From: a virus
Direction: 5' to 3' (one strand)
DNA: 64,000 bases
Virus record (IMG/VR): IMGVR_UViG_3300030329_003470
Location: 62,001-126,000 of that record
The position numbers and the translations under genes were made by a program. Shown piece after piece: positions 1-64,000 of this stretch. The notes beneath the pieces are model-generated. The model did not search any database and was not told the DNA's origin. It worked only from the letters and a program-made list of their open reading frames with translations. How positions within the stretch are numbered: position 1 is the stretch's first letter; every line of letters starts with the position of its first letter.

Positions 1-499
1 AAGTCCATCTTGCAGATAGTTTTCTTGATTTCGCCTCAACTGGTTGTTTCAAGATTTGAATTGATAATCTCTTACCAGGTGTACCTTCTAAAGATGCTGT
101 AGAAGCCGCTTTAGGAGTTGTGTTGTTCTGGTTACCAGCGTATGCTTTCGCTATTTTGAACGGAGATAATGCTTCTTCACCAGCAGTTGTGTTCGAACTT
201 ACTGTGTCTGCATATCTTATTCTTAGTGTGTGGATCTGTCCAACCGGACCAGTCATTGGTTGTACACCAACGATCTCGTTCGCTATAACAGTAGGCATAA
301 CCCTACGTATTACTGGAAGAATCACTCTGTTTAGAGTAGCAACGTTACCTGCCGATGTAGCACCTGCAGTTGCTTGTTCTGACAAATATTTCTTAGTGTT
401 TTCTAAGATAACATCCATCGTCTTTTTCTTGTTGCCGTCTAAACCTTCAGTTAGAGCCTGTTTAGTTTCGCTCCATTTAGATTCAAATAGTTCTGACAT
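1..499 (-). CDS. gp23: Major capsid protein gp23, N-terminal part (cut by window edge)
   Basis: Translation of the minus strand from the ATG at 499-497 gives about 166 residues that run off the left edge. They begin MSELFESKWSETKQAL and contain RVILPVIRRVMPTVIANEIV and GVQPMTGPVGQIHTLRIRY, which is the conserved N-terminal part of T4-type major capsid proteins. An AAGGGG ribosome-binding site lies just upstream of the ATG. In T4, gp21 removes the N-terminal part of gp23 during head maturation. The gene is last in a minus-strand run 20-(67-like)-21-22-23, the T4 head order, and follows the scaffold gene. A plus-strand ORF over the same bases is a shadow. Confidence 0.93.
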   Translation of the reverse strand, partial: MSELFESKWSETKQALTEGLDGNKKKTMDVILENTKKYLSEQATAGATSAGNVATLNRVILPVIRRVMPTVIANEIVGVQPMTGPVGQIHTLRIRYADTVSSNTTAGEEALSPFKIAKAYAGNQNNTTPKAASTASLEGTPGKRLSIQILKQPVEAKSRKLSARWT

Positions 500-524
500 T
501 TGATCTTTTCCCCTTAGTTTATTG

Positions 525-1589
525 TTATATACCCGCCAACTTACGGATATTTGTTAATTCAGCATCTTCTCTTACGGCTCTGTCACCTTTTGCTTCACTA
601 ATAACTTGTTTAGTTGATGCAACTGGTTTCTCAGCCATAACGTGAGGTAGATACTTGTCGAATGAAGCCTGTAACTTGTCAGTTTGCACTGACTCTAATA
701 GTTGAGCCATAACTTCACCCTTTGTTTTGCCCAATGGTTTGAGCATCTCAGCCATCTTTTCCTTGCGTTCCATCAAATCCGATTGTCTTTTGGCTTCCGC
801 CTCTTTGGATTCAATCACCGCTTTTTTCTCTTCGACAGCCTTCTCAGCGTCTTTTAACTTCAAAGTAGTTTCATCAACCACTTTCATTAACTTCGCAGTC
901 TCAGATTTCTCATTTAAGTAAGAATTCTGGTACTCAGAAGCAAACGCCTCGAATATTTTCTTACCAAAGTTGACTTCTCTTGCCGCTGTAATGTCTTCCT
1001 TCAGAGATTTTAACTCTTCAGCAAGTTTTTTGTTAACAGCATTCTCTACAACTTTAGCAGATTTTGTTACGAAAGCCTCTTTCATCTTAGCCATTTGTTT
1101 TTTGGCTTCGGCTACTAGTTTAACTTTCGTCTCCACAACGCCTTTTTTGTCTTCATGGAATTCTTTAATTTCTTTTGCAAGAGCGTTTACTACAAACTCT
1201 TCCATTTTCTTAAAGTTTTCATGAACACCTTTACGGTCGCCATGTAGTTCTTTTAACTCTTCTGATAATTTCTTCATTATAAACTCTTGAAGTTTAGCAG
1301 AATGAGCGCCTACGTTTTCTTTGTAAGCAATTTTTTCTTGTGCTAGTGCTTTTCTGTCTTCAACAAACTTTGTGATTTCCTCAGATAATTTCTCAGTCAT
1401 CATTTTGTCTATTGCTTCGATCATGTTTGCTTTGTCGTGTTCGTATCTTTTAGCAAACTCTTCTCTCAGTTCCGCACCTACAGTTTCTTTATTTTCCTTG
1501 ATTTTTGAATCCCAAGCCTCTTGAATGCTTTTTTGAACATCTTCTGAGATTGCTCCAGATTCAACAAGTTTTGATATTGCGTCTATCAT
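525..1589 (-). CDS. gp22: Prohead core scaffolding protein gp22
   Basis: The 354-residue product is almost entirely charged heptad-type sequence rich in Lys and Glu (for example ELKELHGDRKGVHENFKK and EIKEFHEDKKGVVETK), with no membrane segments, so a long alpha-helical coiled coil is expected. This composition, and the position directly between the gp21 protease and the gp23 capsid gene, match T4 gp22, the main scaffold of the prohead core that the protease degrades before DNA packaging. T4 gp22 is 269 residues, so this one is longer, partly through repeats of an E-[FL]-x-x-[DG]-x-K-x-x-x-E unit. The C-terminus ends in TNIRKLAGI. Confidence 0.85.
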   Translation of the reverse strand: MIDAISKLVESGAISEDVQKSIQEAWDSKIKENKETVGAELREEFAKRYEHDKANMIEAIDKMMTEKLSEEITKFVEDRKALAQEKIAYKENVGAHSAKLQEFIMKKLSEELKELHGDRKGVHENFKKMEEFVVNALAKEIKEFHEDKKGVVETKVKLVAEAKKQMAKMKEAFVTKSAKVVENAVNKKLAEELKSLKEDITAAREVNFGKKIFEAFASEYQNSYLNEKSETAKLMKVVDETTLKLKDAEKAVEEKKAVIESKEAEAKRQSDLMERKEKMAEMLKPLGKTKGEVMAQLLESVQTDKLQASFDKYLPHVMAEKPVASTKQVISEAKGDRAVREDAELTNIRKLAGI

Positions 1590-1590
1590 G

Positions 1591-2220
1591 TTATTTTAGG
1601 TCCTTTATTATGTTGGTTAGTGCATCTTTTAGATACCTTTGTGCTTTTGCGTCATTTCTAACTTCAGCGGCCAGACCCTTTGCCATATGTCCACCTTTTG
1701 TATTCATAAGATGTTCATATATTGGCGTAGGATAAGCACCTGGTGCCGAAGGTTGGGCCACAACATCAACTGTGATGATCTCAAAGTCTGAAACTTCGCC
1801 GCTTCCGTATTCGTTAATGTTTCCACTACCTCTACTTGAAACGCCTAGTTTCACACCTGATTCCAACATAGTTTTGACAAGTTGACCCATCGGTGTTGGT
1901 AAAATTTTCATTTTACCATATCCATTTGGTCCGTCCATCCACATTTCAGTAATCATGTGAGATACACGGTCCAAATTAATTTTTAAATCGTCTGGATGAT
2001 CTACTTCACCTAATACAGAGTAGCCTGAACTGATCTGGTCATTAAGTGTTTTAACTGCTTTGCCAATTTCGTTTACTGGGTAAACTCTTTGGTTAGCATT
2101 TTTAATTCCACCTTGAATACAGATACCTTTCATGTACAAATCTTTGTTATCTTGGCCTTCGTGTAAGATCTGTACTCTCGCCTGATCGTATGTTAGGTGC
2201 TCTCTAAGATAAAGTGACAT
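1591..2220 (-). CDS. gp21: Prohead core protease gp21
   Basis: This 209-residue protein has the features of the T4 gp21 serine protease family. GEVDHPDDLKINLDRVSH carries the presumed catalytic His, and GVKLGVSSRGSGNI carries the Ser, followed by SDFEIITVDVVAQPSAPGA. The protease cleaves scaffold and capsid proteins inside the prohead. The stop codon abuts the gp22 start, so the two are probably translationally coupled. T4 gp21 is 212 residues, so this is full length. Confidence 0.9.
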   Translation of the reverse strand: MSLYLREHLTYDQARVQILHEGQDNKDLYMKGICIQGGIKNANQRVYPVNEIGKAVKTLNDQISSGYSVLGEVDHPDDLKINLDRVSHMITEMWMDGPNGYGKMKILPTPMGQLVKTMLESGVKLGVSSRGSGNINEYGSGEVSDFEIITVDVVAQPSAPGAYPTPIYEHLMNTKGGHMAKGLAAEVRNDAKAQRYLKDALTNIIKDLK

Positions 2221-2251
2221 CTAAACTCTCCTTGTTTCCAATTATTGACAA

Positions 2252-3193
2252 TTACTTGCCAGAAATTGGAGATTTTGCAGATGCATCAGTACCATCTTTA
2301 GTGTCAGCCTTCGCCTCACCTGCTGGTAAGTGTTTTTCTTGGCCTGGACTATTAGCAAATTTCCCCATTGCTTCTGCTTTTGGTGCCGCTCTTCCTTTGT
2401 CTTCAGCGCCTGAACCAGTTTTTACTGGAGTTCCGCCCTGTTTAGCACCACCTGTTTTAACTGGAGATGATTTGTTATCTGCATGGTCTTTATTATCTGC
2501 TGATTTTTTGTCTACGTATTCTTTAACAGTTTCTTTAGTTTCTGCTTTTGATTCAATAGACATTTCAGGTTGAGTTTCCTGTGCTGGAACAACTGGTTCT
2601 AAAGATTCTTCTTCTTTGCCTTCTTCATCACCTTTGTCAGCCATCATTGCGTCAAATTCTGCTTTTAATTCGTCTAAAGCATCTTCTAAATCAACAACTC
2701 TGTCTTCAACATCTTTGTCTTCACCGTTTTCTTCGCCGTCAGCATCCATATCAGCCGCCATATCGTCAGCCGCTTTATCGCCTTCGCCTTCTTCGTCAGC
2801 AGAAATGTCTTTGATTAATTCATCAGTAGCGTCGCCACCAACTTCTTCAATTGACTCTTCTTCTGTTTTTTCAGACTCGTCTGTTTTTTCTTCTTCAGTA
2901 GATTCAGTTTCTTTAACTGCTTCGTCTTTAGTTTCTTCTTTAGCAACTTCTTCTACTTTTTCTTCTGTAGACTCTGCCGACGCTTCAGTTTCTTTAACTT
3001 CTTCTTTGCTGTCTTCTTTAGTTTCTTCTTTAGTTTCTTCTACTTTGTCTTCTTTGTCTTCTGCTTTCTCTTCCGCTAAACCTTCGTAGATATCTCTTGA
3101 TTTTTCTACTACGATTTCATGGAAAAGTGCTTCTGCTTTGTCAGTTTCTTCGTTGATTAGTAATTCTAATAACGATTCAAATTTATTTGTCAT
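2252..3193 (-). CDS. Acidic prohead core protein, gp67-like with long Glu-rich extension
   Basis: The first ~45 residues (LLELLINEETDKAEALFHEI followed by VVEKSRDIYEGLAEE) resemble the N-terminus of T4 gp67, a small internal prohead core protein, both in pattern and in being followed by an acidic tail. Here the tail is about 160 residues of nearly uninterrupted Glu/Asp/Lys (EETKEETKEDSKEEV type), then a DALDELKAEFDAMMADKGDE segment and a basic, Gly/Pro-rich C-terminus containing two similar PVKTG motifs. The whole is 313 residues against 80 in T4. An AAGGAG site precedes the ATG. The place between gp21 and gp20 is where T4 carries 67 and 68. The family assignment rests on the N-terminus and context only. 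Confidence 0.6.
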   Translation of the reverse strand: MTNKFESLLELLINEETDKAEALFHEIVVEKSRDIYEGLAEEKAEDKEDKVEETKEETKEDSKEEVKETEASAESTEEKVEEVAKEETKDEAVKETESTEEEKTDESEKTEEESIEEVGGDATDELIKDISADEEGEGDKAADDMAADMDADGEENGEDKDVEDRVVDLEDALDELKAEFDAMMADKGDEEGKEEESLEPVVPAQETQPEMSIESKAETKETVKEYVDKKSADNKDHADNKSSPVKTGGAKQGGTPVKTGSGAEDKGRAAPKAEAMGKFANSPGQEKHLPAGEAKADTKDGTDASAKSPISGK

Positions 3194-3212
3194 TACACGT
3201 GCTCCTTTTATG

Positions 3213-3251
3213 CGATTTGTACTTATAAGCAGTATTATTTACTACAAATCG
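3213..3251. repeat. 9-bp inverted repeat upstream of the gp67-like gene
   Basis: CGATTTGTA at 3213-3221 is repeated in inverse complement as TACAAATCG at 3243-3251, with 21 bases between the arms. It lies 20-58 bases upstream of the minus-strand start at 3193, in the only sizeable gap of the head operon. The spacer contains TTATAAG on the minus strand. It could be an mRNA hairpin, a processing site or a binding site. There is no U-tract, so it is not a simple terminator. Confidence 0.5.
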
Positions 3252-3289
3252 ATAAAAACGGCGGTGTAATTGGTGTAAAAAGGCGTCTT

Positions 3290-3940
3290 TTATGAAGATT
3301 TTTTTTGTAGGTTGAATTTTGCTAGAAATTCTTCGATAGTAAGGTGTTTTAGATTTTCTCGCCAGTTAAGATCTTTAGGATTGAACCATCCTTTGGGGAT
3401 TACACGATAGAATTGTACGTCACCAAAATCTGCCAAACATTTTTTAGTTTGGTTCATCCAATTACCATAAAAAGTTGCTTCATCTTTGCTCTTTTTGTAG
3501 TTACGAGTGTCTTTGAACATATTATTAAACTTGTATCTATTGTTGTTTGAGTCTTTTGGAAGTCCTTGATAGTCAAAACCCAGTATGTATATCTCTTTGT
3601 GTTTGCGATCACAAGCCATTCTTAAAGCAGTTGGACCACTGCTCCATCCCAAACTAGGTTGGAACCATTTGACATGATCCAGCACTTTTTGAGTTTTATT
3701 GTACTGAGCATTGAAGTTTGACCACACTTGATTCTCTATAGGATAGTTACTTTCAGCAATTTCTAACACCATTTTAGGGTCTACTGCTATTAAAAAGTCG
3801 GGTTTATCCTTTCTATAAACACCATTACAGGCAAATACTTTGCCATGCTGTTTAAGATCTTCAATTTCAATGCCTGATCGAGACTCTCCATTTCCGAGAA
3901 CGAACGCAATCCCGTGATCAGTCCTATCTGGTTTTGCCAT
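3290..3940 (-). CDS. Conserved phage protein with Rossmann-like GNGxSR motif, function unknown
   Basis: A 216-residue protein starting at the ATG that shares one base with the stop of the gene before it (TAATG). Visible motifs are AFVLGNGESRSGI near the N-terminus, FACNGVYRKDKPDFLIAVDP, and SSGPTALRMACDRKHKEIYI followed by LGFDYQG. The GNGxSR opening, the loop ending in a DP pair, and the late GFDY segment recall DUF115/MptE-like or glycosyltransferase-like Rossmann domains, but I do not recognise a catalytic set. It sits inside the head operon between the gp67-like gene and the portal side. A head role is possible from position, an enzymatic role from motifs. Confidence 0.6.
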   Translation of the reverse strand: MAKPDRTDHGIAFVLGNGESRSGIEIEDLKQHGKVFACNGVYRKDKPDFLIAVDPKMVLEIAESNYPIENQVWSNFNAQYNKTQKVLDHVKWFQPSLGWSSGPTALRMACDRKHKEIYILGFDYQGLPKDSNNNRYKFNNMFKDTRNYKKSKDEATFYGNWMNQTKKCLADFGDVQFYRVIPKGWFNPKDLNWRENLKHLTIEEFLAKFNLQKKSS

Positions 3941-4182
3941 TATAACTCTAAATTATCTGTTTCGGCTGGCTGTCCATACATTTTCTGGACAAATACTGCT
4001 TCTTCCTTTTGTTGCTCATCGTGTTCTTCAGATGATAATCTCATAGAGTTGATATCTTTGAGTGTAAGTCGAGTTTTTCTAGTATCGTCTTTGTCTAAAA
4101 TTGAAATATCTTGTTCTGGATCATACGTATTATCCTCTTTTGCACCTTCTGGTCCATATGTAAAGAATTCCATTAGTTTCAT
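3940..4182 (-). CDS. Small hypothetical protein of the head operon
   Basis: An 80-residue acidic protein beginning MKLMEFFTYGPEGAKED and containing ILDKDDTRKTRLTLKDINSM. It ends in the overlap TAATG with the next gene and begins 14 bases after the portal stop, so it belongs to the gp20 operon. No signal peptide, membrane segment or catalytic motif is visible. It may be a small core or portal-associated protein, but nothing in the sequence proves that. Confidence 0.65.
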   Translation of the reverse strand: MKLMEFFTYGPEGAKEDNTYDPEQDISILDKDDTRKTRLTLKDINSMRLSSEEHDEQQKEEAVFVQKMYGQPAETDNLEL

Positions 4183-4196
4183 ATTCGTATTTAACC

Positions 4197-5930
4197 TTAT
4201 GTAGGTGTTCCTCCACCTGTGCCACCTGGTATAACTCCTCCACCACCTGGTGTTGTGCCTGGTGCTCCTGCTCCTGGTTGTCCCGGTTCTGGTGCTTCTG
4301 GTTCTGCTGTTGGCTCTTCAAATTGGTCTAAATCCGAAGTAATACCTGCTTTGGATACTCCACCTGATCTAAGTTGAGCATTTTTGCTTTGTTTTCTTTG
4401 AGGTACATTGTTTTCTTCTGCCCACTGATCAGCATTTTGAGCCATTTCTTCTTCAGTAAGTCCAAGATATCTTTTTAACGCAAATCTTTTAGAAATATAA
4501 GGCAAGTCTGCTACCTGTACAAATGATTGAATTCTAGTTTGATCCATTTCTGTCTGTCTATACTGTGCAAAGTTTTGTGGTGGATTAAGTTTTAGTTCAA
4601 ACATACCATTGTCTATGTTGTAACCTTTGCTTTTTATCCACATTTTAAACTCTTCATCGAATGTTGGATTCAACATTGATTGTAATCTTGCACAATATTT
4701 GTTAAATCTTAATTCTTGAATGTATGCAGTACCTACTCTACCGTCATTGTACTGTTGTTGTGAATCATCTGGTCCAGTTGGCAAATAAGAACTTGGTATT
4801 CTTAAACCTCTGAACAGTTTGTTTGTAAAGAATTTAAGGTCATCTATTTCACCCAAGTTAGTACCACCCGGTAGTGTATCAACTTTAGATCCTCTTCCTT
4901 CTGCTGTTTGCGGAAAGAAGTAATCTTCATTAATACTCATTGGATTATAAGTTGCATCAATATAGTTGACACCACCTGATGTGCTTGGAATTCTTCTTTG
5001 ATTAATTTCGTTCTTGACTCTCTCAACGAATTGCATAGCCAAGTGTGTTGGCATATTACCTACGTCGATGTAAAATACTCTTCTTTCAGGTGCTCTTTGT
5101 ACCCTGTAAATGATAATTGCGTCTTCTAATAATTCTTTTTGTTTGTAAACTTTGAAAACTTGTTCTAATACTGACTGTCCAAACGGAAATAAGTTATCTA
5201 AACCATCTGACATTGACATATGTACAACGTGTTCTGCATTTATGTTGTACGCATTCATTGTTCTGTAGAATCTACCACCCGATGTTCCAGCAAATCCTGA
5301 CATATTGGCAGTTGCACCTGCGTTTGCATAACTTTGACCGTATGCCGCAGTACCACCACCTGTTGTTCCACCACCACCATATGTTTGATTGGGTGTAATT
5401 TGTGTTGCACTTAATCTTTGTAGGTTTGGATTGATATCTCTTACAACATATTGTTCAGGTTTTTTACCTTCTGATTCGTTAACAACTATTCTGTCAACTT
5501 TTGCGTTGTCAATGTACAACCATTTGTACGTTTCTGGATCTCTTACAAAGAAACAGTCTCCATATTTCAATGCATTTCTAAATATTCTAAAAATTCTTTT
5601 AGTAAGTTTGTTTGCTTTTGTCCATTGTTGAAGTGCTTTCTTTAAAAGTTTAACTTCGTGTTCTGTAGTTTCGTCTTTGAACACAATATCAAATGGAGTT
5701 TCGTTTTCTTTGTTTTGTTGTGTTGAAAATTCTGCAAGTATATCTAATGCCGCATTGATTTCTGAATCAGAATCCATTTGGTCATATTGAAAATATCTCT
5801 GTATTCTATTTGGATGTCCTGTGTAAACATCAGGCAAATAAGATGAGTAATTTCTCTTCGCAAAATTAGGTACTTTTTCTCCTGAAATTGGAGAAAGATT
5901 AGCGTCTTTAAAATATTTTTTCCAAGCCAT
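4197..5930 (-). CDS. gp20: Portal vertex protein gp20
   Basis: The 577-residue product matches T4-type portal proteins throughout. It has RNYSSYLPDVYTGHPNRIQR near the N-terminus, DSEINAALDILAEFSTQQN, the GDCFFVRDPETYKWLYIDNA segment, YRVQRAPERRVFYIDVGNMP, and DDLKFFTNKLFRGLRIPSSY before the C-terminal domain. The portal forms the dodecameric DNA channel of the head and starts prohead assembly. T4 gp20 is 524 residues. The extra length here is a Pro/Gly/Glu tail (about residues 530-577) and a Gly/Ala-rich insert (GGGGTTGGGTAAYGQ) near residue 190. Confidence 0.95.
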   Translation of the reverse strand: MAWKKYFKDANLSPISGEKVPNFAKRNYSSYLPDVYTGHPNRIQRYFQYDQMDSDSEINAALDILAEFSTQQNKENETPFDIVFKDETTEHEVKLLKKALQQWTKANKLTKRIFRIFRNALKYGDCFFVRDPETYKWLYIDNAKVDRIVVNESEGKKPEQYVVRDINPNLQRLSATQITPNQTYGGGGTTGGGTAAYGQSYANAGATANMSGFAGTSGGRFYRTMNAYNINAEHVVHMSMSDGLDNLFPFGQSVLEQVFKVYKQKELLEDAIIIYRVQRAPERRVFYIDVGNMPTHLAMQFVERVKNEINQRRIPSTSGGVNYIDATYNPMSINEDYFFPQTAEGRGSKVDTLPGGTNLGEIDDLKFFTNKLFRGLRIPSSYLPTGPDDSQQQYNDGRVGTAYIQELRFNKYCARLQSMLNPTFDEEFKMWIKSKGYNIDNGMFELKLNPPQNFAQYRQTEMDQTRIQSFVQVADLPYISKRFALKRYLGLTEEEMAQNADQWAEENNVPQRKQSKNAQLRSGGVSKAGITSDLDQFEEPTAEPEAPEPGQPGAGAPGTTPGGGGVIPGGTGGGTPT

Positions 5931-5936
5931 ACTTTA

Positions 5937-7958
5937 TTATACTAGAGAACTACCTACATTTGCAAGATTATTTTTTGTGTCTTTGGTATTTTTCTCCGTC
6001 ATTGCCCCTATCGTTATTAATTTATTTAAGTGATTTGCCACCTTTTGGTTAGATTCGTTTAACTTGACTAACTCTGCTAGACTGCTTGTATGCACAGTTT
6101 GATCTTCTGCAACAGCAGTGGCTCCTGTACCAGTGGTTGTTGCTGTTGCTTTGTTTTTTAACTGTGTTAAAATAGTTAAAGCAGTACCAAACAAACTGTC
6201 TTTTGGTACAACTGCTTCTTCTCCGTGTAACATTGCCGGAGTTCCTGTGCCAAAATTTTGGAATCCGTCTGTTCCATCTTTAAATTGAAAATTTTTATAA
6301 CGTTTAATTTGAGCATTTATCCAATCGTCATGCTCAGGTGTACCTACTGGTGGTATTTCATGATAACCATAACTTTTGGCTTGTTCCTTGTAAGAATTGA
6401 AGTTACTGGAAGTTGAAGTTCCTGTTTCTGTGTTGTCTTTTTTGAAAAAGCCAGATTTAGAAACCCCGTCTATCCATGCATTTAATTTTGGTAAGGTTTC
6501 TTCTTGAAGTTTCCTCATACCTGTTTCTAATCCGCCCACTACGTCTAGCAACTTAGGCCCATCTTCGTATATAAAAGGTTTTAAAATTTTAAATCTTAAA
6601 TCTTCAAACTCAGTTTTTAATAAATCTGTTGTATCTCTTAATGACACTAAGGTCTCAATGTTGTCGCCTCGTGCAGTCATTTCTTTGTCTAAGTCTTCCG
6701 GATCAACTGCCGCTCCAATTGCCGCCACAACTGCGTTCAACGCCTCGGTAAATCCGCCACCGGCAAGTGCGGCATCACCAAACGCCTCGGCGTTCTGCAT
6801 CACATTACCTGATATGGTTTTGATGCTGTTCTGGAATGCAACTAGGTCTCCGGTATTCTGGAACTGTTTGATAGCCTCATTGAACGCACCGCCTGACATC
6901 GCTGTAAGTTCTCTGCTGGTGTCACTTATAGGTGCACCCAGTCCTATCACTTCTTTGGCCAGTTGTTGTAATGGTCCGGGTAACTGACTAATCCCTAGTG
7001 ATAATGTTTTAGCATCACCGGCCGCCATCTTGGATAACTGTGACTGGAATACGCCATCTGCCGCCATGGCCATGTTTTGGTTGTTTAATTCTTCAACACT
7101 TTGCCCTGTAAGTTTACTCAGTGTTACTAAATTTTTTGTGTATTCTCTTGTGCCATCCAACAATTGAGCCTGTGTAAATCTTGTTGTGTTACCTCTTGCT
7201 CTTTCTAATTCTAAAAAGGTTGTTAGATAACCAGAGGTATCCTCAAGTGTCAAACCAAATTTTGCAAATTCGTTTTGTGTTATATCTCTGAGACTTCTTG
7301 TAAGACCTGCAATTTGAGGCACACCCTGGTCCACCGAGCCAAACAGTTTTGCTAACATACCAGTATTAGAACCTATTAGATCGGTAAATTTTGCCAACGG
7401 CATTCCGGCGTCATATGATGCCTTTCTTAACATCACAATTGACGAACCAAACGATGCTCCTGATTTTGCTAGTTGCATAAACACTTCGGTGTTTGCATCA
7501 ACTTCTCTTCCCAACTCATTTATTAGTTTTCCAGCAACTGGTATATCTTCCATCCCTTCAAGTAAAGATTCAAGGTTACTAATGTCTTTTGTAACATCTG
7601 ATAAAGATATTGCTGTTTTGATCATTGCCGTACCAACGGCTACCACTGCATCTTTTAAAAAGCCTAAGGCACCTGACACTATTCCTAATGGTGTTGCCTT
7701 TAATGCCATTCCAAAGTTTTTTACATCTTTTTTACCGGCTTCTAGTGCATCACTAAATTCGTGTAGAGTACCCTCACCTGCTTTTACTTTTTTCTCGTAA
7801 TCAGTGTAAGTTCTATTCAGTACTTTTTGAAGGTTAACAAAAATCTTTTTAGATCTTGATTCTTTTAAAAGAGTCTTACTGGAACTGCTCATTGTCTTAG
7901 ACAATGCCGCAACTTCCTTACGCAATTTCTCCAGTTCTTCTGTTGTATCTTCTGCCAT
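5937..7958 (-). CDS. Tail tape measure-like protein
   Basis: A 673-residue protein with an N-terminal coiled coil (TEELEKLRKEVAALSK), a hydrophobic stretch (GIVSGALGFLKDAVVAVGTA, around residue 90-115), a long helical Ala/Gly-rich middle, and near the C-terminus FGTGTPAMLHGEEAVVPKDS. A G-T-P-A-x-L-H-G-x-E-A-V-V-P motif is a hallmark of many tail tape measure proteins. T4 gp29 is 590 residues. It is transcribed away from the gp26 gene, with a TATAAATA late promoter at 8022-8029 on its strand. The neighbouring gp26 gene, with its frameshift signal, is what one expects of tape-measure chaperones. The family call rests on the C-terminal motif, size and context. Confidence 0.7.
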   Translation of the reverse strand: MAEDTTEELEKLRKEVAALSKTMSSSSKTLLKESRSKKIFVNLQKVLNRTYTDYEKKVKAGEGTLHEFSDALEAGKKDVKNFGMALKATPLGIVSGALGFLKDAVVAVGTAMIKTAISLSDVTKDISNLESLLEGMEDIPVAGKLINELGREVDANTEVFMQLAKSGASFGSSIVMLRKASYDAGMPLAKFTDLIGSNTGMLAKLFGSVDQGVPQIAGLTRSLRDITQNEFAKFGLTLEDTSGYLTTFLELERARGNTTRFTQAQLLDGTREYTKNLVTLSKLTGQSVEELNNQNMAMAADGVFQSQLSKMAAGDAKTLSLGISQLPGPLQQLAKEVIGLGAPISDTSRELTAMSGGAFNEAIKQFQNTGDLVAFQNSIKTISGNVMQNAEAFGDAALAGGGFTEALNAVVAAIGAAVDPEDLDKEMTARGDNIETLVSLRDTTDLLKTEFEDLRFKILKPFIYEDGPKLLDVVGGLETGMRKLQEETLPKLNAWIDGVSKSGFFKKDNTETGTSTSSNFNSYKEQAKSYGYHEIPPVGTPEHDDWINAQIKRYKNFQFKDGTDGFQNFGTGTPAMLHGEEAVVPKDSLFGTALTILTQLKNKATATTTGTGATAVAEDQTVHTSSLAELVKLNESNQKVANHLNKLITIGAMTEKNTKDTKNNLANVGSSLV

Positions 7959-7988
7959 ACGGGTTTATTTCACCTATTAATATACGCA

Positions 7989-7996
7989 TATAAATA
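7989..7996 (+). promoter_or_regulatory. T4-type late promoter (TATAAATA) for gp26
   Basis: An exact match to the T4 late promoter box TATAAATA on the plus strand, 42 bases before the gp26 start. It faces an identical box on the other strand at 8022-8029, so the 80-bp gap holds a divergent pair. The phage encodes a gp55-like sigma factor that would read such boxes. Confidence 0.65.
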
Positions 7997-8021
7997 TTGA
8001 CATATATACGCAATTAATGTA

Positions 8022-8029
8022 TATTTATA
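8022..8029 (-). promoter_or_regulatory. T4-type late promoter (TATAAATA) for the tape measure gene
   Basis: TATTTATA on the plus strand is TATAAATA on the minus strand, 63 bases upstream of the tape measure ATG at 7958. It probably also drives the rest of the leftward head operon, because no other exact box was noticed inside that operon. Confidence 0.65.
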
Positions 8030-8038
8030 GAATAAAAA

Positions 8039-8896
8039 ATGACTGAAAATATCAACCCGTTACAAAAGTATTATAGACAACCAGCAATCTATATCAAACT
8101 GCCTTCTGAGGGCAGGTACTACGATAAAAACGTTTTTACACCGTCAGAAACAGGCGAAATACCAATATTGCCAATGACTGCAAAGGACGAACTGACATTT
8201 AAAACTCCTGATGCTATGATAAACGGTCAAGCCACAGTGGACGTGATTAAATCATGTGTGCCAAACTTGCTGGATCCGTGGAAAATGGTGAACTATGACA
8301 CTGACACAATTTTGTTAGCAATAAGAATTGCCACATATGGTGAAACAATGAATATTAAATTCGGCGTTCCAGTAACAGGTACTCAACAAGAACACACAGT
8401 CAACTTGTCTGCTATTCTAGAACAACTAGGAAAAGTCAAAATACAAGATTACGCAACAACATCCAAAGGATTTAAAATAAAAATTAATCCGTTGACATAC
8501 GATTCTCTAACAAAAATTCAAATAGCAAGATTTGAACAGCAAAAAATATACGGTACAATTAATTCCAGCACATTAACAGAAGAACAAAAACAAACAGCCT
8601 TTGCAAAAAGTTTTGAAACACTGAACACAGTTAATTTTAGTTTGTTGTTGGACTCAATTGGCGAAGTTACAACGCCTGATGGAATCACAGTTACTAACAG
8701 AGAACAAATTATTGAATTTTGTAACAAAGCAGATTCAAAAACAATAAAAGAAATTGAAGCAAAACTTTCGGAGTTGAGAGTACAAGCACAAACTCCACCA
8801 CAGAAACTTAAAGCAACAGATGAGCAAATAAAGGCAGGTGTCCCGGCAACTTATGAAGTACCAATGACATTTGACAACTCAAATTTTTTCGGATAA
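8039..8896 (+). CDS. gp26: gp26-family baseplate hub / tail assembly protein
   Basis: The 285-residue product has the pattern of the T4 gp26 family: YYRQPAIYIKLPSEGRYY, IPILPMTAKDELTFKTPDAM, INGQATVDVIKSCVPNLLDP, and DTDTILLAIRIATYGETM. T4 gp26 (208 residues) is listed as a baseplate hub protein. Its reported absence from the finished baseplate would suit a chaperone. The last codons before the stop read N282-F283-F284-G285 over the bases AAT TTT TTC GGA. The TTTTTTC at 8884-8890 is in the correct phase to be a -1 slippery site, and the -1 frame is then open to 9120. The gene lies 80 bp from the divergently oriented tape measure gene. Confidence 0.85.
   Translation: MTENINPLQKYYRQPAIYIKLPSEGRYYDKNVFTPSETGEIPILPMTAKDELTFKTPDAMINGQATVDVIKSCVPNLLDPWKMVNYDTDTILLAIRIATYGETMNIKFGVPVTGTQQEHTVNLSAILEQLGKVKIQDYATTSKGFKIKINPLTYDSLTKIQIARFEQQKIYGTINSSTLTEEQKQTAFAKSFETLNTVNFSLLLDSIGEVTTPDGITVTNREQIIEFCNKADSKTIKEIEAKLSELRVQAQTPPQKLKATDEQIKAGVPATYEVPMTFDNSNFFG
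8884..8890 (+). promoter_or_regulatory. Probable programmed -1 frameshift site TTTTTTC
   Basis: The bases fit X-XXY-YYZ read in the gp26 frame: T (8884), TTT (8885-8887), TTC (8888-8890). A one-base backward slip keeps Phe pairing in both sites, and the next codon is CGG at 8890. The -1 frame then stays open for 76 codons to TAA at 9118-9120. The zero frame ends only two codons later, at 8894-8896. Only a weak downstream stem (GTC/GAC arms around 8910-8922) could be seen by eye. Confidence 0.65.
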
Positions 8897-9120
8897 CATT
8901 ACTGACAAAGTCGGATTCTGACATAGTGACCTACCTAAAGGATTTCGATAGTCAAGCAAAAAATATTAAATTAGAAATTCTAAAAGTGTGTTGGTTTATG
9001 AGAGGCGGTGTTACATGGCAAGAAGCATTGAATTTATCGCCTGAAGAACGTGAAATAGTGGCTGGATTGGTAAAGGAAAACATGGCTACTACCAAAAAAA
9101 CAGGTCAACCTTTCTTCTAA
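8890..9120 (+). CDS. Frameshift extension of gp26, at the position of T4 gene 51
   Basis: This -1 frame ORF encodes 76 residues running on from gp26, including ILKVCWFMRGGVTWQEALNL and ending VKENMATTKKTGQPFF. No ATG occurs before the internal Met of CWFMRGG. The best separate start is a GTG at 8926 with no clear ribosome-binding site, so production as a C-terminal extension of gp26 (about 360 residues in total) is the simpler reading. In T4, gene 51 directly follows gene 26 and acts in hub assembly. I cannot show homology to gp51 (249 residues) from the sequence. A short conserved protein plus a longer frameshifted form beside a tape measure gene is the G/GT arrangement of lambda-type tail chaperones. 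Confidence 0.65.
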   Translation, partial: RITLLTKSDSDIVTYLKDFDSQAKNIKLEILKVCWFMRGGVTWQEALNLSPEEREIVAGLVKENMATTKKTGQPFF

Positions 9121-9127
9121 ATCATTA

Positions 9128-9133
9128 TATAAT
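9128..9133 (+). promoter_or_regulatory. Possible -10 box TATAAT
   Basis: TATAAT lies 41 bases upstream of the coiled-coil ORF start at 9175, in the short gap after the gp26 extension. The matching -35 region (around 9105-9110, TCAACC) is poor, so this is a weak call. It could supply the small ORFs independently of late transcription. Confidence 0.3.
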
Positions 9134-9174
9134 ACTTTAATGGCAACTAAAAATCCGGATAATTACAGAACATT

Positions 9175-9495
9175 ATGTCTGAACGAGATCTAGTCAAAGA
9201 ACTCAAAACCCAAATCGCTGACCTGACTGTAGACAGAGACGAGGCACTAGCGAAAGTCAAAACCAAAGAGGCGAGACTTAAACAAGTTATGATCAAATTA
9301 GAACACGCCACGGGCGATGTACAGAATGTGGGTCATAGAGTTGCGGAAAGAGACAAAGAAATTGCCACACTAAAAGCCAAACTCGAAACCAAAGACAAGT
9401 TGTTACAAGATGCGTTAAAAAAAATTAAGGGCATATATGAAGACTCGACAGAAAAAGAAGAAGATCAAAAAGAAATCTCAGAAGACGAAGAGTAA
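9175..9495 (+). CDS. Small coiled-coil protein, function unknown
   Basis: A 106-residue, highly charged protein (MSERDLVKELKTQIADLTVD, then RDEALAKVKTKEARLKQVM) with unbroken heptad pattern through about residue 85, so a single long helix or coiled coil is likely. It ends in an acidic tail of Glu and Asp. No enzyme motif is visible. Its last 59 bases overlap a second, lysine-rich ORF in the +1 frame. It lies with the tail-assembly genes, but its role cannot be inferred. Confidence 0.65.
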   Translation: MSERDLVKELKTQIADLTVDRDEALAKVKTKEARLKQVMIKLEHATGDVQNVGHRVAERDKEIATLKAKLETKDKLLQDALKKIKGIYEDSTEKEEDQKEISEDEE

Positions 9496-9568
9496 GAACA
9501 CTCAACCATTATCACCTGAAACTATCGGCAAACTACTTGCACAGTTAGGACCAATCAAAACCAACTAA
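9437..9568 (+). CDS. Small lysine-rich ORF overlapping the coiled-coil gene
   Basis: A 43-residue ORF starting at an ATG 16 bases after the start of an AAGGG ribosome-binding site, within the end of the preceding gene and in its +1 frame. The first 20 residues are mostly Lys (MKTRQKKKKIKKKSQKTKSK). The rest (NTQPLSPETIGKLLAQLGPI) looks like an ordinary helix. The ORF stops two bases before a hairpin terminator, which supports it being the last gene of this transcript. The lysine run could simply mirror the Glu-rich codons of the other frame, so the call is tentative. Confidence 0.4.
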   Translation: MKTRQKKKKIKKKSQKTKSKNTQPLSPETIGKLLAQLGPIKTN

Positions 9569-9571
9569 CAA

Positions 9572-9619
9572 AGATGGTTTACAACCATCTGAAACTCGCT
9601 TACGCTCGTTTCTTTTTTT
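9572..9619 (+). terminator. Rho-independent terminator region, two hairpins and a T-run
   Basis: A perfect 8-bp stem AGATGGTT/AACCATCT with a 3-base loop spans 9572-9590. A second hairpin with GAAAC/GTTTC outer arms follows (9591-9612), and TTTTTTT at 9613-9619 follows directly. It closes the gp26 transcript before the non-coding region. Confidence 0.7.
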
Positions 9620-9631
9620 AACTTAACGCAG

Positions 9632-9978
9632 TATAAAAAAACTTGAACGCAATTTGCGTCCTATGTGGCAGATGAGCAGTCACAATACGGCTATTTCTAG
9701 CCGTACTGACTTTAACCCATGTGGCGAGTTCGCAGTCACCATACATCGTTACCAAATTGGCCGGGCGGTTGTGCTGTACCCGTTAACTCATACTTCCAAC
9801 GCGAGCCTACTATGCCTTTGTATGATAATTCATAATAGACTTGAGGTTGCTTTTTCTCAGAGCCTCTTCATTTTTGCTGTTTGCATCAAGGGATTCACCT
9901 GTCGCTTGTTAGCCGCATTTCCCTGCTCACTGGTCGAGATGCTATGTTTGCCTGATTGAAATTGTGATGTGCCTATCG
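9632..9978 (-). ncRNA. Putative structured non-coding RNA, class not identified
   Basis: This ~350-bp stretch has no convincing ORF on either strand and looks less AT-rich than its surroundings. Read on the minus strand it contains a perfect 8-bp hairpin TACGGCTA-GAAA-TAGCCGTA (9687-9706). A GNRA tetraloop appears only on this strand. It also contains two copies of the hairpin GTGAC-(9 nt)-GCCAC (9664-9682 and 9720-9738), an AGGGA...TCCCT pair nested in GCATC...GATGC, and GAGG...CCTC. It ends in a short ACGC/GCGT hairpin (9647-9659) followed by TTTTTTT (9635-9641), an intrinsic terminator for the minus strand. A promoter-like sequence lies at 9983-10011. It does not match tRNA, tmRNA acceptor, RNase P or group I core motifs that I know. 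The 5' end is approximate. Confidence 0.5.
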
Positions 9979-9982
9979 CATA

Positions 9983-10011
9983 TGTTTATATGAGTTTTCT
10001 TTTAAGGTCAA
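9983..10011 (-). promoter_or_regulatory. Sigma70-like promoter for the minus-strand ncRNA
   Basis: On the minus strand TTGACC (10011-10006) is followed after 15 bases by TATAAA (9990-9985), or after 17 bases by TAAACA (9988-9983). Initiation about 7 bases later would put the RNA start near 9976. It differs from the TATAAATA late box and would allow early, host-polymerase transcription of the RNA. Confidence 0.4.
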
Positions 10012-10028
10012 TCTTTTTGGCTTTAAAT

Positions 10029-10466
10029 ATGATTATGAATTGGCAGTACCAAGGAAAAGACATTGTAGAATTACCAAATGATTGTGTAGGATTTGTTTAT
10101 CAAATAACAAATACAACCAATGGTAGGATGTATATTGGCAAAAAATTAGCAAGATTTAGAAAGTCACGTAGACCTTTAAAGGGCAGAGTTAACAAACGTA
10201 GGTACACTGTGTCCAGTGATTGGCAACATTACTATGGTTCGAGTGATGCTTTAAATGAGGACATTGAAAAATTTGGTAAAGATAATTTTAAAAGAGAAAT
10301 ACTTTTCTACTGCAAATCAAAAGCAGAACTATCATACATTGAAGCCAGAGAACAGTTTGCACGTAAAGTTTTAGAAACTGATGATTATTATAATGGTCAT
10401 ATTCGTGTGCGAATACACGGTTCTGGAATTCTCAGAGAAAAATCTACAAAGGGTATTTTAAAATAG
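10029..10466 (+). CDS. GIY-YIG family nuclease (homing endonuclease-like)
   Basis: From the ATG at 10029 (or 10035) the product is about 145 residues: MIMNWQYQGKDIVELPNDC, then GFVYQITNTTNGRMYIGKKL, which is the GIY-YIG core in the form VYQ...MYIGKK. DWQHYYGSSDALNEDIEKFG and EAREQFARKVL follow, as in T4-like phage Seg/GIY-YIG proteins; the helix with EAREQ carries the likely catalytic Glu. Such enzymes are usually free-standing homing endonucleases. The reading frame continues upstream to 9969, but that part overlaps the ncRNA promoter and looks non-coding. A strong bidirectional terminator follows. Confidence 0.8.
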   Translation: MIMNWQYQGKDIVELPNDCVGFVYQITNTTNGRMYIGKKLARFRKSRRPLKGRVNKRRYTVSSDWQHYYGSSDALNEDIEKFGKDNFKREILFYCKSKAELSYIEAREQFARKVLETDDYYNGHIRVRIHGSGILREKSTKGILK

Positions 10467-10467
10467 A

Positions 10468-10503
10468 AAAACCCCCGACTAGTAAAAGCCGAGGGTTTAT
10501 TTG
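10468..10503. terminator. Bidirectional rho-independent terminator
   Basis: AAACCC at 10468-10475 pairs with GGGTTT at 10493-10498, with CCGAC/GCCGA forming the inner arm around a TAGTAAAA loop. T-rich runs flank it on both strands (TTTATTT on plus, TTTTTCTATTTT on minus). It separates the converging GIY-YIG gene and the Hc1-like gene. Confidence 0.8.
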
Positions 10504-10524
10504 AATTAATTCAAGTAAAATTCT

Positions 10525-10713
10525 TTACGCCGCCTTAGCCGCGTTTTTCGCCTCTTGAATTTCTTTTCTTCTTGCTTTGATCAATTTAGAAAGATTCGCT
10601 AATGCTTTTCTGGCTCTTGTTGCAGATGCCTTAACACCCTTCTCTGTGAACTTGCCGTTCTCTTCAGAGTAGTTTTGAATCTCTGTCATGATCTGTTCAT
10701 GTGTTTGTGACAT
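10525..10713 (-). CDS. Small basic histone H1/Hc1-like nucleoid protein
   Basis: A 62-residue protein whose second half (SATRARKALANLSKLIKARR followed by KEIQEAKNAAKAA) follows the pattern of chlamydial Hc1 and related DNA-binding proteins, which share RVR-x5-LxKLxKxxRKE. It is basic and helical, with an Ala/Lys C-terminus. An AGGAAGG ribosome-binding site precedes the ATG. It is a single-gene transcript bounded by a terminator. A role in compacting phage DNA or altering host nucleoid structure is inferred. A structural helix without DNA binding cannot be excluded. Confidence 0.5.
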   Translation of the reverse strand: MSQTHEQIMTEIQNYSEENGKFTEKGVKASATRARKALANLSKLIKARRKEIQEAKNAAKAA

Positions 10714-10758
10714 ATCTTTTTGTCCTTCCTATGTTCGTACGATATAATTAATTAACAT

Positions 10759-11304
10759 ATGTTTAATTTAAGCACACAAGAAGTGGTTTTGTCAATAGAA
10801 AATTCGCCTTTGGTAAATTTAGAAGGATTAGTTTACCAAGAATATGATAATTTTTTTGGTAATAACTTTAATTTAGACGTTAGCAAGAAAGAAAATTTTG
10901 AAAAATTAGAAAATCAAACACATTTGAATCGTGTAAAATTGTCTGATAATGATATTGATTTAAAAAAAATTAAAATACTTTTTATGAATACGCAAATTAC
11001 CAAAGCATTAGAAAAAAAGTTTAATACAAATTTAAAATTTGAATCAGTTGATGTTTGGATTGATGGTAAGGGTTACAAATTAACACCACACGTTGATGAC
11101 TCTAGAATTAAGTTACATTTACAAGTGTATCTTAGCAACGATAACAAAGGCACAACATTATATGACAAGACAAGAAAAGAATTATATACGTTTCCGTTCA
11201 AAGCAAATTTTGGATATGCTTTGCTTAATAATGAACATAGTTATCATGGAGTCGAGGAAATTATAAAAGACGGGAGAACAAGTTTATATGTCAGATTCAG
11301 TTAG
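10759..11304 (+). CDS. 2-oxoglutarate/Fe(II)-dependent oxygenase
   Basis: The 181-residue protein has the metal-binding and co-substrate set of 2OG oxygenases: HVD (H111, D113), a distal His in SYHGVEE (H163), and Arg ten residues later in GRTSLYVRFS (R173). The strand LKLHLQVYLS and KGTTLYD between them fit the double-stranded beta helix of prolyl-hydroxylase-like enzymes. Marine T4-like phages often carry such genes with unknown substrates. It overlaps the following aminotransferase-like gene by 17 bases, so the two are probably co-translated and may act in one pathway. Confidence 0.82.
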   Translation: MFNLSTQEVVLSIENSPLVNLEGLVYQEYDNFFGNNFNLDVSKKENFEKLENQTHLNRVKLSDNDIDLKKIKILFMNTQITKALEKKFNTNLKFESVDVWIDGKGYKLTPHVDDSRIKLHLQVYLSNDNKGTTLYDKTRKELYTFPFKANFGYALLNNEHSYHGVEEIIKDGRTSLYVRFS

Positions 11305-12091
11305 CAAAACATTATATCCAATTGAAGACAAATATCTTTTGAAAATAAAAAATGATTTTTTTGCAACTAATCAAAAACAAGTGCAATCAAAAGACTTTAT
11401 TTTACAAGCAAACGAATGGTTTCAAAGTACAAAATTAAACAACTTGTCTGGATGGGACAAATTTACTCATATGGATGTAATGTTAGGTTGTACGCATTTT
11501 ATAGAGGCAACTTGTCTGCGATATGGGTGGAAAATACAGCACCTTCCAAACGAATATCTTTATTATACACTTAACGGAAAACGTCCAACACAAATAGATC
11601 AATTAAAAGAGAATGTACCTTTGATAATAAGTTTACCCATATGGCAATATTGCGATATACATCCAGAATGGGATAAAATTTTAAAGATCTGTGAAGAAAG
11701 AAATATTAATATTCATATAGACGGTGCTTGGTTCCAATCTGCTAGAAATATTGAATTTGATTTTGATCATCCAAACATACAAAGTTTTGGTATGAGTATT
11801 GGAAAAGGACTTGACTTACAATGGAATAGAATAGGATTAAGATGGAGTAGACAAAAATCAATTGATAGTATTACTCTTATGAACCAATGGGATCAAATGC
11901 ATCACACAGCAATCACGTGTGGTTCTTTTATTATGAATAATGTTGAAAAAGATTATGCTTGGAACAAATATAGTGAAGCAAATGAAAAAATTGCTAAACA
12001 AAATTCTTTACAACAGACAAATAGTTGTCATGTATTAAAAGATAATAATAATAATTTATGGGGAATAGGAAAAATTATTTCTAAACAATAA
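11288..12091 (+). CDS. PLP-dependent aminotransferase-like protein, short form
   Basis: A 267-residue protein containing NIHIDGAWFQSARNIEFDF and SFGMSIGKGLDLQWNRIGLR. The D-G-A-W followed by S-x-G-K-G-L and a NRIGLR strand is the arrangement of fold-type I aminotransferases: Asp to the PLP ring nitrogen, Lys as Schiff base. It is much shorter than the usual ~400 residues. The N-terminal and C-terminal small-domain parts appear reduced, so the activity or substrate is uncertain. Its end overlaps the convergent gp46 gene by 11 bases. Confidence 0.6.
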   Translation: MSDSVSKTLYPIEDKYLLKIKNDFFATNQKQVQSKDFILQANEWFQSTKLNNLSGWDKFTHMDVMLGCTHFIEATCLRYGWKIQHLPNEYLYYTLNGKRPTQIDQLKENVPLIISLPIWQYCDIHPEWDKILKICEERNINIHIDGAWFQSARNIEFDFDHPNIQSFGMSIGKGLDLQWNRIGLRWSRQKSIDSITLMNQWDQMHHTAITCGSFIMNNVEKDYAWNKYSEANEKIAKQNSLQQTNSCHVLKDNNNNLWGIGKIISKQ

Positions 12092-13856
12092 TTTCAACAT
12101 CATTAGCATAGTTTGTAAATCCATTTTCTTTTACAACTTTTAGTACTGAATTTACTCTGCTTACCAATTCGTCTTTGTGAGATATTAAAAATATATTTTT
12201 TTGTTGTGTTCTGCTCATGTCTTTTAGCACCGCCATTGAACTTTCAACACCCGATATATCCATACCAGCATCTACAAGTTCATCAATAAACAACAAGTTG
12301 ATCTGTTGATAAAGTGATTCCCATACATCTCTGAATGCCCAACTTAAACTTAATATCAATCTGTTTCTTTCACCTCTGCTTAAATTATCAAAGTCTAGTT
12401 CTCTACCAAGTTCTTCAATACGCACAGTCAAGTCTGGTTGGAAAACAACTGTGTGTGGCAATTTTACTTTGCCTAAGAAAAATGCTAAACGTTGATTTAG
12501 ATATGTTAAGTTTTGTTCAATTATTCTTGTTCTTATAAACGAATCTTTTGCAGTTAACAATTTATATAAGAATTCTTGGTGTCTGTGCAAGTCTTCCATT
12601 TCGTTAACTTTAGTATAATCAATTTTTTGTATTGCCTTTTTAGTTAATTCTTCTATTTGTTCAGCATACGGGTCATTTTTCTTTTCAGTTTGTTCTAATT
12701 GACGTTGTAAATCTTTTAATGAACCTTTATGATTGTATGCTTCATCAATACTGTCATAATAAGTGTCAGGTGTTTGTCCTAGATCACCTATTGTATCAAT
12801 GTCTTGTTGTATTTTTGCAAGATCACTTTTTAATTTCTCGCTGTATGTTTTACTTTCAGTAAGTGTTTCTGTTAATTGTTCAGTTAAATGTTTATGTTTT
12901 TCGTCATGAAGTGATTGTTCACAAGTTGGACATTTTGCATCTTTGGCAAATTCTAAATCAGTTTCTGTTTTTGTTATGTTTGTTTCTGCTTTAGTTAAAC
13001 TATCTTCGTGATATGCTTTTTCTTTGTTTAAACTTAATTGTTTAATGTAATTTTCATTGTGTTTTTGTAATTTTTTGTGTGCATCAAGTTCTGCTTTAAT
13101 GTCTACTTTTTCCAATTCTGCTATTGCTTCGTTAAATTTTGCAATATCTTCTTCTTTTTGTGTTTGCCATGCACTTGATCTTATTTTTAAACTTTCAATA
13201 GATTCTTGTATTTTTTCATTTGATGACATTTTTGAATCTATTTTGTATTTTTCTTCCAGAACTTCTGTTTTAGTTGCCTTCATTTTTTCTTTAAGCAAGT
13301 CTGCTTTTTGAGATAATAATGTTATACCAAGCAACTGCTCAATAATTTCTCTTTGTTCTGCTTGTTTGGTTGCTAAAAATGGTAGTGTATAAGTGTTCAA
13401 TGCAATTATGTTTTTAAACATAGCAAGAGTCATACCAACCAGTTTATTAATTTCTTGTTGTGTTTCTCTGTTTTCACCTTGTGCTTCGTTGCTGTCTGTA
13501 TTTTGTTCAATATTGTTTGCATAGAATTTAAAGATGCCAGGTTTTCTACCTCTTTCAATAGTATATTCTACATTATTTTTAACAAACTTAACACTAACTA
13601 ACATTCCTCTTTCGTTAGTTTTGTTTACAAGATTATCTCTTCTAATGTTTGTTAGTGCTTCACCGTAGAACACATAAGACAATGCATTGATAATAGTTGT
13701 TTTACCTGTACCGTTTCTAGCACCAGCATCATCACCACCCAAGTCTAAGTTTTCACCAATAACTAAAACTAAATTTTTATTGGCAAAGTTTATACTTTGT
13801 GTAGCATTACCCACACTCATAAAGTTTTTAACTGTAAGTTCTTTAATTGTTAACAT
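12081..13856 (-). CDS. gp46: Recombination endonuclease subunit gp46 (Rad50/SbcC-like ATPase)
   Basis: A 591-residue SMC-type ATPase. It has a Walker A in GARNGTGKTTIINALSYVFY, long coiled-coil arms, a zinc-hook CPTCEQ near residue 310, the signature LSRGERNRLILSLSWAF, and a Walker B/D-loop region NLLFIDELVDAGMD ending with FLISHKDEL. With gp47 it makes the T4 gp46/47 complex that resects DNA ends for recombination-dependent replication. T4 gp46 is 560 residues. It starts inside the end of the gp47 gene (14-base overlap). Confidence 0.95.
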   Translation of the reverse strand: MLTIKELTVKNFMSVGNATQSINFANKNLVLVIGENLDLGGDDAGARNGTGKTTIINALSYVFYGEALTNIRRDNLVNKTNERGMLVSVKFVKNNVEYTIERGRKPGIFKFYANNIEQNTDSNEAQGENRETQQEINKLVGMTLAMFKNIIALNTYTLPFLATKQAEQREIIEQLLGITLLSQKADLLKEKMKATKTEVLEEKYKIDSKMSSNEKIQESIESLKIRSSAWQTQKEEDIAKFNEAIAELEKVDIKAELDAHKKLQKHNENYIKQLSLNKEKAYHEDSLTKAETNITKTETDLEFAKDAKCPTCEQSLHDEKHKHLTEQLTETLTESKTYSEKLKSDLAKIQQDIDTIGDLGQTPDTYYDSIDEAYNHKGSLKDLQRQLEQTEKKNDPYAEQIEELTKKAIQKIDYTKVNEMEDLHRHQEFLYKLLTAKDSFIRTRIIEQNLTYLNQRLAFFLGKVKLPHTVVFQPDLTVRIEELGRELDFDNLSRGERNRLILSLSWAFRDVWESLYQQINLLFIDELVDAGMDISGVESSMAVLKDMSRTQQKNIFLISHKDELVSRVNSVLKVVKENGFTNYANDVEIIV

Positions 13857-14862
13857 CTAAATCGTTGTAAATTGCTGTTAATATGTTTTTGTCATATGTT
13901 TCAGAATCTACACCTTGTAATTGTTTAATAACAATTTGATCAACACTATCAAATTTTTGCACTTCAACTGTAGGCTGTTGTGCTTGATCAAGTTGTTCTG
14001 GTATTAGTTGTAATTCTCTTAATTGATATTTGTCAATAAATGTTTCTCGTATAAAGTTTGCTTCTTCATAAGATATTTTTATATCCAATGATACTCTTAC
14101 ATACATTTTTGGTTTTAAATGTTTTTCAGGATCTGCCAACAATTCAGATATTTTTATTGTTCTATATCTTGGCATATCCGGCCAATTAATATATTTTGGT
14201 TTGTTGCCGTATTCTATTATCATCATACCACGTTCATCATCCCAAGCGTCTGCGTAGTTGTGCGGAAATGCATTACCCATATAAGTTACATTTGCGTTTT
14301 GTTGTCTTTTATGGAAGTGTCCTGAGAAAACTTCTCCACAATTTGCAAAGTGTTCTGTTTTAATAGTTCCAACATCTGGCATATCTACCATTGCGTTCAT
14401 TTTAAAATACGGAAGTTCAAAGTGTCCAAACACATATTTTTGTTTCATTTTTTGTATTGTTTTCCATTCATCTCCAACCACCCACGGAATAATTGCAACG
14501 TCATCTTCAACAATCCATTCATTAACAAGATGTATGCCTGGAATATTTCTAATATATTCCATTGAATTAATTTCTCTTTTTTCTCTGTAAAATAAATCGT
14601 GATTACCCATTATTACATAAACTTTTTCAAACGCCGCACCTAGTCTTTCCATATTAGATACAGTGTAGTTCATTGTAGAAACGTTGGTTGCTGATCTTTG
14701 GTGGTGCCAATCACCTAAGAATATACAAGTTTCGCAACCGTGTGCTTTGGCTTGTTCAATAAACCAATGAATAAAAGATTCACAATCATCATTGTGTACT
14801 CTAGAATTTCCTTTTAATCCAAAGTGTATGTCTGTAAAACAAGCGACTTTTTTAAAAAACAT
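13843..14862 (-). CDS. gp47: Recombination endonuclease subunit gp47 (Mre11/SbcD-like)
   Basis: The 339-residue protein has the metallophosphoesterase motifs in order: CFTDIHFG, TCIFLGDWHHQR, VIMGNHDLFY, and FSGHFHKRQ. These hold the two metals of Mre11-type nucleases. T4 gp47 is 339 residues, the same length. It lies just upstream of gp46 on the same strand and overlaps it. The start at 14862 is three bases after the gp55 stop, so 55-47-46 form one leftward operon. Confidence 0.95.
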   Translation of the reverse strand: MFFKKVACFTDIHFGLKGNSRVHNDDCESFIHWFIEQAKAHGCETCIFLGDWHHQRSATNVSTMNYTVSNMERLGAAFEKVYVIMGNHDLFYREKREINSMEYIRNIPGIHLVNEWIVEDDVAIIPWVVGDEWKTIQKMKQKYVFGHFELPYFKMNAMVDMPDVGTIKTEHFANCGEVFSGHFHKRQQNANVTYMGNAFPHNYADAWDDERGMMIIEYGNKPKYINWPDMPRYRTIKISELLADPEKHLKPKMYVRVSLDIKISYEEANFIRETFIDKYQLRELQLIPEQLDQAQQPTVEVQKFDSVDQIVIKQLQGVDSETYDKNILTAIYNDLDVNN

Positions 14863-14865
14863 ATA

Positions 14866-15846
14866 TTACCATCTTTTTTTAACTGGTGCTTTGTGTCCTG
14901 TCATATCATATTTTTTATAATTGACATCTTCAAAATCATCTTTAGACAAAGATCCAGTTTTTTTAAGTTTTTTGTTTAGTTTTGCAATACCAGTTTTGTT
15001 AACAATTTTTACATCACCGTGTACATTTGCCATTCGTTTTTTATATGCAACTGTGTTTCTTTCATTTTCTCCTTGTCTAGTAAACGATGGCATCATATGA
15101 TTTAATTCTAATAAGTCATCTCTAATGGATTGATTTTTCTTTTCAATGTTTAATATTCTTGTAAATGAATTTGTAATTGCCGCAGTATAATATGCAAAAG
15201 GATTTTCTGATTTGCTTTCATCAAACTGTAAACCAATTTGTGATAACTGCATTAGTGCTTGTGATTGCATTTCATCATTATATGTGTAACCTCTCCAGTT
15301 TGCTCTTGTACCATAACGTTCACACAATTTCATAAACATCATTGCAAGACTGTTTGTAATTTTTCCATGATCACAAGAGAAATGTCCATTTGACATTCCA
15401 CCAATCCAGTGTGATTTTCCTACACATTGTAGTTTGCCTTTTTTATCTAATCTATAATGTTGAAAAGGCGGAAAGTTTACTTTGGCATGATGATCCGATG
15501 TTTGCTTAGGATTTTTCTTTCTAGTAGAGTCCAAAGGAACATGATCATAAGTGTTTACTCTAAATACCAAATCAGTTTTATCAATTTTTCTTGGAGAAAC
15601 AGTACAGTTTGTTAGTTTAATTTTTTTATCACCTGATGCTTTTGCTTCTTCCCATGCCAGTTGTGTTAATCTTTTTGCTTTGGCTTTTCTGGCTTTTGCT
15701 ATTGTTGTAGGGTTAATTTTTTTAAGGTTAGGTACTATGATATCATACTGTGAATCCTCTGGAGCCACGTATGAACAATATGTATTTTTGCTGGCGTGTA
15801 TTTGTGCCAACAGATCTCGGTTGTTTAGGTATTTCACTCTCTTCAT
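14866..15846 (-). CDS. gp55: Late-transcription sigma factor gp55 with long N-terminal extension
   Basis: The C-terminal half (about residues 165-265) has the gp55 pattern: NSLAMMFMKLCERYGTRANW, YTYNDEMQSQALMQLSQIGL, and SENPFAYYTAAITNSFTRIL followed by NIEKKNQSIRDDLLEL. This covers the sigma region-2-like helices that read the TATAAATA box together with sliding clamp and gp33. T4 gp55 is only 185 residues. Here about 165 basic residues precede the sigma core (for example TTIAKARKAKAKRLTQLAWE), including KGKLQCVGKSHWIGGMSNGH next to the core. The protein is thus a gp55 with extra domains at the N-terminus and a ~60-residue basic tail. Confidence 0.85.
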   Translation of the reverse strand: MKRVKYLNNRDLLAQIHASKNTYCSYVAPEDSQYDIIVPNLKKINPTTIAKARKAKAKRLTQLAWEEAKASGDKKIKLTNCTVSPRKIDKTDLVFRVNTYDHVPLDSTRKKNPKQTSDHHAKVNFPPFQHYRLDKKGKLQCVGKSHWIGGMSNGHFSCDHGKITNSLAMMFMKLCERYGTRANWRGYTYNDEMQSQALMQLSQIGLQFDESKSENPFAYYTAAITNSFTRILNIEKKNQSIRDDLLELNHMMPSFTRQGENERNTVAYKKRMANVHGDVKIVNKTGIAKLNKKLKKTGSLSKDDFEDVNYKKYDMTGHKAPVKKRW

Positions 15847-15934
15847 AATTATCTCTTTTATTTTGCTAAAATGACCACAAACAGGTCTGTTGAATTGTGC
15901 CGTACGGTTAATTAAATACGCCTATAATTGTGCC

Positions 15935-15942
15935 TATAAATA
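15935..15942 (+). promoter_or_regulatory. T4-type late promoter (TATAAATA) for the baseplate operon
   Basis: An exact TATAAATA box 45 bases upstream of the gp48-like gene, in the 141-bp divergent gap after gp55. TATAAT at 15923-15928 and the palindrome CCGTACGG at 15900-15907 lie just before it. It probably drives the long rightward baseplate run. Confidence 0.65.
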
Positions 15943-15987
15943 TGTTTAAAGTATACGAAATTTAACAAAGGAAAGCAACCAAAAAAA

Positions 15988-16821
15988 ATGGCATTCGGTA
16001 ACCAAAATACAAGACCAAACGTTGGAATAGGAGACGTGGTTAAAAATGTTGGAACAGGCATTTATAATCGTACGATAGGACGTTTGTTTAGTTCTGGTAT
16101 TAGAAGAGATTCTAGAATAGTTAATGCACGGGCAAAATGGAGTGGTAGAGATTCTAAAAAAGATTGGCGTGTGAAATTAAAAGTACCAACAGGTTCACCA
16201 TTAGAAGCATTTTTCTTTGAAAACAATCAATTACTGCAACCATTAAGAGAAGAAATGGGAATTTTTTGGCCGTTGACACCATCAATTGTTATACAGTATT
16301 CAGCAAACTATAATGCAATGGAGCAAACACACAGTAACTATCCTCACTATCAATATGGAAATTCACAAGTTGATCAAATGAATATATTTGGAGAATTTCC
16401 TGTACAGAATCAGGATGACGCAAAACATTGGGTTGCAACAGTAAATTTTTTAAGAACAGCCTCAAAAATGTTTTTTGGTGAAGATGAAGGGTATGGTTTA
16501 AAAGGAAACCCACCGCCAATATTTCATTTGTATGGATACGGTGACCATATGTTCAATAAAGTTCCAGTAATTATTAACACTTTTAACGTTGAACTAAGAT
16601 CAGGAATAGATTATATTTCAACACAACAATCTGATGTTTATAGATCAGACTCTAACATTGATTATCAACAACAAGACTCAACATGGGCACCAACATTATC
16701 AACCATATCAGTTCTTGTATCACCTATCTACTCTAGAGAGTCAGTTAAAAACTTTAGTATGTCTAAATTTGTACGTGGTGAATTAAACGGAAAAGGTGCA
16801 AACGAAATAGGATTTATTTAA
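15988..16821 (+). CDS. gp48: Baseplate tail-tube cap / initiator protein (gp48-like)
   Basis: A 277-residue protein with the pattern of T4-like tube-cap proteins: KLKVPTGSPLEAFFF, GIFWPLTPSIVIQYSANYN, NFLRTASKMFFG, and IFHLYGYGDHMFNKVPVIIN before a FNVELRSGIDYI strand. Its stop codon overlaps the start of gp53, and it opens the baseplate operon. In T4 gp48 and gp54 sit on top of the hub and start tube polymerisation. The sequence alone does not let me separate gp48 from gp54 with certainty. An AAGGAAAG site precedes the ATG. Confidence 0.65.
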   Translation: MAFGNQNTRPNVGIGDVVKNVGTGIYNRTIGRLFSSGIRRDSRIVNARAKWSGRDSKKDWRVKLKVPTGSPLEAFFFENNQLLQPLREEMGIFWPLTPSIVIQYSANYNAMEQTHSNYPHYQYGNSQVDQMNIFGEFPVQNQDDAKHWVATVNFLRTASKMFFGEDEGYGLKGNPPPIFHLYGYGDHMFNKVPVIINTFNVELRSGIDYISTQQSDVYRSDSNIDYQQQDSTWAPTLSTISVLVSPIYSRESVKNFSMSKFVRGELNGKGANEIGFI

Positions 16822-17120
16822 TGGCAGGCTATTCTCGAACATCACCCTATTTTGAAACACCAATGTCTGCAGACAATCTGGAGATATTAACTCCAAGAAC
16901 AATTACTGTTGAAGATGATGATCAATCATACACAATTGAAAGAACTTACGCATACAGACCAGACCTTTTAGCATATGACTTGTATGGTACTCCAAGATTA
17001 TGGTGGGTTTTTGCTCAACGTAATCCAGATAAAATAGAAGATCCAATTTACGATTTCAAAATAGGAGTAACCATTCAGTTACCAAAGAAAGAATTATTGC
17101 TTAAAGATTTAGGAGTATAA
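16821..17120 (+). CDS. gp53: Baseplate wedge protein gp53
   Basis: The 99-residue protein contains YRPDLLAYDLYGTPRLWWVF and RNPDKIEDPIYDFKIGVTIQLP, the conserved core of gp53-type wedge proteins. A similar LysM-like motif occurs in many contractile tail baseplates. T4 gp53 is 196 residues, so this is the short form. It overlaps the gp48-like stop by one base and is followed after two bases by the hub gene. Confidence 0.8.
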   Translation: MAGYSRTSPYFETPMSADNLEILTPRTITVEDDDQSYTIERTYAYRPDLLAYDLYGTPRLWWVFAQRNPDKIEDPIYDFKIGVTIQLPKKELLLKDLGV

Positions 17121-17122
17121 TC

Positions 17123-19555
17123 ATGGCAGGTGCCATAAAAACAAAAAAAAGATCTTCTAAAGAAAATTCCGCTATTGACAATACTGGTAGCAGTTCTACT
17201 GGTAGCACTAATTCTCATCACATATTCGGGGGCAATAAAAATATTAATAAAGTAACTTCAAATCACACAAAGTTCCATGGAAAAAACCATTACTTTAGTT
17301 CAATGAAAACCTCTACTAGTAGCGGTTTTTTAAAATCAGGAATAGGTGAATCTGAAGAAAAACGAACAACTCAATATGTAACAAATATTTCTGAACCTAA
17401 TATATTGCATCAGTATGCAAGTTACAATCCACTTTTTACTCTTTCTGCTTTATCACAAGCAGACTTACTAGACACAACAACCTTGTTAAATTCTAAACCT
17501 CATGATATTATTATACAAAGTAGCGGTATAGGATCACAAGCAAACCAAAGAGGGTATGGTCCATTAGATGCTCGTCAAGGTCGAGGCGGAGAAACATTAT
17601 CAGGAGATAATAAAAAGTTTGTGGACAAAAACGAAGGATTGTCTAAAACACTTAATAAAGCCAGAAAAGAATTTCAAAAAAATAGAGATTTGTATTTTAG
17701 AAATGTAACAATGAACAGTGTTAATGGTCATAACAGTAAAAGACGATTAACAAATATTACAGATATTAATATGGAAATAATGGAACCGTTTGGCATTTCT
17801 TTAATAGATAGAATCAGAGCGGCCGCGGCTAATAATGATTATTTAGATCACTTAGATGCTCCTTATTTGCTTACAGTAGAATTTACAGGGTGGGATGAAT
17901 TAGGCAAAGTAGTGCAACCGCAATATTCTACAAAACGTGTTATTCCAGTTAAATTAACCGATATGAAAATAGACATTAGTCAAGGAGGTTCTGTTTATTC
18001 AGTAAGAGCAATTCCTTGGTCTGAATTTGCATACGTAAACAGATTTGCTTACCCAAGAACTGCTGGAACATTATCAACAAAAGACAAAAAATTGAATACA
18101 TTGGTAGTAGAGTTACAGAATATTTTAAACAAACAAGGCGAAGATAATGAAAAAGACGGAACAATTTCAATTCCAGACGAGTATCAGATAAGCATAGATA
18201 ACTTTTTTGAACCAGACACAACAGAAATTGAATTAGATTCTTATGTTAAAAGAGAAATGCATCCAACACAAGGTGTTATAGAAACCGAAACAGGCGATCC
18301 TTTAGAATTTTTAAAATTTTCAAAAAATGATCACGTCACAGCAATACTAGATCAGATCATGAAAGGACACCCAAAACAAAGACATAACGACTACGAGAAC
18401 TGGAAACAAAAAGTAACAACAGTATTGGCATCAAGATCAACTAATCAAGCAGTATATGATGCCGCAAAAGAACAAGGATGGTATTATAAAAAATATCAAA
18501 TTAGAAGCACAGTTATACCTACAAACAAATTTGATCCAAAAAGGGCAACCAATGCCAAAATAATAAAGTTTGTTGTTGAACCGTTGATGATTCATGCTTA
18601 TAGCCTTGCTGTACCTGGTGTTAGTACTGGCGATAACTTTAAAAGTTTTGTACACAAAACTTACAATTATATTTTTACAGGCGAAAACGTTGATGTTTTA
18701 GATCTTAATATAAATTATAAAGTTGCATATTTTCAAAGCAGATTATCAGAAGGTGGTGATTCAAAACGAAATAGAGATCAAGTGCAATTAATTGATGTTA
18801 AAACTGCCGGTATTACTGAGTCTCAGGACCACGGTTTAGATCAATCTCTTCTTTTAAAGTCAGAGCCTGGTGAAGGAAAATCAGCAGACAATTTATCAAA
18901 TGATAAAACTACAGAATTAGATAATTTTTTAGATTATTTGGCAAACCCAGAAGCAGATATGGTCACCATAAATTTAGAAATTTTAGGTGATCCAGCATGG
19001 CTAGGACAATCACAATTTATACCTGCAAATCCAGAAATGTTTGCTCCTGGAGTCAGTGAGGACAAAGATATTTCATATTGGAGAGCAGGACTTAATGCTG
19101 TATGGAACAACGAATTAAAATGTTACAATCCAGAACTTGCAGATCCAATAGTATTAATAAATTTTAGAATGCCTACAGACCTTGATGATAAAACAGGAAT
19201 ATACGAACTCCAGTCTGATCAGTCAGCAACTTTTTCTGGACTATATAGAGTATACCAAATAGAACATAGTTTTGATAACGGAATGTACAAAAATATTTTA
19301 AAATTAGTTAGATTTAATAACCAAGGTGTTAAAATATCAACACCAATGAGAGAATACAGATATCTTAACAAAAAAGATGGCACAACACATATAGTACATC
19401 ATAGTGAAATTCCTGAAAACTTTCTTGCAATGGGTGGACAAATTTTTAGTGTACAAGATAAACTAAATTCTCTTTTTGCTAAAGTAAAAAGTTCTTCATT
19501 ATATAAAACAGTTGCTAGAACATCAAAAAGAATAAAGGATTTCTTCAATGTCTAA
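17123..19555 (+). CDS. Large baseplate hub protein, possibly gp27-like
   Basis: An 810-residue protein. About 150 N-terminal residues are low-complexity Ser/Thr/Asn/Lys. A first conserved block near residues 210-310 reads PFGISLIDRIRAAAANNDYL, then LTVEFTGWDELGKV, then VIPVKLTDMKIDISQGGSVY. A C-terminal block near residues 610-740 includes VTINLEILGDPAWLGQSQFI and SATFSGLYRVYQIEHSFDNG. Two tube-like beta domains joined this way, and the place immediately before gp5, suggest the gp27-type hub that joins tail tube to spike. It is twice the size of T4 gp27 (391 residues). The overlap with gp5 is 8 bases. Confidence 0.55.
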   Translation: MAGAIKTKKRSSKENSAIDNTGSSSTGSTNSHHIFGGNKNINKVTSNHTKFHGKNHYFSSMKTSTSSGFLKSGIGESEEKRTTQYVTNISEPNILHQYASYNPLFTLSALSQADLLDTTTLLNSKPHDIIIQSSGIGSQANQRGYGPLDARQGRGGETLSGDNKKFVDKNEGLSKTLNKARKEFQKNRDLYFRNVTMNSVNGHNSKRRLTNITDINMEIMEPFGISLIDRIRAAAANNDYLDHLDAPYLLTVEFTGWDELGKVVQPQYSTKRVIPVKLTDMKIDISQGGSVYSVRAIPWSEFAYVNRFAYPRTAGTLSTKDKKLNTLVVELQNILNKQGEDNEKDGTISIPDEYQISIDNFFEPDTTEIELDSYVKREMHPTQGVIETETGDPLEFLKFSKNDHVTAILDQIMKGHPKQRHNDYENWKQKVTTVLASRSTNQAVYDAAKEQGWYYKKYQIRSTVIPTNKFDPKRATNAKIIKFVVEPLMIHAYSLAVPGVSTGDNFKSFVHKTYNYIFTGENVDVLDLNINYKVAYFQSRLSEGGDSKRNRDQVQLIDVKTAGITESQDHGLDQSLLLKSEPGEGKSADNLSNDKTTELDNFLDYLANPEADMVTINLEILGDPAWLGQSQFIPANPEMFAPGVSEDKDISYWRAGLNAVWNNELKCYNPELADPIVLINFRMPTDLDDKTGIYELQSDQSATFSGLYRVYQIEHSFDNGMYKNILKLVRFNNQGVKISTPMREYRYLNKKDGTTHIVHHSEIPENFLAMGGQIFSVQDKLNSLFAKVKSSSLYKTVARTSKRIKDFFNV

Positions 19556-21566
19556 GTTACATGATCATCTTAAAGGTGATGCATCAACATCAGTACCACC
19601 GGGTGCGGATCAATCATGGTCTAAAGGAAACCCAGGACCATACATAGGCATAGTAAAAGGTAACATTGATCCTGCTAGAATGGGACGGTTAAAAGTTTCA
19701 ATTCCTGAAATTAGTAAAACACAATCACCAAACTTTAATCAATTATACACAGTTGATTATCTTTCTCCTTTTTATGGAGCCAAAGCATCTATATACAATA
19801 AACCACATAGTAGAACCCACGAAGGGTCGCAACACTCGTATGGTTTTTGGGCAATACCACCAGATTTAGAATCAAGAGTTTTAGTTATTTTTGCTGAAGG
19901 AAAATTATCACAAGGATATTGGATAGGATGTATACAAGATCCTTACACAAATCATATGGTGCCTGGTATTGCATCAAGCGAAAAAACAATTGATAAAACC
20001 ACAGGATTAGATGTTAACAATCCAAACGAAATGAAAAATGCCAGTGTTGACAAAATGTCAACTTATGGAACAACCAATGTTCCTGCAGGCGAAGTTAATA
20101 GAGCATCGCCGGGGTATGACAATATTAACCATGATAACTTTCCAAAACCTATACACCCTTTTGCTGAAACTTTAAAAGCACAAGGATTGATTGGTGACAC
20201 TGTAAGAGGCACAACATCTTCTTCAGCAAGAAGAGAAACACCAAGTCAGGTTTTTGGTATCAGTACTCCTGGTAGAAAAAATACAGGTACTACTAAAGAG
20301 AAAGTCGGTGCAAAAGACACCAATCAAACTGACCACGTAGTTAGAGATACTGGACATACTTTTGTTATGGACGATGGAGATGTTAACGGTAACAACCAAT
20401 TAACAAGATTAAGAACAGCATCAGGACACCAAATATTAATGCATGATACATCGGGTGTTGTGTATATTGCAAATGGTTCAGGAAACAGTTGGTTTGAAAT
20501 GAGTAGTGATGGAAAAATTTATGTATATGCTCAAGACGGATTTAATTTTAGGTCAGATGGAAATTTTGATTTACACTCAGGTGGAGATATTAACTTCCAT
20601 GCCAAGCATAGTATAAAATTTACAGCAGAAGTTGACATGGTTAATAATGCTGGATATTTAATGAACATTGGACAAACAGGTATTGCTAATTCTTCTCAAG
20701 GAGGTGCAATAACATCATACGCCAGTGGTAGCATTTCGTCCTACGCAGGTGGTGGACAGATGCACGGTGCCGGCGGTAGAATAGATTTAGCGGCGAGTGG
20801 ACAGATACATTTCAATTCAGTCCCTGCCAGTTCTAGTTGGGGACCAACATGGTTAACACCAGAAGCGTCAGGAATAATAACAGACGAATCAGAAAATGAT
20901 GTAAACCTCACAGTTGGCGTGGGCGGAGTACTAGAAGCAAACACAAAAAAAACAAAAACAACTGTGCCAAATCTTGTAACACATGAACCATTTGCAAGAG
21001 CACCGTCTGGTATATATGAAACAGTATCACAATGGAACGATCCTGTAAAATGGAAAGAATTATCACAAACGCCAGGTACGTTAGAATTTATGGCACAACA
21101 AAATAGAGAAAGTGATGTGGATTACATTAAACAACTACAATTTTTTACAGATCAAAAAAAATATCTTACAGACAAGGGTTTGTTAGAATCAAAAGGTATA
21201 GATATAACCAATCCTAATGAAATGAAAAGTTTAACGAAATTTAATGCTGTTAAATTAAAAGAATTTTCAGATACATTTACTAAAAGTTACAATAACATTT
21301 ACAAAGTAAACAGTGTTGTTGAAAATTTAAAATCAGGAGATATCAAACAAATTTTAACGACTAAAGTTGTAGCAGGCAAGATTACAAGTGTTGCATCAAA
21401 TCTTGCAGGTACAATATTAGGTAGATCATCTGCTAATAACCTACCACCATCATTACGAGGTACAGCGGTAGGAAGAATTACGCAGGTAGCAACTGCATTC
21501 AGACAGAGTGCGGCCGGTGTTTTCAAAAGTATTTCAAGTGCAATAGGCAAGTTTAAATTTTGGTAA
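19548..21566 (+). CDS. gp5: Baseplate hub spike protein gp5, without a visible lysozyme domain
   Basis: A 672-residue protein. The N-terminal OB-fold region (residues ~30-130) includes PYIGIVKGNIDPARMGRLKV and FWAIPPDLESRVLVIFAEGK. A linker with PFAETLKAQGLIGDTVRG follows, then TGHTFVMDDGDVNGNNQLTR, LRTASGHQILMHDTSGVVYI and a beta-helix repeat region (DGKIYVYAQDGFNFRSDGNF). This is the gp5 spike plan, as also seen in VgrG-like proteins. T4 gp5 carries a lysozyme domain between OB fold and helix; nothing resembling its E-D-T active site can be seen here. A ~200-residue C-terminal helical part follows the helix. Confidence 0.82.
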   Translation: MSKLHDHLKGDASTSVPPGADQSWSKGNPGPYIGIVKGNIDPARMGRLKVSIPEISKTQSPNFNQLYTVDYLSPFYGAKASIYNKPHSRTHEGSQHSYGFWAIPPDLESRVLVIFAEGKLSQGYWIGCIQDPYTNHMVPGIASSEKTIDKTTGLDVNNPNEMKNASVDKMSTYGTTNVPAGEVNRASPGYDNINHDNFPKPIHPFAETLKAQGLIGDTVRGTTSSSARRETPSQVFGISTPGRKNTGTTKEKVGAKDTNQTDHVVRDTGHTFVMDDGDVNGNNQLTRLRTASGHQILMHDTSGVVYIANGSGNSWFEMSSDGKIYVYAQDGFNFRSDGNFDLHSGGDINFHAKHSIKFTAEVDMVNNAGYLMNIGQTGIANSSQGGAITSYASGSISSYAGGGQMHGAGGRIDLAASGQIHFNSVPASSSWGPTWLTPEASGIITDESENDVNLTVGVGGVLEANTKKTKTTVPNLVTHEPFARAPSGIYETVSQWNDPVKWKELSQTPGTLEFMAQQNRESDVDYIKQLQFFTDQKKYLTDKGLLESKGIDITNPNEMKSLTKFNAVKLKEFSDTFTKSYNNIYKVNSVVENLKSGDIKQILTTKVVAGKITSVASNLAGTILGRSSANNLPPSLRGTAVGRITQVATAFRQSAAGVFKSISSAIGKFKFW

Positions 21567-21575
21567 AATTAAGGA

Positions 21576-21583
21576 TATAAATA
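21576..21583 (+). promoter_or_regulatory. TATAAATA late-promoter-like box before gp25
   Basis: An exact TATAAATA match ending 6 bases before the gp25 ATG, so a transcript starting there would have almost no leader. AAGGA at 21571-21575 overlaps its upstream edge. It may be a true box giving leaderless mRNA, or a chance match in AT-rich sequence. Confidence 0.4.
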
Positions 21584-21589
21584 TTTAAA

Positions 21590-22009
21590 ATGGCATACGG
21601 ATCAGGTTCAGGAACAGGTACAACAGCAGGTAACTCAACAGTTACATTCAAAGGATTTTCATCACGAGCAGATAATCAAAACTTTAAGGTTTATGATTTT
21701 GAGTGTGCCAAACAGGATCTCATAAACCGTTTGTCGGTACGTAAGGGCGAAAGGGTGGAGAATCCTGAATTTGGTACAATAATATATGATTTGTTGTTTG
21801 AACCGTTTACAGAAGCATTAAAAGATGCCATAACGGAAGATATTACAGCAAATTTAAATGCTGATCCACGTATTGGAACAGAGGAAATCACAGTAGTAGA
21901 AGCAGATCACGGTATAGCCATACAGGCAACATTGAAATATATACCGTTAGATATTACAGAGAAATTGGCGTTTAAGTTTGATGAAAATTCTCTAATACGC
22001 CTATCTTAA
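21590..22009 (+). CDS. gp25: Baseplate wedge protein gp25
   Basis: The 139-residue protein has the gp25 core: FECAKQDLINRLSVRKGERV, NPEFGTIIYDLLFEPFTEAL, and DAITEDITANLNADPRIGTE ending in KLAFKFDENS. gp25 is the small wedge component that contacts gp6 and sheath in contractile tails, with counterparts in type VI secretion (TssE). T4 gp25 is 132 residues. The order 5-25-6 is retained with short gaps. Confidence 0.92.
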   Translation: MAYGSGSGTGTTAGNSTVTFKGFSSRADNQNFKVYDFECAKQDLINRLSVRKGERVENPEFGTIIYDLLFEPFTEALKDAITEDITANLNADPRIGTEEITVVEADHGIAIQATLKYIPLDITEKLAFKFDENSLIRLS

Positions 22010-22029
22010 TATACGCACTTAATTTAGCA

Positions 22030-22037
22030 CATAAATA
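22030..22037 (+). promoter_or_regulatory. Late-promoter-like box CATAAATA before gp6
   Basis: One mismatch from TATAAATA, 14 bases before the gp6 ATG. It is preceded at ~22009 by TTAATATACGCA, a string that also occurs before the 7989 box. Confidence 0.35.
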
Positions 22038-22051
22038 TCCATACAAACGAT

Positions 22052-25000
22052 ATGGCTACCACAGAACGACAGAATAGATTATTAGTTGCAGAGGATTGGA
22101 GAAAGATCTATCAGGCTTTCCAACAAGCAGATTTTAAATCTTACGACTTTGAAACGTTACGTAGAACAATGGTGGCGTACATCAGAGAAAATTACCCAGA
22201 TGATTTCAATGATTTTGTAGAAAGTTCAGAGTATATTGCACTTATTGATTTAATTGCTTATATTTCACAAGCACTTTCGTTCAGAATAGATTTGAATGCT
22301 AGAGAAAACTTTTTAGAAACAGCAGAAAGAAGAAATTCAGTTTTAAGATTAGCACGTCTAATAAATTATAACGCAAGTAGAAATAAACCAGCAACAGGTC
22401 TTTTAAAAATTAATTCTGTATCAACAACGCAAGACGTGTATGATTCAACAGGAACTAACATAGCAAACTCAACAGTTATTTGGAATGATTCAGTTAATTC
22501 AAGTTACAGGGAACAATTTATTGCGATACTAAATGCCGCAAACCAATCAGGACAATTATTTGGTAACCCAAGAGAGTCAGGATCTATAGGAGGCATTCCA
22601 ACAGAAATTTATACATTAAGTTCTAATCAATTAGATCTTCCAATATATAATTTTACAAAAAGTGTTGGTGGTATTAGTAGACGTTTTGAAATTATACCTT
22701 CGAGTATAACTGATTCTGAAAGCATATATGAATCAAAACCAATTAATGGAACAGGATTAACTTATTGTTATAGATCAGACGGATCTGGAGATTCATCTAA
22801 CAATACAGGATTTTTCTTTTTATTCAAACAAGGTGCAATGGAAAATGTAGACTTTACTGTTGATTCATCAATTACAAATTATGTTAAAAGTTTTAGTACT
22901 GCAAATGTTAATGATACTGATATTTGGTTGTATAAACTAGATCAATTTGGTCAACCATTTGAAGAATGGAAAAAGGTTCCTTCATTAGCAGGAAACAATG
23001 CCATTTATAATTCTTTAGCAAAATCAGAAAGAAATATCTACAATGTAATTACGAAAGTTGATGATGCAATTGATTTAGTTTTTGGTGACGGTAACTTTGC
23101 TAATATGCCATTAGGAACGTTTAGATTGTATTATAGAGTAAGTGACAATGCCAAATATTCTATTCAACCAGCAGATATGAGAAATGTACAACTTTCAGTT
23201 CCATATACAGATGCTAATGGTAGTCAACAAACTCTTACAATGAGTTTATCATTAAAATCATCAATTTACAATTCTGCGGCAACTGAATCTAATGATTCAA
23301 TAAGAGAAAAAGCACCACAAGTTTACTATTCACAAAATAGAATGGTTACTGCTGAAGATTATCAAGTGGTACCTTTAGGTGCTTCACAAGAAATTATAAA
23401 AGTAAGATCAGTAAACAGAGCGGCTTCTGGGATATCTAGAGCAAAAGAAATTTTAGATCCTACAGGAGCATATTCAAATGTTAATATATTTGCTGAAGAC
23501 GGAATACTATACAGAGAAGAAAAAACAAACACATTTAGTTTTACATTTACAAATAGAAACATAATTGAATCTACTCTTAATAGTTCTGTAGAAGCAAGAT
23601 TAAAAAAAGCATATGCAAGACAATTTTATTATCTAAAATATAGTACAAAGGATGTAAGTTCTTTGTCAGCAACTTGGAATTCTTCAACAACAACTACAAA
23701 CACCAACACTGGTTTCTTTACATCAGGCGGTGCACTTGTAATTGGAGATTTTGCAACATCTAACCTTAAGTATGCAAAACCAGGTGCTTTAATTAAATTT
23801 ACTTCACCAGACACTAGAGAATTTTTAAATGATAGTTTAGTAACAGCAGGTACAGACGACGCAGAAGACAGAGCATGGTCAAAAATTGGAGCAGTTACTG
23901 GTGATGGTGCTAATGGTGGTACAGGAAATTTAGAATCTGGTTTAGGACCAGTAACATTGTCTAATATTATTCCAGATGGTGCATCTGTATCAGCAATAAT
24001 ACCTAACCTAACAACAACATTTTCATCTACTTTAAAAACAGATTTAATTGATAGAGTTGAAGCATATGAAGAATTTGGAATAAGATATGATGTAGATTCT
24101 GAGGAATGGAAAGTTATTACAGCAACAAATTTAAGTACAAGTTCGGTTTTTAGTTTAAGTAACACAGGATCATCAGCAGGTACAAACTTAGATGCAAGTT
24201 GGTGGTTTAAATTTACCAATGATGGTAGTACATACACAGTAACTTATAGATCATTAGATTATATTTTTGAATCAGAAGGACAAAATAAATTTCATTATGA
24301 TTCACAAGAAAAAATTTATGATTATAAAACAGGTCAAAGTGTTAAAGACACAGTAAAAGTTTTAAAAACAAATTCTATTGTTTCTACAGGAAACTCAATT
24401 GGTTATCCAATTAATTGGCAAATTGTAGACACAGTAACAGAAGCAGACGGATATCAAGACAATAGAAAAGTAAAAATTGGGTTCTTTGATAGTGATGACG
24501 ACGGAGTTGTTGATAATCCTGATATTTTTGACATTGTAATAGAGCCAGATACAACTCCTACTACAAAATTTGTTTTCTTTGAAAAATATATTTCATACAA
24601 TAACATAGCAAGATACAAACCATATGCGGCAACAAACTTTGTAGTGTCGTTAAACGAAACAGACATTAATTTAACTACAGGTGGATATTCAGATGGACAG
24701 TTATTTTATTTTTACGACGAAGATGAAGATGTTGTTAAAAAATACAGTTCATCTACTGGTGTTTTAACAACAACAACTGACTATTATGCAAGAAGAGGAA
24801 GAAGTTCACTTTCATTCCAATATAAACATCATGCAGGACAAGAAACTAGAATTGATCCTGCAGTTTCAAATATTGTTGATCTTTATCTATTAGAAAGATC
24901 TTATGATAACCTATATAGAATTTGGTTAAAAGATGGTGGTACCGAACCAACACCAGCAACATCAGACCAATTAAGAATAAGTTATTCTGGTACACTTAAT

Positions 25001-25534
25001 CCATTAAAATCGTTAAGTGATCATGTGGTATATCATCCAGTAAAATATAAAATTTTGTTTGGAACGAATGCCGACGAAGAATTACAATGTACATTTAAAG
25101 TTGTTAAAAATCCAAATACTAATATCACAGATGCAATTATTAAAACAAGAGTAATTGCCGCAGTAAATGAATTTTTTGCATTAGATAATTGGGATTTTGG
25201 AGATAGTTTTTATTTTACAGAATTAGCCGCTTATATACACCAACAACTAGCACCAGATTTATTAACAGTTGTTATTGTACCAAACCAATCAGGACAAAGT
25301 TTTGGGTCTTTGTTTCAATTAGCATCAGCGGCAGACGAAATTTTCATTAGTGGGGCCACCGTTAGTGATGTATCAATTATAACTGCACTAGGTGCCAACC
25401 AATTAGAAGCATCAGGAACAGTTGTAACTTCAACATCAACTACTACAACGAACACAACAACAGGTTCAGCAGTGTCAGGCTCTACTACATCGGGTTCCGG
25501 TTCAGGTACCGGCAGTAGTGGGGCAGGATACTAA
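22052..25534 (+). CDS. gp6: Baseplate wedge protein gp6
   Basis: An 1160-residue protein beginning with the T4 gp6-type N-terminus: RMVAYIRENYPDDFNDFVES style sequence (VAYIRENYPDDFNDFVESSE), LIDLIAYISQALSFRIDLNA and RENFLETAERRNSVLRLARL. A later GNFANMPLGTFRLYYRVSD and a C-terminal block with FFALDNWDFGDSFYFTELAA are also family-like. gp6 forms the inner wedge ring that drives baseplate opening. T4 gp6 is 660 residues; the extra ~500 here are beta-rich inserts in the middle. The C-terminus is a Thr/Ser/Gly tail. The stop shares its last base with the next ATG. Confidence 0.92.
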   Translation: MATTERQNRLLVAEDWRKIYQAFQQADFKSYDFETLRRTMVAYIRENYPDDFNDFVESSEYIALIDLIAYISQALSFRIDLNARENFLETAERRNSVLRLARLINYNASRNKPATGLLKINSVSTTQDVYDSTGTNIANSTVIWNDSVNSSYREQFIAILNAANQSGQLFGNPRESGSIGGIPTEIYTLSSNQLDLPIYNFTKSVGGISRRFEIIPSSITDSESIYESKPINGTGLTYCYRSDGSGDSSNNTGFFFLFKQGAMENVDFTVDSSITNYVKSFSTANVNDTDIWLYKLDQFGQPFEEWKKVPSLAGNNAIYNSLAKSERNIYNVITKVDDAIDLVFGDGNFANMPLGTFRLYYRVSDNAKYSIQPADMRNVQLSVPYTDANGSQQTLTMSLSLKSSIYNSAATESNDSIREKAPQVYYSQNRMVTAEDYQVVPLGASQEIIKVRSVNRAASGISRAKEILDPTGAYSNVNIFAEDGILYREEKTNTFSFTFTNRNIIESTLNSSVEARLKKAYARQFYYLKYSTKDVSSLSATWNSSTTTTNTNTGFFTSGGALVIGDFATSNLKYAKPGALIKFTSPDTREFLNDSLVTAGTDDAEDRAWSKIGAVTGDGANGGTGNLESGLGPVTLSNIIPDGASVSAIIPNLTTTFSSTLKTDLIDRVEAYEEFGIRYDVDSEEWKVITATNLSTSSVFSLSNTGSSAGTNLDASWWFKFTNDGSTYTVTYRSLDYIFESEGQNKFHYDSQEKIYDYKTGQSVKDTVKVLKTNSIVSTGNSIGYPINWQIVDTVTEADGYQDNRKVKIGFFDSDDDGVVDNPDIFDIVIEPDTTPTTKFVFFEKYISYNNIARYKPYAATNFVVSLNETDINLTTGGYSDGQLFYFYDEDEDVVKKYSSSTGVLTTTTDYYARRGRSSLSFQYKHHAGQETRIDPAVSNIVDLYLLERSYDNLYRIWLKDGGTEPTPATSDQLRISYSGTLNPLKSLSDHVVYHPVKYKILFGTNADEELQCTFKVVKNPNTNITDAIIKTRVIAAVNEFFALDNWDFGDSFYFTELAAYIHQQLAPDLLTVVIVPNQSGQSFGSLFQLASAADEIFISGATVSDVSIITALGANQLEASGTVVTSTSTTTTNTTTGSAVSGSTTSGSGSGTGSSGAGY

Positions 25535-28500
25535 TGGCAGACAACGCAATCAATCCACTAACAAATCAAGAAGTTGTTAAACAAGGTGACAACGAATTAC
25601 GAAGAACTGTTCAACACTTACCTGCGTTTTATAGAACTGATGTAAACCAAAGATTTTTAGGTAGTACGTTAGATCCTTTAGTGCAAAAAGGCTCCTTAGA
25701 AAGGGTCGATGGATTTGTTGGTAGACAAGATGCTTACACAAGAAAATCTACAGATAGATATCTAAGTGCTACTAACAGAGACAGAATGGCTTATCAACTA
25801 GAGCCTGCAGTAACTTACACAACTCAAGACACAACTTCAGTAAATCCAGAAGACCAAGTAAAATTTTCTGGAACATATGATGACTACATTAATCAAATAA
25901 AATACTTTGGTGGAAAAGTTGATAACCACGATAGATTAAACAAAGAAAAAATTTACAGTTGGAATCCAGCAATTGACTACGATAAGTTAATCAATTACAG
26001 AGAATATTATTGGATGCCAACAGGTCCAAATGCAATTGAAATAGATTCAGTTGGAACAGGAGCAGTAGCAGAATACAAAGTTGAAGCACATCCACTTGAT
26101 GGCAGTTCCGCAAGAGCATGGAATTTCCCTCACAGAGAAAATGAAAGAAATCCAATTGTAACTCTTTACAGAGGTAACACATACAAGTTTAATGTAAATG
26201 CAAAAGGGCATCCGTTTTGGATAATGACAGAACCTTTTATGGATGCAGTGGCCGCCGATGGCTCAACTTCTACAGTATATTCAACAGGTGTAACAAATAA
26301 TGGAACAGACAACGGTACAGTAACTTTCACAGTACCAACTGGTGCTCCAGACACTTTATATTATCAGTGCGGAAATCATGATGCAATGAATGGTATATTA
26401 CAAATTTTAACTGTTGATTCTACAAGAAAAATTAATCCTGAAAATGATATAATTGGAGTTAAAAATTATTCATTAAGAACATTAGATCTATCTAATGGTA
26501 TGAAAGTTAAGTTTACTAGTAGTAAAGTAACAACAGCATATCAAAACAAAGAGTATTATGTAGAAGGAGTTGGAGACGCAATAACTTTAACTGATGTTGA
26601 AGATTTAATTACTCCAGGATCATATTCAACCGAAACAACTATTTTATATGATACTGTTGTATACGATTCAAGACCCTACGCAAAAGCATTTTTTAGACCA
26701 GATGATCAAGACTATATTACTATTAAAAGAAACTCAAGAGATCAAAATGCTTGGTCTAGATACAATAGATGGTTTCATAAATCAGTTATTGAAAAAACTG
26801 CAGACATCAACGGACATACTCCTGTATTAGACGAAACAGATAGAGCAAAAAGACCAATTATAGAATTTGATTCAGGACTAGAACTTTATAATCACGGAAC
26901 TGTTGCAAAAAAATCTATCACAGTTTATGATACAGTAACAACAGATGCATTTAGTGATGTGGTTAACACACCAGGTTACATTGTTGACGGAATTACTTTG
27001 TCACAAGGAATGAGAATTATATTTGCCGCAGACACAGATTCGATAGTAAAAAATAAAATTTACACAGTAAATTTTGTTCATGCGTCAGATGATTCAACAA
27101 TTAGTACAGCGGCTAACGATTCAACAGCAGTACTTCAATTTACAGAAGCGGACGACGGTGCACCTGCAGACGGTGAATCAGTATTTGTAGAATTTGGAAC
27201 AAAGAACCAAGGAAAAACTTTTCACTATGTTGAAGCAGAAGAAACATGGAAAGAAGCACAACAAAAAACAAAAGTTAATGAGCAACCGTTGTTTGCGATG
27301 TATGACAACGATGAAGTTGCTTTTGATAATGCAACAACGTATCCAAACTCAACTTTTGAAGGAGCAAAAGTTTTTGAATTTGCAACATCAGACTCAGCAA
27401 CAACAGACACAGTATTAGGAATTAAAGTAAAATATGATACAATTAATAACGTTGGAGATATTGTATTTGAATCAGATCATACTTCAGGATCATTTACATA
27501 TAAATCCGACACAACAACTGTAACAAAAAAATTAGCAGAAGGACATTTACACTATACAACAGGTATTACAACACACAACAATAAAAGTGCTTGGATTGAA
27601 AGAACAAACGAAAGCAAACAAAGAGTTCTTAGAACTTTTATAGTTGATGACACAGAAAAACAATATTTTCAAATAGATTTTTATAAAGATTCTGTAGATT
27701 TAACAGATTTAGAAATTTCTGTATCAGTAAATGGTATAAGAAAAACTATTACAACAGACTATACGTTAGTTGATGGTAGTACAAACAAGTATGTAAAATT
27801 TGTAGAAGAATTATCAGTAGATGATCAAGTTAAAATTTCTGGATATAGTTCTGCAAGTAAAGTTTCTGACAAAGGAATTTACGAAACGCCAGATAATTTA
27901 TCAATAAACAGCAAAAATAAACAACTAGGTACTTTTACATGGGGTCAAATATTACTTCATGTTAAAGATATATTTGAAAAAAATGAAGACGTTACAGGAG
28001 CCATACCTGGTACATCAAATTTAAGAGATAAACAACCTGATGCAAAATTAAATGGCGGAACAATAAAACAACATTTAGGATCGTTATTGCCAGCAGTATT
28101 TGGATTGATTGACCAAGAAGCAAATGTTGTATCAGCAATTGATTATTGTAATTTAGAATATGAAAAATGGTACAGTTCATTCTTAACGTATGCAGTTGGT
28201 ACAGCATACGAAGGTGTAGCGGCAGACAGAGTAGATGAAATTATTGCGGCAATTAGTCAAGGTAAAAATAGTTCATTTGCATTTTACTATGACGACATGG
28301 TAGGCTATGGTGAAAATGTGTCTACAAGAACTTACACAGTGCAAGGATCTTCACAAACAGAATACGCACTTGATTCGCAACACAGTATAACAACTACGAG
28401 TAGTAGAGCGGTGTATGTGTATCTAAATGATGTGCAGTTAATCTTAGGTACAGACTATACCTTTAGTACAACTGACGATACAGTTAATATCTCAGCCACA

Positions 28501-31500
28501 CTTGCAGAGGGTGATACAATTAAGATTAAAGATTATTCAGACACTGCTGGAAGTTATATTCCAGCAACACCAACTAAACTTGGAATATATCCATCATACA
28601 AACCAGAGACATTTACTGATACAACTTATATTACAGATACTGATGTTATTAGAAGACACGACGGTTCAATCATTAAAGCATATGGTGATGAAAGAGACGA
28701 TTTAATACTAGAACTTGAAAAAAGAATTTACAACAATATAAAAGTAACCTATGATCAAACATTATTAGATGTAAACGAAGTAGTACCGTCTGCATTTACA
28801 TCAACCGAATATACATTAACTGAATGTGATGATATAATGGGATCTGATTTTTATGTTTGGGCAGGAAGAAACAATGTACAATACATTAACAATACAACAT
28901 TTAGTGAAGGCTCTCCTTTCACTTACAACTATGCAAAAAGTACTGGCAGATTAAAAGATGAAAAAATGCCTGGACACTGGAGAGGCATATACAAATATTA
29001 CTATGACACAGATAGTCCACACACTAGACCATGGGAGATATTAGGTCATTCTGAAAAACCTAGCACGTGGGACGCAACTTACGGGGCGGCACCTTATACA
29101 TCAGGTAACACAGTATTATGGGACGCAGTAGAATCTCAAACTGGAAGATATGGAAAATTAGGAATTAAAAGTTATCTACCTGTTAACGAATCAGGTGAAT
29201 TATTAGATCCTATTGCGGCAGGATTAATACATGAATTAGTTGTACCGGGTAGAAGAAATAGTTGGAAGTTTGGAGACCAAGGACCATCAGAAACTGCATG
29301 GAGAAGATCAAGTGCTTATCCATTTTCAGTTATAAAATTTTTAGCACTTACAAGACCTGCTAAATTTTTTACTGTATTTTTTGATCCATCTAGATTAAAA
29401 ACTAACATAACAGGAAACGTTGTTAGTACAGAAACAGATATTAGAACACAATTATCAACAGCAAAATATCATTTAGAAACAGAAACTAATAATGCAACAG
29501 GAGTTACAACAAGATACACAACAACAGGTTATCAACCATGCGTTGTTAATTACTTGATTTCAAAAGGATTAGATACAAAGACATTTTATTACGATAAAAT
29601 GAAAAATATAACAACTCAGTTGGCTTATAAGTTAGGTGGATTTACAGATAAAAACAATTTAAAAATTTTAACAGATTCAATTTCACCAGGATCATCTTCT
29701 GGATCCAAATTTATACCTGACGAAAACTATAAAATATTATTTAGAACATCTAATCCAGTAAATTCATTTTATTACTCTGGAGTACTAATTGAGAAGAATA
29801 CTGATACAGATTTAGACGGATCAACATTATTAGGTGGATATAAAGTTTTAGGTTATTCAACTGTAAAACCGTATTTTAACTTTCAATATCCTATTAAATC
29901 AGTTTCAGGTACAAAAGTTAGTGTAGAGGGTGCTGAAGCATTACAATACCAAAATTATCAACAAACAGTTCAAACGATTCCATATGGTTATGTGTTTGAT
30001 ACAGTGCAAGATGTTGTAGACTTTTTATTTGGTTATGGACATTGGTTAGAAGGTCAAGGATTTAAATTTAACAGATGGTCAACTGAATTAAAAGAAACAC
30101 TGAACTGGAGTAATTCAGTAAGAGAATTTTTATTTTGGACGACTCAAAATTGGTCAGCAGGATCGGCAGTAACAGTGTCTCCAGCGGCAGACGGTTTTGA
30201 ATTAGAAACAAATAATTCAGTTGTAGGTAAATTAAGAAATCTTGCAGGCGACTATTCTATATTAGACGCTGGTGGAAGAAAAATAGATATAAACGATATT
30301 TCAACAAAACGTGTTGGTACAACTATTGAATTAGTAATAAAACCAGCAGATGTAGGATTGTATAATGTTGCATTGAACACAGTTCAAAAAGAACACGTAT
30401 TAATATTTGATAATTCTACAGTGTTTTCAGATAAACTTTATGACCCAGATACAGGATTTAGACAACAAAGATTAAAATTAGTTGGTTGGAAAACTGGAGG
30501 GTGGAATGGAGATTATTATGCACCTGGTTTTATTTTTGATGCCGCACAGGTAACTTATTGGTTAAAAAATACAGATTATAAAATTGGAGATACGGTTGAA
30601 TATCAAGGTAAGTTTTATGTTGCCAAAATAAATCATACTTCAACTACAGAATTTGTAACATCTAGTTGGATTTTAAAAGATGAAAAACCTGCTCCTCAAC
30701 TTGTACCAAATTTTGATTATAAAATTTCTTCATTCCAAGATTTTTATAATTTAGAAACTAATAATTTTGATGAATCGCAACAAACACTCGCACAAAGATT
30801 AATTGGATACCAAAGCAGAGATTATTTAGAAAATTTATTTGTTAATGATATTTCACAATATAAATTTTATCAAGGGTATGTAAGAGAAAAAGGAACTGAG
30901 AATGCAATAACAAGAATATTAAAAGCAAAATATGAAGAGCAAGATATTGCATTAAGTTTATATCCAGAGTGGATGATTAGAACAAATAGAATAGGTAACA
31001 CTGACGCCAAAGAAAGTATACAAATAACTCTAAAAGATAATGAAGTAGTTGCTAATCCACAAAGTATTGAATTGCTTGAAACAACAAACGATACTAAATC
31101 GTATGCTAGAAGTTTAGGTGTAGCAGAAACTAATCTTTATTTTAAACCAGTTGACTATTCATCAACAACAACATTTTCAAGATATGATTACACAAAAGCC
31201 GGTGTAGACAGAGACCAAGTACAAGTTTATAAAACAGCAGGATATCCACAGTTGAATCAAGTGCAACATACAGCATTCAATGAATCAGATTTACTTAATA
31301 TTGACACTACTAAACTTAAACAAAACGAATTAGTTTGGGTAGCAAACAAAGGTAACAAAGATTGGGACGTGTTTAGAATTACAAATGCAGGTGTAAAAAT
31401 TGCTGAACTTGAACATATTAACAGTAATACTGAATTAGAAATTACATTTACAAGTGCTCATAGTTTCTCAGCAGGCACGACAACAACAACAGCAGATTAT

Positions 31501-34500
31501 ATTTTAATTGCAAATTCTGAATCCACAGATTTAAACAAAGTTTTTGTAGTTAAATCAGTTCCAAGTTATGAAAAGGTTATCGTAGACTTTGATGGAGTAA
31601 TTGCATCTTTACCAGTATTAGAAGACGGATCTACAGCAGAGTCTTATGGAAATGTTTACAAATTTACTTCAGTAAGATTAAGTTCAATGGATAATGCAAA
31701 CGATCTTATATCTTTTGATGACTATAAAGATAAAAATGATTCAATTAACAAAGAAGGTGATAAAGTTTTTGCAGACGCCGACAGTGACGGATTATGGAGA
31801 GTATATGAAAAACAAGATCCATACACACAAATAAGAACATTATCTCCAGACAATACAACAGAAGACCAAGACTTTGGTTATCAAATTGTTGCAAGAAACG
31901 ATGGAAGAACTGTGGTAGTTGCCGCACCAACAGATGGACAAGGTACAATAAACTTTTTATTCCGTTCAAGCACAACAGCAGGCACAACATTTGGCACACA
32001 ATCAGCAATGACAACAACTGCTGGAGACGATAATACGGGTAAATTAGGTTATTCTTTATCAATGAGTTCAGATGAAAATTTTGTTGTAGCAGGTGCACCT
32101 TATGCCAATTCTTATGGCTCTGATGGAAGTACAAGATTTTCAGATGCTGGTTTAGTTAAAATATTTGTATGGGATCCAGACACATTCAAATACGGAACAT
32201 TGAGTACAATATTACCTCCAGTAGATGCGGCATCACAAAATTTTGGTTGGGCACACAAAATTGTAGAACCAGGAGCAAATTCAGTTAGATCAACACCAAC
32301 AAAATATATGTTTGTATCAGCACCAGGTTTTGTTCCATCAGATGCACCAGACACTGATACAGGTAGAGTTTATATGTATGAGTGGGGAGTTGGAGCAGAT
32401 GGCTCAACATATGACAGATGGACACAGTGTTTAGAAATAGATTCTCCAGACGGAGACATTAACAAACGTTTTGGTCATAGATTACAAGTAAATGATAATG
32501 GTGATATACTTGCTGTATCTTCAGTTTCAACAGGCACAGCAGGTAAAGTAGAAATATTTGTAAGAGCATCAACATCAAATGATGATAGTGTACAACACGC
32601 ATTTACTCATGTGCAAACATTAACTGGTGCAACAAGTGACGGATCAACATTGAATACAAAATTTGGTGACTCAATGACAATGAGTAAAGATGGTACAACA
32701 TTGGTTATTGGTGCTCCAGGGTATGATGATAGCAGTCAAGCAGACGCAGGAGCAGTTTATTATTATAAATGGGACGCAAATGCTGATTCAACATTAAGTT
32801 ATACTTTACAGCAAACAATAACAGCACCAAAAACTCAAGTTAACATGAAATTTGGTTCAACGTTGGATATAAATGATGCAGGTACAAGACTTGTAATTGG
32901 TGCAGAAACATATTCAAATCACAGAGAAATGGTATTTGATTCAGGAGAAACAACATTTGACCTACAAGACACAACAATATCAGACCAAAATCCTAATTCA
33001 GGCGGTGCTTTTACTGCCACAAAATATAATACTAAATTTGTTATTGATGATTTATTAGTGACAACAAGTGTATCAGCAGATGATAATTTTGGAAAAGGTG
33101 TTTGTGCAATAGATAATACAATATTTGTTGGAGCACCAGATGACGAAGGTAACATAGCAAGTGACGGAAGTTCAATGTTAAGCAACGACGGAACTGTAAC
33201 TTGTTTTGATTGTAATGTTGCTGGAGAGTATGCTTGGAAACAACTTGCGTATGAAACTGCATTAATGGATGTTACAAAATTAGGAAATGTTTTTGAATTT
33301 AATAAAGCATCTAAACAAATTAGAGACCATTACAATTTACATGATCCAGTAAAAGGAAAAATTTTAGGATTAGCAGATAGAGAAATTAATATTAAAACAA
33401 CGTGGGATCCAGCACAATATAATTTTGGACCAAAAGCAAATACGCAAACTCCGTGGGGAGAAGAACACGTTGGTGAGGTTTGGTGGAATTTATCAACTGT
33501 AAAATGGTTGTGGTACGAACAAGATTCTCAAGAATACAAAACTAATAATTGGGGAAATTTATTTCCAGGATCATCAATTGACATATATGAATGGATAGAA
33601 TCAACGTTATTGCCAAGTGAATATGCTATTGCTTCAGCGGCGGCAAGTGAAACATTGGGCATCACAGGTACACCATTTATGGCAGATGATTCAGAATACA
33701 CAGTAAAACAAAGATATAATTCAGCACTTGATACAAATGTAAATTATTATTATTATTGGGTAAAAAATTCAACGTCACTTCCAGTAAACAGTACAGTTGA
33801 AAGAAAAAATACAACTAATTTTGTTTCTAATTTAATTACAAATCCTAGAAATTCTGGTATTAAACATTATGCAATTACTGATACAAACAAGTTATTAGTT
33901 TACAACACAATACAATTAGTTAATAGTGATATTGTTTTAAATGTTGATATTAGAACAAACACATTTGAAGGTGATGCACATTCAATTTGGAAATTAGTAC
34001 GTGAAGGAGATAAATCTTATCGTCCTGGAACACAAATAGAAACACGTTGGTGGGATTCATTAATAGGAAAAAACTCTACAGGCGATACTGTACCAGATTT
34101 AGATCTACCAGTAAACGAAAGGTATGGAAACAACATACGTCCAAGACAAACGTGGTATGTAGATAGATATGCCGCACTTAAAGAAATTATAGATTATGCA
34201 AATTCTATATTAAAGAAAAATCAATTAGTTGGAACATTTAGTTTAGATAATTTAGATTCTAATGATCCTGAACCAACAGCGGAAAGTTTAGAATGGGACG
34301 CATCTGTAGATACATATGCAGACTTAACTTATATTAATACACAAGACTTGTCAGGCACAGTAAAATATCTTGTAAAAGCAGACGAAAATGCTAATAATTA
34401 TTGGGCAATATACACGTGGGACGGATCCGTTTGGTCAAGAACAAAAATTCAAACTTTTAATACTTCTAATTACTGGAGTTACACAGATTGGTATGATATA

Positions 34501-37500
34501 AGTGGTGATTCAGGACACATACATAGTGAAAATACAAAAATTGATAAGCAGGTTACGTATGAATATGAATTAGATCAATTATTAGATTTAGAGAACGGAA
34601 AACACGTTAAAGTTACATCTGCAGACACAGGTGGATGGAAATTGTTTATGAGAACAGTATCAGGTGACGAAGACTGGGAAAATGTTGGAACAGAAAACGG
34701 AACTATAAAATTATCAACTAAACTTTATGATTATTCTCAAGACGCAACAGGATACGCAGGTGCAGATAATTTTGATGATAACTTCTTTGATCAAGAACCA
34801 TCACAAGAAACAAGACATATTTTAACTGCTTTAAGAGATGATTTATTCATAAACGATTTAGCATTAGAATATAATACTTTATTTTTTACAGGTTTAAGAA
34901 AAGTTTTAGAAGAACAAACATATGTTGATTGGATGTTTAAAACTTCATTTATAAATGTTACAAACTCTGTTAGACAACTAGATCAGAGAAAAACTTATAC
35001 AACTGGTACAGACGCATGGATAGAAAGTTATATTAATGAAGTTAAACCGTTCCATTCAAAATTAAGAGAGTACAAATTAGGATATCAAAGTACAGATACA
35101 CAAGATGGAATGAATACAGATTTTGATAGTCCACCTTTCTATGATGCTACTGATGGTAAAATTAGAAATCTAAATGTAACAAAAGATTCTGATAAACTTA
35201 CAGAATATCCTTGGCAGATGTGGAATGACTATCATAAAAAATATGTTTCATCTATTACATTATTAGCAGGAGGTTCAGGATATACAGAAGCACCAACAGT
35301 AACAATATTAGGTGGAACTGTTAATAGCACAGGACCGTTCCAAATACAAGGAACAAGTGCATCAGGAACAACTTCTGGAAGTTATGGATATTATTATCCA
35401 TTGTTTACAAGTGAGTCTCAAGCAAATGTATGGGACACACAAAACAATGGCGGTTCAGGTGCTTCAACAAAATACACATTTGATGAGTATGCAGGAGATT
35501 TTTATATGCCTAACGGTACTTCAAACACTGCACAAACTACACAATCTGGTGCTTATAAAATGTATACAACACCAAATACAGATGCGGCAACAGCCACGGC
35601 AACTGTTAGGAATGGTGAAGTTACAAAAGTTACACTAGTAACCAAAGGAAGAAATTACACAGCAACTCCAACAGTGGTTTTCACAGGCGGAACAGCATCA
35701 GGTACAAATCCAACTACGGTAGCAAAAGCATATGCAAACTTAAACAACGACCTTGTTAGAGATCTTGATGTTACAATGAAGTTTGATAGAATTAAATCTA
35801 CGCATGATGTTGTAGATTGGGCGGCATCTACTGCTTATGTGTATGGACAGTTAATTAGACACAATAACGAACTATACAAAACAACAAAAGCATATACATC
35901 AACTACTAAATTTAAAGAAGGTCTTAATAATCTTTATAAAGTTTATGGAGACGAAACAGGTTTAACAGCGTCAGACAGATTAAAAGGTTTCTATACACCA
36001 GGTACAGGAATGCCAGGCAATGAGTTAAATCAATTAATGCAAGGTGTTGATTATGGTGGAACAATGGTTACAGGATTGTTGTTCTCACAAGGACAAGGAT
36101 GGGATAAATCAGGATGGTATGATTTTCCTTGGGATAATTATGGTGCTTCAAATGTTGTATCATTTACAGCAGACGGTTCAACTAGCACTTATACTTTTGA
36201 CACAGCACCAGCAACAGGAAAAGTTTATCAAGTTTATGTTTCTGCAGATGACAGTACAAGATTAAAACTAGATGATATTATTAATGGTGATGGGTCAACA
36301 ACAGCATTTACTTTAACAACAACACCAGATGAAGGTGCTCTTGTAGAATTTATTCCATTTGATGACGATGGTGTATTAACACCAACTGATGACAGAACAA
36401 TAGATTCAATTATTAAAGGCGGTATGTTTGGTTCTGCTTTAGGTGTATCAGAAAGTGATATTTTATTAGAAGGTGATGAATTTGTAAGTCCAGATACAAG
36501 TTATGCACCAGAAGAAGCAATACCAGGACAGATATTTGACACATTAGATATTAAAGTTTATACATCTCCAGAATCAGGAGTTCCATTTATAACTGAAAAA
36601 AATCATAGAGTTGACGGATCTACACAAACATTTAGCATAGGTGACTATCCAGGAACTATTGCTTCAGTAACAGTTTCCATTGATGGAAAAATGAAAAAAA
36701 TTACAACAGATTACACAGTTGATATTACTAATAAAACAATTACTTTTAATACTGCACCAGCATTGTTCAGCATAGTGTCTACAAAAGTTTTTGCAATATC
36801 TGGAGAAAATTACAGAGTATTAGACCAGTATACTGGTGATGGTAGCACAGTTACATTTACTACAGGTACTAGTGACGATTTCCAATTAGATTCAACAGCA
36901 TCTGAAATTTATATTACAATAGACGGTGTGCCTACTACTTCTTTTTCAACTGCTAGTATTCAACAAAGATTACAAGTAACGTTTGATTCAGCACCAGCGG
37001 CAGACTCGTATATACAAATTGCAGGATTTAATAAATCAGCAACATCAACAAGAAGTTACGCAAGTATTAGAAATCAAGCAGTAACTTATGATGGTTCAAC
37101 AAACAGATATACTCTAACTTATCCACCAGGAGCAATTGGTCCATTCTCAGGATTAACAATAATTGAAGTTAATGGAAAAGTTTTAAGAGGACCAGACAAT
37201 ACTTACTACACAGGAGATGGCAGTACATATACATATGGAGTAACATCAGGAATGAACGATGACTCAACAGTTGATCCTGCAAAAACAGTTACAGCCGCTT
37301 CACAAGTTGAAGTTTATGTCAACGGAACGAAAAAAGATTTAAACACACACTACACAGTTGACGTAACAAATCAAAATGTTGAATTTAAAACAGATTCAGT
37401 TCCAACAGCAACAGATGTAATTTGTATTTCAACTTTAGTTGATAATCAATATTACAATGAAGGAACTGATATTATTTTAGATAAAGCACAGATTGATGCA

Positions 37501-39273
37501 GACTCAAGTACTTTAGGATACGCATTAGAGCAAAGTGATGTTATGTCAGTAACAACATTTAACAATGCATTTGGATCAAAAATTCGTAGAGAAGTTTTAG
37601 AAGGAAGAACTGAAAATGTCTTCAAATTAAGATTTGATGCTTTGAGTGGTGCTTACACTTATGTTTGGTTAAACGGAGATCAATTATTAGAAGGAACAGA
37701 TTTTACAATTAGTGGAAATACAATTACTGTAATTGGAAAAACAATAGTACAAGCAGATAGATTAGATGTAATGTATTTTGCTATAGACAGTGCTGTGAAT
37801 GCCACAGGATTTAGAATATTCAAAGATATGTTAAACAGAACTTTTTACAAACGTATTTCAAAAACTGCAACAACAACAATCAAAAATACTTTGGTTGCAG
37901 GTACCTCAGAAATTGAAGTTGTAGATGCAACTGTTTTAAGTACACCTAATGCGGCAAATAATATGCCAGGTGTAATTTTTATAGACAAAGAAAGAATAGA
38001 ATACTTTACATTATCAGGTAACACGTTAGGACAATTAAGACGTGGTACTTTAGGTACAGGAATTAAGGAGCATAGCGGTGGCACAGAAGTGGTAGATGCC
38101 AGCGGAACTCAAACTATCCCTTACGCAGATACAGTATACACCAACACTTTTACAAGTGATGGAAGTACGGCTGTATATGCTCTATCACAAGCACCGTCCT
38201 CAGCAAGTGAGTTAGACATATTCATTGGTGGCCAACGATTGTTGCTTACTAGCGAGGACGGTTCTACTATTAACTATTCTATCAACAACGATCAAATTAT
38301 TTCAACAGCAACTTTTGTAGACAGTTTTGATGTAAGTTCTCAAGATGGCGATGTAAGAGATGTGAAGTTTAATGCAGATGGAACTAAAATGTTTATGTTG
38401 GGTAGAGCCGATACCTCTGACGTTTATGAATATACATTAACAACAGCATTTGATGTTTCAACAGCATCATTCGTTGATGGTATAGATGTTGGTGTTGGCA
38501 CTTTAGGTGCATCTGGTTCACAAGGAGATAATTCAGCAAATAGTATAGAATTCAATACAGACGGAACTAAATTGTTTGTGTTAGGTCAAGGTAATGATCT
38601 TGTTAATGAATATGCATTGAGTACAGGATTTGATGTTTCAACGGCATCTTTTACGCAAAGTTTTGATATAAGTGCTCAAGAAAGTCTACCTTATGGTTTG
38701 GCATTTAATAATGACGGAACTAAAATGTTTATTTGTGGATGGTCAGGTGACGATATTAATGAATATGTATTAACAACAGGTTTTGATATTTCAACAGCAT
38801 CTTATTCTCAAAATTACAGTGTAGCGGCTCAAAACGCAAAACCATCAGCAGTACAATTTAATACTGACGGAACTAAAATGTATGTTTTGAGAGGAACTGG
38901 TGCTCCAGAAATACAAGAATATAGATTAACAACAGGATTTGATGTGTCAACAGCATCTTTTGTAAATAGTGATGCTGTGTTTGATGTTTCAAGCGAAGAA
39001 ACTAAACCAAGAGGTTTCTGTTTTAACAGTGATGGAACCAAATTATTTGTTTGCGGATATACTGGAGACGATATTAACGAATATACTTTAACTTCAACAG
39101 TTACTTTAACTACTCCTCCAGCGTCAGGAACACAGGTTAAAGTATTACATAAGAAAGGACAGGTGTGGTATACAGCAAAAGATGGTAATCCGTCAAACGG
39201 ATTAGGATTGCAGGCTTCTACTACTGCTCAGGCTAAATTCATAGCAGGCGAACCAACAAATGCACCTGAATAA
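25534..39273 (+). CDS. Giant virion structural protein (4579 residues), baseplate/fiber type
   Basis: One uninterrupted 13.7-kb frame, more than a fifth of the window. The N-terminus (NELRRTVQHLPAFYRTDVNQ, then FLGSTLDPLVQKGSLERVDG) looks like a baseplate-attachment domain. Near residues 205-295 there is a cupredoxin/YHYH-like segment (KFNVNAKGHPFWIMTEPF, then TLYYQCGNHDAMNGILQIL). Short fiber-type repeats with DGST motifs lie near 730, 950 and 3540-4250. Residues ~2100-2550 hold seven FG-GAP-like blades, and residues ~4262-4520 hold five blades of an NxDGTKMF-type propeller. It follows gp6 directly, where T4 has gp7 (1032 residues) and gp8, so it may replace gp7 and neighbouring wedge or fiber proteins. 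The first part of the call (virion protein) is firm; the T4 counterpart is not. Confidence 0.8.
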   Translation: MADNAINPLTNQEVVKQGDNELRRTVQHLPAFYRTDVNQRFLGSTLDPLVQKGSLERVDGFVGRQDAYTRKSTDRYLSATNRDRMAYQLEPAVTYTTQDTTSVNPEDQVKFSGTYDDYINQIKYFGGKVDNHDRLNKEKIYSWNPAIDYDKLINYREYYWMPTGPNAIEIDSVGTGAVAEYKVEAHPLDGSSARAWNFPHRENERNPIVTLYRGNTYKFNVNAKGHPFWIMTEPFMDAVAADGSTSTVYSTGVTNNGTDNGTVTFTVPTGAPDTLYYQCGNHDAMNGILQILTVDSTRKINPENDIIGVKNYSLRTLDLSNGMKVKFTSSKVTTAYQNKEYYVEGVGDAITLTDVEDLITPGSYSTETTILYDTVVYDSRPYAKAFFRPDDQDYITIKRNSRDQNAWSRYNRWFHKSVIEKTADINGHTPVLDETDRAKRPIIEFDSGLELYNHGTVAKKSITVYDTVTTDAFSDVVNTPGYIVDGITLSQGMRIIFAADTDSIVKNKIYTVNFVHASDDSTISTAANDSTAVLQFTEADDGAPADGESVFVEFGTKNQGKTFHYVEAEETWKEAQQKTKVNEQPLFAMYDNDEVAFDNATTYPNSTFEGAKVFEFATSDSATTDTVLGIKVKYDTINNVGDIVFESDHTSGSFTYKSDTTTVTKKLAEGHLHYTTGITTHNNKSAWIERTNESKQRVLRTFIVDDTEKQYFQIDFYKDSVDLTDLEISVSVNGIRKTITTDYTLVDGSTNKYVKFVEELSVDDQVKISGYSSASKVSDKGIYETPDNLSINSKNKQLGTFTWGQILLHVKDIFEKNEDVTGAIPGTSNLRDKQPDAKLNGGTIKQHLGSLLPAVFGLIDQEANVVSAIDYCNLEYEKWYSSFLTYAVGTAYEGVAADRVDEIIAAISQGKNSSFAFYYDDMVGYGENVSTRTYTVQGSSQTEYALDSQHSITTTSSRAVYVYLNDVQLILGTDYTFSTTDDTVNISATLAEGDTIKIKDYSDTAGSYIPATPTKLGIYPSYKPETFTDTTYITDTDVIRRHDGSIIKAYGDERDDLILELEKRIYNNIKVTYDQTLLDVNEVVPSAFTSTEYTLTECDDIMGSDFYVWAGRNNVQYINNTTFSEGSPFTYNYAKSTGRLKDEKMPGHWRGIYKYYYDTDSPHTRPWEILGHSEKPSTWDATYGAAPYTSGNTVLWDAVESQTGRYGKLGIKSYLPVNESGELLDPIAAGLIHELVVPGRRNSWKFGDQGPSETAWRRSSAYPFSVIKFLALTRPAKFFTVFFDPSRLKTNITGNVVSTETDIRTQLSTAKYHLETETNNATGVTTRYTTTGYQPCVVNYLISKGLDTKTFYYDKMKNITTQLAYKLGGFTDKNNLKILTDSISPGSSSGSKFIPDENYKILFRTSNPVNSFYYSGVLIEKNTDTDLDGSTLLGGYKVLGYSTVKPYFNFQYPIKSVSGTKVSVEGAEALQYQNYQQTVQTIPYGYVFDTVQDVVDFLFGYGHWLEGQGFKFNRWSTELKETLNWSNSVREFLFWTTQNWSAGSAVTVSPAADGFELETNNSVVGKLRNLAGDYSILDAGGRKIDINDISTKRVGTTIELVIKPADVGLYNVALNTVQKEHVLIFDNSTVFSDKLYDPDTGFRQQRLKLVGWKTGGWNGDYYAPGFIFDAAQVTYWLKNTDYKIGDTVEYQGKFYVAKINHTSTTEFVTSSWILKDEKPAPQLVPNFDYKISSFQDFYNLETNNFDESQQTLAQRLIGYQSRDYLENLFVNDISQYKFYQGYVREKGTENAITRILKAKYEEQDIALSLYPEWMIRTNRIGNTDAKESIQITLKDNEVVANPQSIELLETTNDTKSYARSLGVAETNLYFKPVDYSSTTTFSRYDYTKAGVDRDQVQVYKTAGYPQLNQVQHTAFNESDLLNIDTTKLKQNELVWVANKGNKDWDVFRITNAGVKIAELEHINSNTELEITFTSAHSFSAGTTTTTADYILIANSESTDLNKVFVVKSVPSYEKVIVDFDGVIASLPVLEDGSTAESYGNVYKFTSVRLSSMDNANDLISFDDYKDKNDSINKEGDKVFADADSDGLWRVYEKQDPYTQIRTLSPDNTTEDQDFGYQIVARNDGRTVVVAAPTDGQGTINFLFRSSTTAGTTFGTQSAMTTTAGDDNTGKLGYSLSMSSDENFVVAGAPYANSYGSDGSTRFSDAGLVKIFVWDPDTFKYGTLSTILPPVDAASQNFGWAHKIVEPGANSVRSTPTKYMFVSAPGFVPSDAPDTDTGRVYMYEWGVGADGSTYDRWTQCLEIDSPDGDINKRFGHRLQVNDNGDILAVSSVSTGTAGKVEIFVRASTSNDDSVQHAFTHVQTLTGATSDGSTLNTKFGDSMTMSKDGTTLVIGAPGYDDSSQADAGAVYYYKWDANADSTLSYTLQQTITAPKTQVNMKFGSTLDINDAGTRLVIGAETYSNHREMVFDSGETTFDLQDTTISDQNPNSGGAFTATKYNTKFVIDDLLVTTSVSADDNFGKGVCAIDNTIFVGAPDDEGNIASDGSSMLSNDGTVTCFDCNVAGEYAWKQLAYETALMDVTKLGNVFEFNKASKQIRDHYNLHDPVKGKILGLADREINIKTTWDPAQYNFGPKANTQTPWGEEHVGEVWWNLSTVKWLWYEQDSQEYKTNNWGNLFPGSSIDIYEWIESTLLPSEYAIASAAASETLGITGTPFMADDSEYTVKQRYNSALDTNVNYYYYWVKNSTSLPVNSTVERKNTTNFVSNLITNPRNSGIKHYAITDTNKLLVYNTIQLVNSDIVLNVDIRTNTFEGDAHSIWKLVREGDKSYRPGTQIETRWWDSLIGKNSTGDTVPDLDLPVNERYGNNIRPRQTWYVDRYAALKEIIDYANSILKKNQLVGTFSLDNLDSNDPEPTAESLEWDASVDTYADLTYINTQDLSGTVKYLVKADENANNYWAIYTWDGSVWSRTKIQTFNTSNYWSYTDWYDISGDSGHIHSENTKIDKQVTYEYELDQLLDLENGKHVKVTSADTGGWKLFMRTVSGDEDWENVGTENGTIKLSTKLYDYSQDATGYAGADNFDDNFFDQEPSQETRHILTALRDDLFINDLALEYNTLFFTGLRKVLEEQTYVDWMFKTSFINVTNSVRQLDQRKTYTTGTDAWIESYINEVKPFHSKLREYKLGYQSTDTQDGMNTDFDSPPFYDATDGKIRNLNVTKDSDKLTEYPWQMWNDYHKKYVSSITLLAGGSGYTEAPTVTILGGTVNSTGPFQIQGTSASGTTSGSYGYYYPLFTSESQANVWDTQNNGGSGASTKYTFDEYAGDFYMPNGTSNTAQTTQSGAYKMYTTPNTDAATATATVRNGEVTKVTLVTKGRNYTATPTVVFTGGTASGTNPTTVAKAYANLNNDLVRDLDVTMKFDRIKSTHDVVDWAASTAYVYGQLIRHNNELYKTTKAYTSTTKFKEGLNNLYKVYGDETGLTASDRLKGFYTPGTGMPGNELNQLMQGVDYGGTMVTGLLFSQGQGWDKSGWYDFPWDNYGASNVVSFTADGSTSTYTFDTAPATGKVYQVYVSADDSTRLKLDDIINGDGSTTAFTLTTTPDEGALVEFIPFDDDGVLTPTDDRTIDSIIKGGMFGSALGVSESDILLEGDEFVSPDTSYAPEEAIPGQIFDTLDIKVYTSPESGVPFITEKNHRVDGSTQTFSIGDYPGTIASVTVSIDGKMKKITTDYTVDITNKTITFNTAPALFSIVSTKVFAISGENYRVLDQYTGDGSTVTFTTGTSDDFQLDSTASEIYITIDGVPTTSFSTASIQQRLQVTFDSAPAADSYIQIAGFNKSATSTRSYASIRNQAVTYDGSTNRYTLTYPPGAIGPFSGLTIIEVNGKVLRGPDNTYYTGDGSTYTYGVTSGMNDDSTVDPAKTVTAASQVEVYVNGTKKDLNTHYTVDVTNQNVEFKTDSVPTATDVICISTLVDNQYYNEGTDIILDKAQIDADSSTLGYALEQSDVMSVTTFNNAFGSKIRREVLEGRTENVFKLRFDALSGAYTYVWLNGDQLLEGTDFTISGNTITVIGKTIVQADRLDVMYFAIDSAVNATGFRIFKDMLNRTFYKRISKTATTTIKNTLVAGTSEIEVVDATVLSTPNAANNMPGVIFIDKERIEYFTLSGNTLGQLRRGTLGTGIKEHSGGTEVVDASGTQTIPYADTVYTNTFTSDGSTAVYALSQAPSSASELDIFIGGQRLLLTSEDGSTINYSINNDQIISTATFVDSFDVSSQDGDVRDVKFNADGTKMFMLGRADTSDVYEYTLTTAFDVSTASFVDGIDVGVGTLGASGSQGDNSANSIEFNTDGTKLFVLGQGNDLVNEYALSTGFDVSTASFTQSFDISAQESLPYGLAFNNDGTKMFICGWSGDDINEYVLTTGFDISTASYSQNYSVAAQNAKPSAVQFNTDGTKMYVLRGTGAPEIQEYRLTTGFDVSTASFVNSDAVFDVSSEETKPRGFCFNSDGTKLFVCGYTGDDINEYTLTSTVTLTTPPASGTQVKVLHKKGQVWYTAKDGNPSNGLGLQASTTAQAKFIAGEPTNAPE
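31840..33180 (+). repeat. FG-GAP-like beta-propeller repeats in the giant protein
   Basis: Seven repeats of the form FGxxLxxxxDGxxLVIGAPxxD, for example FGYQIVARNDGRTVVVAAPT, LGYSLSMSSDENFVVAGAPY and FGDSMTMSKDGTTLVIGAPG. Spacing is about 50-75 residues. This is the integrin-alpha type seven-bladed propeller pattern, with Asp-rich loops that could bind calcium. Confidence 0.75.
38320..39100 (+). repeat. Five tandem propeller repeats at the C-terminal end of the giant protein
   Basis: Five units of about 50 residues, each with the sequence pattern F-N-x-D-G-T-K-[ML]-F, then NEYxLTTGFDVSTASF. The DNA also repeats, with near-identical 17-mers for DVSTAS at 38452, 38632, 38783 and 38941. The end of each unit supplies the start of the next blade, typical of a closed beta-propeller. 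Confidence 0.75.
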
Positions 39274-39282
39274 ATACACTAG

Positions 39283-40008
39283 ATGACAGAAGACAATAAA
39301 CAAAACGAGCATAAAGAAGAGACTAAAAAGCCACAAGATCACAGCGGAGTTATGATGGAAGGGCATATTAAAATCTGGGATCCAGAAACAGGTGAAGTAA
39401 TAGTAGATAAAAGAAACGCAATTCACTATGAAAATATGTCTCAGGCACTAGCGAATTCATTAGCAAACAAAACAACAGGTTTTGTACATGAAATGGCATT
39501 TGGTAATGGTGGAACATCTGTTGATCCAACAGGAATTATAACTTACCTAACGCCAAATTCAACAGGATCAAATGCAACATTATACAATCAAACATATTAT
39601 AAAGTAATTGATGATAATTCATCTACAAATAAAGACACAACTAGAAACAAAATGGAAGTAAGACACACAGCAGGTAACAAGTATACTGACATTGTTTGCA
39701 CTTGTACTTTAGATTATGGTGAACCAACAGGACAATCTGCATTTGATAACACAACAAATTTTAATGGCGATTATGTATTTGACGAATTAGGATTAAAAAG
39801 TTGGGAAGGAACAGAGAACGGTTCAACTAATAAATTGTTAACACACGTTATATTCCACCCAGTACAAAAATCATTAAACAGATTAATACAAATTGATTAT
39901 ACTTTAAGAATACAATCATTAACAACATTTACTGAAACAAGTTCAACTGCATTATCAACATCAAATACTGTAAGTGGATCAACTTCAGGAAGTAATACTG
40001 GATATTAA
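39283..40008 (+). CDS. Virion structural protein, function unknown
   Basis: A 241-residue protein with a charged, disordered N-terminus, a GHIKIWDPETGEVIVDKRNA motif, then AIHYENMSQALANSLANKTT and FVHEMAFGNGGTSVDPTGII. The C-terminus is Ser/Thr/Gly-rich, as in neighbouring fiber genes. The WDPETGEVIVDKRNAIHYEN-type opening is common to small structural proteins of marine T4-like phages that lie between the wedge and fiber genes, so a connector or short fiber role is plausible. No T4 protein matches clearly. Confidence 0.65.
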   Translation: MTEDNKQNEHKEETKKPQDHSGVMMEGHIKIWDPETGEVIVDKRNAIHYENMSQALANSLANKTTGFVHEMAFGNGGTSVDPTGIITYLTPNSTGSNATLYNQTYYKVIDDNSSTNKDTTRNKMEVRHTAGNKYTDIVCTCTLDYGEPTGQSAFDNTTNFNGDYVFDELGLKSWEGTENGSTNKLLTHVIFHPVQKSLNRLIQIDYTLRIQSLTTFTETSSTALSTSNTVSGSTSGSNTGY

Positions 40009-40011
40009 TAG

Positions 40012-41520
40012 ATGGCATACACAGTAAACAAAAGTAATAGTTCAGCATCGCCAAATGCTTACACAGTTCAAGATGGTGTAGTTAATACACAAACTGATTT
40101 AAGTTTTATTGGAAAAGGGTATGCAGGGTATGGAGAAAGTATTGCTGAAAATTTTTTACACATATTAGAAAACTTTTCAAACACATCAGCACCAACAAAA
40201 CCAATTACTGGACAACTTTGGTGGGATAGCACAAACAGTAAATTAAAAGTTTATAATGGTACATCATGGCTATCATCAGGTGGTAGTGCACCTTATCAAT
40301 CAGCAGAACCTTCAGGAATTTCACAAGGTGATATGTGGATTGATTCAGACACAGGACAATTATATTTCCATAATGGTACACAATCAATATTAGTAGGACC
40401 TCCAGCGGCAACTGGAACCACAAACGGATTTACATATGATTCTATATTAGATTCTACAGATGTAACGCAGAATATTACAAAATTATATAACGACGGAAAT
40501 TTAATTGCAATTATTTCTGAAGATACATTTACTCCAAAAACTTCAATATCAGGTTTTGCCACAATTAAAAAAGGTATTACTTTAACAACAGCAATATCAG
40601 ATACAAAATTTCAGGGTACTTCTACTGACTCAGATGCATTAGGCGGAGTTACCGCGGCCAACTATTTGAGATCAAATGCAAACGATACAACATCAGGTAC
40701 ATTAGGTGTTGTAACAGATTCAGGGATGACTGTTGGAGCAGACAACGACTTGTCTATTACAGTTGACTCAAGTGGTGCAATTATTTCAAATACAATATCA
40801 GATACAGATATTACGTTTAAAGTTAATGATGGTGGTACAACAACAACACTAATGACTTTAGATGGATCAGAAGCACGAATTGGAATTGGAACAACATCTC
40901 CAAGTACAAAAGTAGAAGTTTCAGGCACAGTAACAGCCACAGCATTCGCAGGTCCAATTACAGGAGCAGTTACAGGAAACGTTGCAGGTAACGTATCAAG
41001 TTCTGGTGCTAACACAATGGGCAGTTTGGTTTTAAGTGGAAATATAACAACACAAGATATTATTGCGGCCTCAGATGCAACATATGACATTGGATCTTCA
41101 AGTGCTGGATATAACACAGTTTACGCCAAAGCAACATCGGCTCAATATGCTGACTTGGCTGAGAAATATGAAACTGACTCTAACTATGACGTAGGTACAG
41201 TTGTTATATTTGGTGGAGAAAAAGAAGTTACACAATCAACAATATCTAATGATACTAGAGTGGCAGGAGTAATAAGTGAAGATCCTGCATACTTAATGAA
41301 TGATAAATCAGAAGGTCAAGCAATAGCACTTGTAGGAAAAGTTAAGTGTAAAGTACACGGTGTAGTATCAAAAGGTGATCTTTTGACTACTTGCGGAACA
41401 CATCCTGGCTGTGCCCAAAAGGCAATCAGTCCAGTTTTAGGTTCTGTAGTAGGAAAAGCAATGGAAAACAAAGAAGATGCTGGTGAAAGTGTCATTTTAA
41501 TAAGTGTAGGAAGGTTATAA
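40012..41520 (+). CDS. Tail fiber-like protein A, with chaperone-type C-terminal domain
   Basis: A 502-residue fiber protein. The N-terminal ~130 residues (FIGKGYAGYGESIAENFLHI, GQLWWDSTNSKLKVYNGTSW, DMWIDSDTGQLYFHNGTQSI) are shared with the genes at 41531 and 46236. The middle is beta-repeat sequence. The C-terminal ~130 residues begin SAQYADLAEKYETDSNYDVG and contain GVISEDPAYLMN, a domain shared with the 46236 protein and typical of marine phage fibers, where it may assist trimer folding. It probably forms part of the tail fibers and recognises the host. Confidence 0.8.
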   Translation: MAYTVNKSNSSASPNAYTVQDGVVNTQTDLSFIGKGYAGYGESIAENFLHILENFSNTSAPTKPITGQLWWDSTNSKLKVYNGTSWLSSGGSAPYQSAEPSGISQGDMWIDSDTGQLYFHNGTQSILVGPPAATGTTNGFTYDSILDSTDVTQNITKLYNDGNLIAIISEDTFTPKTSISGFATIKKGITLTTAISDTKFQGTSTDSDALGGVTAANYLRSNANDTTSGTLGVVTDSGMTVGADNDLSITVDSSGAIISNTISDTDITFKVNDGGTTTTLMTLDGSEARIGIGTTSPSTKVEVSGTVTATAFAGPITGAVTGNVAGNVSSSGANTMGSLVLSGNITTQDIIAASDATYDIGSSSAGYNTVYAKATSAQYADLAEKYETDSNYDVGTVVIFGGEKEVTQSTISNDTRVAGVISEDPAYLMNDKSEGQAIALVGKVKCKVHGVVSKGDLLTTCGTHPGCAQKAISPVLGSVVGKAMENKEDAGESVILISVGRL

Positions 41521-41523
41521 ATA
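41516..41523 (+). promoter_or_regulatory. TATAAATA late-promoter-like box before fiber B
   Basis: An exact match that includes the stop codon of fiber A and ends 7 bases before the fiber B ATG. A transcript from it would be nearly leaderless, as at 21576. Confidence 0.4.
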
Positions 41524-41530
41524 TAGGTAT

Positions 41531-42925
41531 ATGGCGTACACAATTAACAAAACAGACGGAACAGTATTAGCAACAATTACAGACGGTACAATAGACACGT
41601 CTACAAGTTTAACACTTTTTGGAAAAAGTTATTCAGGGTTTGGTGAGGGTTTAAACGAGGACCTTGTAAAATTATTAGAGAATTCAGCAGGAACATCAAC
41701 ACCAACATCACCAATTAAAGGTGAATTATGGTTTGATGCAAACACAGGACAATTAAAAGTATACGACGGTACACAGTTTGAACCGGCAGGCGGAGCAAAA
41801 TCACAGTCAGCACAGCCAACATCAGCATCAGCAGGGGATTTATGGCATGACACAGATGATGATCAAGTTTACATTTATACTGGATCAGCATGGGTATTAA
41901 TTGGACCAGTTTATACTTCAGGACAAACATTATCAGGATGGAAAATAGAAACACTTGCTAGTTCAGGTGGTGACAAAGTTGTTTCATCAATGTATGCAGG
42001 CAATTCAAGAGTTTGTATATTATCAAAAGAAACATTTACACCATCAGTATCGCAAACAGGTTTTGCATCAATTAAAGCAGGATTAACTTTAAATTCTACT
42101 TTAGGTGCAGTGTTTGAAGGAACAAACACTCAAGCAACTTTCCTTGATGTAAGTTCAACAACTAACAGTTCAGCCAGTTTAATTGCAGGCGGAAATATGA
42201 TGAGAGCAGATGCGGCAGACACCACAACAGGTGCAATAACAATTGACGCAGATGGTGGTTTAATAGTTGGTGACGCACAAGAATTTTCAATAACAGTTTC
42301 AAGTAATCATGTTACATTAGCACAAACGTCTGAAGATAAAGACATGAGTTTTACAATTAATGATGGTGGAGCAACAGTTACACCATTGAAATTTACAGGC
42401 TCAACAGGAGCAGTTACTATTGTAGGAAACGTAGATATCACAGGAACATTGACAGTAAGTGGTGAATATGATGCAAAAAGTGTTAACATTAACACTTATG
42501 ATGATGCATTTATAAAACTTAACAACGGTAATTCAGAAACAGATTCAGGATTAATTGTTGAAACAGGCGATACTGATGATGCTAGAATTTTTTATGAAGT
42601 AGGCACAAACAGATGGATGGCAGGTGAAGGAGCAAATTATTCCAATATTATAAGATTATCAGACGCAACAACAAACGGGGCAACAAGTCAAGGTTCAGTT
42701 ATTAAAACTGATTCATCAGGTATATTCACAGTTGCAGGTATCGAAATGTCAGCAGTAGGATCTGCAATAGGAACAGGAGACACTGGTGATACTAGTGTAC
42801 CAACTATTGGTCAGGTAGCGACATTTGGAGAAAAATGGGGTGGTTCAGAGAAAACTGTTTCAACTTCAGACCCAACATCAGGTGACGGTGCAAACGGAGA
42901 CTTTTGGTTCGTAAGGGAGGCATAA
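41531..42925 (+). CDS. Tail fiber-like protein B (paralog lacking the C-terminal domain)
   Basis: A 464-residue protein whose first ~130 residues parallel fiber A (LFGKSYSGFGEGLNEDLVKL, GELWFDANTGQLKVYDGTQF, DLWHDTDDDQVYIYTGSAWV). The middle repeats TFTPSVSQTGFASIKAGLTL and MSFTINDGGATVTPLKFTGS. It ends with TVSTSDPTSGDGANGDFWFV instead of the SAQYADLAEKY domain found in the other two paralogs. It may need the next gene's product for its tip, as happens with gp37/gp38 pairs. Confidence 0.78.
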   Translation: MAYTINKTDGTVLATITDGTIDTSTSLTLFGKSYSGFGEGLNEDLVKLLENSAGTSTPTSPIKGELWFDANTGQLKVYDGTQFEPAGGAKSQSAQPTSASAGDLWHDTDDDQVYIYTGSAWVLIGPVYTSGQTLSGWKIETLASSGGDKVVSSMYAGNSRVCILSKETFTPSVSQTGFASIKAGLTLNSTLGAVFEGTNTQATFLDVSSTTNSSASLIAGGNMMRADAADTTTGAITIDADGGLIVGDAQEFSITVSSNHVTLAQTSEDKDMSFTINDGGATVTPLKFTGSTGAVTIVGNVDITGTLTVSGEYDAKSVNINTYDDAFIKLNNGNSETDSGLIVETGDTDDARIFYEVGTNRWMAGEGANYSNIIRLSDATTNGATSQGSVIKTDSSGIFTVAGIEMSAVGSAIGTGDTGDTSVPTIGQVATFGEKWGGSEKTVSTSDPTSGDGANGDFWFVREA

Positions 42926-42931
42926 TCCTTT

Positions 42932-44365
42932 ATGGTCGCAGTAGTCAAATCTTTCATTTATACAGGAACACTTCAAGAAGCAACGATTCCAGCAGGAACA
43001 ACGACAATCGATATGTACCTATGGGGCGGTGCTGGCGGTGGTGGCGGTGGTGACGCAGGTGGTCCAGGTGGTGGAGGTGCCGCAGGACACTTTGTAAAAA
43101 AAACAAGTTATGCTGTTACATCAAATATTGGCGACACAATTACTGTTGCAGTAGGTGGTGGTGGAGCAGGTGGCTCAGGTGGTAGCAGTGCACCGGGCGG
43201 AGGCAACGGAAAAAGTATTACAGAATATTCAGGCGGAACAGGTGGTACATCAGGTCCACGAGGTTCTTCAGGAGCAGGTGGAGGCGGTGGAGGAGCCTCA
43301 GTTATAAAAATAGGTTCAGAAGGTGCAATCGCAGTCGCAGGTGGCGGTGGCGGAGGTGCTGGAGCAGGAGTTGCCTCAAATGGATCAGGCGGTATAAATT
43401 CTAATTCAGCCACAGGTAATTCACCAGGCACATTAGGTGAAAATGGAAAAAGTCACTCTGGAGACGGTGGCGGTGGTGGTGCTGGAGGCGGAGGAGCCGA
43501 CGGCGGAAAATCAGGTAACGGTGGTTCCGGAGACAACGGAGGTACTGGAGGTTATGCTGGATCAAACACTGTACCATCAAGTGGATCAGCAGATGACGGT
43601 TCAGGTGTAACACCAGGAGGAACAGGCGAAAGTTATTATGCTTCAGGCGTAGCAGTTGGTGCCGGTGCAGGCGGTGTTGGAGGAAACGGAAAAGTAGTTG
43701 TAGTATTCAACATTGGTGTACAAGCAAATCATAAAGTAAGTGGCAATTGGAAAAGTATTAATGCTATGTATTACAAAGTATCAGGTGCTTGGAAACAGAT
43801 TACAGCAGGATATTACAAAGTATCAGGCACATGGAAAGCGTTATTCAATTCAGGAATTACATTTGTATCAAACTCAGCAGGGTTTGGAGATTCAGGCGGA
43901 AGTTCATCATCAGGTGGCGGCGGCTCTGGAGGCGGCGGTGGTTGTTTCATAGCCGGAACATTAGTTACTATGCTAGACGGTACAACTAAACCAGTAGAAC
44001 AAGTAGATATTGGAGACGAAGTACTAGTTGGTGGCAAAGTATTTGCAACAGGTAAGTTCTTAATTGATAATTTATATGATTACAAAGGCATACAAGTATC
44101 AGGTACACACATGGTTAAAGAAGATGGTAAATGGACTAGAGTTGAAAACAGCAAACATGGTATTTCATTAGGCAGTGATGATGCAATAGTTTATGTATTT
44201 GGATCTGAAAATAGAAGAATTATTATAAACGGAATAGAATTCACAGACTACTTTGAATTAAGTGAACAACAAGAATTAGTAAACCACGGCGAACAATTTT
44301 TTAGTAATTGGCAAGATCATGATAGACAGATACATGATAAAAATGTTAATATACTAAATGCTTGA
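42932..44365 (+). CDS. Gly-rich adhesin with C-terminal Hint (hedgehog/intein-like) domain
   Basis: 477 residues in three parts. Residues ~30-265 are Gly-rich loops (GGAGGGGGGDAGGPGGGG type), as in gp38-like adhesins. Residues ~268-308 hold three 14-residue KVSGxWK repeats. After a second Gly linker, a Hint domain begins at C338 (CFIAGTLVTMLDGTTKPVEQ followed by VDIGDEVLVGG), with GTH at 391-393 as block B. The expected C-terminal His-Asn-nucleophile end of inteins is missing; the protein stops at NVNILNA. Self-cleavage rather than splicing is therefore the likely activity, but this is inference. It follows fiber B and could cap it. Confidence 0.75.
   Translation: MVAVVKSFIYTGTLQEATIPAGTTTIDMYLWGGAGGGGGGDAGGPGGGGAAGHFVKKTSYAVTSNIGDTITVAVGGGGAGGSGGSSAPGGGNGKSITEYSGGTGGTSGPRGSSGAGGGGGGASVIKIGSEGAIAVAGGGGGGAGAGVASNGSGGINSNSATGNSPGTLGENGKSHSGDGGGGGAGGGGADGGKSGNGGSGDNGGTGGYAGSNTVPSSGSADDGSGVTPGGTGESYYASGVAVGAGAGGVGGNGKVVVVFNIGVQANHKVSGNWKSINAMYYKVSGAWKQITAGYYKVSGTWKALFNSGITFVSNSAGFGDSGGSSSSGGGGSGGGGGCFIAGTLVTMLDGTTKPVEQVDIGDEVLVGGKVFATGKFLIDNLYDYKGIQVSGTHMVKEDGKWTRVENSKHGISLGSDDAIVYVFGSENRRIIINGIEFTDYFELSEQQELVNHGEQFFSNWQDHDRQIHDKNVNILNA
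43733..43845 (+). repeat. Three tandem 42-bp repeats (KVSGxWK)
   Basis: Units start at 43733, 43775 and 43817, exactly 42 bases apart. They encode KVSGNWKSINAMYY, KVSGAWKQITAGYY and KVSGTWKALFNSG. The repeats sit between the Gly-rich adhesin and the Hint domain. Confidence 0.85.
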
Positions 44366-45026
44366 TAAATCATTTTACCAAGGCGAACAAGGCGACTGTT
44401 TTTTAAAACTTGAAAAACATTTCCAAGAAATAAAACACGAGTTTGATTCACAACCTAACAAAACATTTTTAGAACCTGAAGATTTTTCAGATAGTGTAAG
44501 AGGATTACCTGAAGATTTTGATGATAAGTCAGGAGACTATGTTAGTGGTGAATGGCGAGCATTAGGCATACAATCAGGTGATCATGAAGGACAATCTTTT
44601 AATGATTATCCTATGTTGTACTCAATTTTAAGAAAATTTCCATACAAAACCAACGTTGCTATTATGACTGTAGGACCAGATACAAAAATTGGCAATCATA
44701 CTGACAACGAAGGCGGATGGAGATATCAAATGTGTTTAGATGATGGAGGTGGAACCAATAGTGGTATGTATGTAATGAATATAGAAACAAAAAAACAAGA
44801 ATTGTACACTTGGAAAACAGGCGAAGCATTTATATTTCAACCAGATATACAACTACATAACGGTTTTAATAATAATCCTAACGAAAGAACTACATTATTG
44901 ATTGACTTTTTTAAAGAATCAGAGTACACTAAAGAGAAGTTTGAAAAATATTACCAAAACTATTCAGAGTGCTTTGAAGGATTGGAAAATTTAGTTGATA
45001 CATATGAGTCGAGAAAACAAAAATAA
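44358..45026 (+). CDS. Aspartyl/asparaginyl beta-hydroxylase-like 2OG oxygenase
   Basis: A 222-residue protein with GPDTKIGNHTDNEGGWRYQM (H114, D116), GEAFIFQPDIQLHNGFNNNP (H167) and R177 ten residues after the distal His. This is the metal and 2OG binding set of the Asp/Asn hydroxylase family. It overlaps the Hint adhesin by 8 bases and the next SDR gene by 23 bases. The coupling suggests it may hydroxylate a fiber or adhesin protein, though small-molecule or sugar substrates are equally possible. Confidence 0.75.
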   Translation: MLDKSFYQGEQGDCFLKLEKHFQEIKHEFDSQPNKTFLEPEDFSDSVRGLPEDFDDKSGDYVSGEWRALGIQSGDHEGQSFNDYPMLYSILRKFPYKTNVAIMTVGPDTKIGNHTDNEGGWRYQMCLDDGGGTNSGMYVMNIETKKQELYTWKTGEAFIFQPDIQLHNGFNNNPNERTTLLIDFFKESEYTKEKFEKYYQNYSECFEGLENLVDTYESRKQK

Positions 45027-45579
45027 AATTGCAATAATTGGACACACCAAAGGTATTGGTAAAGCCATTGCAAAGTTATATCAAAAAAATAAGTTTGAAA
45101 TAGTTGGATTAAGTAGGTCCAATGGATATGATTTAGAAAAAAATCAAAATGAAATATTAGATTGTTTAGATGATTGTAATCTTGTTGTTATAAATGCATT
45201 TGCAGGTAAAGGGCAATTAAATCTTTTAAAAAGAATATACGGAAGATATCATAATTCAAAAAAGAAAATTGCTGTAATAACAAGTACTTCAGGAACTATT
45301 GCAGGAGAAGACGAAGATATAAGTTCTAAAACGTATAAAGAATATTGTAAATTAAAAAAAGAATTAATAGAATATATAAGTGATTTACAACAAGAGTTAG
45401 TTATGAGACCGTTATCTGTATATGATGTATGTCCAGACACAGTAGATACTGACATGACAAAAGGTTTATGGGAAGAATGGCCAAAATTAAAAGCAAGTGA
45501 AGTGGCTCAAGCAGTAAAATATTGCTTTGAATCAACGTTTAATATTAATAAGATAGTGATGCAGAAAAATGTTAGTTAG
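45004..45579 (+). CDS. Short-chain dehydrogenase/reductase (SDR)
   Basis: From the ATG at 45004 the product is about 191 residues. The N-terminus IAIIGHTKGIGKAIAKLYQK is the SDR cofactor loop (GxxxGIG), TSTSGTIAG carries the catalytic Ser, EYCKLKKELIEY the Y-x-x-x-K pair, and CPDTVDTDMTKGLW corresponds to the PGxVxT loop. It is shorter than the usual ~250 residues. Both ends overlap neighbouring genes, so it is part of a three-gene insert with the hydroxylase and the GNAT. Confidence 0.75.
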   Translation: MSRENKNKIAIIGHTKGIGKAIAKLYQKNKFEIVGLSRSNGYDLEKNQNEILDCLDDCNLVVINAFAGKGQLNLLKRIYGRYHNSKKKIAVITSTSGTIAGEDEDISSKTYKEYCKLKKELIEYISDLQQELVMRPLSVYDVCPDTVDTDMTKGLWEEWPKLKASEVAQAVKYCFESTFNINKIVMQKNVS

Positions 45580-46033
45580 ACCTTGGGATAGAAATAAAGA
45601 TTATGATACACTAGTCAAGTGGTGGAAAGATTGGCAATTTGGTGTAGTACCAAAAGAATGTTTGCCACCTGAAGGTATTATAGTAGAAGTAGACGGAAAA
45701 CCAGTTTGTGCTGGCGGATTGTATGTAGGAGAAGGAACACAGTTTGGATTTATGGAATGGATTGTAACAGATAAACAAGCAGACCCAAGGAATTTGCATG
45801 AATCATTAAAATTGTGTATTGATAGTATTATGTCACTTGCAAAAGACAAAGGATTAAAACTAGTTTACACTGCTACAAAACACGAAGCACTGCATAAAAG
45901 ATATCAAAAATACCATGAAATGATGCTCACAGAGAGTAATGTAAAGACTTTTTTACGTGATTTAGACGGCAAATATACTCAAAATTTAGAGTGGATACAG
46001 GACGACGAGCAATACTTCAAGCATAATAAATAA
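45569..46033 (+). CDS. GNAT-like acyltransferase
   Basis: A 154-residue protein with the fold pattern of small GNAT enzymes common in T4-like marine phages: IIVEVDGKPVCAGGLYVGEG, EWIVTDKQADPRNLHESLKL and GLKLVYTATKHEALHKRYQK. It lacks a clean Q/RxxGxG/A loop, so acetyl-CoA binding is not proven. It overlaps the SDR by 11 bases and is followed by a small ORF. A host-modifying or sugar-acylating role is possible. Confidence 0.6.
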   Translation: MLVRPWDRNKDYDTLVKWWKDWQFGVVPKECLPPEGIIVEVDGKPVCAGGLYVGEGTQFGFMEWIVTDKQADPRNLHESLKLCIDSIMSLAKDKGLKLVYTATKHEALHKRYQKYHEMMLTESNVKTFLRDLDGKYTQNLEWIQDDEQYFKHNK

Positions 46034-46052
46034 GCATAAGGAGTACATTTAA

Positions 46053-46229
46053 ATGGCAACGAAACAAGAAGTCGCAGACTACATTAACGCAAATTATGAA
46101 TCTGCATGGAGTAAAGCAGAAGAGACTAAAATAGATCAAATGCTAACACCAGAATTAGCAGAGATTTTAATTAAATTAGTCGGTGATGTTAGTTTTTTAA
46201 CAGAGGTTAGAGACAATAAATCTAACTAG
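46053..46229 (+). CDS. Small hypothetical protein between fiber genes
   Basis: A 58-residue ORF with an AAGGAG ribosome-binding site 8 bases before its ATG. It starts MATKQEVADYINANYESAWS and is helical and acidic, ending SFLTEVRDNKSN. Its stop lies six bases before the next fiber gene. The good translation signal and tight packing support it as a real gene. No function is recognised. Confidence 0.6.
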   Translation: MATKQEVADYINANYESAWSKAEETKIDQMLTPELAEILIKLVGDVSFLTEVRDNKSN

Positions 46230-46235
46230 GAGATT

Positions 46236-47885
46236 ATGGCGTACAAAATTAACAACACCTTCGGGACACAAATAGTCTCATTAGCAGATGGTACATTAGA
46301 TACCACTACTACTGATCTTGCACTTTTTGGAAAAGGGTATGCAGGATTTGGTGAAAAACTAAATGAAAATTTAATAAAACTTCTAGAAAATTTTAATAAT
46401 ACATCAGCACCATCAAACAAAATTACAGGTCAACTATGGTATGACCAAACAAATAAACAAATCAACGTTTACGACGGAACAAAATTTAAACCAGTTGGAT
46501 CATCTACAAATTCAACAACGTCACCGTCAAATGCAGTACTAGGTGATACATGGTTTGATACCACTAATACACAATTATATGTTTACAACGGATCAGCATG
46601 GACACTGATTGGACCAACAACAGTTGCAGGATCAGGTGTTACATCAGCAACCTCAGAAACAGTTCAAGATAATGCAGGCGTTAACAGAGATATTTTAAAA
46701 CTTGTTGCCAACGATGCAGTTGTTGGGGTTGTATCTAATATTGCTTTTACACCAAGTTCAACAGAAACAGCAGGTGCGGCATTAGTTGCGGCTGGTTATT
46801 CCACTGTTGCACAAGGTATACAATTATCATCTACAGTATCATCAGCAAAATTTAGAGGAACGTCAACAGATTCAGATGCATTAGGTGGAGTTGCCGCGGC
46901 AAACTATCTAAGATCAAATGCGGCAGATACAACATCAGGCACATTAGGAATACTAGCAGATGGTACAACATTAACTTTAGGTGCAGGTTCAGATATTACT
47001 TTTACAATGGCAAGTGATAACTTAACTGTTGCACAAACAACACAAGATAAAGATATAATTTTCACTGTAAATGATGGCGGCTCAACTGTAACATTAATGA
47101 CACTTGATGGAGACACAGGAAGATTAGAACTTCCATCATGTGGTGATGTAAGAATTAAAGGAAATTTAACAGTAGATGGTGATCAAGTTGTTAATAACAC
47201 ATCAACTTTAACAGTTGAAGACAATATTATTGAATTAAACAGAAATATTTCCTCAAATTCAGGAATGCCAAACTATTCAGGAATTAAAGTAAACAGAGGT
47301 GAAACATCTGTTGCTACTGAACAAGACTTATACTGGGTTTGGGACGAAACATTCGCAGATGATGGTACAACAATATACGGAAATGCAGGCGGAGCCTGGA
47401 CAGCATTTAAATCAGGTGGCGGTGATGACGAATTATCAGCACCAACGTTGGTTGATTTAAGAGCAAACGTGGTTCATGCAACATCAACATCGGCTCAATA
47501 TGCTGACTTGGCAGAAAGATATGCCTCAGATATGGCAGTAGAAGTGGGTGATGTTGTAATGTTAGGTGGCTCAGAAGAAATAACTAAATGTGATAAAGAT
47601 GCTTGTGATAAAGTGTTTGGGGTAGTAAGTGAATCACCAGCATTTTTAATGAATGCTCAAGCAGGTAACAATGACTCACATCCAATGATAGCATTAAAAG
47701 GACGTGTTATGGTTAAAATTAAGGGTACAGGACAAGCAGGAGATCGTGTGGTATCAGCAGGATCTGGAGAGGCTAGAATAGCCAGCATAGAAGAATGTAC
47801 GGCTTTTAATGTATTGGGCAGACTAATTAAAGATAAATATAATGAAGAAACCGCACTTACTGAGTGTGTAATAGGAGTTAAATAG
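46236..47885 (+). CDS. Tail fiber-like protein C, with chaperone-type C-terminal domain
   Basis: A 549-residue third paralog: N-terminal LFGKGYAGFGEKLNENLIKL and GQLWYDQTNKQINVYDGTKF, a middle segment almost identical in pattern to fiber A (SDALGGVAAANYLRSNAADT), a ENIIELNRNISS-like segment (DNIIELNRNISSNSGMPNYS), and the C-terminal SAQYADLAERYASDMAVEVG domain ending LIKDKYNEETALTECVIGVK. The start of that domain shares a 26-base-or-longer identical DNA stretch with fiber A. The three paralogs probably arose by duplication and cassette exchange. Confidence 0.8.
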   Translation: MAYKINNTFGTQIVSLADGTLDTTTTDLALFGKGYAGFGEKLNENLIKLLENFNNTSAPSNKITGQLWYDQTNKQINVYDGTKFKPVGSSTNSTTSPSNAVLGDTWFDTTNTQLYVYNGSAWTLIGPTTVAGSGVTSATSETVQDNAGVNRDILKLVANDAVVGVVSNIAFTPSSTETAGAALVAAGYSTVAQGIQLSSTVSSAKFRGTSTDSDALGGVAAANYLRSNAADTTSGTLGILADGTTLTLGAGSDITFTMASDNLTVAQTTQDKDIIFTVNDGGSTVTLMTLDGDTGRLELPSCGDVRIKGNLTVDGDQVVNNTSTLTVEDNIIELNRNISSNSGMPNYSGIKVNRGETSVATEQDLYWVWDETFADDGTTIYGNAGGAWTAFKSGGGDDELSAPTLVDLRANVVHATSTSAQYADLAERYASDMAVEVGDVVMLGGSEEITKCDKDACDKVFGVVSESPAFLMNAQAGNNDSHPMIALKGRVMVKIKGTGQAGDRVVSAGSGEARIASIEECTAFNVLGRLIKDKYNEETALTECVIGVK

Positions 47886-47889
47886 TAAT

Positions 47890-48870
47890 ATGGGATATGT
47901 AGCAGGGGAAACAATTTTAGACGACGAATACAACACATTCGTTAACAGTTCATCAGATCCATTTGGATATAATCACTTTGCAGGAACAGGCGCAACAGTT
48001 TACGGTCTTGGGCAAACGCACATAGACACTGTAGGCGCAGGAGCAACAGTTGAAGCATCTAATTGGAATACTTTAATGACAGGTATTACTAATATTGCAA
48101 ACCACTGTAATTCATCTATTACTTCAAGAACACAGGTAACAGCAGGTGATACAATATCAATTAAAGCGGCAATGGCAACAGACTTGGCTACATTGGCAAC
48201 AGCGATTGCTGGTGGTAGTACAAGTGCAACAGCATTAGACACATCTTCGGCAAAAAGACAATCAAGTTCATCAAGTGCTTGGTCACAATCACACATAGTA
48301 GAACACTCAGTTACATTTACGAATGCTAACACAATGAGATGGTTCTTTAACGGTGGTGGAAAAATTAGAGTATTAGGTGACAGAACAGGTAACGGTAACA
48401 CAGGCGGAGATGCCAATACAAAAGACACAAACTGGACAACATTATTAGCGGCAGTAGGAAACTTTGATATTGGGGCAACTGTTTCAACAAGATCTGGATC
48501 AGGCGAAACTTTAACTACAGATGGTTTATCAAATGGTTTCCATGATTTAGGAACTGGTTATACTGTTCTTATTAAATTAACAGAAGCAACTTCACCGTAC
48601 ACAGGAAACTATGTTCAAGTAGAAGCAAAATTAGATGCGGCGGCATCAGGTGGAGCGGCAACAAAAATTACTATCAAGTATTCCTTAATTGACGGTGCGG
48701 CAGATAACACATACACATCTGGTAACCTATCAAGTGTTGACCAAACTGTAGACAGAGTTGGTGTAACAAGAGTTCAATTATTCGTTATTAGTCCAAACGA
48801 CGAGCAAGGACTTGCGTCAGACATCACTGAATCAGCAACTGCTGAAGAATCTAACGCAACTACAACATAA
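47890..48870 (+). CDS. Virion structural / fiber-associated protein
   Basis: A 326-residue Ala/Thr/Gly/Ser-rich protein starting MGYVAGETILDDEYNTFVNS, with ASNWNTLMTGITNIANHCNS, HIVEHSVTFTNANTMRWFFN and GGGKIRVLGDRTGNGNTGGD. Proteins with this NTMRWFFNGGGKIRV pattern occur next to fiber genes in marine T4-like phages. It ends the structural block and is followed by a 59-bp gap with a promoter-like TATAAT. No enzymatic motif is visible. Confidence 0.65.
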   Translation: MGYVAGETILDDEYNTFVNSSSDPFGYNHFAGTGATVYGLGQTHIDTVGAGATVEASNWNTLMTGITNIANHCNSSITSRTQVTAGDTISIKAAMATDLATLATAIAGGSTSATALDTSSAKRQSSSSSAWSQSHIVEHSVTFTNANTMRWFFNGGGKIRVLGDRTGNGNTGGDANTKDTNWTTLLAAVGNFDIGATVSTRSGSGETLTTDGLSNGFHDLGTGYTVLIKLTEATSPYTGNYVQVEAKLDAAASGGAATKITIKYSLIDGAADNTYTSGNLSSVDQTVDRVGVTRVQLFVISPNDEQGLASDITESATAEESNATTT

Positions 48871-48917
48871 TAATACCAAAAAATTTTTATCAGGTCGTTA
48901 AATCGCCATAATTATCG

Positions 48918-48923
48918 TATAAT
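48918..48923 (+). promoter_or_regulatory. Possible -10 box TATAAT before the enzyme operon
   Basis: TATAAT lies only 7 bases before the ATG at 48930, in the one real gap separating the fiber genes from the enzyme genes. The -35 region is not recognisable. Confidence 0.3.
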
Positions 48924-48929
48924 TGTGGT

Positions 48930-49244
48930 ATGAATATTGGCGAACTAAAACAAAAAGCAGATCTATCTTTCGATATTACAGTCGCAAAGAAAAATGCACT
49001 AGAACGTGCAGAATCAAGACAGATAATTGCATACAACGGACATCTTTTCCGTGCAGACCCGCAAACTATCTGTTTGGTAAAAACTTTAAATGAACAAAAA
49101 GATACTTTCTTTGTACTAGACACAAATAGTAATCCTTGTGAGATAAAAGATCCTGCTGAATTTCTCAACAAACTTATAGAACGGAATCAAGAGACGCTCA
49201 ATGCTTATCACCAAATAAACGAAGAATTCGTAAAAAGGAGATAG
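48930..49244 (+). CDS. Conserved hypothetical protein of the enzyme operon
   Basis: A 104-residue protein, MNIGELKQKADLSFDITVAK with YNGHLFRADPQTICLVKTLN and LNKLIERNQETLNAYHQINE. It has alternating helix and strand, no catalytic cluster and no membrane segment. It ends one base before the next ATG, and its last codons (AAAAGGAG) provide that gene's ribosome-binding site. The function is unknown. Confidence 0.65.
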   Translation: MNIGELKQKADLSFDITVAKKNALERAESRQIIAYNGHLFRADPQTICLVKTLNEQKDTFFVLDTNSNPCEIKDPAEFLNKLIERNQETLNAYHQINEEFVKRR

Positions 49245-49245
49245 T

Positions 49246-49995
49246 ATGTCAAAAGGTGTTTTGTTGTTCTGTTTTAATACAGAAACTTGCGAGTATCATC
49301 GTATCGCTGAACGTTGTGTTGAACTAATTAAAAAAAATCTTAAACTAGAAATCACAATAGTAACAAATTTTGAAACTTTTAAAAAGTTTAAGCCTCTCGG
49401 CATGATCAATTATAGAATGATTGAGAACGAAACTGGAAATAAAAGACTCAATGAACAATGGCATAATTTAGATAGATGCCATGCATATGATTTATCTCCA
49501 TATGATACAACACTTTTAATGGATATTGATTATCTTCCATTTACAGATAATCTTTTAGAATACTTTAATGTTGACGAAGATTTTTTAATACACGACAAAA
49601 TACACGATTTAACTAATAAGGGTGTTTACAATTTTAGAAACAATTCAATTATTCCAATGCTATGGGCAACTGTTATTATTTTTAAAAAAACAGACAGAGC
49701 AAAAAGAATATTTGACACAGTAAAATATGTAAAACAATATTATCAACATTTTTGCGATTTATATAGAGTGGATTTTCGTAACTTTAGAAACGATTATGCT
49801 TTTTCAGTTGCTGTAAATCAAGTTAATGGACATACGCAACAAAAATTTTTACCTGGTAAGTTGCCAACTTTGCCTGGAATAGCAAAAGTTTTAGAAATTA
49901 CTGACACAGGTATTGTGTTTAAGTATGATGACAAAATTAATTACATAGAAAATCAAGATGTACACATCTTAGACAAGGAGATTGCAAATGTCTAA
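49246..49995 (+). CDS. Glycosyltransferase-like protein (GT-A fold), copy 1
   Basis: A 249-residue protein starting MSKGVLLFCFNTETCEYHRI. It contains CHAYDLSPYDTTLLMDIDYL, which supplies a D-x-D metal motif after a hydrophobic strand, and MLWATVIIFKKTDRAKRIFD. The layout resembles small GT-A (family 8-like) transferases. The next gene is a diverged paralog with the same MSKGxLxFCxNT start. It would add a sugar to an unknown acceptor. Confidence 0.6.
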   Translation: MSKGVLLFCFNTETCEYHRIAERCVELIKKNLKLEITIVTNFETFKKFKPLGMINYRMIENETGNKRLNEQWHNLDRCHAYDLSPYDTTLLMDIDYLPFTDNLLEYFNVDEDFLIHDKIHDLTNKGVYNFRNNSIIPMLWATVIIFKKTDRAKRIFDTVKYVKQYYQHFCDLYRVDFRNFRNDYAFSVAVNQVNGHTQQKFLPGKLPTLPGIAKVLEITDTGIVFKYDDKINYIENQDVHILDKEIANV

Positions 49996-50773
49996 AGGTT
50001 TTTTATGGTTCTGCCAGAACACTGACAAAGTAGATTATGTAAAATGCAGTATAGAGTTAGCAAAATCAATTAAAAAGTTTAATAAAGAAAATAATATTTG
50101 TGTTGTAACTGATAAAACGTTTGAATCAGAATACATTGACGTTGTAAAAGTAATGAACGCAGATGAAAGTGCTGAACATGAAGTAAAATGGGCAAATGAG
50201 TACAAAGCATTTCAATTATCACCTTTTACACACACAATTAAATTAGAATCTGATATGTTATGGACACAAAATACTGATTGGTGGTGGCATCATTTGTGGC
50301 AACACGATTTAGTATTTGCAGTTGACTGTAAAGATTACAAAGACAACACAATTAAAGACACAACTTACAGAAAATTATTTGTTAGAAACAATTTGCCAAA
50401 CATTTATAATGGTTTAAGTTATTTTAGAAGAAGTATTACAGCAAAAAACTTTTTTGATTTATGTGAAGTAATTACAAAAAACTGGCAAAAAGTGCGTGAT
50501 ACTGTATTAATTGGTTGCCATGACAAGTATCCAAGTACAGATGTTGTTTATGCACTTGCTTATAGAATAATTGATCCCACACAAAAACAATTAATTGACT
50601 ATCCATGGTTTAAGTTTATTCATAATAAACCTGCAATACAAGGAAATAATACTGATTATCTAATGCCAATAAAATTAAACAACAAAATTATAGTAGGCAC
50701 TCAAAGATTACATAGAGTATGGCATTATTTGGACAAAAATTTAACGGAGGAATTAGATGCCGGGGTTTTTTGA
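49988..50773 (+). CDS. Glycosyltransferase-like protein (GT-A fold), copy 2
   Basis: From the ATG at 49988 (AAGGAG nearby) the product is about 261 residues. It shares with copy 1 the opening MSKGFLWFCQNTDKVDYVKC, a KAFQLSPFTHTIKLESDMLW strand where ESD takes the D-x-D place, and a C-terminal PIKLNNKIIVGTQRLHRVWH. It overlaps the previous gene by 8 bases and the next by 17. Tandem duplication with divergence is the simplest explanation. Confidence 0.6.
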   Translation: MSKGFLWFCQNTDKVDYVKCSIELAKSIKKFNKENNICVVTDKTFESEYIDVVKVMNADESAEHEVKWANEYKAFQLSPFTHTIKLESDMLWTQNTDWWWHHLWQHDLVFAVDCKDYKDNTIKDTTYRKLFVRNNLPNIYNGLSYFRRSITAKNFFDLCEVITKNWQKVRDTVLIGCHDKYPSTDVVYALAYRIIDPTQKQLIDYPWFKFIHNKPAIQGNNTDYLMPIKLNNKIIVGTQRLHRVWHYLDKNLTEELDAGVF

Positions 50774-51056
50774 AGCATTAGAAAATTCTAAACCAATAGA
50801 AAAAGTTCACACAGTTACTATACAAGGACAAAGTGTTGTAGTAACTTTAGAAAAGAAATTAGAAGTAATGCGACATGGAGAAGATGCGTATATGTGGAAA
50901 ACAGCAACTGAATTTGTGCTTAAACCACCGCCAAAGATTTTGCCACGATACAAAACTTTGAAAAAAACAGAAGAAAAAGGATATGAATTTTATAATAATG
51001 ATCCGTTTTATCCAAAAGGTATTGTAGAGGGAGGATTTAAATGGGTGCGAGAGTAA
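50757..51056 (+). CDS. Small hypothetical protein of the enzyme operon
   Basis: A 99-residue protein (MPGFFEALENSKPIEKVHTV) with a beta-strand-rich middle (VTIQGQSVVVTLEKKLEVMR), then TATEFVLKPPPKILPRYKTL and a C-terminal FYPKGIVEGGFKWVRE. Overlaps of 16-17 bases on both sides show it is translated with its neighbours. The function is unknown. Confidence 0.6.
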   Translation: MPGFFEALENSKPIEKVHTVTIQGQSVVVTLEKKLEVMRHGEDAYMWKTATEFVLKPPPKILPRYKTLKKTEEKGYEFYNNDPFYPKGIVEGGFKWVRE

Positions 51057-51940
51057 GAGTTTCAGATCTAGATTTTGTTTACATAAGTTACCTAGAGCCA
51101 AACAGAGAAGAAAATTGGGCAGATTTAAAAAATAAAGTGCCATGGGCAAAAAGAGTAGACGGAGTTGTAGGATTTGATTCTGCACACAAGGCCGCGGCGG
51201 AAAAAGCAGAAACAGATTTCTTTATATCAGTTGACGGTGATAATATTCTTGATGAAAGTTTTTTATTACAAACATTAGATTGGGATAAAACAAATCCAAA
51301 AGCAGTACATAGATGGAGAGCAAAAAATAATGTTAATGGTTTAATTTATGGAAATGGTGGATTAGTAGGATGGCCACGTGAAACTTGTTTGCAAATGCAA
51401 ACGCACGAAAACGCCAAAGATAAAAAAGCAGAAATAGACTTTTGTTGGACTGTGCCACATGAAAATTTAGCAAGTTGTTATTCAACCACTGTAATCAATA
51501 GTACAAAATCACAGGCATGGGTTGCTGGATACAGAGAAGGTGTTAAAATGAGTTTGGAACAAGGTGAACATATACCACCTATGGATTTTAATAAAAAAAT
51601 TTGGCCACAAAATTTAAGGATATTAACAACATGGATGACAATAGGTGCTGATGTTGAATACGGAAAGTATGCCATGTTGGGTGCAAGGATGGGTTGTTAT
51701 TCAACAACAGTTAACACAAACGAATGGATTCAGATTAGAGATTTAGAAAAAATGTCTGACTTGTATCATAATGCTGTTATTGAAGATAACATAGACGAAG
51801 ATTTAAAATTATACGGTGAAAGTTTAAGAAGACAATTAGATATACCAGTATCAGATTTAGACGAATATCAAAGTAAATTTTTTAAGTTTGTAATGCCACA
51901 AAAAAACAATAAAGGAGTGCAAGATCGTGAGTACCAGTGA
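51041..51940 (+). CDS. Glycosyltransferase-like protein, family shared with the gene at 63041
   Basis: A 299-residue protein with FVYISYLEPNREENWADLKN, KAETDFFISVDGDNILDESF (DGDN as a D-x-D site) and a strand GLIYGNGGLVGWPRETCL. The pattern W-x-x-L-K-x-K-x-P-x-A-K, then a helix, then a K-[AS]-E-T-D-[FY]-F-F strand, recurs in the gene at 63041, so the two are paralogs. The GT-A style core points to nucleotide-sugar transfer. The acceptor is unknown. Confidence 0.6.
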   Translation: MGARVRVSDLDFVYISYLEPNREENWADLKNKVPWAKRVDGVVGFDSAHKAAAEKAETDFFISVDGDNILDESFLLQTLDWDKTNPKAVHRWRAKNNVNGLIYGNGGLVGWPRETCLQMQTHENAKDKKAEIDFCWTVPHENLASCYSTTVINSTKSQAWVAGYREGVKMSLEQGEHIPPMDFNKKIWPQNLRILTTWMTIGADVEYGKYAMLGARMGCYSTTVNTNEWIQIRDLEKMSDLYHNAVIEDNIDEDLKLYGESLRRQLDIPVSDLDEYQSKFFKFVMPQKNNKGVQDREYQ

Positions 51941-53297
51941 TTATAAATCAGATGCTATGATGGCACAAAAGAAACTTGAAGAAGTTTCTCCTACGTTTTG
52001 CCTAGCAAAATGGAATCAAGTTTCATTACATCTACCAACTGGATTAACAAACAGTTGTTATCATCCGCCTTTGCACAAAATAGATGCCGCACAGTTGAAA
52101 AATAATCCTGCGGCACTGCACAACACTGCAGAAAAACTAGATCAAAGATTTAAAATGCTTCAAGGAGAACGTCCAGACGGGTGTTCTTATTGCTGGAAGA
52201 TAGAAGACACAGGACAAATGTCAGATCGACATTATCGTTCTGGAGAACCATGGGCAATGGAAGACTTTGAAGCAATTAAACAGAATCCAATGACCACAAG
52301 TTGGACCCCTAGGTACGTGGAAGTTAATTTTAACCATGCTTGTAATTTCAAGTGTAGTTATTGTTCGCCACAATTTTCCACTACCTGGGGTAAAGAAACA
52401 GAGCGTTATGGGGAGTTTCCAACCACACCTCCTCATAATGCTCCTGAACACTTCCAAGGCAGAAATCGTCCTATACCTAACAGAGAAGACAATCCTTATG
52501 TAGATGCTTTCTGGAAGTGGTGGCCAACATTGTACAAAAATTTAAAACATTTTAGAATGACAGGTGGAGAACCCATGATGGATCATAACACATACAAAGT
52601 ATTTCAGTACGTTATAGATCATCCCAAAGACGATTTACACTTGAATATCACAAGTAATATGTGTCCGCCAGATCCTAAATTAAAACAAAAGTATTTTAAT
52701 ATGTTACAAACCATATGTTTACAAGAGAAAGTGGAACACGTGATGCAGTTTGTAAGTGTAGATACATGGGGCAAACAAGCAGAGTATATACGTAACGGTT
52801 TGAATTTTAACTACATGATGGATAATGTGGAAGAATTTTTAGAACGTATTCCACATCGTAATTCCATAACCTTTATAATCACTTACAACAATTTAAGTGT
52901 TACAGGACTAGACAAATTATTAGCAAAGATACTCGAACTACGTAAAAAATATTCAAAAGATTATCAACGTGTATGGTTTGACATACCGTTATTAAGACAA
53001 CCTAAATGGCAACAGATAACATTATTGCCTGAGTCATATCAGGCTATACACGAAGCCAACATAGAATATATGAGAGAAAATTCTGGAGAGGACAAAGGAT
53101 TACACATATTCAAAGACTTTGAGATTCAAAAAATGCTACGCAATCTTGCTTACTGGAAAAAAAACGCAGACGCTAGTGCTGAACAAAAAAGAAACTTTTA
53201 CGCATTTTTTAACGAACACGATCGTAGACGTAGAACTAACTTTTTAAACACATTTCCAGAAATGGAAGAATTTTGGGTGGAGTGTAAAAACGCATGA
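51927..53297 (+). CDS. Radical SAM protein 1, with N-terminal Cys cluster
   Basis: A 456-residue protein with a GTG start at 51927 preceded by AAAGGAG. The radical SAM CxxxCxxC is CNFKCSYC (C139, C143, C146), followed by MTGGEPMMDHNTYKVFQYVI. Before it lies a SPASM/twitch-like Cys region: TFCLAKWNQVSLHLPTGLTN, then CYHPP, then GCSYCWKIED. The usual order puts the auxiliary cluster after the core; here it comes first. It is the first of five such genes in a row. The reaction is unknown; family members modify peptides or sugars. Confidence 0.85.
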   Translation: MSTSDYKSDAMMAQKKLEEVSPTFCLAKWNQVSLHLPTGLTNSCYHPPLHKIDAAQLKNNPAALHNTAEKLDQRFKMLQGERPDGCSYCWKIEDTGQMSDRHYRSGEPWAMEDFEAIKQNPMTTSWTPRYVEVNFNHACNFKCSYCSPQFSTTWGKETERYGEFPTTPPHNAPEHFQGRNRPIPNREDNPYVDAFWKWWPTLYKNLKHFRMTGGEPMMDHNTYKVFQYVIDHPKDDLHLNITSNMCPPDPKLKQKYFNMLQTICLQEKVEHVMQFVSVDTWGKQAEYIRNGLNFNYMMDNVEEFLERIPHRNSITFIITYNNLSVTGLDKLLAKILELRKKYSKDYQRVWFDIPLLRQPKWQQITLLPESYQAIHEANIEYMRENSGEDKGLHIFKDFEIQKMLRNLAYWKKNADASAEQKRNFYAFFNEHDRRRRTNFLNTFPEMEEFWVECKNA

Positions 53298-54025
53298 AAA
53301 AAATAATAACAGCAGGTTGTAGTTTTACAAAATATAAATGGCCTTGTTGGTCTTCATACGTAAGTTGGTTTGAGCCTGAATATAATGTTGTTAATATTGG
53401 AGCATCTGGTAGTTCAAACGAAACAATTATGCGTTCAGTATACAATGCTGTAAACAAATGGAGTAATGTAGAAAAAGTTTATATTATGTGGTCAGAACCA
53501 AACAGATACGAAGTAGTTCATAATAAAATTGATACGTCAGTTAAAAAAGACGAATCAGTTACGTATTCTAGATGGGACCAGGATTTTGATTGGAATACCT
53601 TTTATGGTGGACATTATTATAAAGACAAGCATGAATATTATGTGCGTCATTTTCAGAATGAAAGACAAAACGATATTCGTATACTTGAAAGAATACTGTT
53701 TACACAAATGTATTTAGAAAAACATAATATTGAATATAAGATGATGTGTTATAAAGGTATTATTATTGCACACGATCAAAATGAAATGACTAACGGACAA
53801 AGAGCCTTGTACAATAAAATTGATTGGAATAAATTTATATTTTATAACAAATTTTACGGATTAAATGAATTTGCTGAAGACAACTGGCAAGATCAGTTTA
53901 ATAAACCAAATGACGAACATCCATTACCTCTTGCACACTATCATTGGGTAAAAGATGTTATGTATAAAAGTGATATTAAATGTCCTGATAAGGAATATGA
54001 GAAATTGAAACAATGGAAGATCTAG
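53294..54025 (+). CDS. SGNH-hydrolase-like protein, copy 1
   Basis: A 243-residue protein: IITAGCSFTKYKWPCWSSYV carries the GxSFT nucleophile block, VVNIGASGSSNETIMRSVYN the GxSxN block, and DEHPLPLAHYHWVKDVMY the C-terminal D-x-x-H pair. This matches small SGNH proteins of marine phages. Its partners suggest acyl removal or transfer on a sugar. It overlaps radical SAM 1 by 4 bases and radical SAM 2 by 13. Confidence 0.65.
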   Translation: MKKIITAGCSFTKYKWPCWSSYVSWFEPEYNVVNIGASGSSNETIMRSVYNAVNKWSNVEKVYIMWSEPNRYEVVHNKIDTSVKKDESVTYSRWDQDFDWNTFYGGHYYKDKHEYYVRHFQNERQNDIRILERILFTQMYLEKHNIEYKMMCYKGIIIAHDQNEMTNGQRALYNKIDWNKFIFYNKFYGLNEFAEDNWQDQFNKPNDEHPLPLAHYHWVKDVMYKSDIKCPDKEYEKLKQWKI

Positions 54026-55356
54026 AATATAAAAAACAAATATTAGATACCAAGTCAGCAAGTTTTTGTGGTGCTAAATGGTTTAATGCGACTATATGGT
54101 TGGGCAGTGGTATGACCACAAGTTGTCATCACCCGTTACCACACAAAATAGATTTAGAAGAAATAAAAACAAATCCAAGTGCTATACACAATACTAAAGA
54201 AAAGAAAGAACAACGTAGACAAATGCAGTGTGGAGAAAGACCTGCTGGTTGCGAATATTGTTGGAAGATTGAAGATATAGGTAGAGATGCTATAAGTGAT
54301 AGAGTATATAAATCAAAAATATTTGACAATAATCATTTAAATGAAGCATTTAATGAAAGTCATAATATTGATTGGAACTTAAAAACTTTAGAAATAGCAT
54401 TTGATAGGACTTGTAATTTTGCTTGTTCTTACTGCAATCCTGCATTCAGTACAACATGGGCAAGAGATATTAAACAAAAAGGTCCATACACAGATATGAC
54501 TACAGACGGAAGAAATCATTTTACTCACAGTCATGAATCAGCAGAGCCTTACAAAAAGGATGAAACCAATCCATATGTTGAAGCATTTTACACTTGGTGG
54601 GAAACAGATTTACACAAAAGTTTAGATGAATTAAGAATAACAGGGGGTGAACCAATGATGTCACCTAACTTATGGAGACTGTTAGATTGGATAGAAACAC
54701 AAGGACACAGAATGAATCCGCGTATGCGTATTGCAATTAATTCTAATTTAGGTGCAAAACAAGATATTATAGATCGTTTTAAAAAGAAATTAAAAAACTT
54801 TGATAGATTTCATTTGTATACTAGTAACGAAGCAACATTTAGACAAGCAGAATATATTAGAGACGGATTAAATTATGGAGATTGGTATAGTCAAGTGTTA
54901 CACATGATGGTTGATAAAGTACCAGCAGAAATTCACAATATGTGTACAATCAATGCATTGTGTTTAGAATCACTGGCTGAATTTTTAGAAAAAATTGTAT
55001 GGTTAAAAAATGCAAGTAAGGTTTACGGACCAACAATAAATTATACACTTAATATTTTAAGGTTTCCAAGTTTTCAATCTCCTCTTGTACTACCAGACGA
55101 CTTAAGAAATAAATTTAAGACCGATATTGAACAGTTTTTAAATAATAATAAGAAACATTTAGAAGAGATGGAGATTAACCACACACAAAGATTAATTGAT
55201 TATTTAGATGTTGTTAAAACACCACACGCTGGTGCGGCAGAAAGAGAAAAATTACAGAAAGATTTTAAAACATTTTATAGTCAATATGATAAAAGAAGAG
55301 GAAAGGACTTTGAAAAAACTTTCCCAATTATAGGAGAATGGTACCGTGGCATATGA
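54013..55356 (+). CDS. Radical SAM protein 2, with N-terminal Cys cluster
   Basis: 447 residues, closest to radical SAM 1. N-terminal cluster: SFCGAKWFNATIWLGSGMTT, then SCHHPLPH and GCEYCWKIED. The core motif is CNFACSYC (C134, C138, C141), followed by NPAFSTTWARD and RITGGEPMMSPNLWRLLDWI. The shared EREKLQKDFKTFYSQYDKRR near the C-terminus also matches protein 1. It is translationally coupled on both sides. Confidence 0.85.
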   Translation: MEDLEYKKQILDTKSASFCGAKWFNATIWLGSGMTTSCHHPLPHKIDLEEIKTNPSAIHNTKEKKEQRRQMQCGERPAGCEYCWKIEDIGRDAISDRVYKSKIFDNNHLNEAFNESHNIDWNLKTLEIAFDRTCNFACSYCNPAFSTTWARDIKQKGPYTDMTTDGRNHFTHSHESAEPYKKDETNPYVEAFYTWWETDLHKSLDELRITGGEPMMSPNLWRLLDWIETQGHRMNPRMRIAINSNLGAKQDIIDRFKKKLKNFDRFHLYTSNEATFRQAEYIRDGLNYGDWYSQVLHMMVDKVPAEIHNMCTINALCLESLAEFLEKIVWLKNASKVYGPTINYTLNILRFPSFQSPLVLPDDLRNKFKTDIEQFLNNNKKHLEEMEINHTQRLIDYLDVVKTPHAGAAEREKLQKDFKTFYSQYDKRRGKDFEKTFPIIGEWYRGI

Positions 55357-56644
55357 GTATGGGGCAAAAGAGCCTGAAAAATTAAAGATTAAAGACATGA
55401 CCCCTAAAGAAAAGGAGTTGTTAATAGATTCGGAAACGTTCTGTATGTTACCGTGGATGCACCTTCACGCATATCCAGATGGTAGAGCATACCCTTGTTG
55501 TTTTGCATTTGATCCTTACCCTGTTGGCGATTTAAACAAACAAAGTTTAAAAGAAGTATTCAACGGTGAAAAAATGAAAAAGATGAGGTTAAGAATGTTG
55601 AATAACAAAAAATCACGTGAGTGTTTGAAATGTTACGATCAAGAAAAATCTGGATTCTTTTCATTACGTTTAAGTTCTAATAAACATTTTGGTCACAACG
55701 TACCTTTAGTACATAACACTCTACCAGACGGTACTGCTGATTTTGTAATGAAGTATTGGGATATAAGGTTTAGCAATCTCTGTAATATGGCTTGTAGAAG
55801 TTGTGGTACGTGGTTCAGTTCTAATTGGTATGAAGATCATAAAAAATTAACTGGTGCACCACCGCCCCATGCAAAAATAATGAAAGTTGGTAGAACTACT
55901 AATGATATGTGGGAGCAGATGTTAGAATCATTTGAACATTCTGAACAGTTTTATTTTGCAGGTGGAGAACCAATTATAATGGAGGAGCATTATAGAATAT
56001 TAAAAGAGTTAGATAAACGTAAAATGTATCACGTAAGATTAATTTATAATACTAATTTTAGTAAAACAAAATTTAAAGATATTGATGTATTTGAGTTATG
56101 GAATAAATTTGATTCGGTTTCAGTTGGTGCAAGTTTAGATGCAGAAGGACCAAGAGCAGAATTAATGCGTAAAGGAACTAAATGGGAAGAAACTATTGCT
56201 AATAGAAAAAGAATGATGGAAGTTTGTCCACAAGTTGATTTTTATATTAGTTCAACTGTTGGATTGACTAATAGTTTACACGTGTGTGACTTTCATAAAA
56301 GTTGGGTAGAACAAGGATTAATAAAACCACAAGACTTTAATTTTAATTTGTTACAGCACCCTATTTGGCAAAGAATGGATATACTACCACCAGAACACAA
56401 ACAGCGAGTAAAAGAAAGATATGAAGAACATTTTGTATGGTTAAAAAATCAAGATCCGCTAACAAGAGCAACTAAAGGATTTGAATCTGCATTAGATTGG
56501 ATGTTTAAAACTGATAATCAAAAACATTTAGAATTATTCTTTGCTAATACAAAAAGATATGATGAAATAAGAAATGAAAATACCATAGAAGTATTTCCAG
56601 AATGGAAAGAATTATTTGACAAATATGATAAGAATAAAACCTAA
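55346..56644 (+). CDS. Radical SAM protein 3, with N-terminal Cys cluster
   Basis: 432 residues. The N-terminal part has TFCMLPWMHLHAYPDGRAYP followed by CCFAFDP and a CLKCYDQE, the classic C-x-x-P-W...CC...CxxC layout of a SPASM-like cluster. The core is CNMACRSC (C146, C150, C153), with FYFAGGEPIIMEEHYRILKE. The fold and order match proteins 1 and 2, but sequence divergence is high, so the substrate may differ. A ribosome-binding site lies inside the preceding gene. Confidence 0.85.
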   Translation: MAYEYGAKEPEKLKIKDMTPKEKELLIDSETFCMLPWMHLHAYPDGRAYPCCFAFDPYPVGDLNKQSLKEVFNGEKMKKMRLRMLNNKKSRECLKCYDQEKSGFFSLRLSSNKHFGHNVPLVHNTLPDGTADFVMKYWDIRFSNLCNMACRSCGTWFSSNWYEDHKKLTGAPPPHAKIMKVGRTTNDMWEQMLESFEHSEQFYFAGGEPIIMEEHYRILKELDKRKMYHVRLIYNTNFSKTKFKDIDVFELWNKFDSVSVGASLDAEGPRAELMRKGTKWEETIANRKRMMEVCPQVDFYISSTVGLTNSLHVCDFHKSWVEQGLIKPQDFNFNLLQHPIWQRMDILPPEHKQRVKERYEEHFVWLKNQDPLTRATKGFESALDWMFKTDNQKHLELFFANTKRYDEIRNENTIEVFPEWKELFDKYDKNKT

Positions 56645-57959
56645 AGACGGTAATAAAACATTTTGTATGGCACCATGGACACATACATATCTTTCTCCAC
56701 AAATGGAAAGACGATTATGTTGTGCAAGTAGAGAAAAATCTACAAATTTTAAACAATATATTGATTTAGAAAATAAAGACAAGCAATCAGAAAAATTACA
56801 TTTATTAACTGCTAAAGAACATTGGAATTCTGATTATATGAAAGATGCAAGAGTTAAACTTATGGCAGGGAAAGAAATTGATGCCTGTGCCGCTTGTAAT
56901 TATAAGTTGTTAAATGCTCAGGTTTATAGACAACATTTTAATAGATTTTATGCAAATCAAATAGATGAAGCATTTGAAAAAACACGAGATGATGGACATA
57001 CAGATATGGAAATTACAAGTTGGGATTATAGATTTTCTAATTTATGTAACTTTAGTTGTAGAATGTGCGGGGATATGTTATCAAGTACTTGGGAAACTGA
57101 AAATAAAAAACATGGCAGAGCAGATTATTATGAAAATGATAGAATATGGGGTAGAAAAGATATTAAAGAACAATTACAAAAATTTCATGATCAACAAGTT
57201 GTAAAAGAATTTATGGAGGCTGTAGAAAATAAAACAATAAAAGAATTTTATTGGTGCGGTGGAGAACCTTTAATGTGGAAAATACACTGGACTGCTATGC
57301 AAAGAGTAATAGATTTAGGTTATGCTGATCAAGTACTTGCAAGATATAATTCAAATATGAGTCGTATACAATTTTATAAGAAAAATTTATTTGATGACGT
57401 ATTAAGTAAATTTCAACATTGGCAAATAAATGCATCAATTGACGGAACAGGAGAAATAGGCGAGTACATAAGAACTGGTTTAAAATATGACGAATGGTTA
57501 GCAAATATGAAATATGCTAGAAAGTTTATTACACAACCAAGACAATTACAATTAGATTTAACAATTACATTGCCGGGATTATTTGATTTAGAAAATATGT
57601 ACGAATTACATAAAGAATTAAATGTTCCAATATTGGGTAAAAAAGTTTTTAATTTTAGTCCAGATGCATTTATGGCCCCAAACTTTATGCCTAAACATTT
57701 ATTGCATCTAATGGTTGATAAGGTCCAAAATAAATTAGCAAATGAAAGAAAAACAATTCATAATTTAGCCTTTTTAGAAAGTTTAGAAGATTTAAAAAAT
57801 CATAAAACTAACGAAGAACGTTATAGTGAAGAAGAATGTAAGAAAGGGTGGAAAGATGGAAAAGCAGAATGTGAAAGATTAGACAAAATTAGAGGAACAG
57901 ATATTAAAAAAATATTAGCAAAAGAACCAGAGGTTTTAAAATGGTGGACAAGTATATAA
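56625..57959 (+). CDS. Radical SAM protein 4, with N-terminal Cys cluster
   Basis: About 444 residues from the ATG at 56625; an upstream TTG at 56616 is less likely. TFCMAPWTHTYLSPQMERRL followed by CCASREKS and ACAACNYK forms the N-terminal cluster. The core is CNFSCRMC (C141, C145, C148), then FYWCGGEPLMWKIHWTAMQR. The tail has a charged insert (EERYSEEECKKGWKDGKAEC). It overlaps protein 3 by 20 bases and protein 5 by 19. Confidence 0.85.
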   Translation: MIRIKPKDGNKTFCMAPWTHTYLSPQMERRLCCASREKSTNFKQYIDLENKDKQSEKLHLLTAKEHWNSDYMKDARVKLMAGKEIDACAACNYKLLNAQVYRQHFNRFYANQIDEAFEKTRDDGHTDMEITSWDYRFSNLCNFSCRMCGDMLSSTWETENKKHGRADYYENDRIWGRKDIKEQLQKFHDQQVVKEFMEAVENKTIKEFYWCGGEPLMWKIHWTAMQRVIDLGYADQVLARYNSNMSRIQFYKKNLFDDVLSKFQHWQINASIDGTGEIGEYIRTGLKYDEWLANMKYARKFITQPRQLQLDLTITLPGLFDLENMYELHKELNVPILGKKVFNFSPDAFMAPNFMPKHLLHLMVDKVQNKLANERKTIHNLAFLESLEDLKNHKTNEERYSEEECKKGWKDGKAECERLDKIRGTDIKKILAKEPEVLKWWTSI

Positions 57960-59107
57960 AATCAAATGTATGTCCATTGCCTTGGACACATTTAGAAATT
58001 GATGTAAATGGTGGAGCATCTCCTTGTTGTTTATACAAAGGTAGTATACCCGACGTAAAAGTCTATGAAACTGGTTTAAAAGAAATACAAAAACATCAGT
58101 ATATGGACAATTTAAGAACACAATTTAAAAATGGAGAAAGACCAGATGGATGTTCAAATTGTTGGGCAGAAGAAGATGCAGGTAAAACATCAAAACGTAT
58201 GAATTCAATTTATAAAATGAAAAATAGTTTAAATGATTGGTCTCCTAACAGCGAGCCGTCATTAAAATTTATAGATTTTAAGTTGGGTAACGTGTGTAAT
58301 TTAAAGTGTAGAATATGTGGCAGTTGGAGTTCTAGTAAATGGGCACAGGAAGAATTAGATTATGGAGAAAATCCAGTCGCCAAAAAAAACTTAAAAGAAG
58401 GAGGTTGGCCAAAAAGACATCCTAAATTTTTTGAGGATGTAAAAGAAGATCTTGCAGATGCAGAATATTTTGAATTTACAGGCGGTGAACCGTTCATGAT
58501 ACAAAACCATTTTAAAATTTTAGAGCATTGTGTTGAAAAAGGTTATGCTAAAAATCAAGATATACACTATAACACTAATGGAACACAATTACCGCCAAGA
58601 GAAATATTTGATTTGTGGAAACATTTTAAAAGAGTAGAAATTGCATTTAGTATTGATGACGTGGGCGAGCCATTTGAATATCAAAGGCATCCTGCAAATT
58701 GGAAAGAAGTAAATCATAATTTAAATCAGTTTAAAATATATCAAACTGCAAATATGGAGTTTCAAATATGTTCAACAATTAATATTTTTAATATTTTTAG
58801 TTTGGCAAAATTATTATTATGGGTAAGAAATTTTGATCCAAAATTCTTTTATGTTAATACTTGCTTTGATCCGCCATATTTTAATATACAAACACTGCCA
58901 AAACAAATTAAAAATATTGTTAATGCACGTTATTCTGATTTAAAAGATTTTGAAGGTACTTTAAGATATATGAATTCTGCAGATAGAGACACAGAAGAAA
59001 TAAGAAAAAAAAGAAAAGAACGTATTTTACTAGCAGACAATTACAGAAAAGAAAATTTTAGTGATGTGTTTCCACTTTTAAATAATGTGATGAGGATTTA
59101 TGACTAA
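57941..59107 (+). CDS. Radical SAM protein 5, with N-terminal Cys cluster
   Basis: 388 residues, the shortest of the five. N-terminal NVCPLPWTHLEIDVNGGASP followed by CCLYKG and GCSNCWAEEDAGKTSKRM. The core is CNLKCRIC (C119, C123, C126), with YFEFTGGEPFMIQNHFKILE. The C-x-x-P-W-x-H-L-E-I...CCLYKG opening is that of SPASM-type peptide or sugar modifying enzymes. It overlaps the SGNH gene that follows by 8 bases. Confidence 0.87.
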   Translation: MVDKYIKSNVCPLPWTHLEIDVNGGASPCCLYKGSIPDVKVYETGLKEIQKHQYMDNLRTQFKNGERPDGCSNCWAEEDAGKTSKRMNSIYKMKNSLNDWSPNSEPSLKFIDFKLGNVCNLKCRICGSWSSSKWAQEELDYGENPVAKKNLKEGGWPKRHPKFFEDVKEDLADAEYFEFTGGEPFMIQNHFKILEHCVEKGYAKNQDIHYNTNGTQLPPREIFDLWKHFKRVEIAFSIDDVGEPFEYQRHPANWKEVNHNLNQFKIYQTANMEFQICSTINIFNIFSLAKLLLWVRNFDPKFFYVNTCFDPPYFNIQTLPKQIKNIVNARYSDLKDFEGTLRYMNSADRDTEEIRKKRKERILLADNYRKENFSDVFPLLNNVMRIYD

Positions 59108-59906
59108 AAATTTTATATCAGGTGGATGTAGTTTTACCTTTGGCAATGAATTAAGCGACGATAATGGTGGCAACATACCGTCTAGAAAAAGTTGGGCATA
59201 TGGATTAATGAATGATACTCAGGCTACTTCGCAAGACAATTACATTTGCACTGCAAAAGGAGGTATAGGAAATACAGCGATTGCTCGTAGAGTTTTTAAT
59301 ACAGTAGCAAACACAAAAGATATTAGTTGTGTAGTTGTGATGTGGAGTTTCAACTCACGATACGATTGGGCGATGCCACGTCATAGACTTTTAGAAGACA
59401 CACGTTGGGCAACAATGTCTCCGTGGGATACAAAATTAGCAGACGAAGAAAGGCACAAAACAATTCAAGGATCAGAAGCAGAATTAGAATATTGGAAACA
59501 TAGGAAAGATATGATGCAAGAAACTAGGGTACAACCTTTTGCAGATGCAATTTATAGATATGCGGCCAACGAGTATCACGAAACTTACCTAAGTTGGAAA
59601 AGTATAATTTGGCTACAAAATATTCTTGAAAAGAAAAATATTCCGTATTTGTTTACACTTGCAGACAATAGTTTATTTTATAAAGATTTTGACCCACACA
59701 AAGATCAAGACTCTTTTATGACAGCATTACACAATGAAATTAATTTTACCAACTGGTTTTCCTTTGGTGAACGTAATATGGGGTTTAATCAATGGTCGGT
59801 AATAAACGAATATAAACGAGGCACTACACATCCACTTGATAAAGCACACCAAGATGCTGTACAATTAATGTTGCCAAAGTTTAAGAAAATAATAGGAGGA
59901 AAATAA
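59100..59906 (+). CDS. SGNH-hydrolase-like protein, copy 2
   Basis: A 268-residue protein with the same block order as the gene at 53294: FISGGCSFTFGNELSDDNGG, AKGGIGNTAIARRVFNTVAN, and RGTTHPLDKAHQDAVQLMLP with the T-H-P-x-D-x-x-H end. The SGNH-like genes flank the radical SAM block, one after the first and one after the last. Its stop overlaps the start of a 34-residue ORF (TAATG). Confidence 0.65.
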   Translation: MTKNFISGGCSFTFGNELSDDNGGNIPSRKSWAYGLMNDTQATSQDNYICTAKGGIGNTAIARRVFNTVANTKDISCVVVMWSFNSRYDWAMPRHRLLEDTRWATMSPWDTKLADEERHKTIQGSEAELEYWKHRKDMMQETRVQPFADAIYRYAANEYHETYLSWKSIIWLQNILEKKNIPYLFTLADNSLFYKDFDPHKDQDSFMTALHNEINFTNWFSFGERNMGFNQWSVINEYKRGTTHPLDKAHQDAVQLMLPKFKKIIGGK

Positions 59907-60010
59907 TGTTTAATTGGATAAAAAAACTAATTGATAGAATTAAGTCTGAATTAGCATATAGAAAAAGACTTAAAGAGTTAAAGAAAAAAGACCCGTTTAT
60001 ATACAAGTAA
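59906..60010 (+). CDS. 34-residue basic peptide gene
   Basis: A short ORF with GGAGG 9 bases before its ATG and one-base overlap with the SGNH stop. It begins MFNWIKKLIDRIKSELAYRK and ends KKDPFIYK. It is basic and amphipathic, so it might bind membrane or nucleic acid. The strong translation signal and clean fit between two genes support it. Confidence 0.6.
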   Translation: MFNWIKKLIDRIKSELAYRKRLKELKKKDPFIYK

Positions 60011-60013
60011 AAA

Positions 60014-60661
60014 ATGGACATACTTAATAAAGATAAACTCAAGCAAGTACTTGAGAAATGGAAGGGACACCCATCTATTACGGAGTTAATGGATCGTTTT
60101 GACAAACTTCAAACATATACAAAAAAGAAGTTTGAAAAAAAACCAAAATATGATTTAATTGAACTGCATAATATAGATGTTAAAGAAGATCCTGTAAGAC
60201 CTGAGTTAACTTTAGAGTTTAGACAAAAACATGGCAGAAAGATATATGGACTAAAAGACGAAGAAGGAGATATAGCGGCAATTATGTGTTTTGCTTTTAC
60301 ACACAACGTACCAAAAACAGTTGAAGAAATGGATAGATTAAGTTATGATGCTTGGATGCAATCAACACACAGAGCAGGTGTGCAAGGAGATATTGCAATA
60401 GCATACACAGTTTGGGCAAAAAAAAGAGGCGGCGGAAAAGCCATAGTAAATGAAGTGTATAAAATGATTAAAAAATCACATCACTTAAACAGATTAGTTA
60501 CACTATCGCCTTTAACTGATATGGCAAGAAAGTTTCATATTAGAAATGGAGCAAAAGAATTACAAGTAAACGAAGAAACACAAAATTTTGAATATGATAT
60601 TACGTTAGAAGATTGGGAGAAAGCATTAGATAAAGCAAAAAGGTTTTTTAAAATAAAATGA
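60014..60661 (+). CDS. GNAT-family acetyltransferase-like protein
   Basis: A 215-residue protein with GDIAAIMCFAFTHNVPKTVE, then IAIAYTVWAKKRGGGKAIVN (the K-R-G-G-G-K-A loop takes the place of the R/Q-x-x-G-x-G/A acetyl-CoA loop) and LVTLSPLTDMARKFHIRNGA with the late F-x-x-x-N-G-A strand. This layout is GNAT. The first ~60 residues are helical and lysine-rich. It overlaps the carbamoyltransferase gene by 4 bases. Confidence 0.7.
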   Translation: MDILNKDKLKQVLEKWKGHPSITELMDRFDKLQTYTKKKFEKKPKYDLIELHNIDVKEDPVRPELTLEFRQKHGRKIYGLKDEEGDIAAIMCFAFTHNVPKTVEEMDRLSYDAWMQSTHRAGVQGDIAIAYTVWAKKRGGGKAIVNEVYKMIKKSHHLNRLVTLSPLTDMARKFHIRNGAKELQVNEETQNFEYDITLEDWEKALDKAKRFFKIK

Positions 60662-62121
60662 GAGTATTAGGTATTAATTGTATGAATCACGATGCCGCAA
60701 TGGCAGTAGTAGATTTTAGTAGTGGCATAGGAGAAGTACTATGGGCCGCTCATGCTGAACGTTATTCAAAAGTAAAAAATGATTTTCATTTAAATTGGGC
60801 AATAGTAAATGAAGCAAAAACATACGGTCCTTTTGACAAAGTTGTTTATTATGAAAAACCTTTATTAAAAAAAACAAGACAATTATATGCAGGACAATAC
60901 AATGATGCATTTAGTTATACTGAAATGCCACAGAGACATTGTGGTATATTTGGAATTAAAATAGATGAGTTTGTACTACATCATGACAGTCATGCCGCGG
61001 CAGGATATTTTACATCACCTTTCAAAGAAGCCACAATACTTACAGTGGACGCAATAGGTGAATGGGATACTGTTTCTATATCAACTGCTGAAAAAGTTTG
61101 GATAGAAAGAAAAGAAACTATAAAGTATCCACACAGTTTAGGTATATTGTATTCTGCATTTACACATCGTTGTGGATTAAAGCCTGCAGAAGAAGAATAT
61201 ATTTTAATGGGCATGGCGGCATATGGCAAGCCAATTTATAAAGAGGACATATATGAAGATTTTGTAGAACAAAGTCCTTTTAAACTCAAAAAGAATTTGC
61301 ACAGAGGATTAAGTGATTGGCATCCAGAAGCAGATGTTATGGATCTTGCCGCAAGTATACAATCAGTTACAGAAGAATGTCTTGCAGGACTATGGCATAG
61401 AGCGAGTAAGTATGGATCACGTAATTTAGTATATGCTGGAGGAGTAGCATTAAATTGTGCCGCCAACAGAGTACTTGCAAATTTGGGATTGTTTGACAAT
61501 ATATGGATTATTCCAAACCCAGGTGATGCAGGAAGTTCGTTAGGTTGTATTGCCGCAAGTGAGAAAACATTTATTAATTGGAAAAGTCCGTTCTTAGGAC
61601 ACAACATAGAAGGTGAATATCCAGTAGATAAAATTATAAAAGAATTAAAAGAAAATAAGATGGTAGGAGTTGCAAATGGTAGAGCAGAGTTTGGTCCCAG
61701 GGCACTTGGTAATAGATCTCTTTTAGCAGACCCACGTGGTCCAGAAATTAAGGATTTGGTAAATGCAATTAAGAAAAGACAGAAGTTTAGACCCTTTGCA
61801 CCAGCCATATTAGAAGAGGATGTAAACGACTATTTTGAACTACCTAAAGGTGTTTTAAACACCCCTTATATGCAATATACAGCGGCGTGTACGCATGGTA
61901 AAGACTTTCCTGCCATAATACACTACGATAACACAAGTCGCGTACAAACCGTCTCTAAAAGCGATAATGAAGGGTTTTATGAACTGCTTAAAGCATGGAA
62001 AAAAGAAACAGGGTGTCCTATGTTGTTAAACACGAGTTTGAATATTAAGGGTCAACCAATAGTAAATGACGTTAATGATGGTAAAGCATTTACCAAAAAA
62101 TATGGAGTAAAAGTATTATAA
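60658..62121 (+). CDS. Carbamoyltransferase (NodU/CmcH/TobZ family)
   Basis: A 487-residue protein with the family blocks in order: MRVLGINCMNHDAAMAVVDF, HHDSHAAAGYFTSPFKEATI, a GGVALNCAANRVLANLGLFD nucleotide-binding strand, GRAEFGPRALGNRSLLADPR, KFRPFAPAILEEDVNDYFEL and CPMLLNTSLNIKGQPIVNDV. It would carbamoylate a sugar or related hydroxyl group with carbamoyl phosphate and ATP. It is shorter than NodU (~560-600). Its stop overlaps the epimerase start by one base, which suggests action on the same glycan. Confidence 0.9.
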   Translation: MRVLGINCMNHDAAMAVVDFSSGIGEVLWAAHAERYSKVKNDFHLNWAIVNEAKTYGPFDKVVYYEKPLLKKTRQLYAGQYNDAFSYTEMPQRHCGIFGIKIDEFVLHHDSHAAAGYFTSPFKEATILTVDAIGEWDTVSISTAEKVWIERKETIKYPHSLGILYSAFTHRCGLKPAEEEYILMGMAAYGKPIYKEDIYEDFVEQSPFKLKKNLHRGLSDWHPEADVMDLAASIQSVTEECLAGLWHRASKYGSRNLVYAGGVALNCAANRVLANLGLFDNIWIIPNPGDAGSSLGCIAASEKTFINWKSPFLGHNIEGEYPVDKIIKELKENKMVGVANGRAEFGPRALGNRSLLADPRGPEIKDLVNAIKKRQKFRPFAPAILEEDVNDYFELPKGVLNTPYMQYTAACTHGKDFPAIIHYDNTSRVQTVSKSDNEGFYELLKAWKKETGCPMLLNTSLNIKGQPIVNDVNDGKAFTKKYGVKVL

Positions 62122-63068
62122 TGAGATTTTTAGTAACAGGCGGATTTGGTTTTATTGGATCACAAGTAGTAGAACAATTATGCAAAGAACATTCAGTAAC
62201 TGTGCTGGATAATCATGACACATATGGCATAATGGATAAAACAGAAGCAGACAAACTTTATAAATGGAGATCTCGTAATTGGACTAGCAACGTAACTCAT
62301 CATAGAGGAGATGTAATGGATAGAATGTCTTGCTTAAGATCATTCAGTCATCGTCCAGATATTGTAATACATCTTGCCGCATATCCTAGAGCAAAGATAG
62401 TTGATAATGATCCAATATTAGGAATACCTAAAATTATAAATGGAACTACAAATTTATTATGGCATTCAACAAACTTTGGTGTAAGAAAATTTGTTTATGT
62501 TAGTAGTAGTATGGTATATGGAGATTTTAAAGATGGTATGAAAGAAGACGGAAATACAAAACCTAAAAACATTTACGGAGAGGCAAAGTTAGCAGGAGAA
62601 AGATTTACAAAATTATTTCAAAAAAGAGATAATTTAGATTATATTGTTATACGTCCTAGTGGTGTTTACGGTCCAGGAGATATGCCTGATAGAGTTGTAA
62701 GTAAGTTTTTTGAAAAAGCAATGAAGAATGATCCAATAACATTACACAATGGAGAGAATAAAGTTGACTTTACATACATAGAAGACACAGTGCAAGGTAT
62801 AATAAAAGCCGCAACGTCGTCAGTAGCCAATGTTAGTTTTAACATAACCCAAGGTAACGCAACAAGTTTAAGAAAACTTGCAGAAACAATTATAGAAATT
62901 ACAGGTAGTGAGTCAGAACTTGAAGATATTGGCAATCATGATTTGTATCCAATGCGTGGAACACTTGATATATCTAGAGCAAAAGACTTAATTGGATACG
63001 AACCACAATATGAATTAAAAGAAGGATTGAAAAAATATTATGACTGGATTCGACAGTATTCAAGTTAG
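62121..63068 (+). CDS. NAD-dependent nucleotide-sugar epimerase/dehydratase
   Basis: A 315-residue extended SDR: MRFLVTGGFGFIGSQVVEQL has the GxxGxxG NAD loop, DIVIHLAAYPRAKIVDNDPI the HLAA strand, FVYVSSSMVYGDF the Ser, and NIYGEAKLAGERFTKLF the Y-x-x-x-K. RPSGVYGPGDMPDRVVSKFF follows. GalE/RfbB-type enzymes of this size convert UDP-, GDP- or dTDP-sugars; the exact one cannot be told. It overlaps the next gene by 28 bases. Confidence 0.9.
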   Translation: MRFLVTGGFGFIGSQVVEQLCKEHSVTVLDNHDTYGIMDKTEADKLYKWRSRNWTSNVTHHRGDVMDRMSCLRSFSHRPDIVIHLAAYPRAKIVDNDPILGIPKIINGTTNLLWHSTNFGVRKFVYVSSSMVYGDFKDGMKEDGNTKPKNIYGEAKLAGERFTKLFQKRDNLDYIVIRPSGVYGPGDMPDRVVSKFFEKAMKNDPITLHNGENKVDFTYIEDTVQGIIKAATSSVANVSFNITQGNATSLRKLAETIIEITGSESELEDIGNHDLYPMRGTLDISRAKDLIGYEPQYELKEGLKKYYDWIRQYSS

Positions 63069-64000
63069 GTTTAAAAATATTGAGTTTTACAAATCACCAT
63101 TAGCAAATACTAGGACAGTTCCTTTTGTTGACAGTTATTTCGATATACTAAAGGCAGTTGTGAATGATGTTAAAACAGAATACTTTTGGTTCTTTGCAAG
63201 TTTTTGTAAATTAGATACAAACTTTGATTGGAATTACATTCCAGAACAACACGAAAAAGATCAAATACACGTTTGGTATACAACTCATCCTATGGGCGGA
63301 TTAAACAAAGAAGGTAATGTGTTTTTAATACCTACACAAAAGTTTAAAGAACAAATGAATAGTTTAAAATTTTTACGTGATTTTAAAGATATAAACTATC
63401 ATGCTTCACCTGTTTTAGAAGTACAACCAATTACAGTAACTTATTTTGAATTAAAAGATCCTTATGTAAACTATCATACAAATCCTGTTTTATACAAATG
63501 GTTGGTTAACAAAGATTTACAAGGAATAAAACTTCCAAATTTTTATCCAAGTTTTTGGGAAGACGAAAAAATTTATACATTTGGCAAAACAAAAGATATT
63601 ATGTTAGTGCCTTATCGTAAAGATTTAAAACAGTTTTATGATATAGATAGAGCAGTTCATTATGATTATGAATACGATTCTAAACCAATGGATATAGTTT
63701 TTATTTCATATGATGAACCAAATGCTGAAAAACGTTATAAAGAACTTAAAGCAAAATACCCAAAAGCAAAATGGAGCAAAAATGTAATAGGGCAAACACT
63801 TGCTTATGTCACCGCGGCACTAAAGAGTGAAACTGATTATTTTTTTGCAGTATTTCCTAAAATTGAAATTGTTGATAGTTTTAAATTTGACTTTCAACCA
63901 GATAGAATGAAAAATCCTTGTCATTATATTTTTAATTGTAAAAATCCTGTTAATGATTTAGAATACGGACATGGTGCAGTATTGTTGTATAATAAAAAAT
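63041..64000 (+). CDS. Glycosyltransferase-like protein, partial at window end
   Basis: An open frame from the ATG at 63041 to the window end (320 codons, no stop). It contains WFFASFCKLDTNFDWNYIPE, HVWYTTHPMGGLNKEGNVFL and, near residue 225, DIVFISYDEPNAEKRYKELK with SETDYFFAVFPKIEIVDSFK. The last part parallels the 51041 protein (FVYISYLEPNREENWADLKN, AETDFFISVDGDNILDESF), but the D-x-D position reads PKI, so catalysis by this half is doubtful. The N-terminal ~200 residues are an extra domain. Confidence 0.65.

What the first reader, a model, noticed from the sequence alone, without database searches (positions are those of the whole stretch)
9632..10011. Structured non-coding RNA gene with own promoter and terminator next to a GIY-YIG nuclease
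Seen: a gene-free ~350 bp region whose minus strand has a perfect GAAA-capped 8-bp hairpin, a duplicated GTGAC-N9-GCCAC hairpin, several nested complementary segments, a TTGACC/TATAAA-like promoter and a hairpin-plus-U7 end. Inference: an independent, possibly early, phage RNA of unknown class. Adjacency to a GIY-YIG gene raises the possibility of an RNA-endonuclease mobile unit.
Basis: partly seen in the sequence, partly recalled or inferred. Interest (0 to 1): 0.82.

Follow-up and report, generated by a model that had tools for sequence, protein, structure and literature searches.

The report
Phage RNA with duplicated recognition word
A large family of T4-like phages carries a conserved, roughly 400-letter knotted RNA that shows the same short 'word' in two places and changes both copies together, and bacteria carry a relative of it, so it looks like a recognition RNA whose partner and purpose are not yet known.

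Summary
In detail: window 9632-10011 contains a non-coding gene on the minus strand. Homologues occur in 196 of 223 fetched loci (107 distinct, full length). Fifty-six base pairs show 430 double-change cells against 112 in shuffles, including a strongly covarying pseudoknot. The RNA probably runs past the U7 to a conserved hairpin at 9591-9612. The proposed RNA+GIY-YIG mobile unit is not supported: the RNA keeps one place and strand between the baseplate-hub and gp46/47 genes while the nuclease flips, moves away or is missing. Rfam does not recognise the window copy, but syntenic relatives match RF01718 (Polynucleobacter-1, an orphan motif; 80-114 bits), and three genomes of a betaproteobacterial order carry RF01718 beside a DUF6641 gene. 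New here: the full architecture, core-gene status in phages, and a duplicated word. The two 'GTGAC-N9-GCCAC' repeats are not hairpins; each holds a 7-nt word whose first six letters agree between the two copies in all 97 comparable RNAs, although words differ between lineages (controls about 45%). Best guess: a trans-acting RNA presenting one seed twice to a nucleic-acid partner. No partner was found in the RNA, its flanks or 12 phage genomes.

The parts
9572..9980 (-). structured RNA gene; ends inferred (start just after the -10 box, end at the second 3' hairpin)
   Evidence: homologues in 196/223 loci; covariation; extended fold z -3.4; ends not mapped experimentally
10006..10011 (-). -35-like TTGACC
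   Evidence: similar element recurs upstream of aligned homologues
9985..9990 (-). -10-like TATAAA (TAAACA at 9983-9988 gives 17-nt spacing)
   Evidence: A/T-rich -10-like element in aligned homologues
9883..9942 (-). 5' domain, P1 (GCATC/GATGC) enclosing P2 and P3; lies in the part of the RNA that RF01718 models in relatives
   Evidence: P1 95.6%, P2 94.5%, P3 71.4% of cells paired, with double changes
9842..9867 (-). P4 hairpin
   Evidence: 98.9% paired, 3 of 5 pairs with double changes
9804..9841 (-). P5 hairpin, 11 bp, whose loop (TCATAC, 9820-9825) forms pseudoknot PK1
   Evidence: 97.4% paired, 9 of 11 pairs with double changes
9739..9744 (-). 3' strand of pseudoknot PK1
   Evidence: 99.4% paired, 5 of 6 pairs with double changes; own strands pair better than swapped ones in a set with RF01718-type and chromosomal relatives
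9796..9801 (-). 5' strand of pseudoknot PK2 (GUUG)
   Evidence: 55/55 paired, one sequence (L087) with two compensatory pairs; GUCAU/AUGAC in L092 and L098
9761..9783 (-). P6 hairpin whose loop carries the PK2 3' strand (CAAC)
   Evidence: 100% paired
9719..9739 (-). repeat 1: GUGACUGCGAACUC + word GCCACAU (9719-9725), in a weakly supported hairpin P8
   Evidence: P8 75% paired
9686..9705 (-). P9 hairpin with GAAA loop between the repeats
   Evidence: 100% paired, 3 of 9 pairs with double changes
9663..9683 (-). repeat 2: GUGACUGCUCAUCU + word GCCACAU (9663-9669)
   Evidence: word positions 0-5 identical to repeat 1 in 97/97 comparable RNAs
9635..9661 (-). hairpin plus U7, possible terminator in this copy, variable in homologues
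   Evidence: alignment
9591..9612 (-). hairpin GAAAC-GAGC-GUAA-GCGA-GUUUC (tandem G.A, GNRA loop); its plus strand with the following T7 could also end the hub operon
   Evidence: motif in 99/111 phage loci against 3 shuffled, and in chromosomal copies L418 and L435
9572..9590 (-). last conserved hairpin
10029..10466 (+). SegE-like GIY-YIG gene (PF19835), neighbour, not an obligate partner
   Evidence: variable orientation and distance

Best explanation
A stand-alone, trans-acting structured RNA gene, core to a large family of T4-like phages and related to the orphan RF01718 (Polynucleobacter-1) RNA. A pseudoknotted scaffold presents the same 7-nt recognition word in two modules (ACUC-word and AUCU-word), so that the RNA contacts one kind of nucleic-acid partner at two sites, as a double-seed antisense RNA, decoy or guide. 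Shown: the structure, the duplicated word with concerted change, the fixed genomic place, the existence of chromosomal relatives. Inferred: transcription, trans action, that the word is read by base pairing, and that the partner lies outside the phage genome.
For: Homologues in 196 of 223 loci; 430 double-change cells against 112 and two pseudoknots. Word identity 97/97 at positions 0-5 and 93% at position 6, while positions such as -6, -5 and +10 to +13 are near control and the fixed anchors differ (CUC against UCU), so the match is confined to the word; the same signal appeared in an alignment-column analysis that did not choose anchors. The word takes about 20 forms. Fixed synteny whatever the neighbours. 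No same-strand gene directly downstream in the window, L030, L184, L094, L090 or L114, so it is not generally a leader. Chromosomal copies keep the duplicated word: AACAAAAG, AGCGAAA, GGCGAAAG.
Against: No partner found: no excess of complements in the RNA (0 exact against 2.8 by swapping) or in 4-kb flanks, nor at orthologous sites in 12 phage genomes. A sequence-specific protein could equally demand two identical words. No expression data. In one search the anchors were picked with identity as one criterion, and 13 of 107 phage RNAs lack the CUC/UCU anchors and were left out of the 97.
Confidence: 0.5

Rival explanations
1. The two words are recognition sites of a sequence-specific RNA-binding protein or endoribonuclease; two identical sites serve a dimer or double cleavage, and the word follows the protein's specificity.
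For: The word has fixed features (purine first, A at position 5); no complementary partner was found; different words within one genome (G063: AGCGAAA and GTGAAAG) would fit element-specific proteins.
Against: No gene was found linked to the RNA in both phages and bacteria. The number of words is large for a protein code.
Confidence: 0.27
2. A cis-acting leader or riboswitch, as the entries for Polynucleobacter-1 in Weinberg et al. 2010 would allow.
For: Table entry; a 256-aa gene follows on the same strand in many close relatives.
Against: No such gene in the window or in L030, L184, L094, L090 or L114; conserved hairpins lie between RNA and gene.
Confidence: 0.1
3. A DNA-level element (recombination sites or an origin) in which the words are DNA sites and transcription is incidental.
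For: Words of 6-8 nt resemble recombinase overlap lengths, and a small tyrosine recombinase lies 3' of the RNA in two chromosomal copies.
Against: Extensive RNA-type pairing with G-U pairs on the minus strand and pseudoknots; no recombinase among the window neighbours examined.
Confidence: 0.06
4. The RNA and the GIY-YIG gene form a homing-type RNA-endonuclease mobile unit.
For: GIY-YIG lies divergent and within 600 bp in 83 of 120 loci found by an RNA string.
Against: Orientation flips, 0.5-2.7 kb of other genes intervene in several loci, the nuclease is undetected in L114, L122 and L109, and the RNA does not move with it. No group I intron match.
Confidence: 0.04

Closest known systems
Polynucleobacter-1 RNA (Rfam RF01718; Weinberg et al. 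2010, PMC2864571)
   Same: Syntenic relatives L094, L102, L097, L092, L071, L070, L098, L090, L099 score 80-114 bits (cut-off 37). Their PK1, PK2, word pair and 3' hairpin correspond to those of the window RNA.
   Different: The window RNA does not match RF01718 even at E 10. The Rfam model covers 141 nt of the 5' half only. Direct profile similarity between the branches is weak (best E 1.1 one way, 2e-4 the other); the link runs through intermediate sequences, synteny and shared architecture.
Large ornate phage/bacterial RNAs (GOLLD, ROOL, OLE; PMC12286853)
   Same: Large complex RNA of unknown role, partly phage-borne.
   Different: No Rfam match; shorter; no tRNAs in the window.
Multi-seed bacterial sRNAs and sponges (LhrC, RsaE type; from memory)
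   Same: Repeat of one recognition sequence within one RNA.
   Different: Those are small and simply folded; here the word changes between lineages on a pseudoknotted scaffold.
IS110 bridge RNA (from memory)
   Same: Two recognition modules in one structured RNA that share sequence.
   Different: No IS110 recombinase seen among neighbours; the shared word is longer than a core dinucleotide; not mobile in the phages.
VIPR vrRNA (preprint PMC13142463, abstract only)
   Same: Phage-related RNA said to recognise nucleic acid.
   Different: vrRNAs have alternating GGY/NN motifs, not seen here.

Membership tests
Polynucleobacter-1 RNA, RF01718 | covariance-model score at or above the gathering cut-off of 37 bits | tested here: not met
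   window: no match at gathering or at E<=10; L079 none
Polynucleobacter-1 RNA, RF01718 | shared architecture and descent (superfamily, weaker than membership) | tested here: met
   iterated profile joins both branches, same gene order, RF01718 hits in syntenic members, shared PK1 and word pair
Polynucleobacter-1 RNA, RF01718 | occurrence in Burkholderiales / fresh water | tested here: not met
   window lies in a viral record; close relatives in viral and MAG contigs
Group I intron with homing endonuclease | Rfam intron match and an interrupted host gene | tested here: not met
   no match; the RNA lies between intact genes
tmRNA / tRNA | ARAGORN or Rfam match | tested here: not met
RNA + GIY-YIG mobile unit | constant linkage and movement as a unit | tested here: not met
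Riboswitch / leader RNA | constant downstream gene on the same strand | tested here: not met
Trans-acting antisense RNA | complementary target that covaries with the seed | tested here: inconclusive
   none found in RNA, flanks or phage genomes; host unknown, host targets untested

The most novel reading that the evidence does not exclude
An undescribed RNA-directed recognition system in which one pseudoknotted RNA, shared by phages and bacterial mobile DNA, presents a lineage-specific 7-nt address in two modules to engage two copies of the same nucleic-acid target, with the address interchangeable between elements.
Probability: 0.25. Interest if true: 0.9.

Novelty: new variant of a known kind. 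Interest (0 to 1): 0.72.

Why it matters
It turns an orphan Rfam motif into a widespread RNA class with a complete architecture and a home in a large group of T4-like phages, where it is conserved like a core gene. The concerted change of two identical words is a rare signal: something outside the RNA appears to read that word twice, which makes the partner directly searchable and gives a clean two-site swap experiment.

Tried and rejected
Rfam at gathering and permissive levels on the window and on L062 and L079: nothing above chance. Public phage records by blastn with window, L098 and L094 queries, and plasmids with L094: no homologue. Reading the repeats as GUG/CAC hairpins: rejected, the word varies while GUGAC does not. 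Complement of the word in the own 196-kb genome: 10 and 6 sites against 11 and 7 expected. Complement at orthologous sites in 12 genomes: no better than permuted words. Complement elsewhere in the RNA. A weak excess of the word itself downstream (40 against a control mean of 24, maximum 37) did not fall at a constant place. Gene conversion as the cause of word identity: disfavoured, identity stops at the word. Coding ORFs. DUF6641 fold: AlphaFold2 pLDDT 86, no PDB match (best E 0.25). Cultured jumbo phages with the same gene order (Atu_ph07, Phosso): no clear RNA homologue. Literature on Polynucleobacter-1 or DUF6641: none beyond the 2010 table.

Full report
CHECK OF THE OBSERVATION. The region lies between a 106-aa gene ending at 9495 and a SegE-like GIY-YIG gene starting at 10029. 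The named elements are present on the minus strand. The window is part of a 196,581-base viral record with T4-type genes: baseplate hub (PF12322) at 8039-8896 and gp46/gp47-like genes at 12081-14862. No Rfam family reaches its cut-off in the window, permissive scanning gives only chance matches, and there are no tRNAs or tmRNA.

HOMOLOGUES AND CONTEXT. Loci fetched with the hub protein, the GIY-YIG protein and a conserved RNA string were searched by iterated nhmmer; 196 of 223 carry the RNA, 107 of them distinct and full length. Gene order is constant: tape-measure-like gene, hub, small gene, RNA on the opposite strand, then gp46 and gp47. The GIY-YIG gene is usually divergent and adjacent, but in one branch it lies on the RNA's strand, elsewhere other genes stand between, and in a few loci it is not seen. 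The RNA is therefore a core element of this phage family, and the nuclease is a neighbour. Of five bacterial-genome contigs with the string, four have the same phage gene order, most simply phage contigs binned into MAGs.

STRUCTURE. On 55 distinct sequences a 56-pair structure is formed in 95.9% of cells; 430 cells carry changes on both sides, against 112 +/- 12 after shuffling, and sliding the partners by 1-3 columns drops pairing to at most 42.5%. The alignment was made without the structure, but the structure was drawn on one of its sequences, which favours the slid-control contrast; the double changes do not depend on that. Pseudoknot PK1 joins the P5 loop to a downstream strand (99.4% paired, 5 of 6 pairs with double changes). 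PK2 joins GUUG to CAAC in the P6 loop; it is nearly invariant, with compensatory pairs in L087, and GUCAU/AUGAC in L092 and L098. A hairpin with tandem G.A pairs and a GNRA-type loop follows 3' of the second word in 99 of 111 loci against 3 after shuffling, and in two chromosomal copies, so the RNA probably extends to about 9572; folding the longer RNA moves z from -2.0 to -3.4. Open frames are not conserved.

THE DUPLICATED WORD. Covariation analysis found column pairs that change together but stay identical rather than complementary. Laid out, repeat 1 reads ACUC-word and repeat 2 AUCU-word. In 97 comparable RNAs (94 phage, 3 chromosomal) positions 0-5 of the word are identical in both copies without exception and position 6 in 93%, while control pairs from different lineages agree at about 30-53% for the variable positions. 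Anchors were chosen partly by identity and 13 phage RNAs with other anchors were left out; most of those still show a shared word. The flanking anchors differ consistently and positions beyond the word approach control, with intermediate identity at +8 and +9. The window word is GCCACAU; others include ACCACAG, AGCACAU, ACUACAA, AACGUGAUG, AGAUGAU, GGAUGAU. Complements of the word are not enriched in the RNA, in 4-kb flanks, in the 196-kb genome, or at orthologous sites of 12 phage genomes.

RELATION TO KNOWN RNA. Distant syntenic members match Rfam RF01718, Polynucleobacter-1, at 80-114 bits over 141 positions. RF01718 is a 2010 motif listed for Burkholderiales and fresh water with no assigned role. 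A survey of 399 genomes of the order of a betaproteobacterial MAG found three above cut-off, one on a contig of 1.95 Mb. These copies keep the word pair (AACAAAAG; AGCGAAA; GGCGAAAG) and PK1, and lie divergent from a DUF6641 gene; two have a small tyrosine recombinase 3' of the RNA. Beside other DUF6641 copies stand RNAs of a second type with word pairs GTGAAAG, AGCGATG and AGCAATG after CCTC and CCTA. One genome (G063) has two RNAs with different words, so the word does not simply follow the host. One copy neighbours a ZorD1-like gene. The window RNA fails the RF01718 cut-off and is not filed as a member; it is a diverged relative.

MECHANISM. Identity under change, limited to the word, implies an outside reader that meets the same word twice. 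A base-pairing partner fits the wide range of words; a protein reader remains possible. A leader role is unlikely because the same-strand downstream gene is absent in several phages, the window included. Which partner, and whether the RNA serves attack, immunity or regulation, is not shown.

Noticed in passing
L418:9184-9621, L419:9873-10340, L420:1466-1966 and L421-L438: DUF6641 (PF20346) genes, sometimes several per genome, with a variable divergent neighbour: RF01718-type RNA, a second RNA type, or small ORFs. AlphaFold2 model has no PDB match; also a PHROG.
   Followed up: partly
L433, L437, L432 (upstream of DUF6641): A second RNA type not recognised by Rfam, with the same two-word plan (GTGAAAG, AGCGATG, AGCAATG) after CCTC and CCTA.
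   Followed up: partly
L421, L426, L438: A further conserved non-coding stretch (CGCGGGTTGNNATACGTCGGCTAA.GAGCCCGCACT) downstream of small ORFs beside DUF6641; no matching non-coding RNA family in Rfam.
   Followed up: no
L226:10223-11238 (Sinorhizobium phage Phosso): A 1-kb gene-free, hairpin-rich stretch at the syntenic place between hub and gp46/47; no detectable homology to this RNA.
   Followed up: partly
L046:2720-3490 and relatives: A 256-aa gene of unknown family directly 3' of the RNA on the same strand in many close relatives, absent from that place in the window.
   Followed up: partly
window 10525-10713: Small Hc1 histone-H1-like gene (PF07432), conserved between the RNA and gp46 in most relatives.
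   Followed up: no
L419:11262-15257: ZorD1-like (Zorya) gene near a chromosomal copy of the RNA.
   Followed up: no
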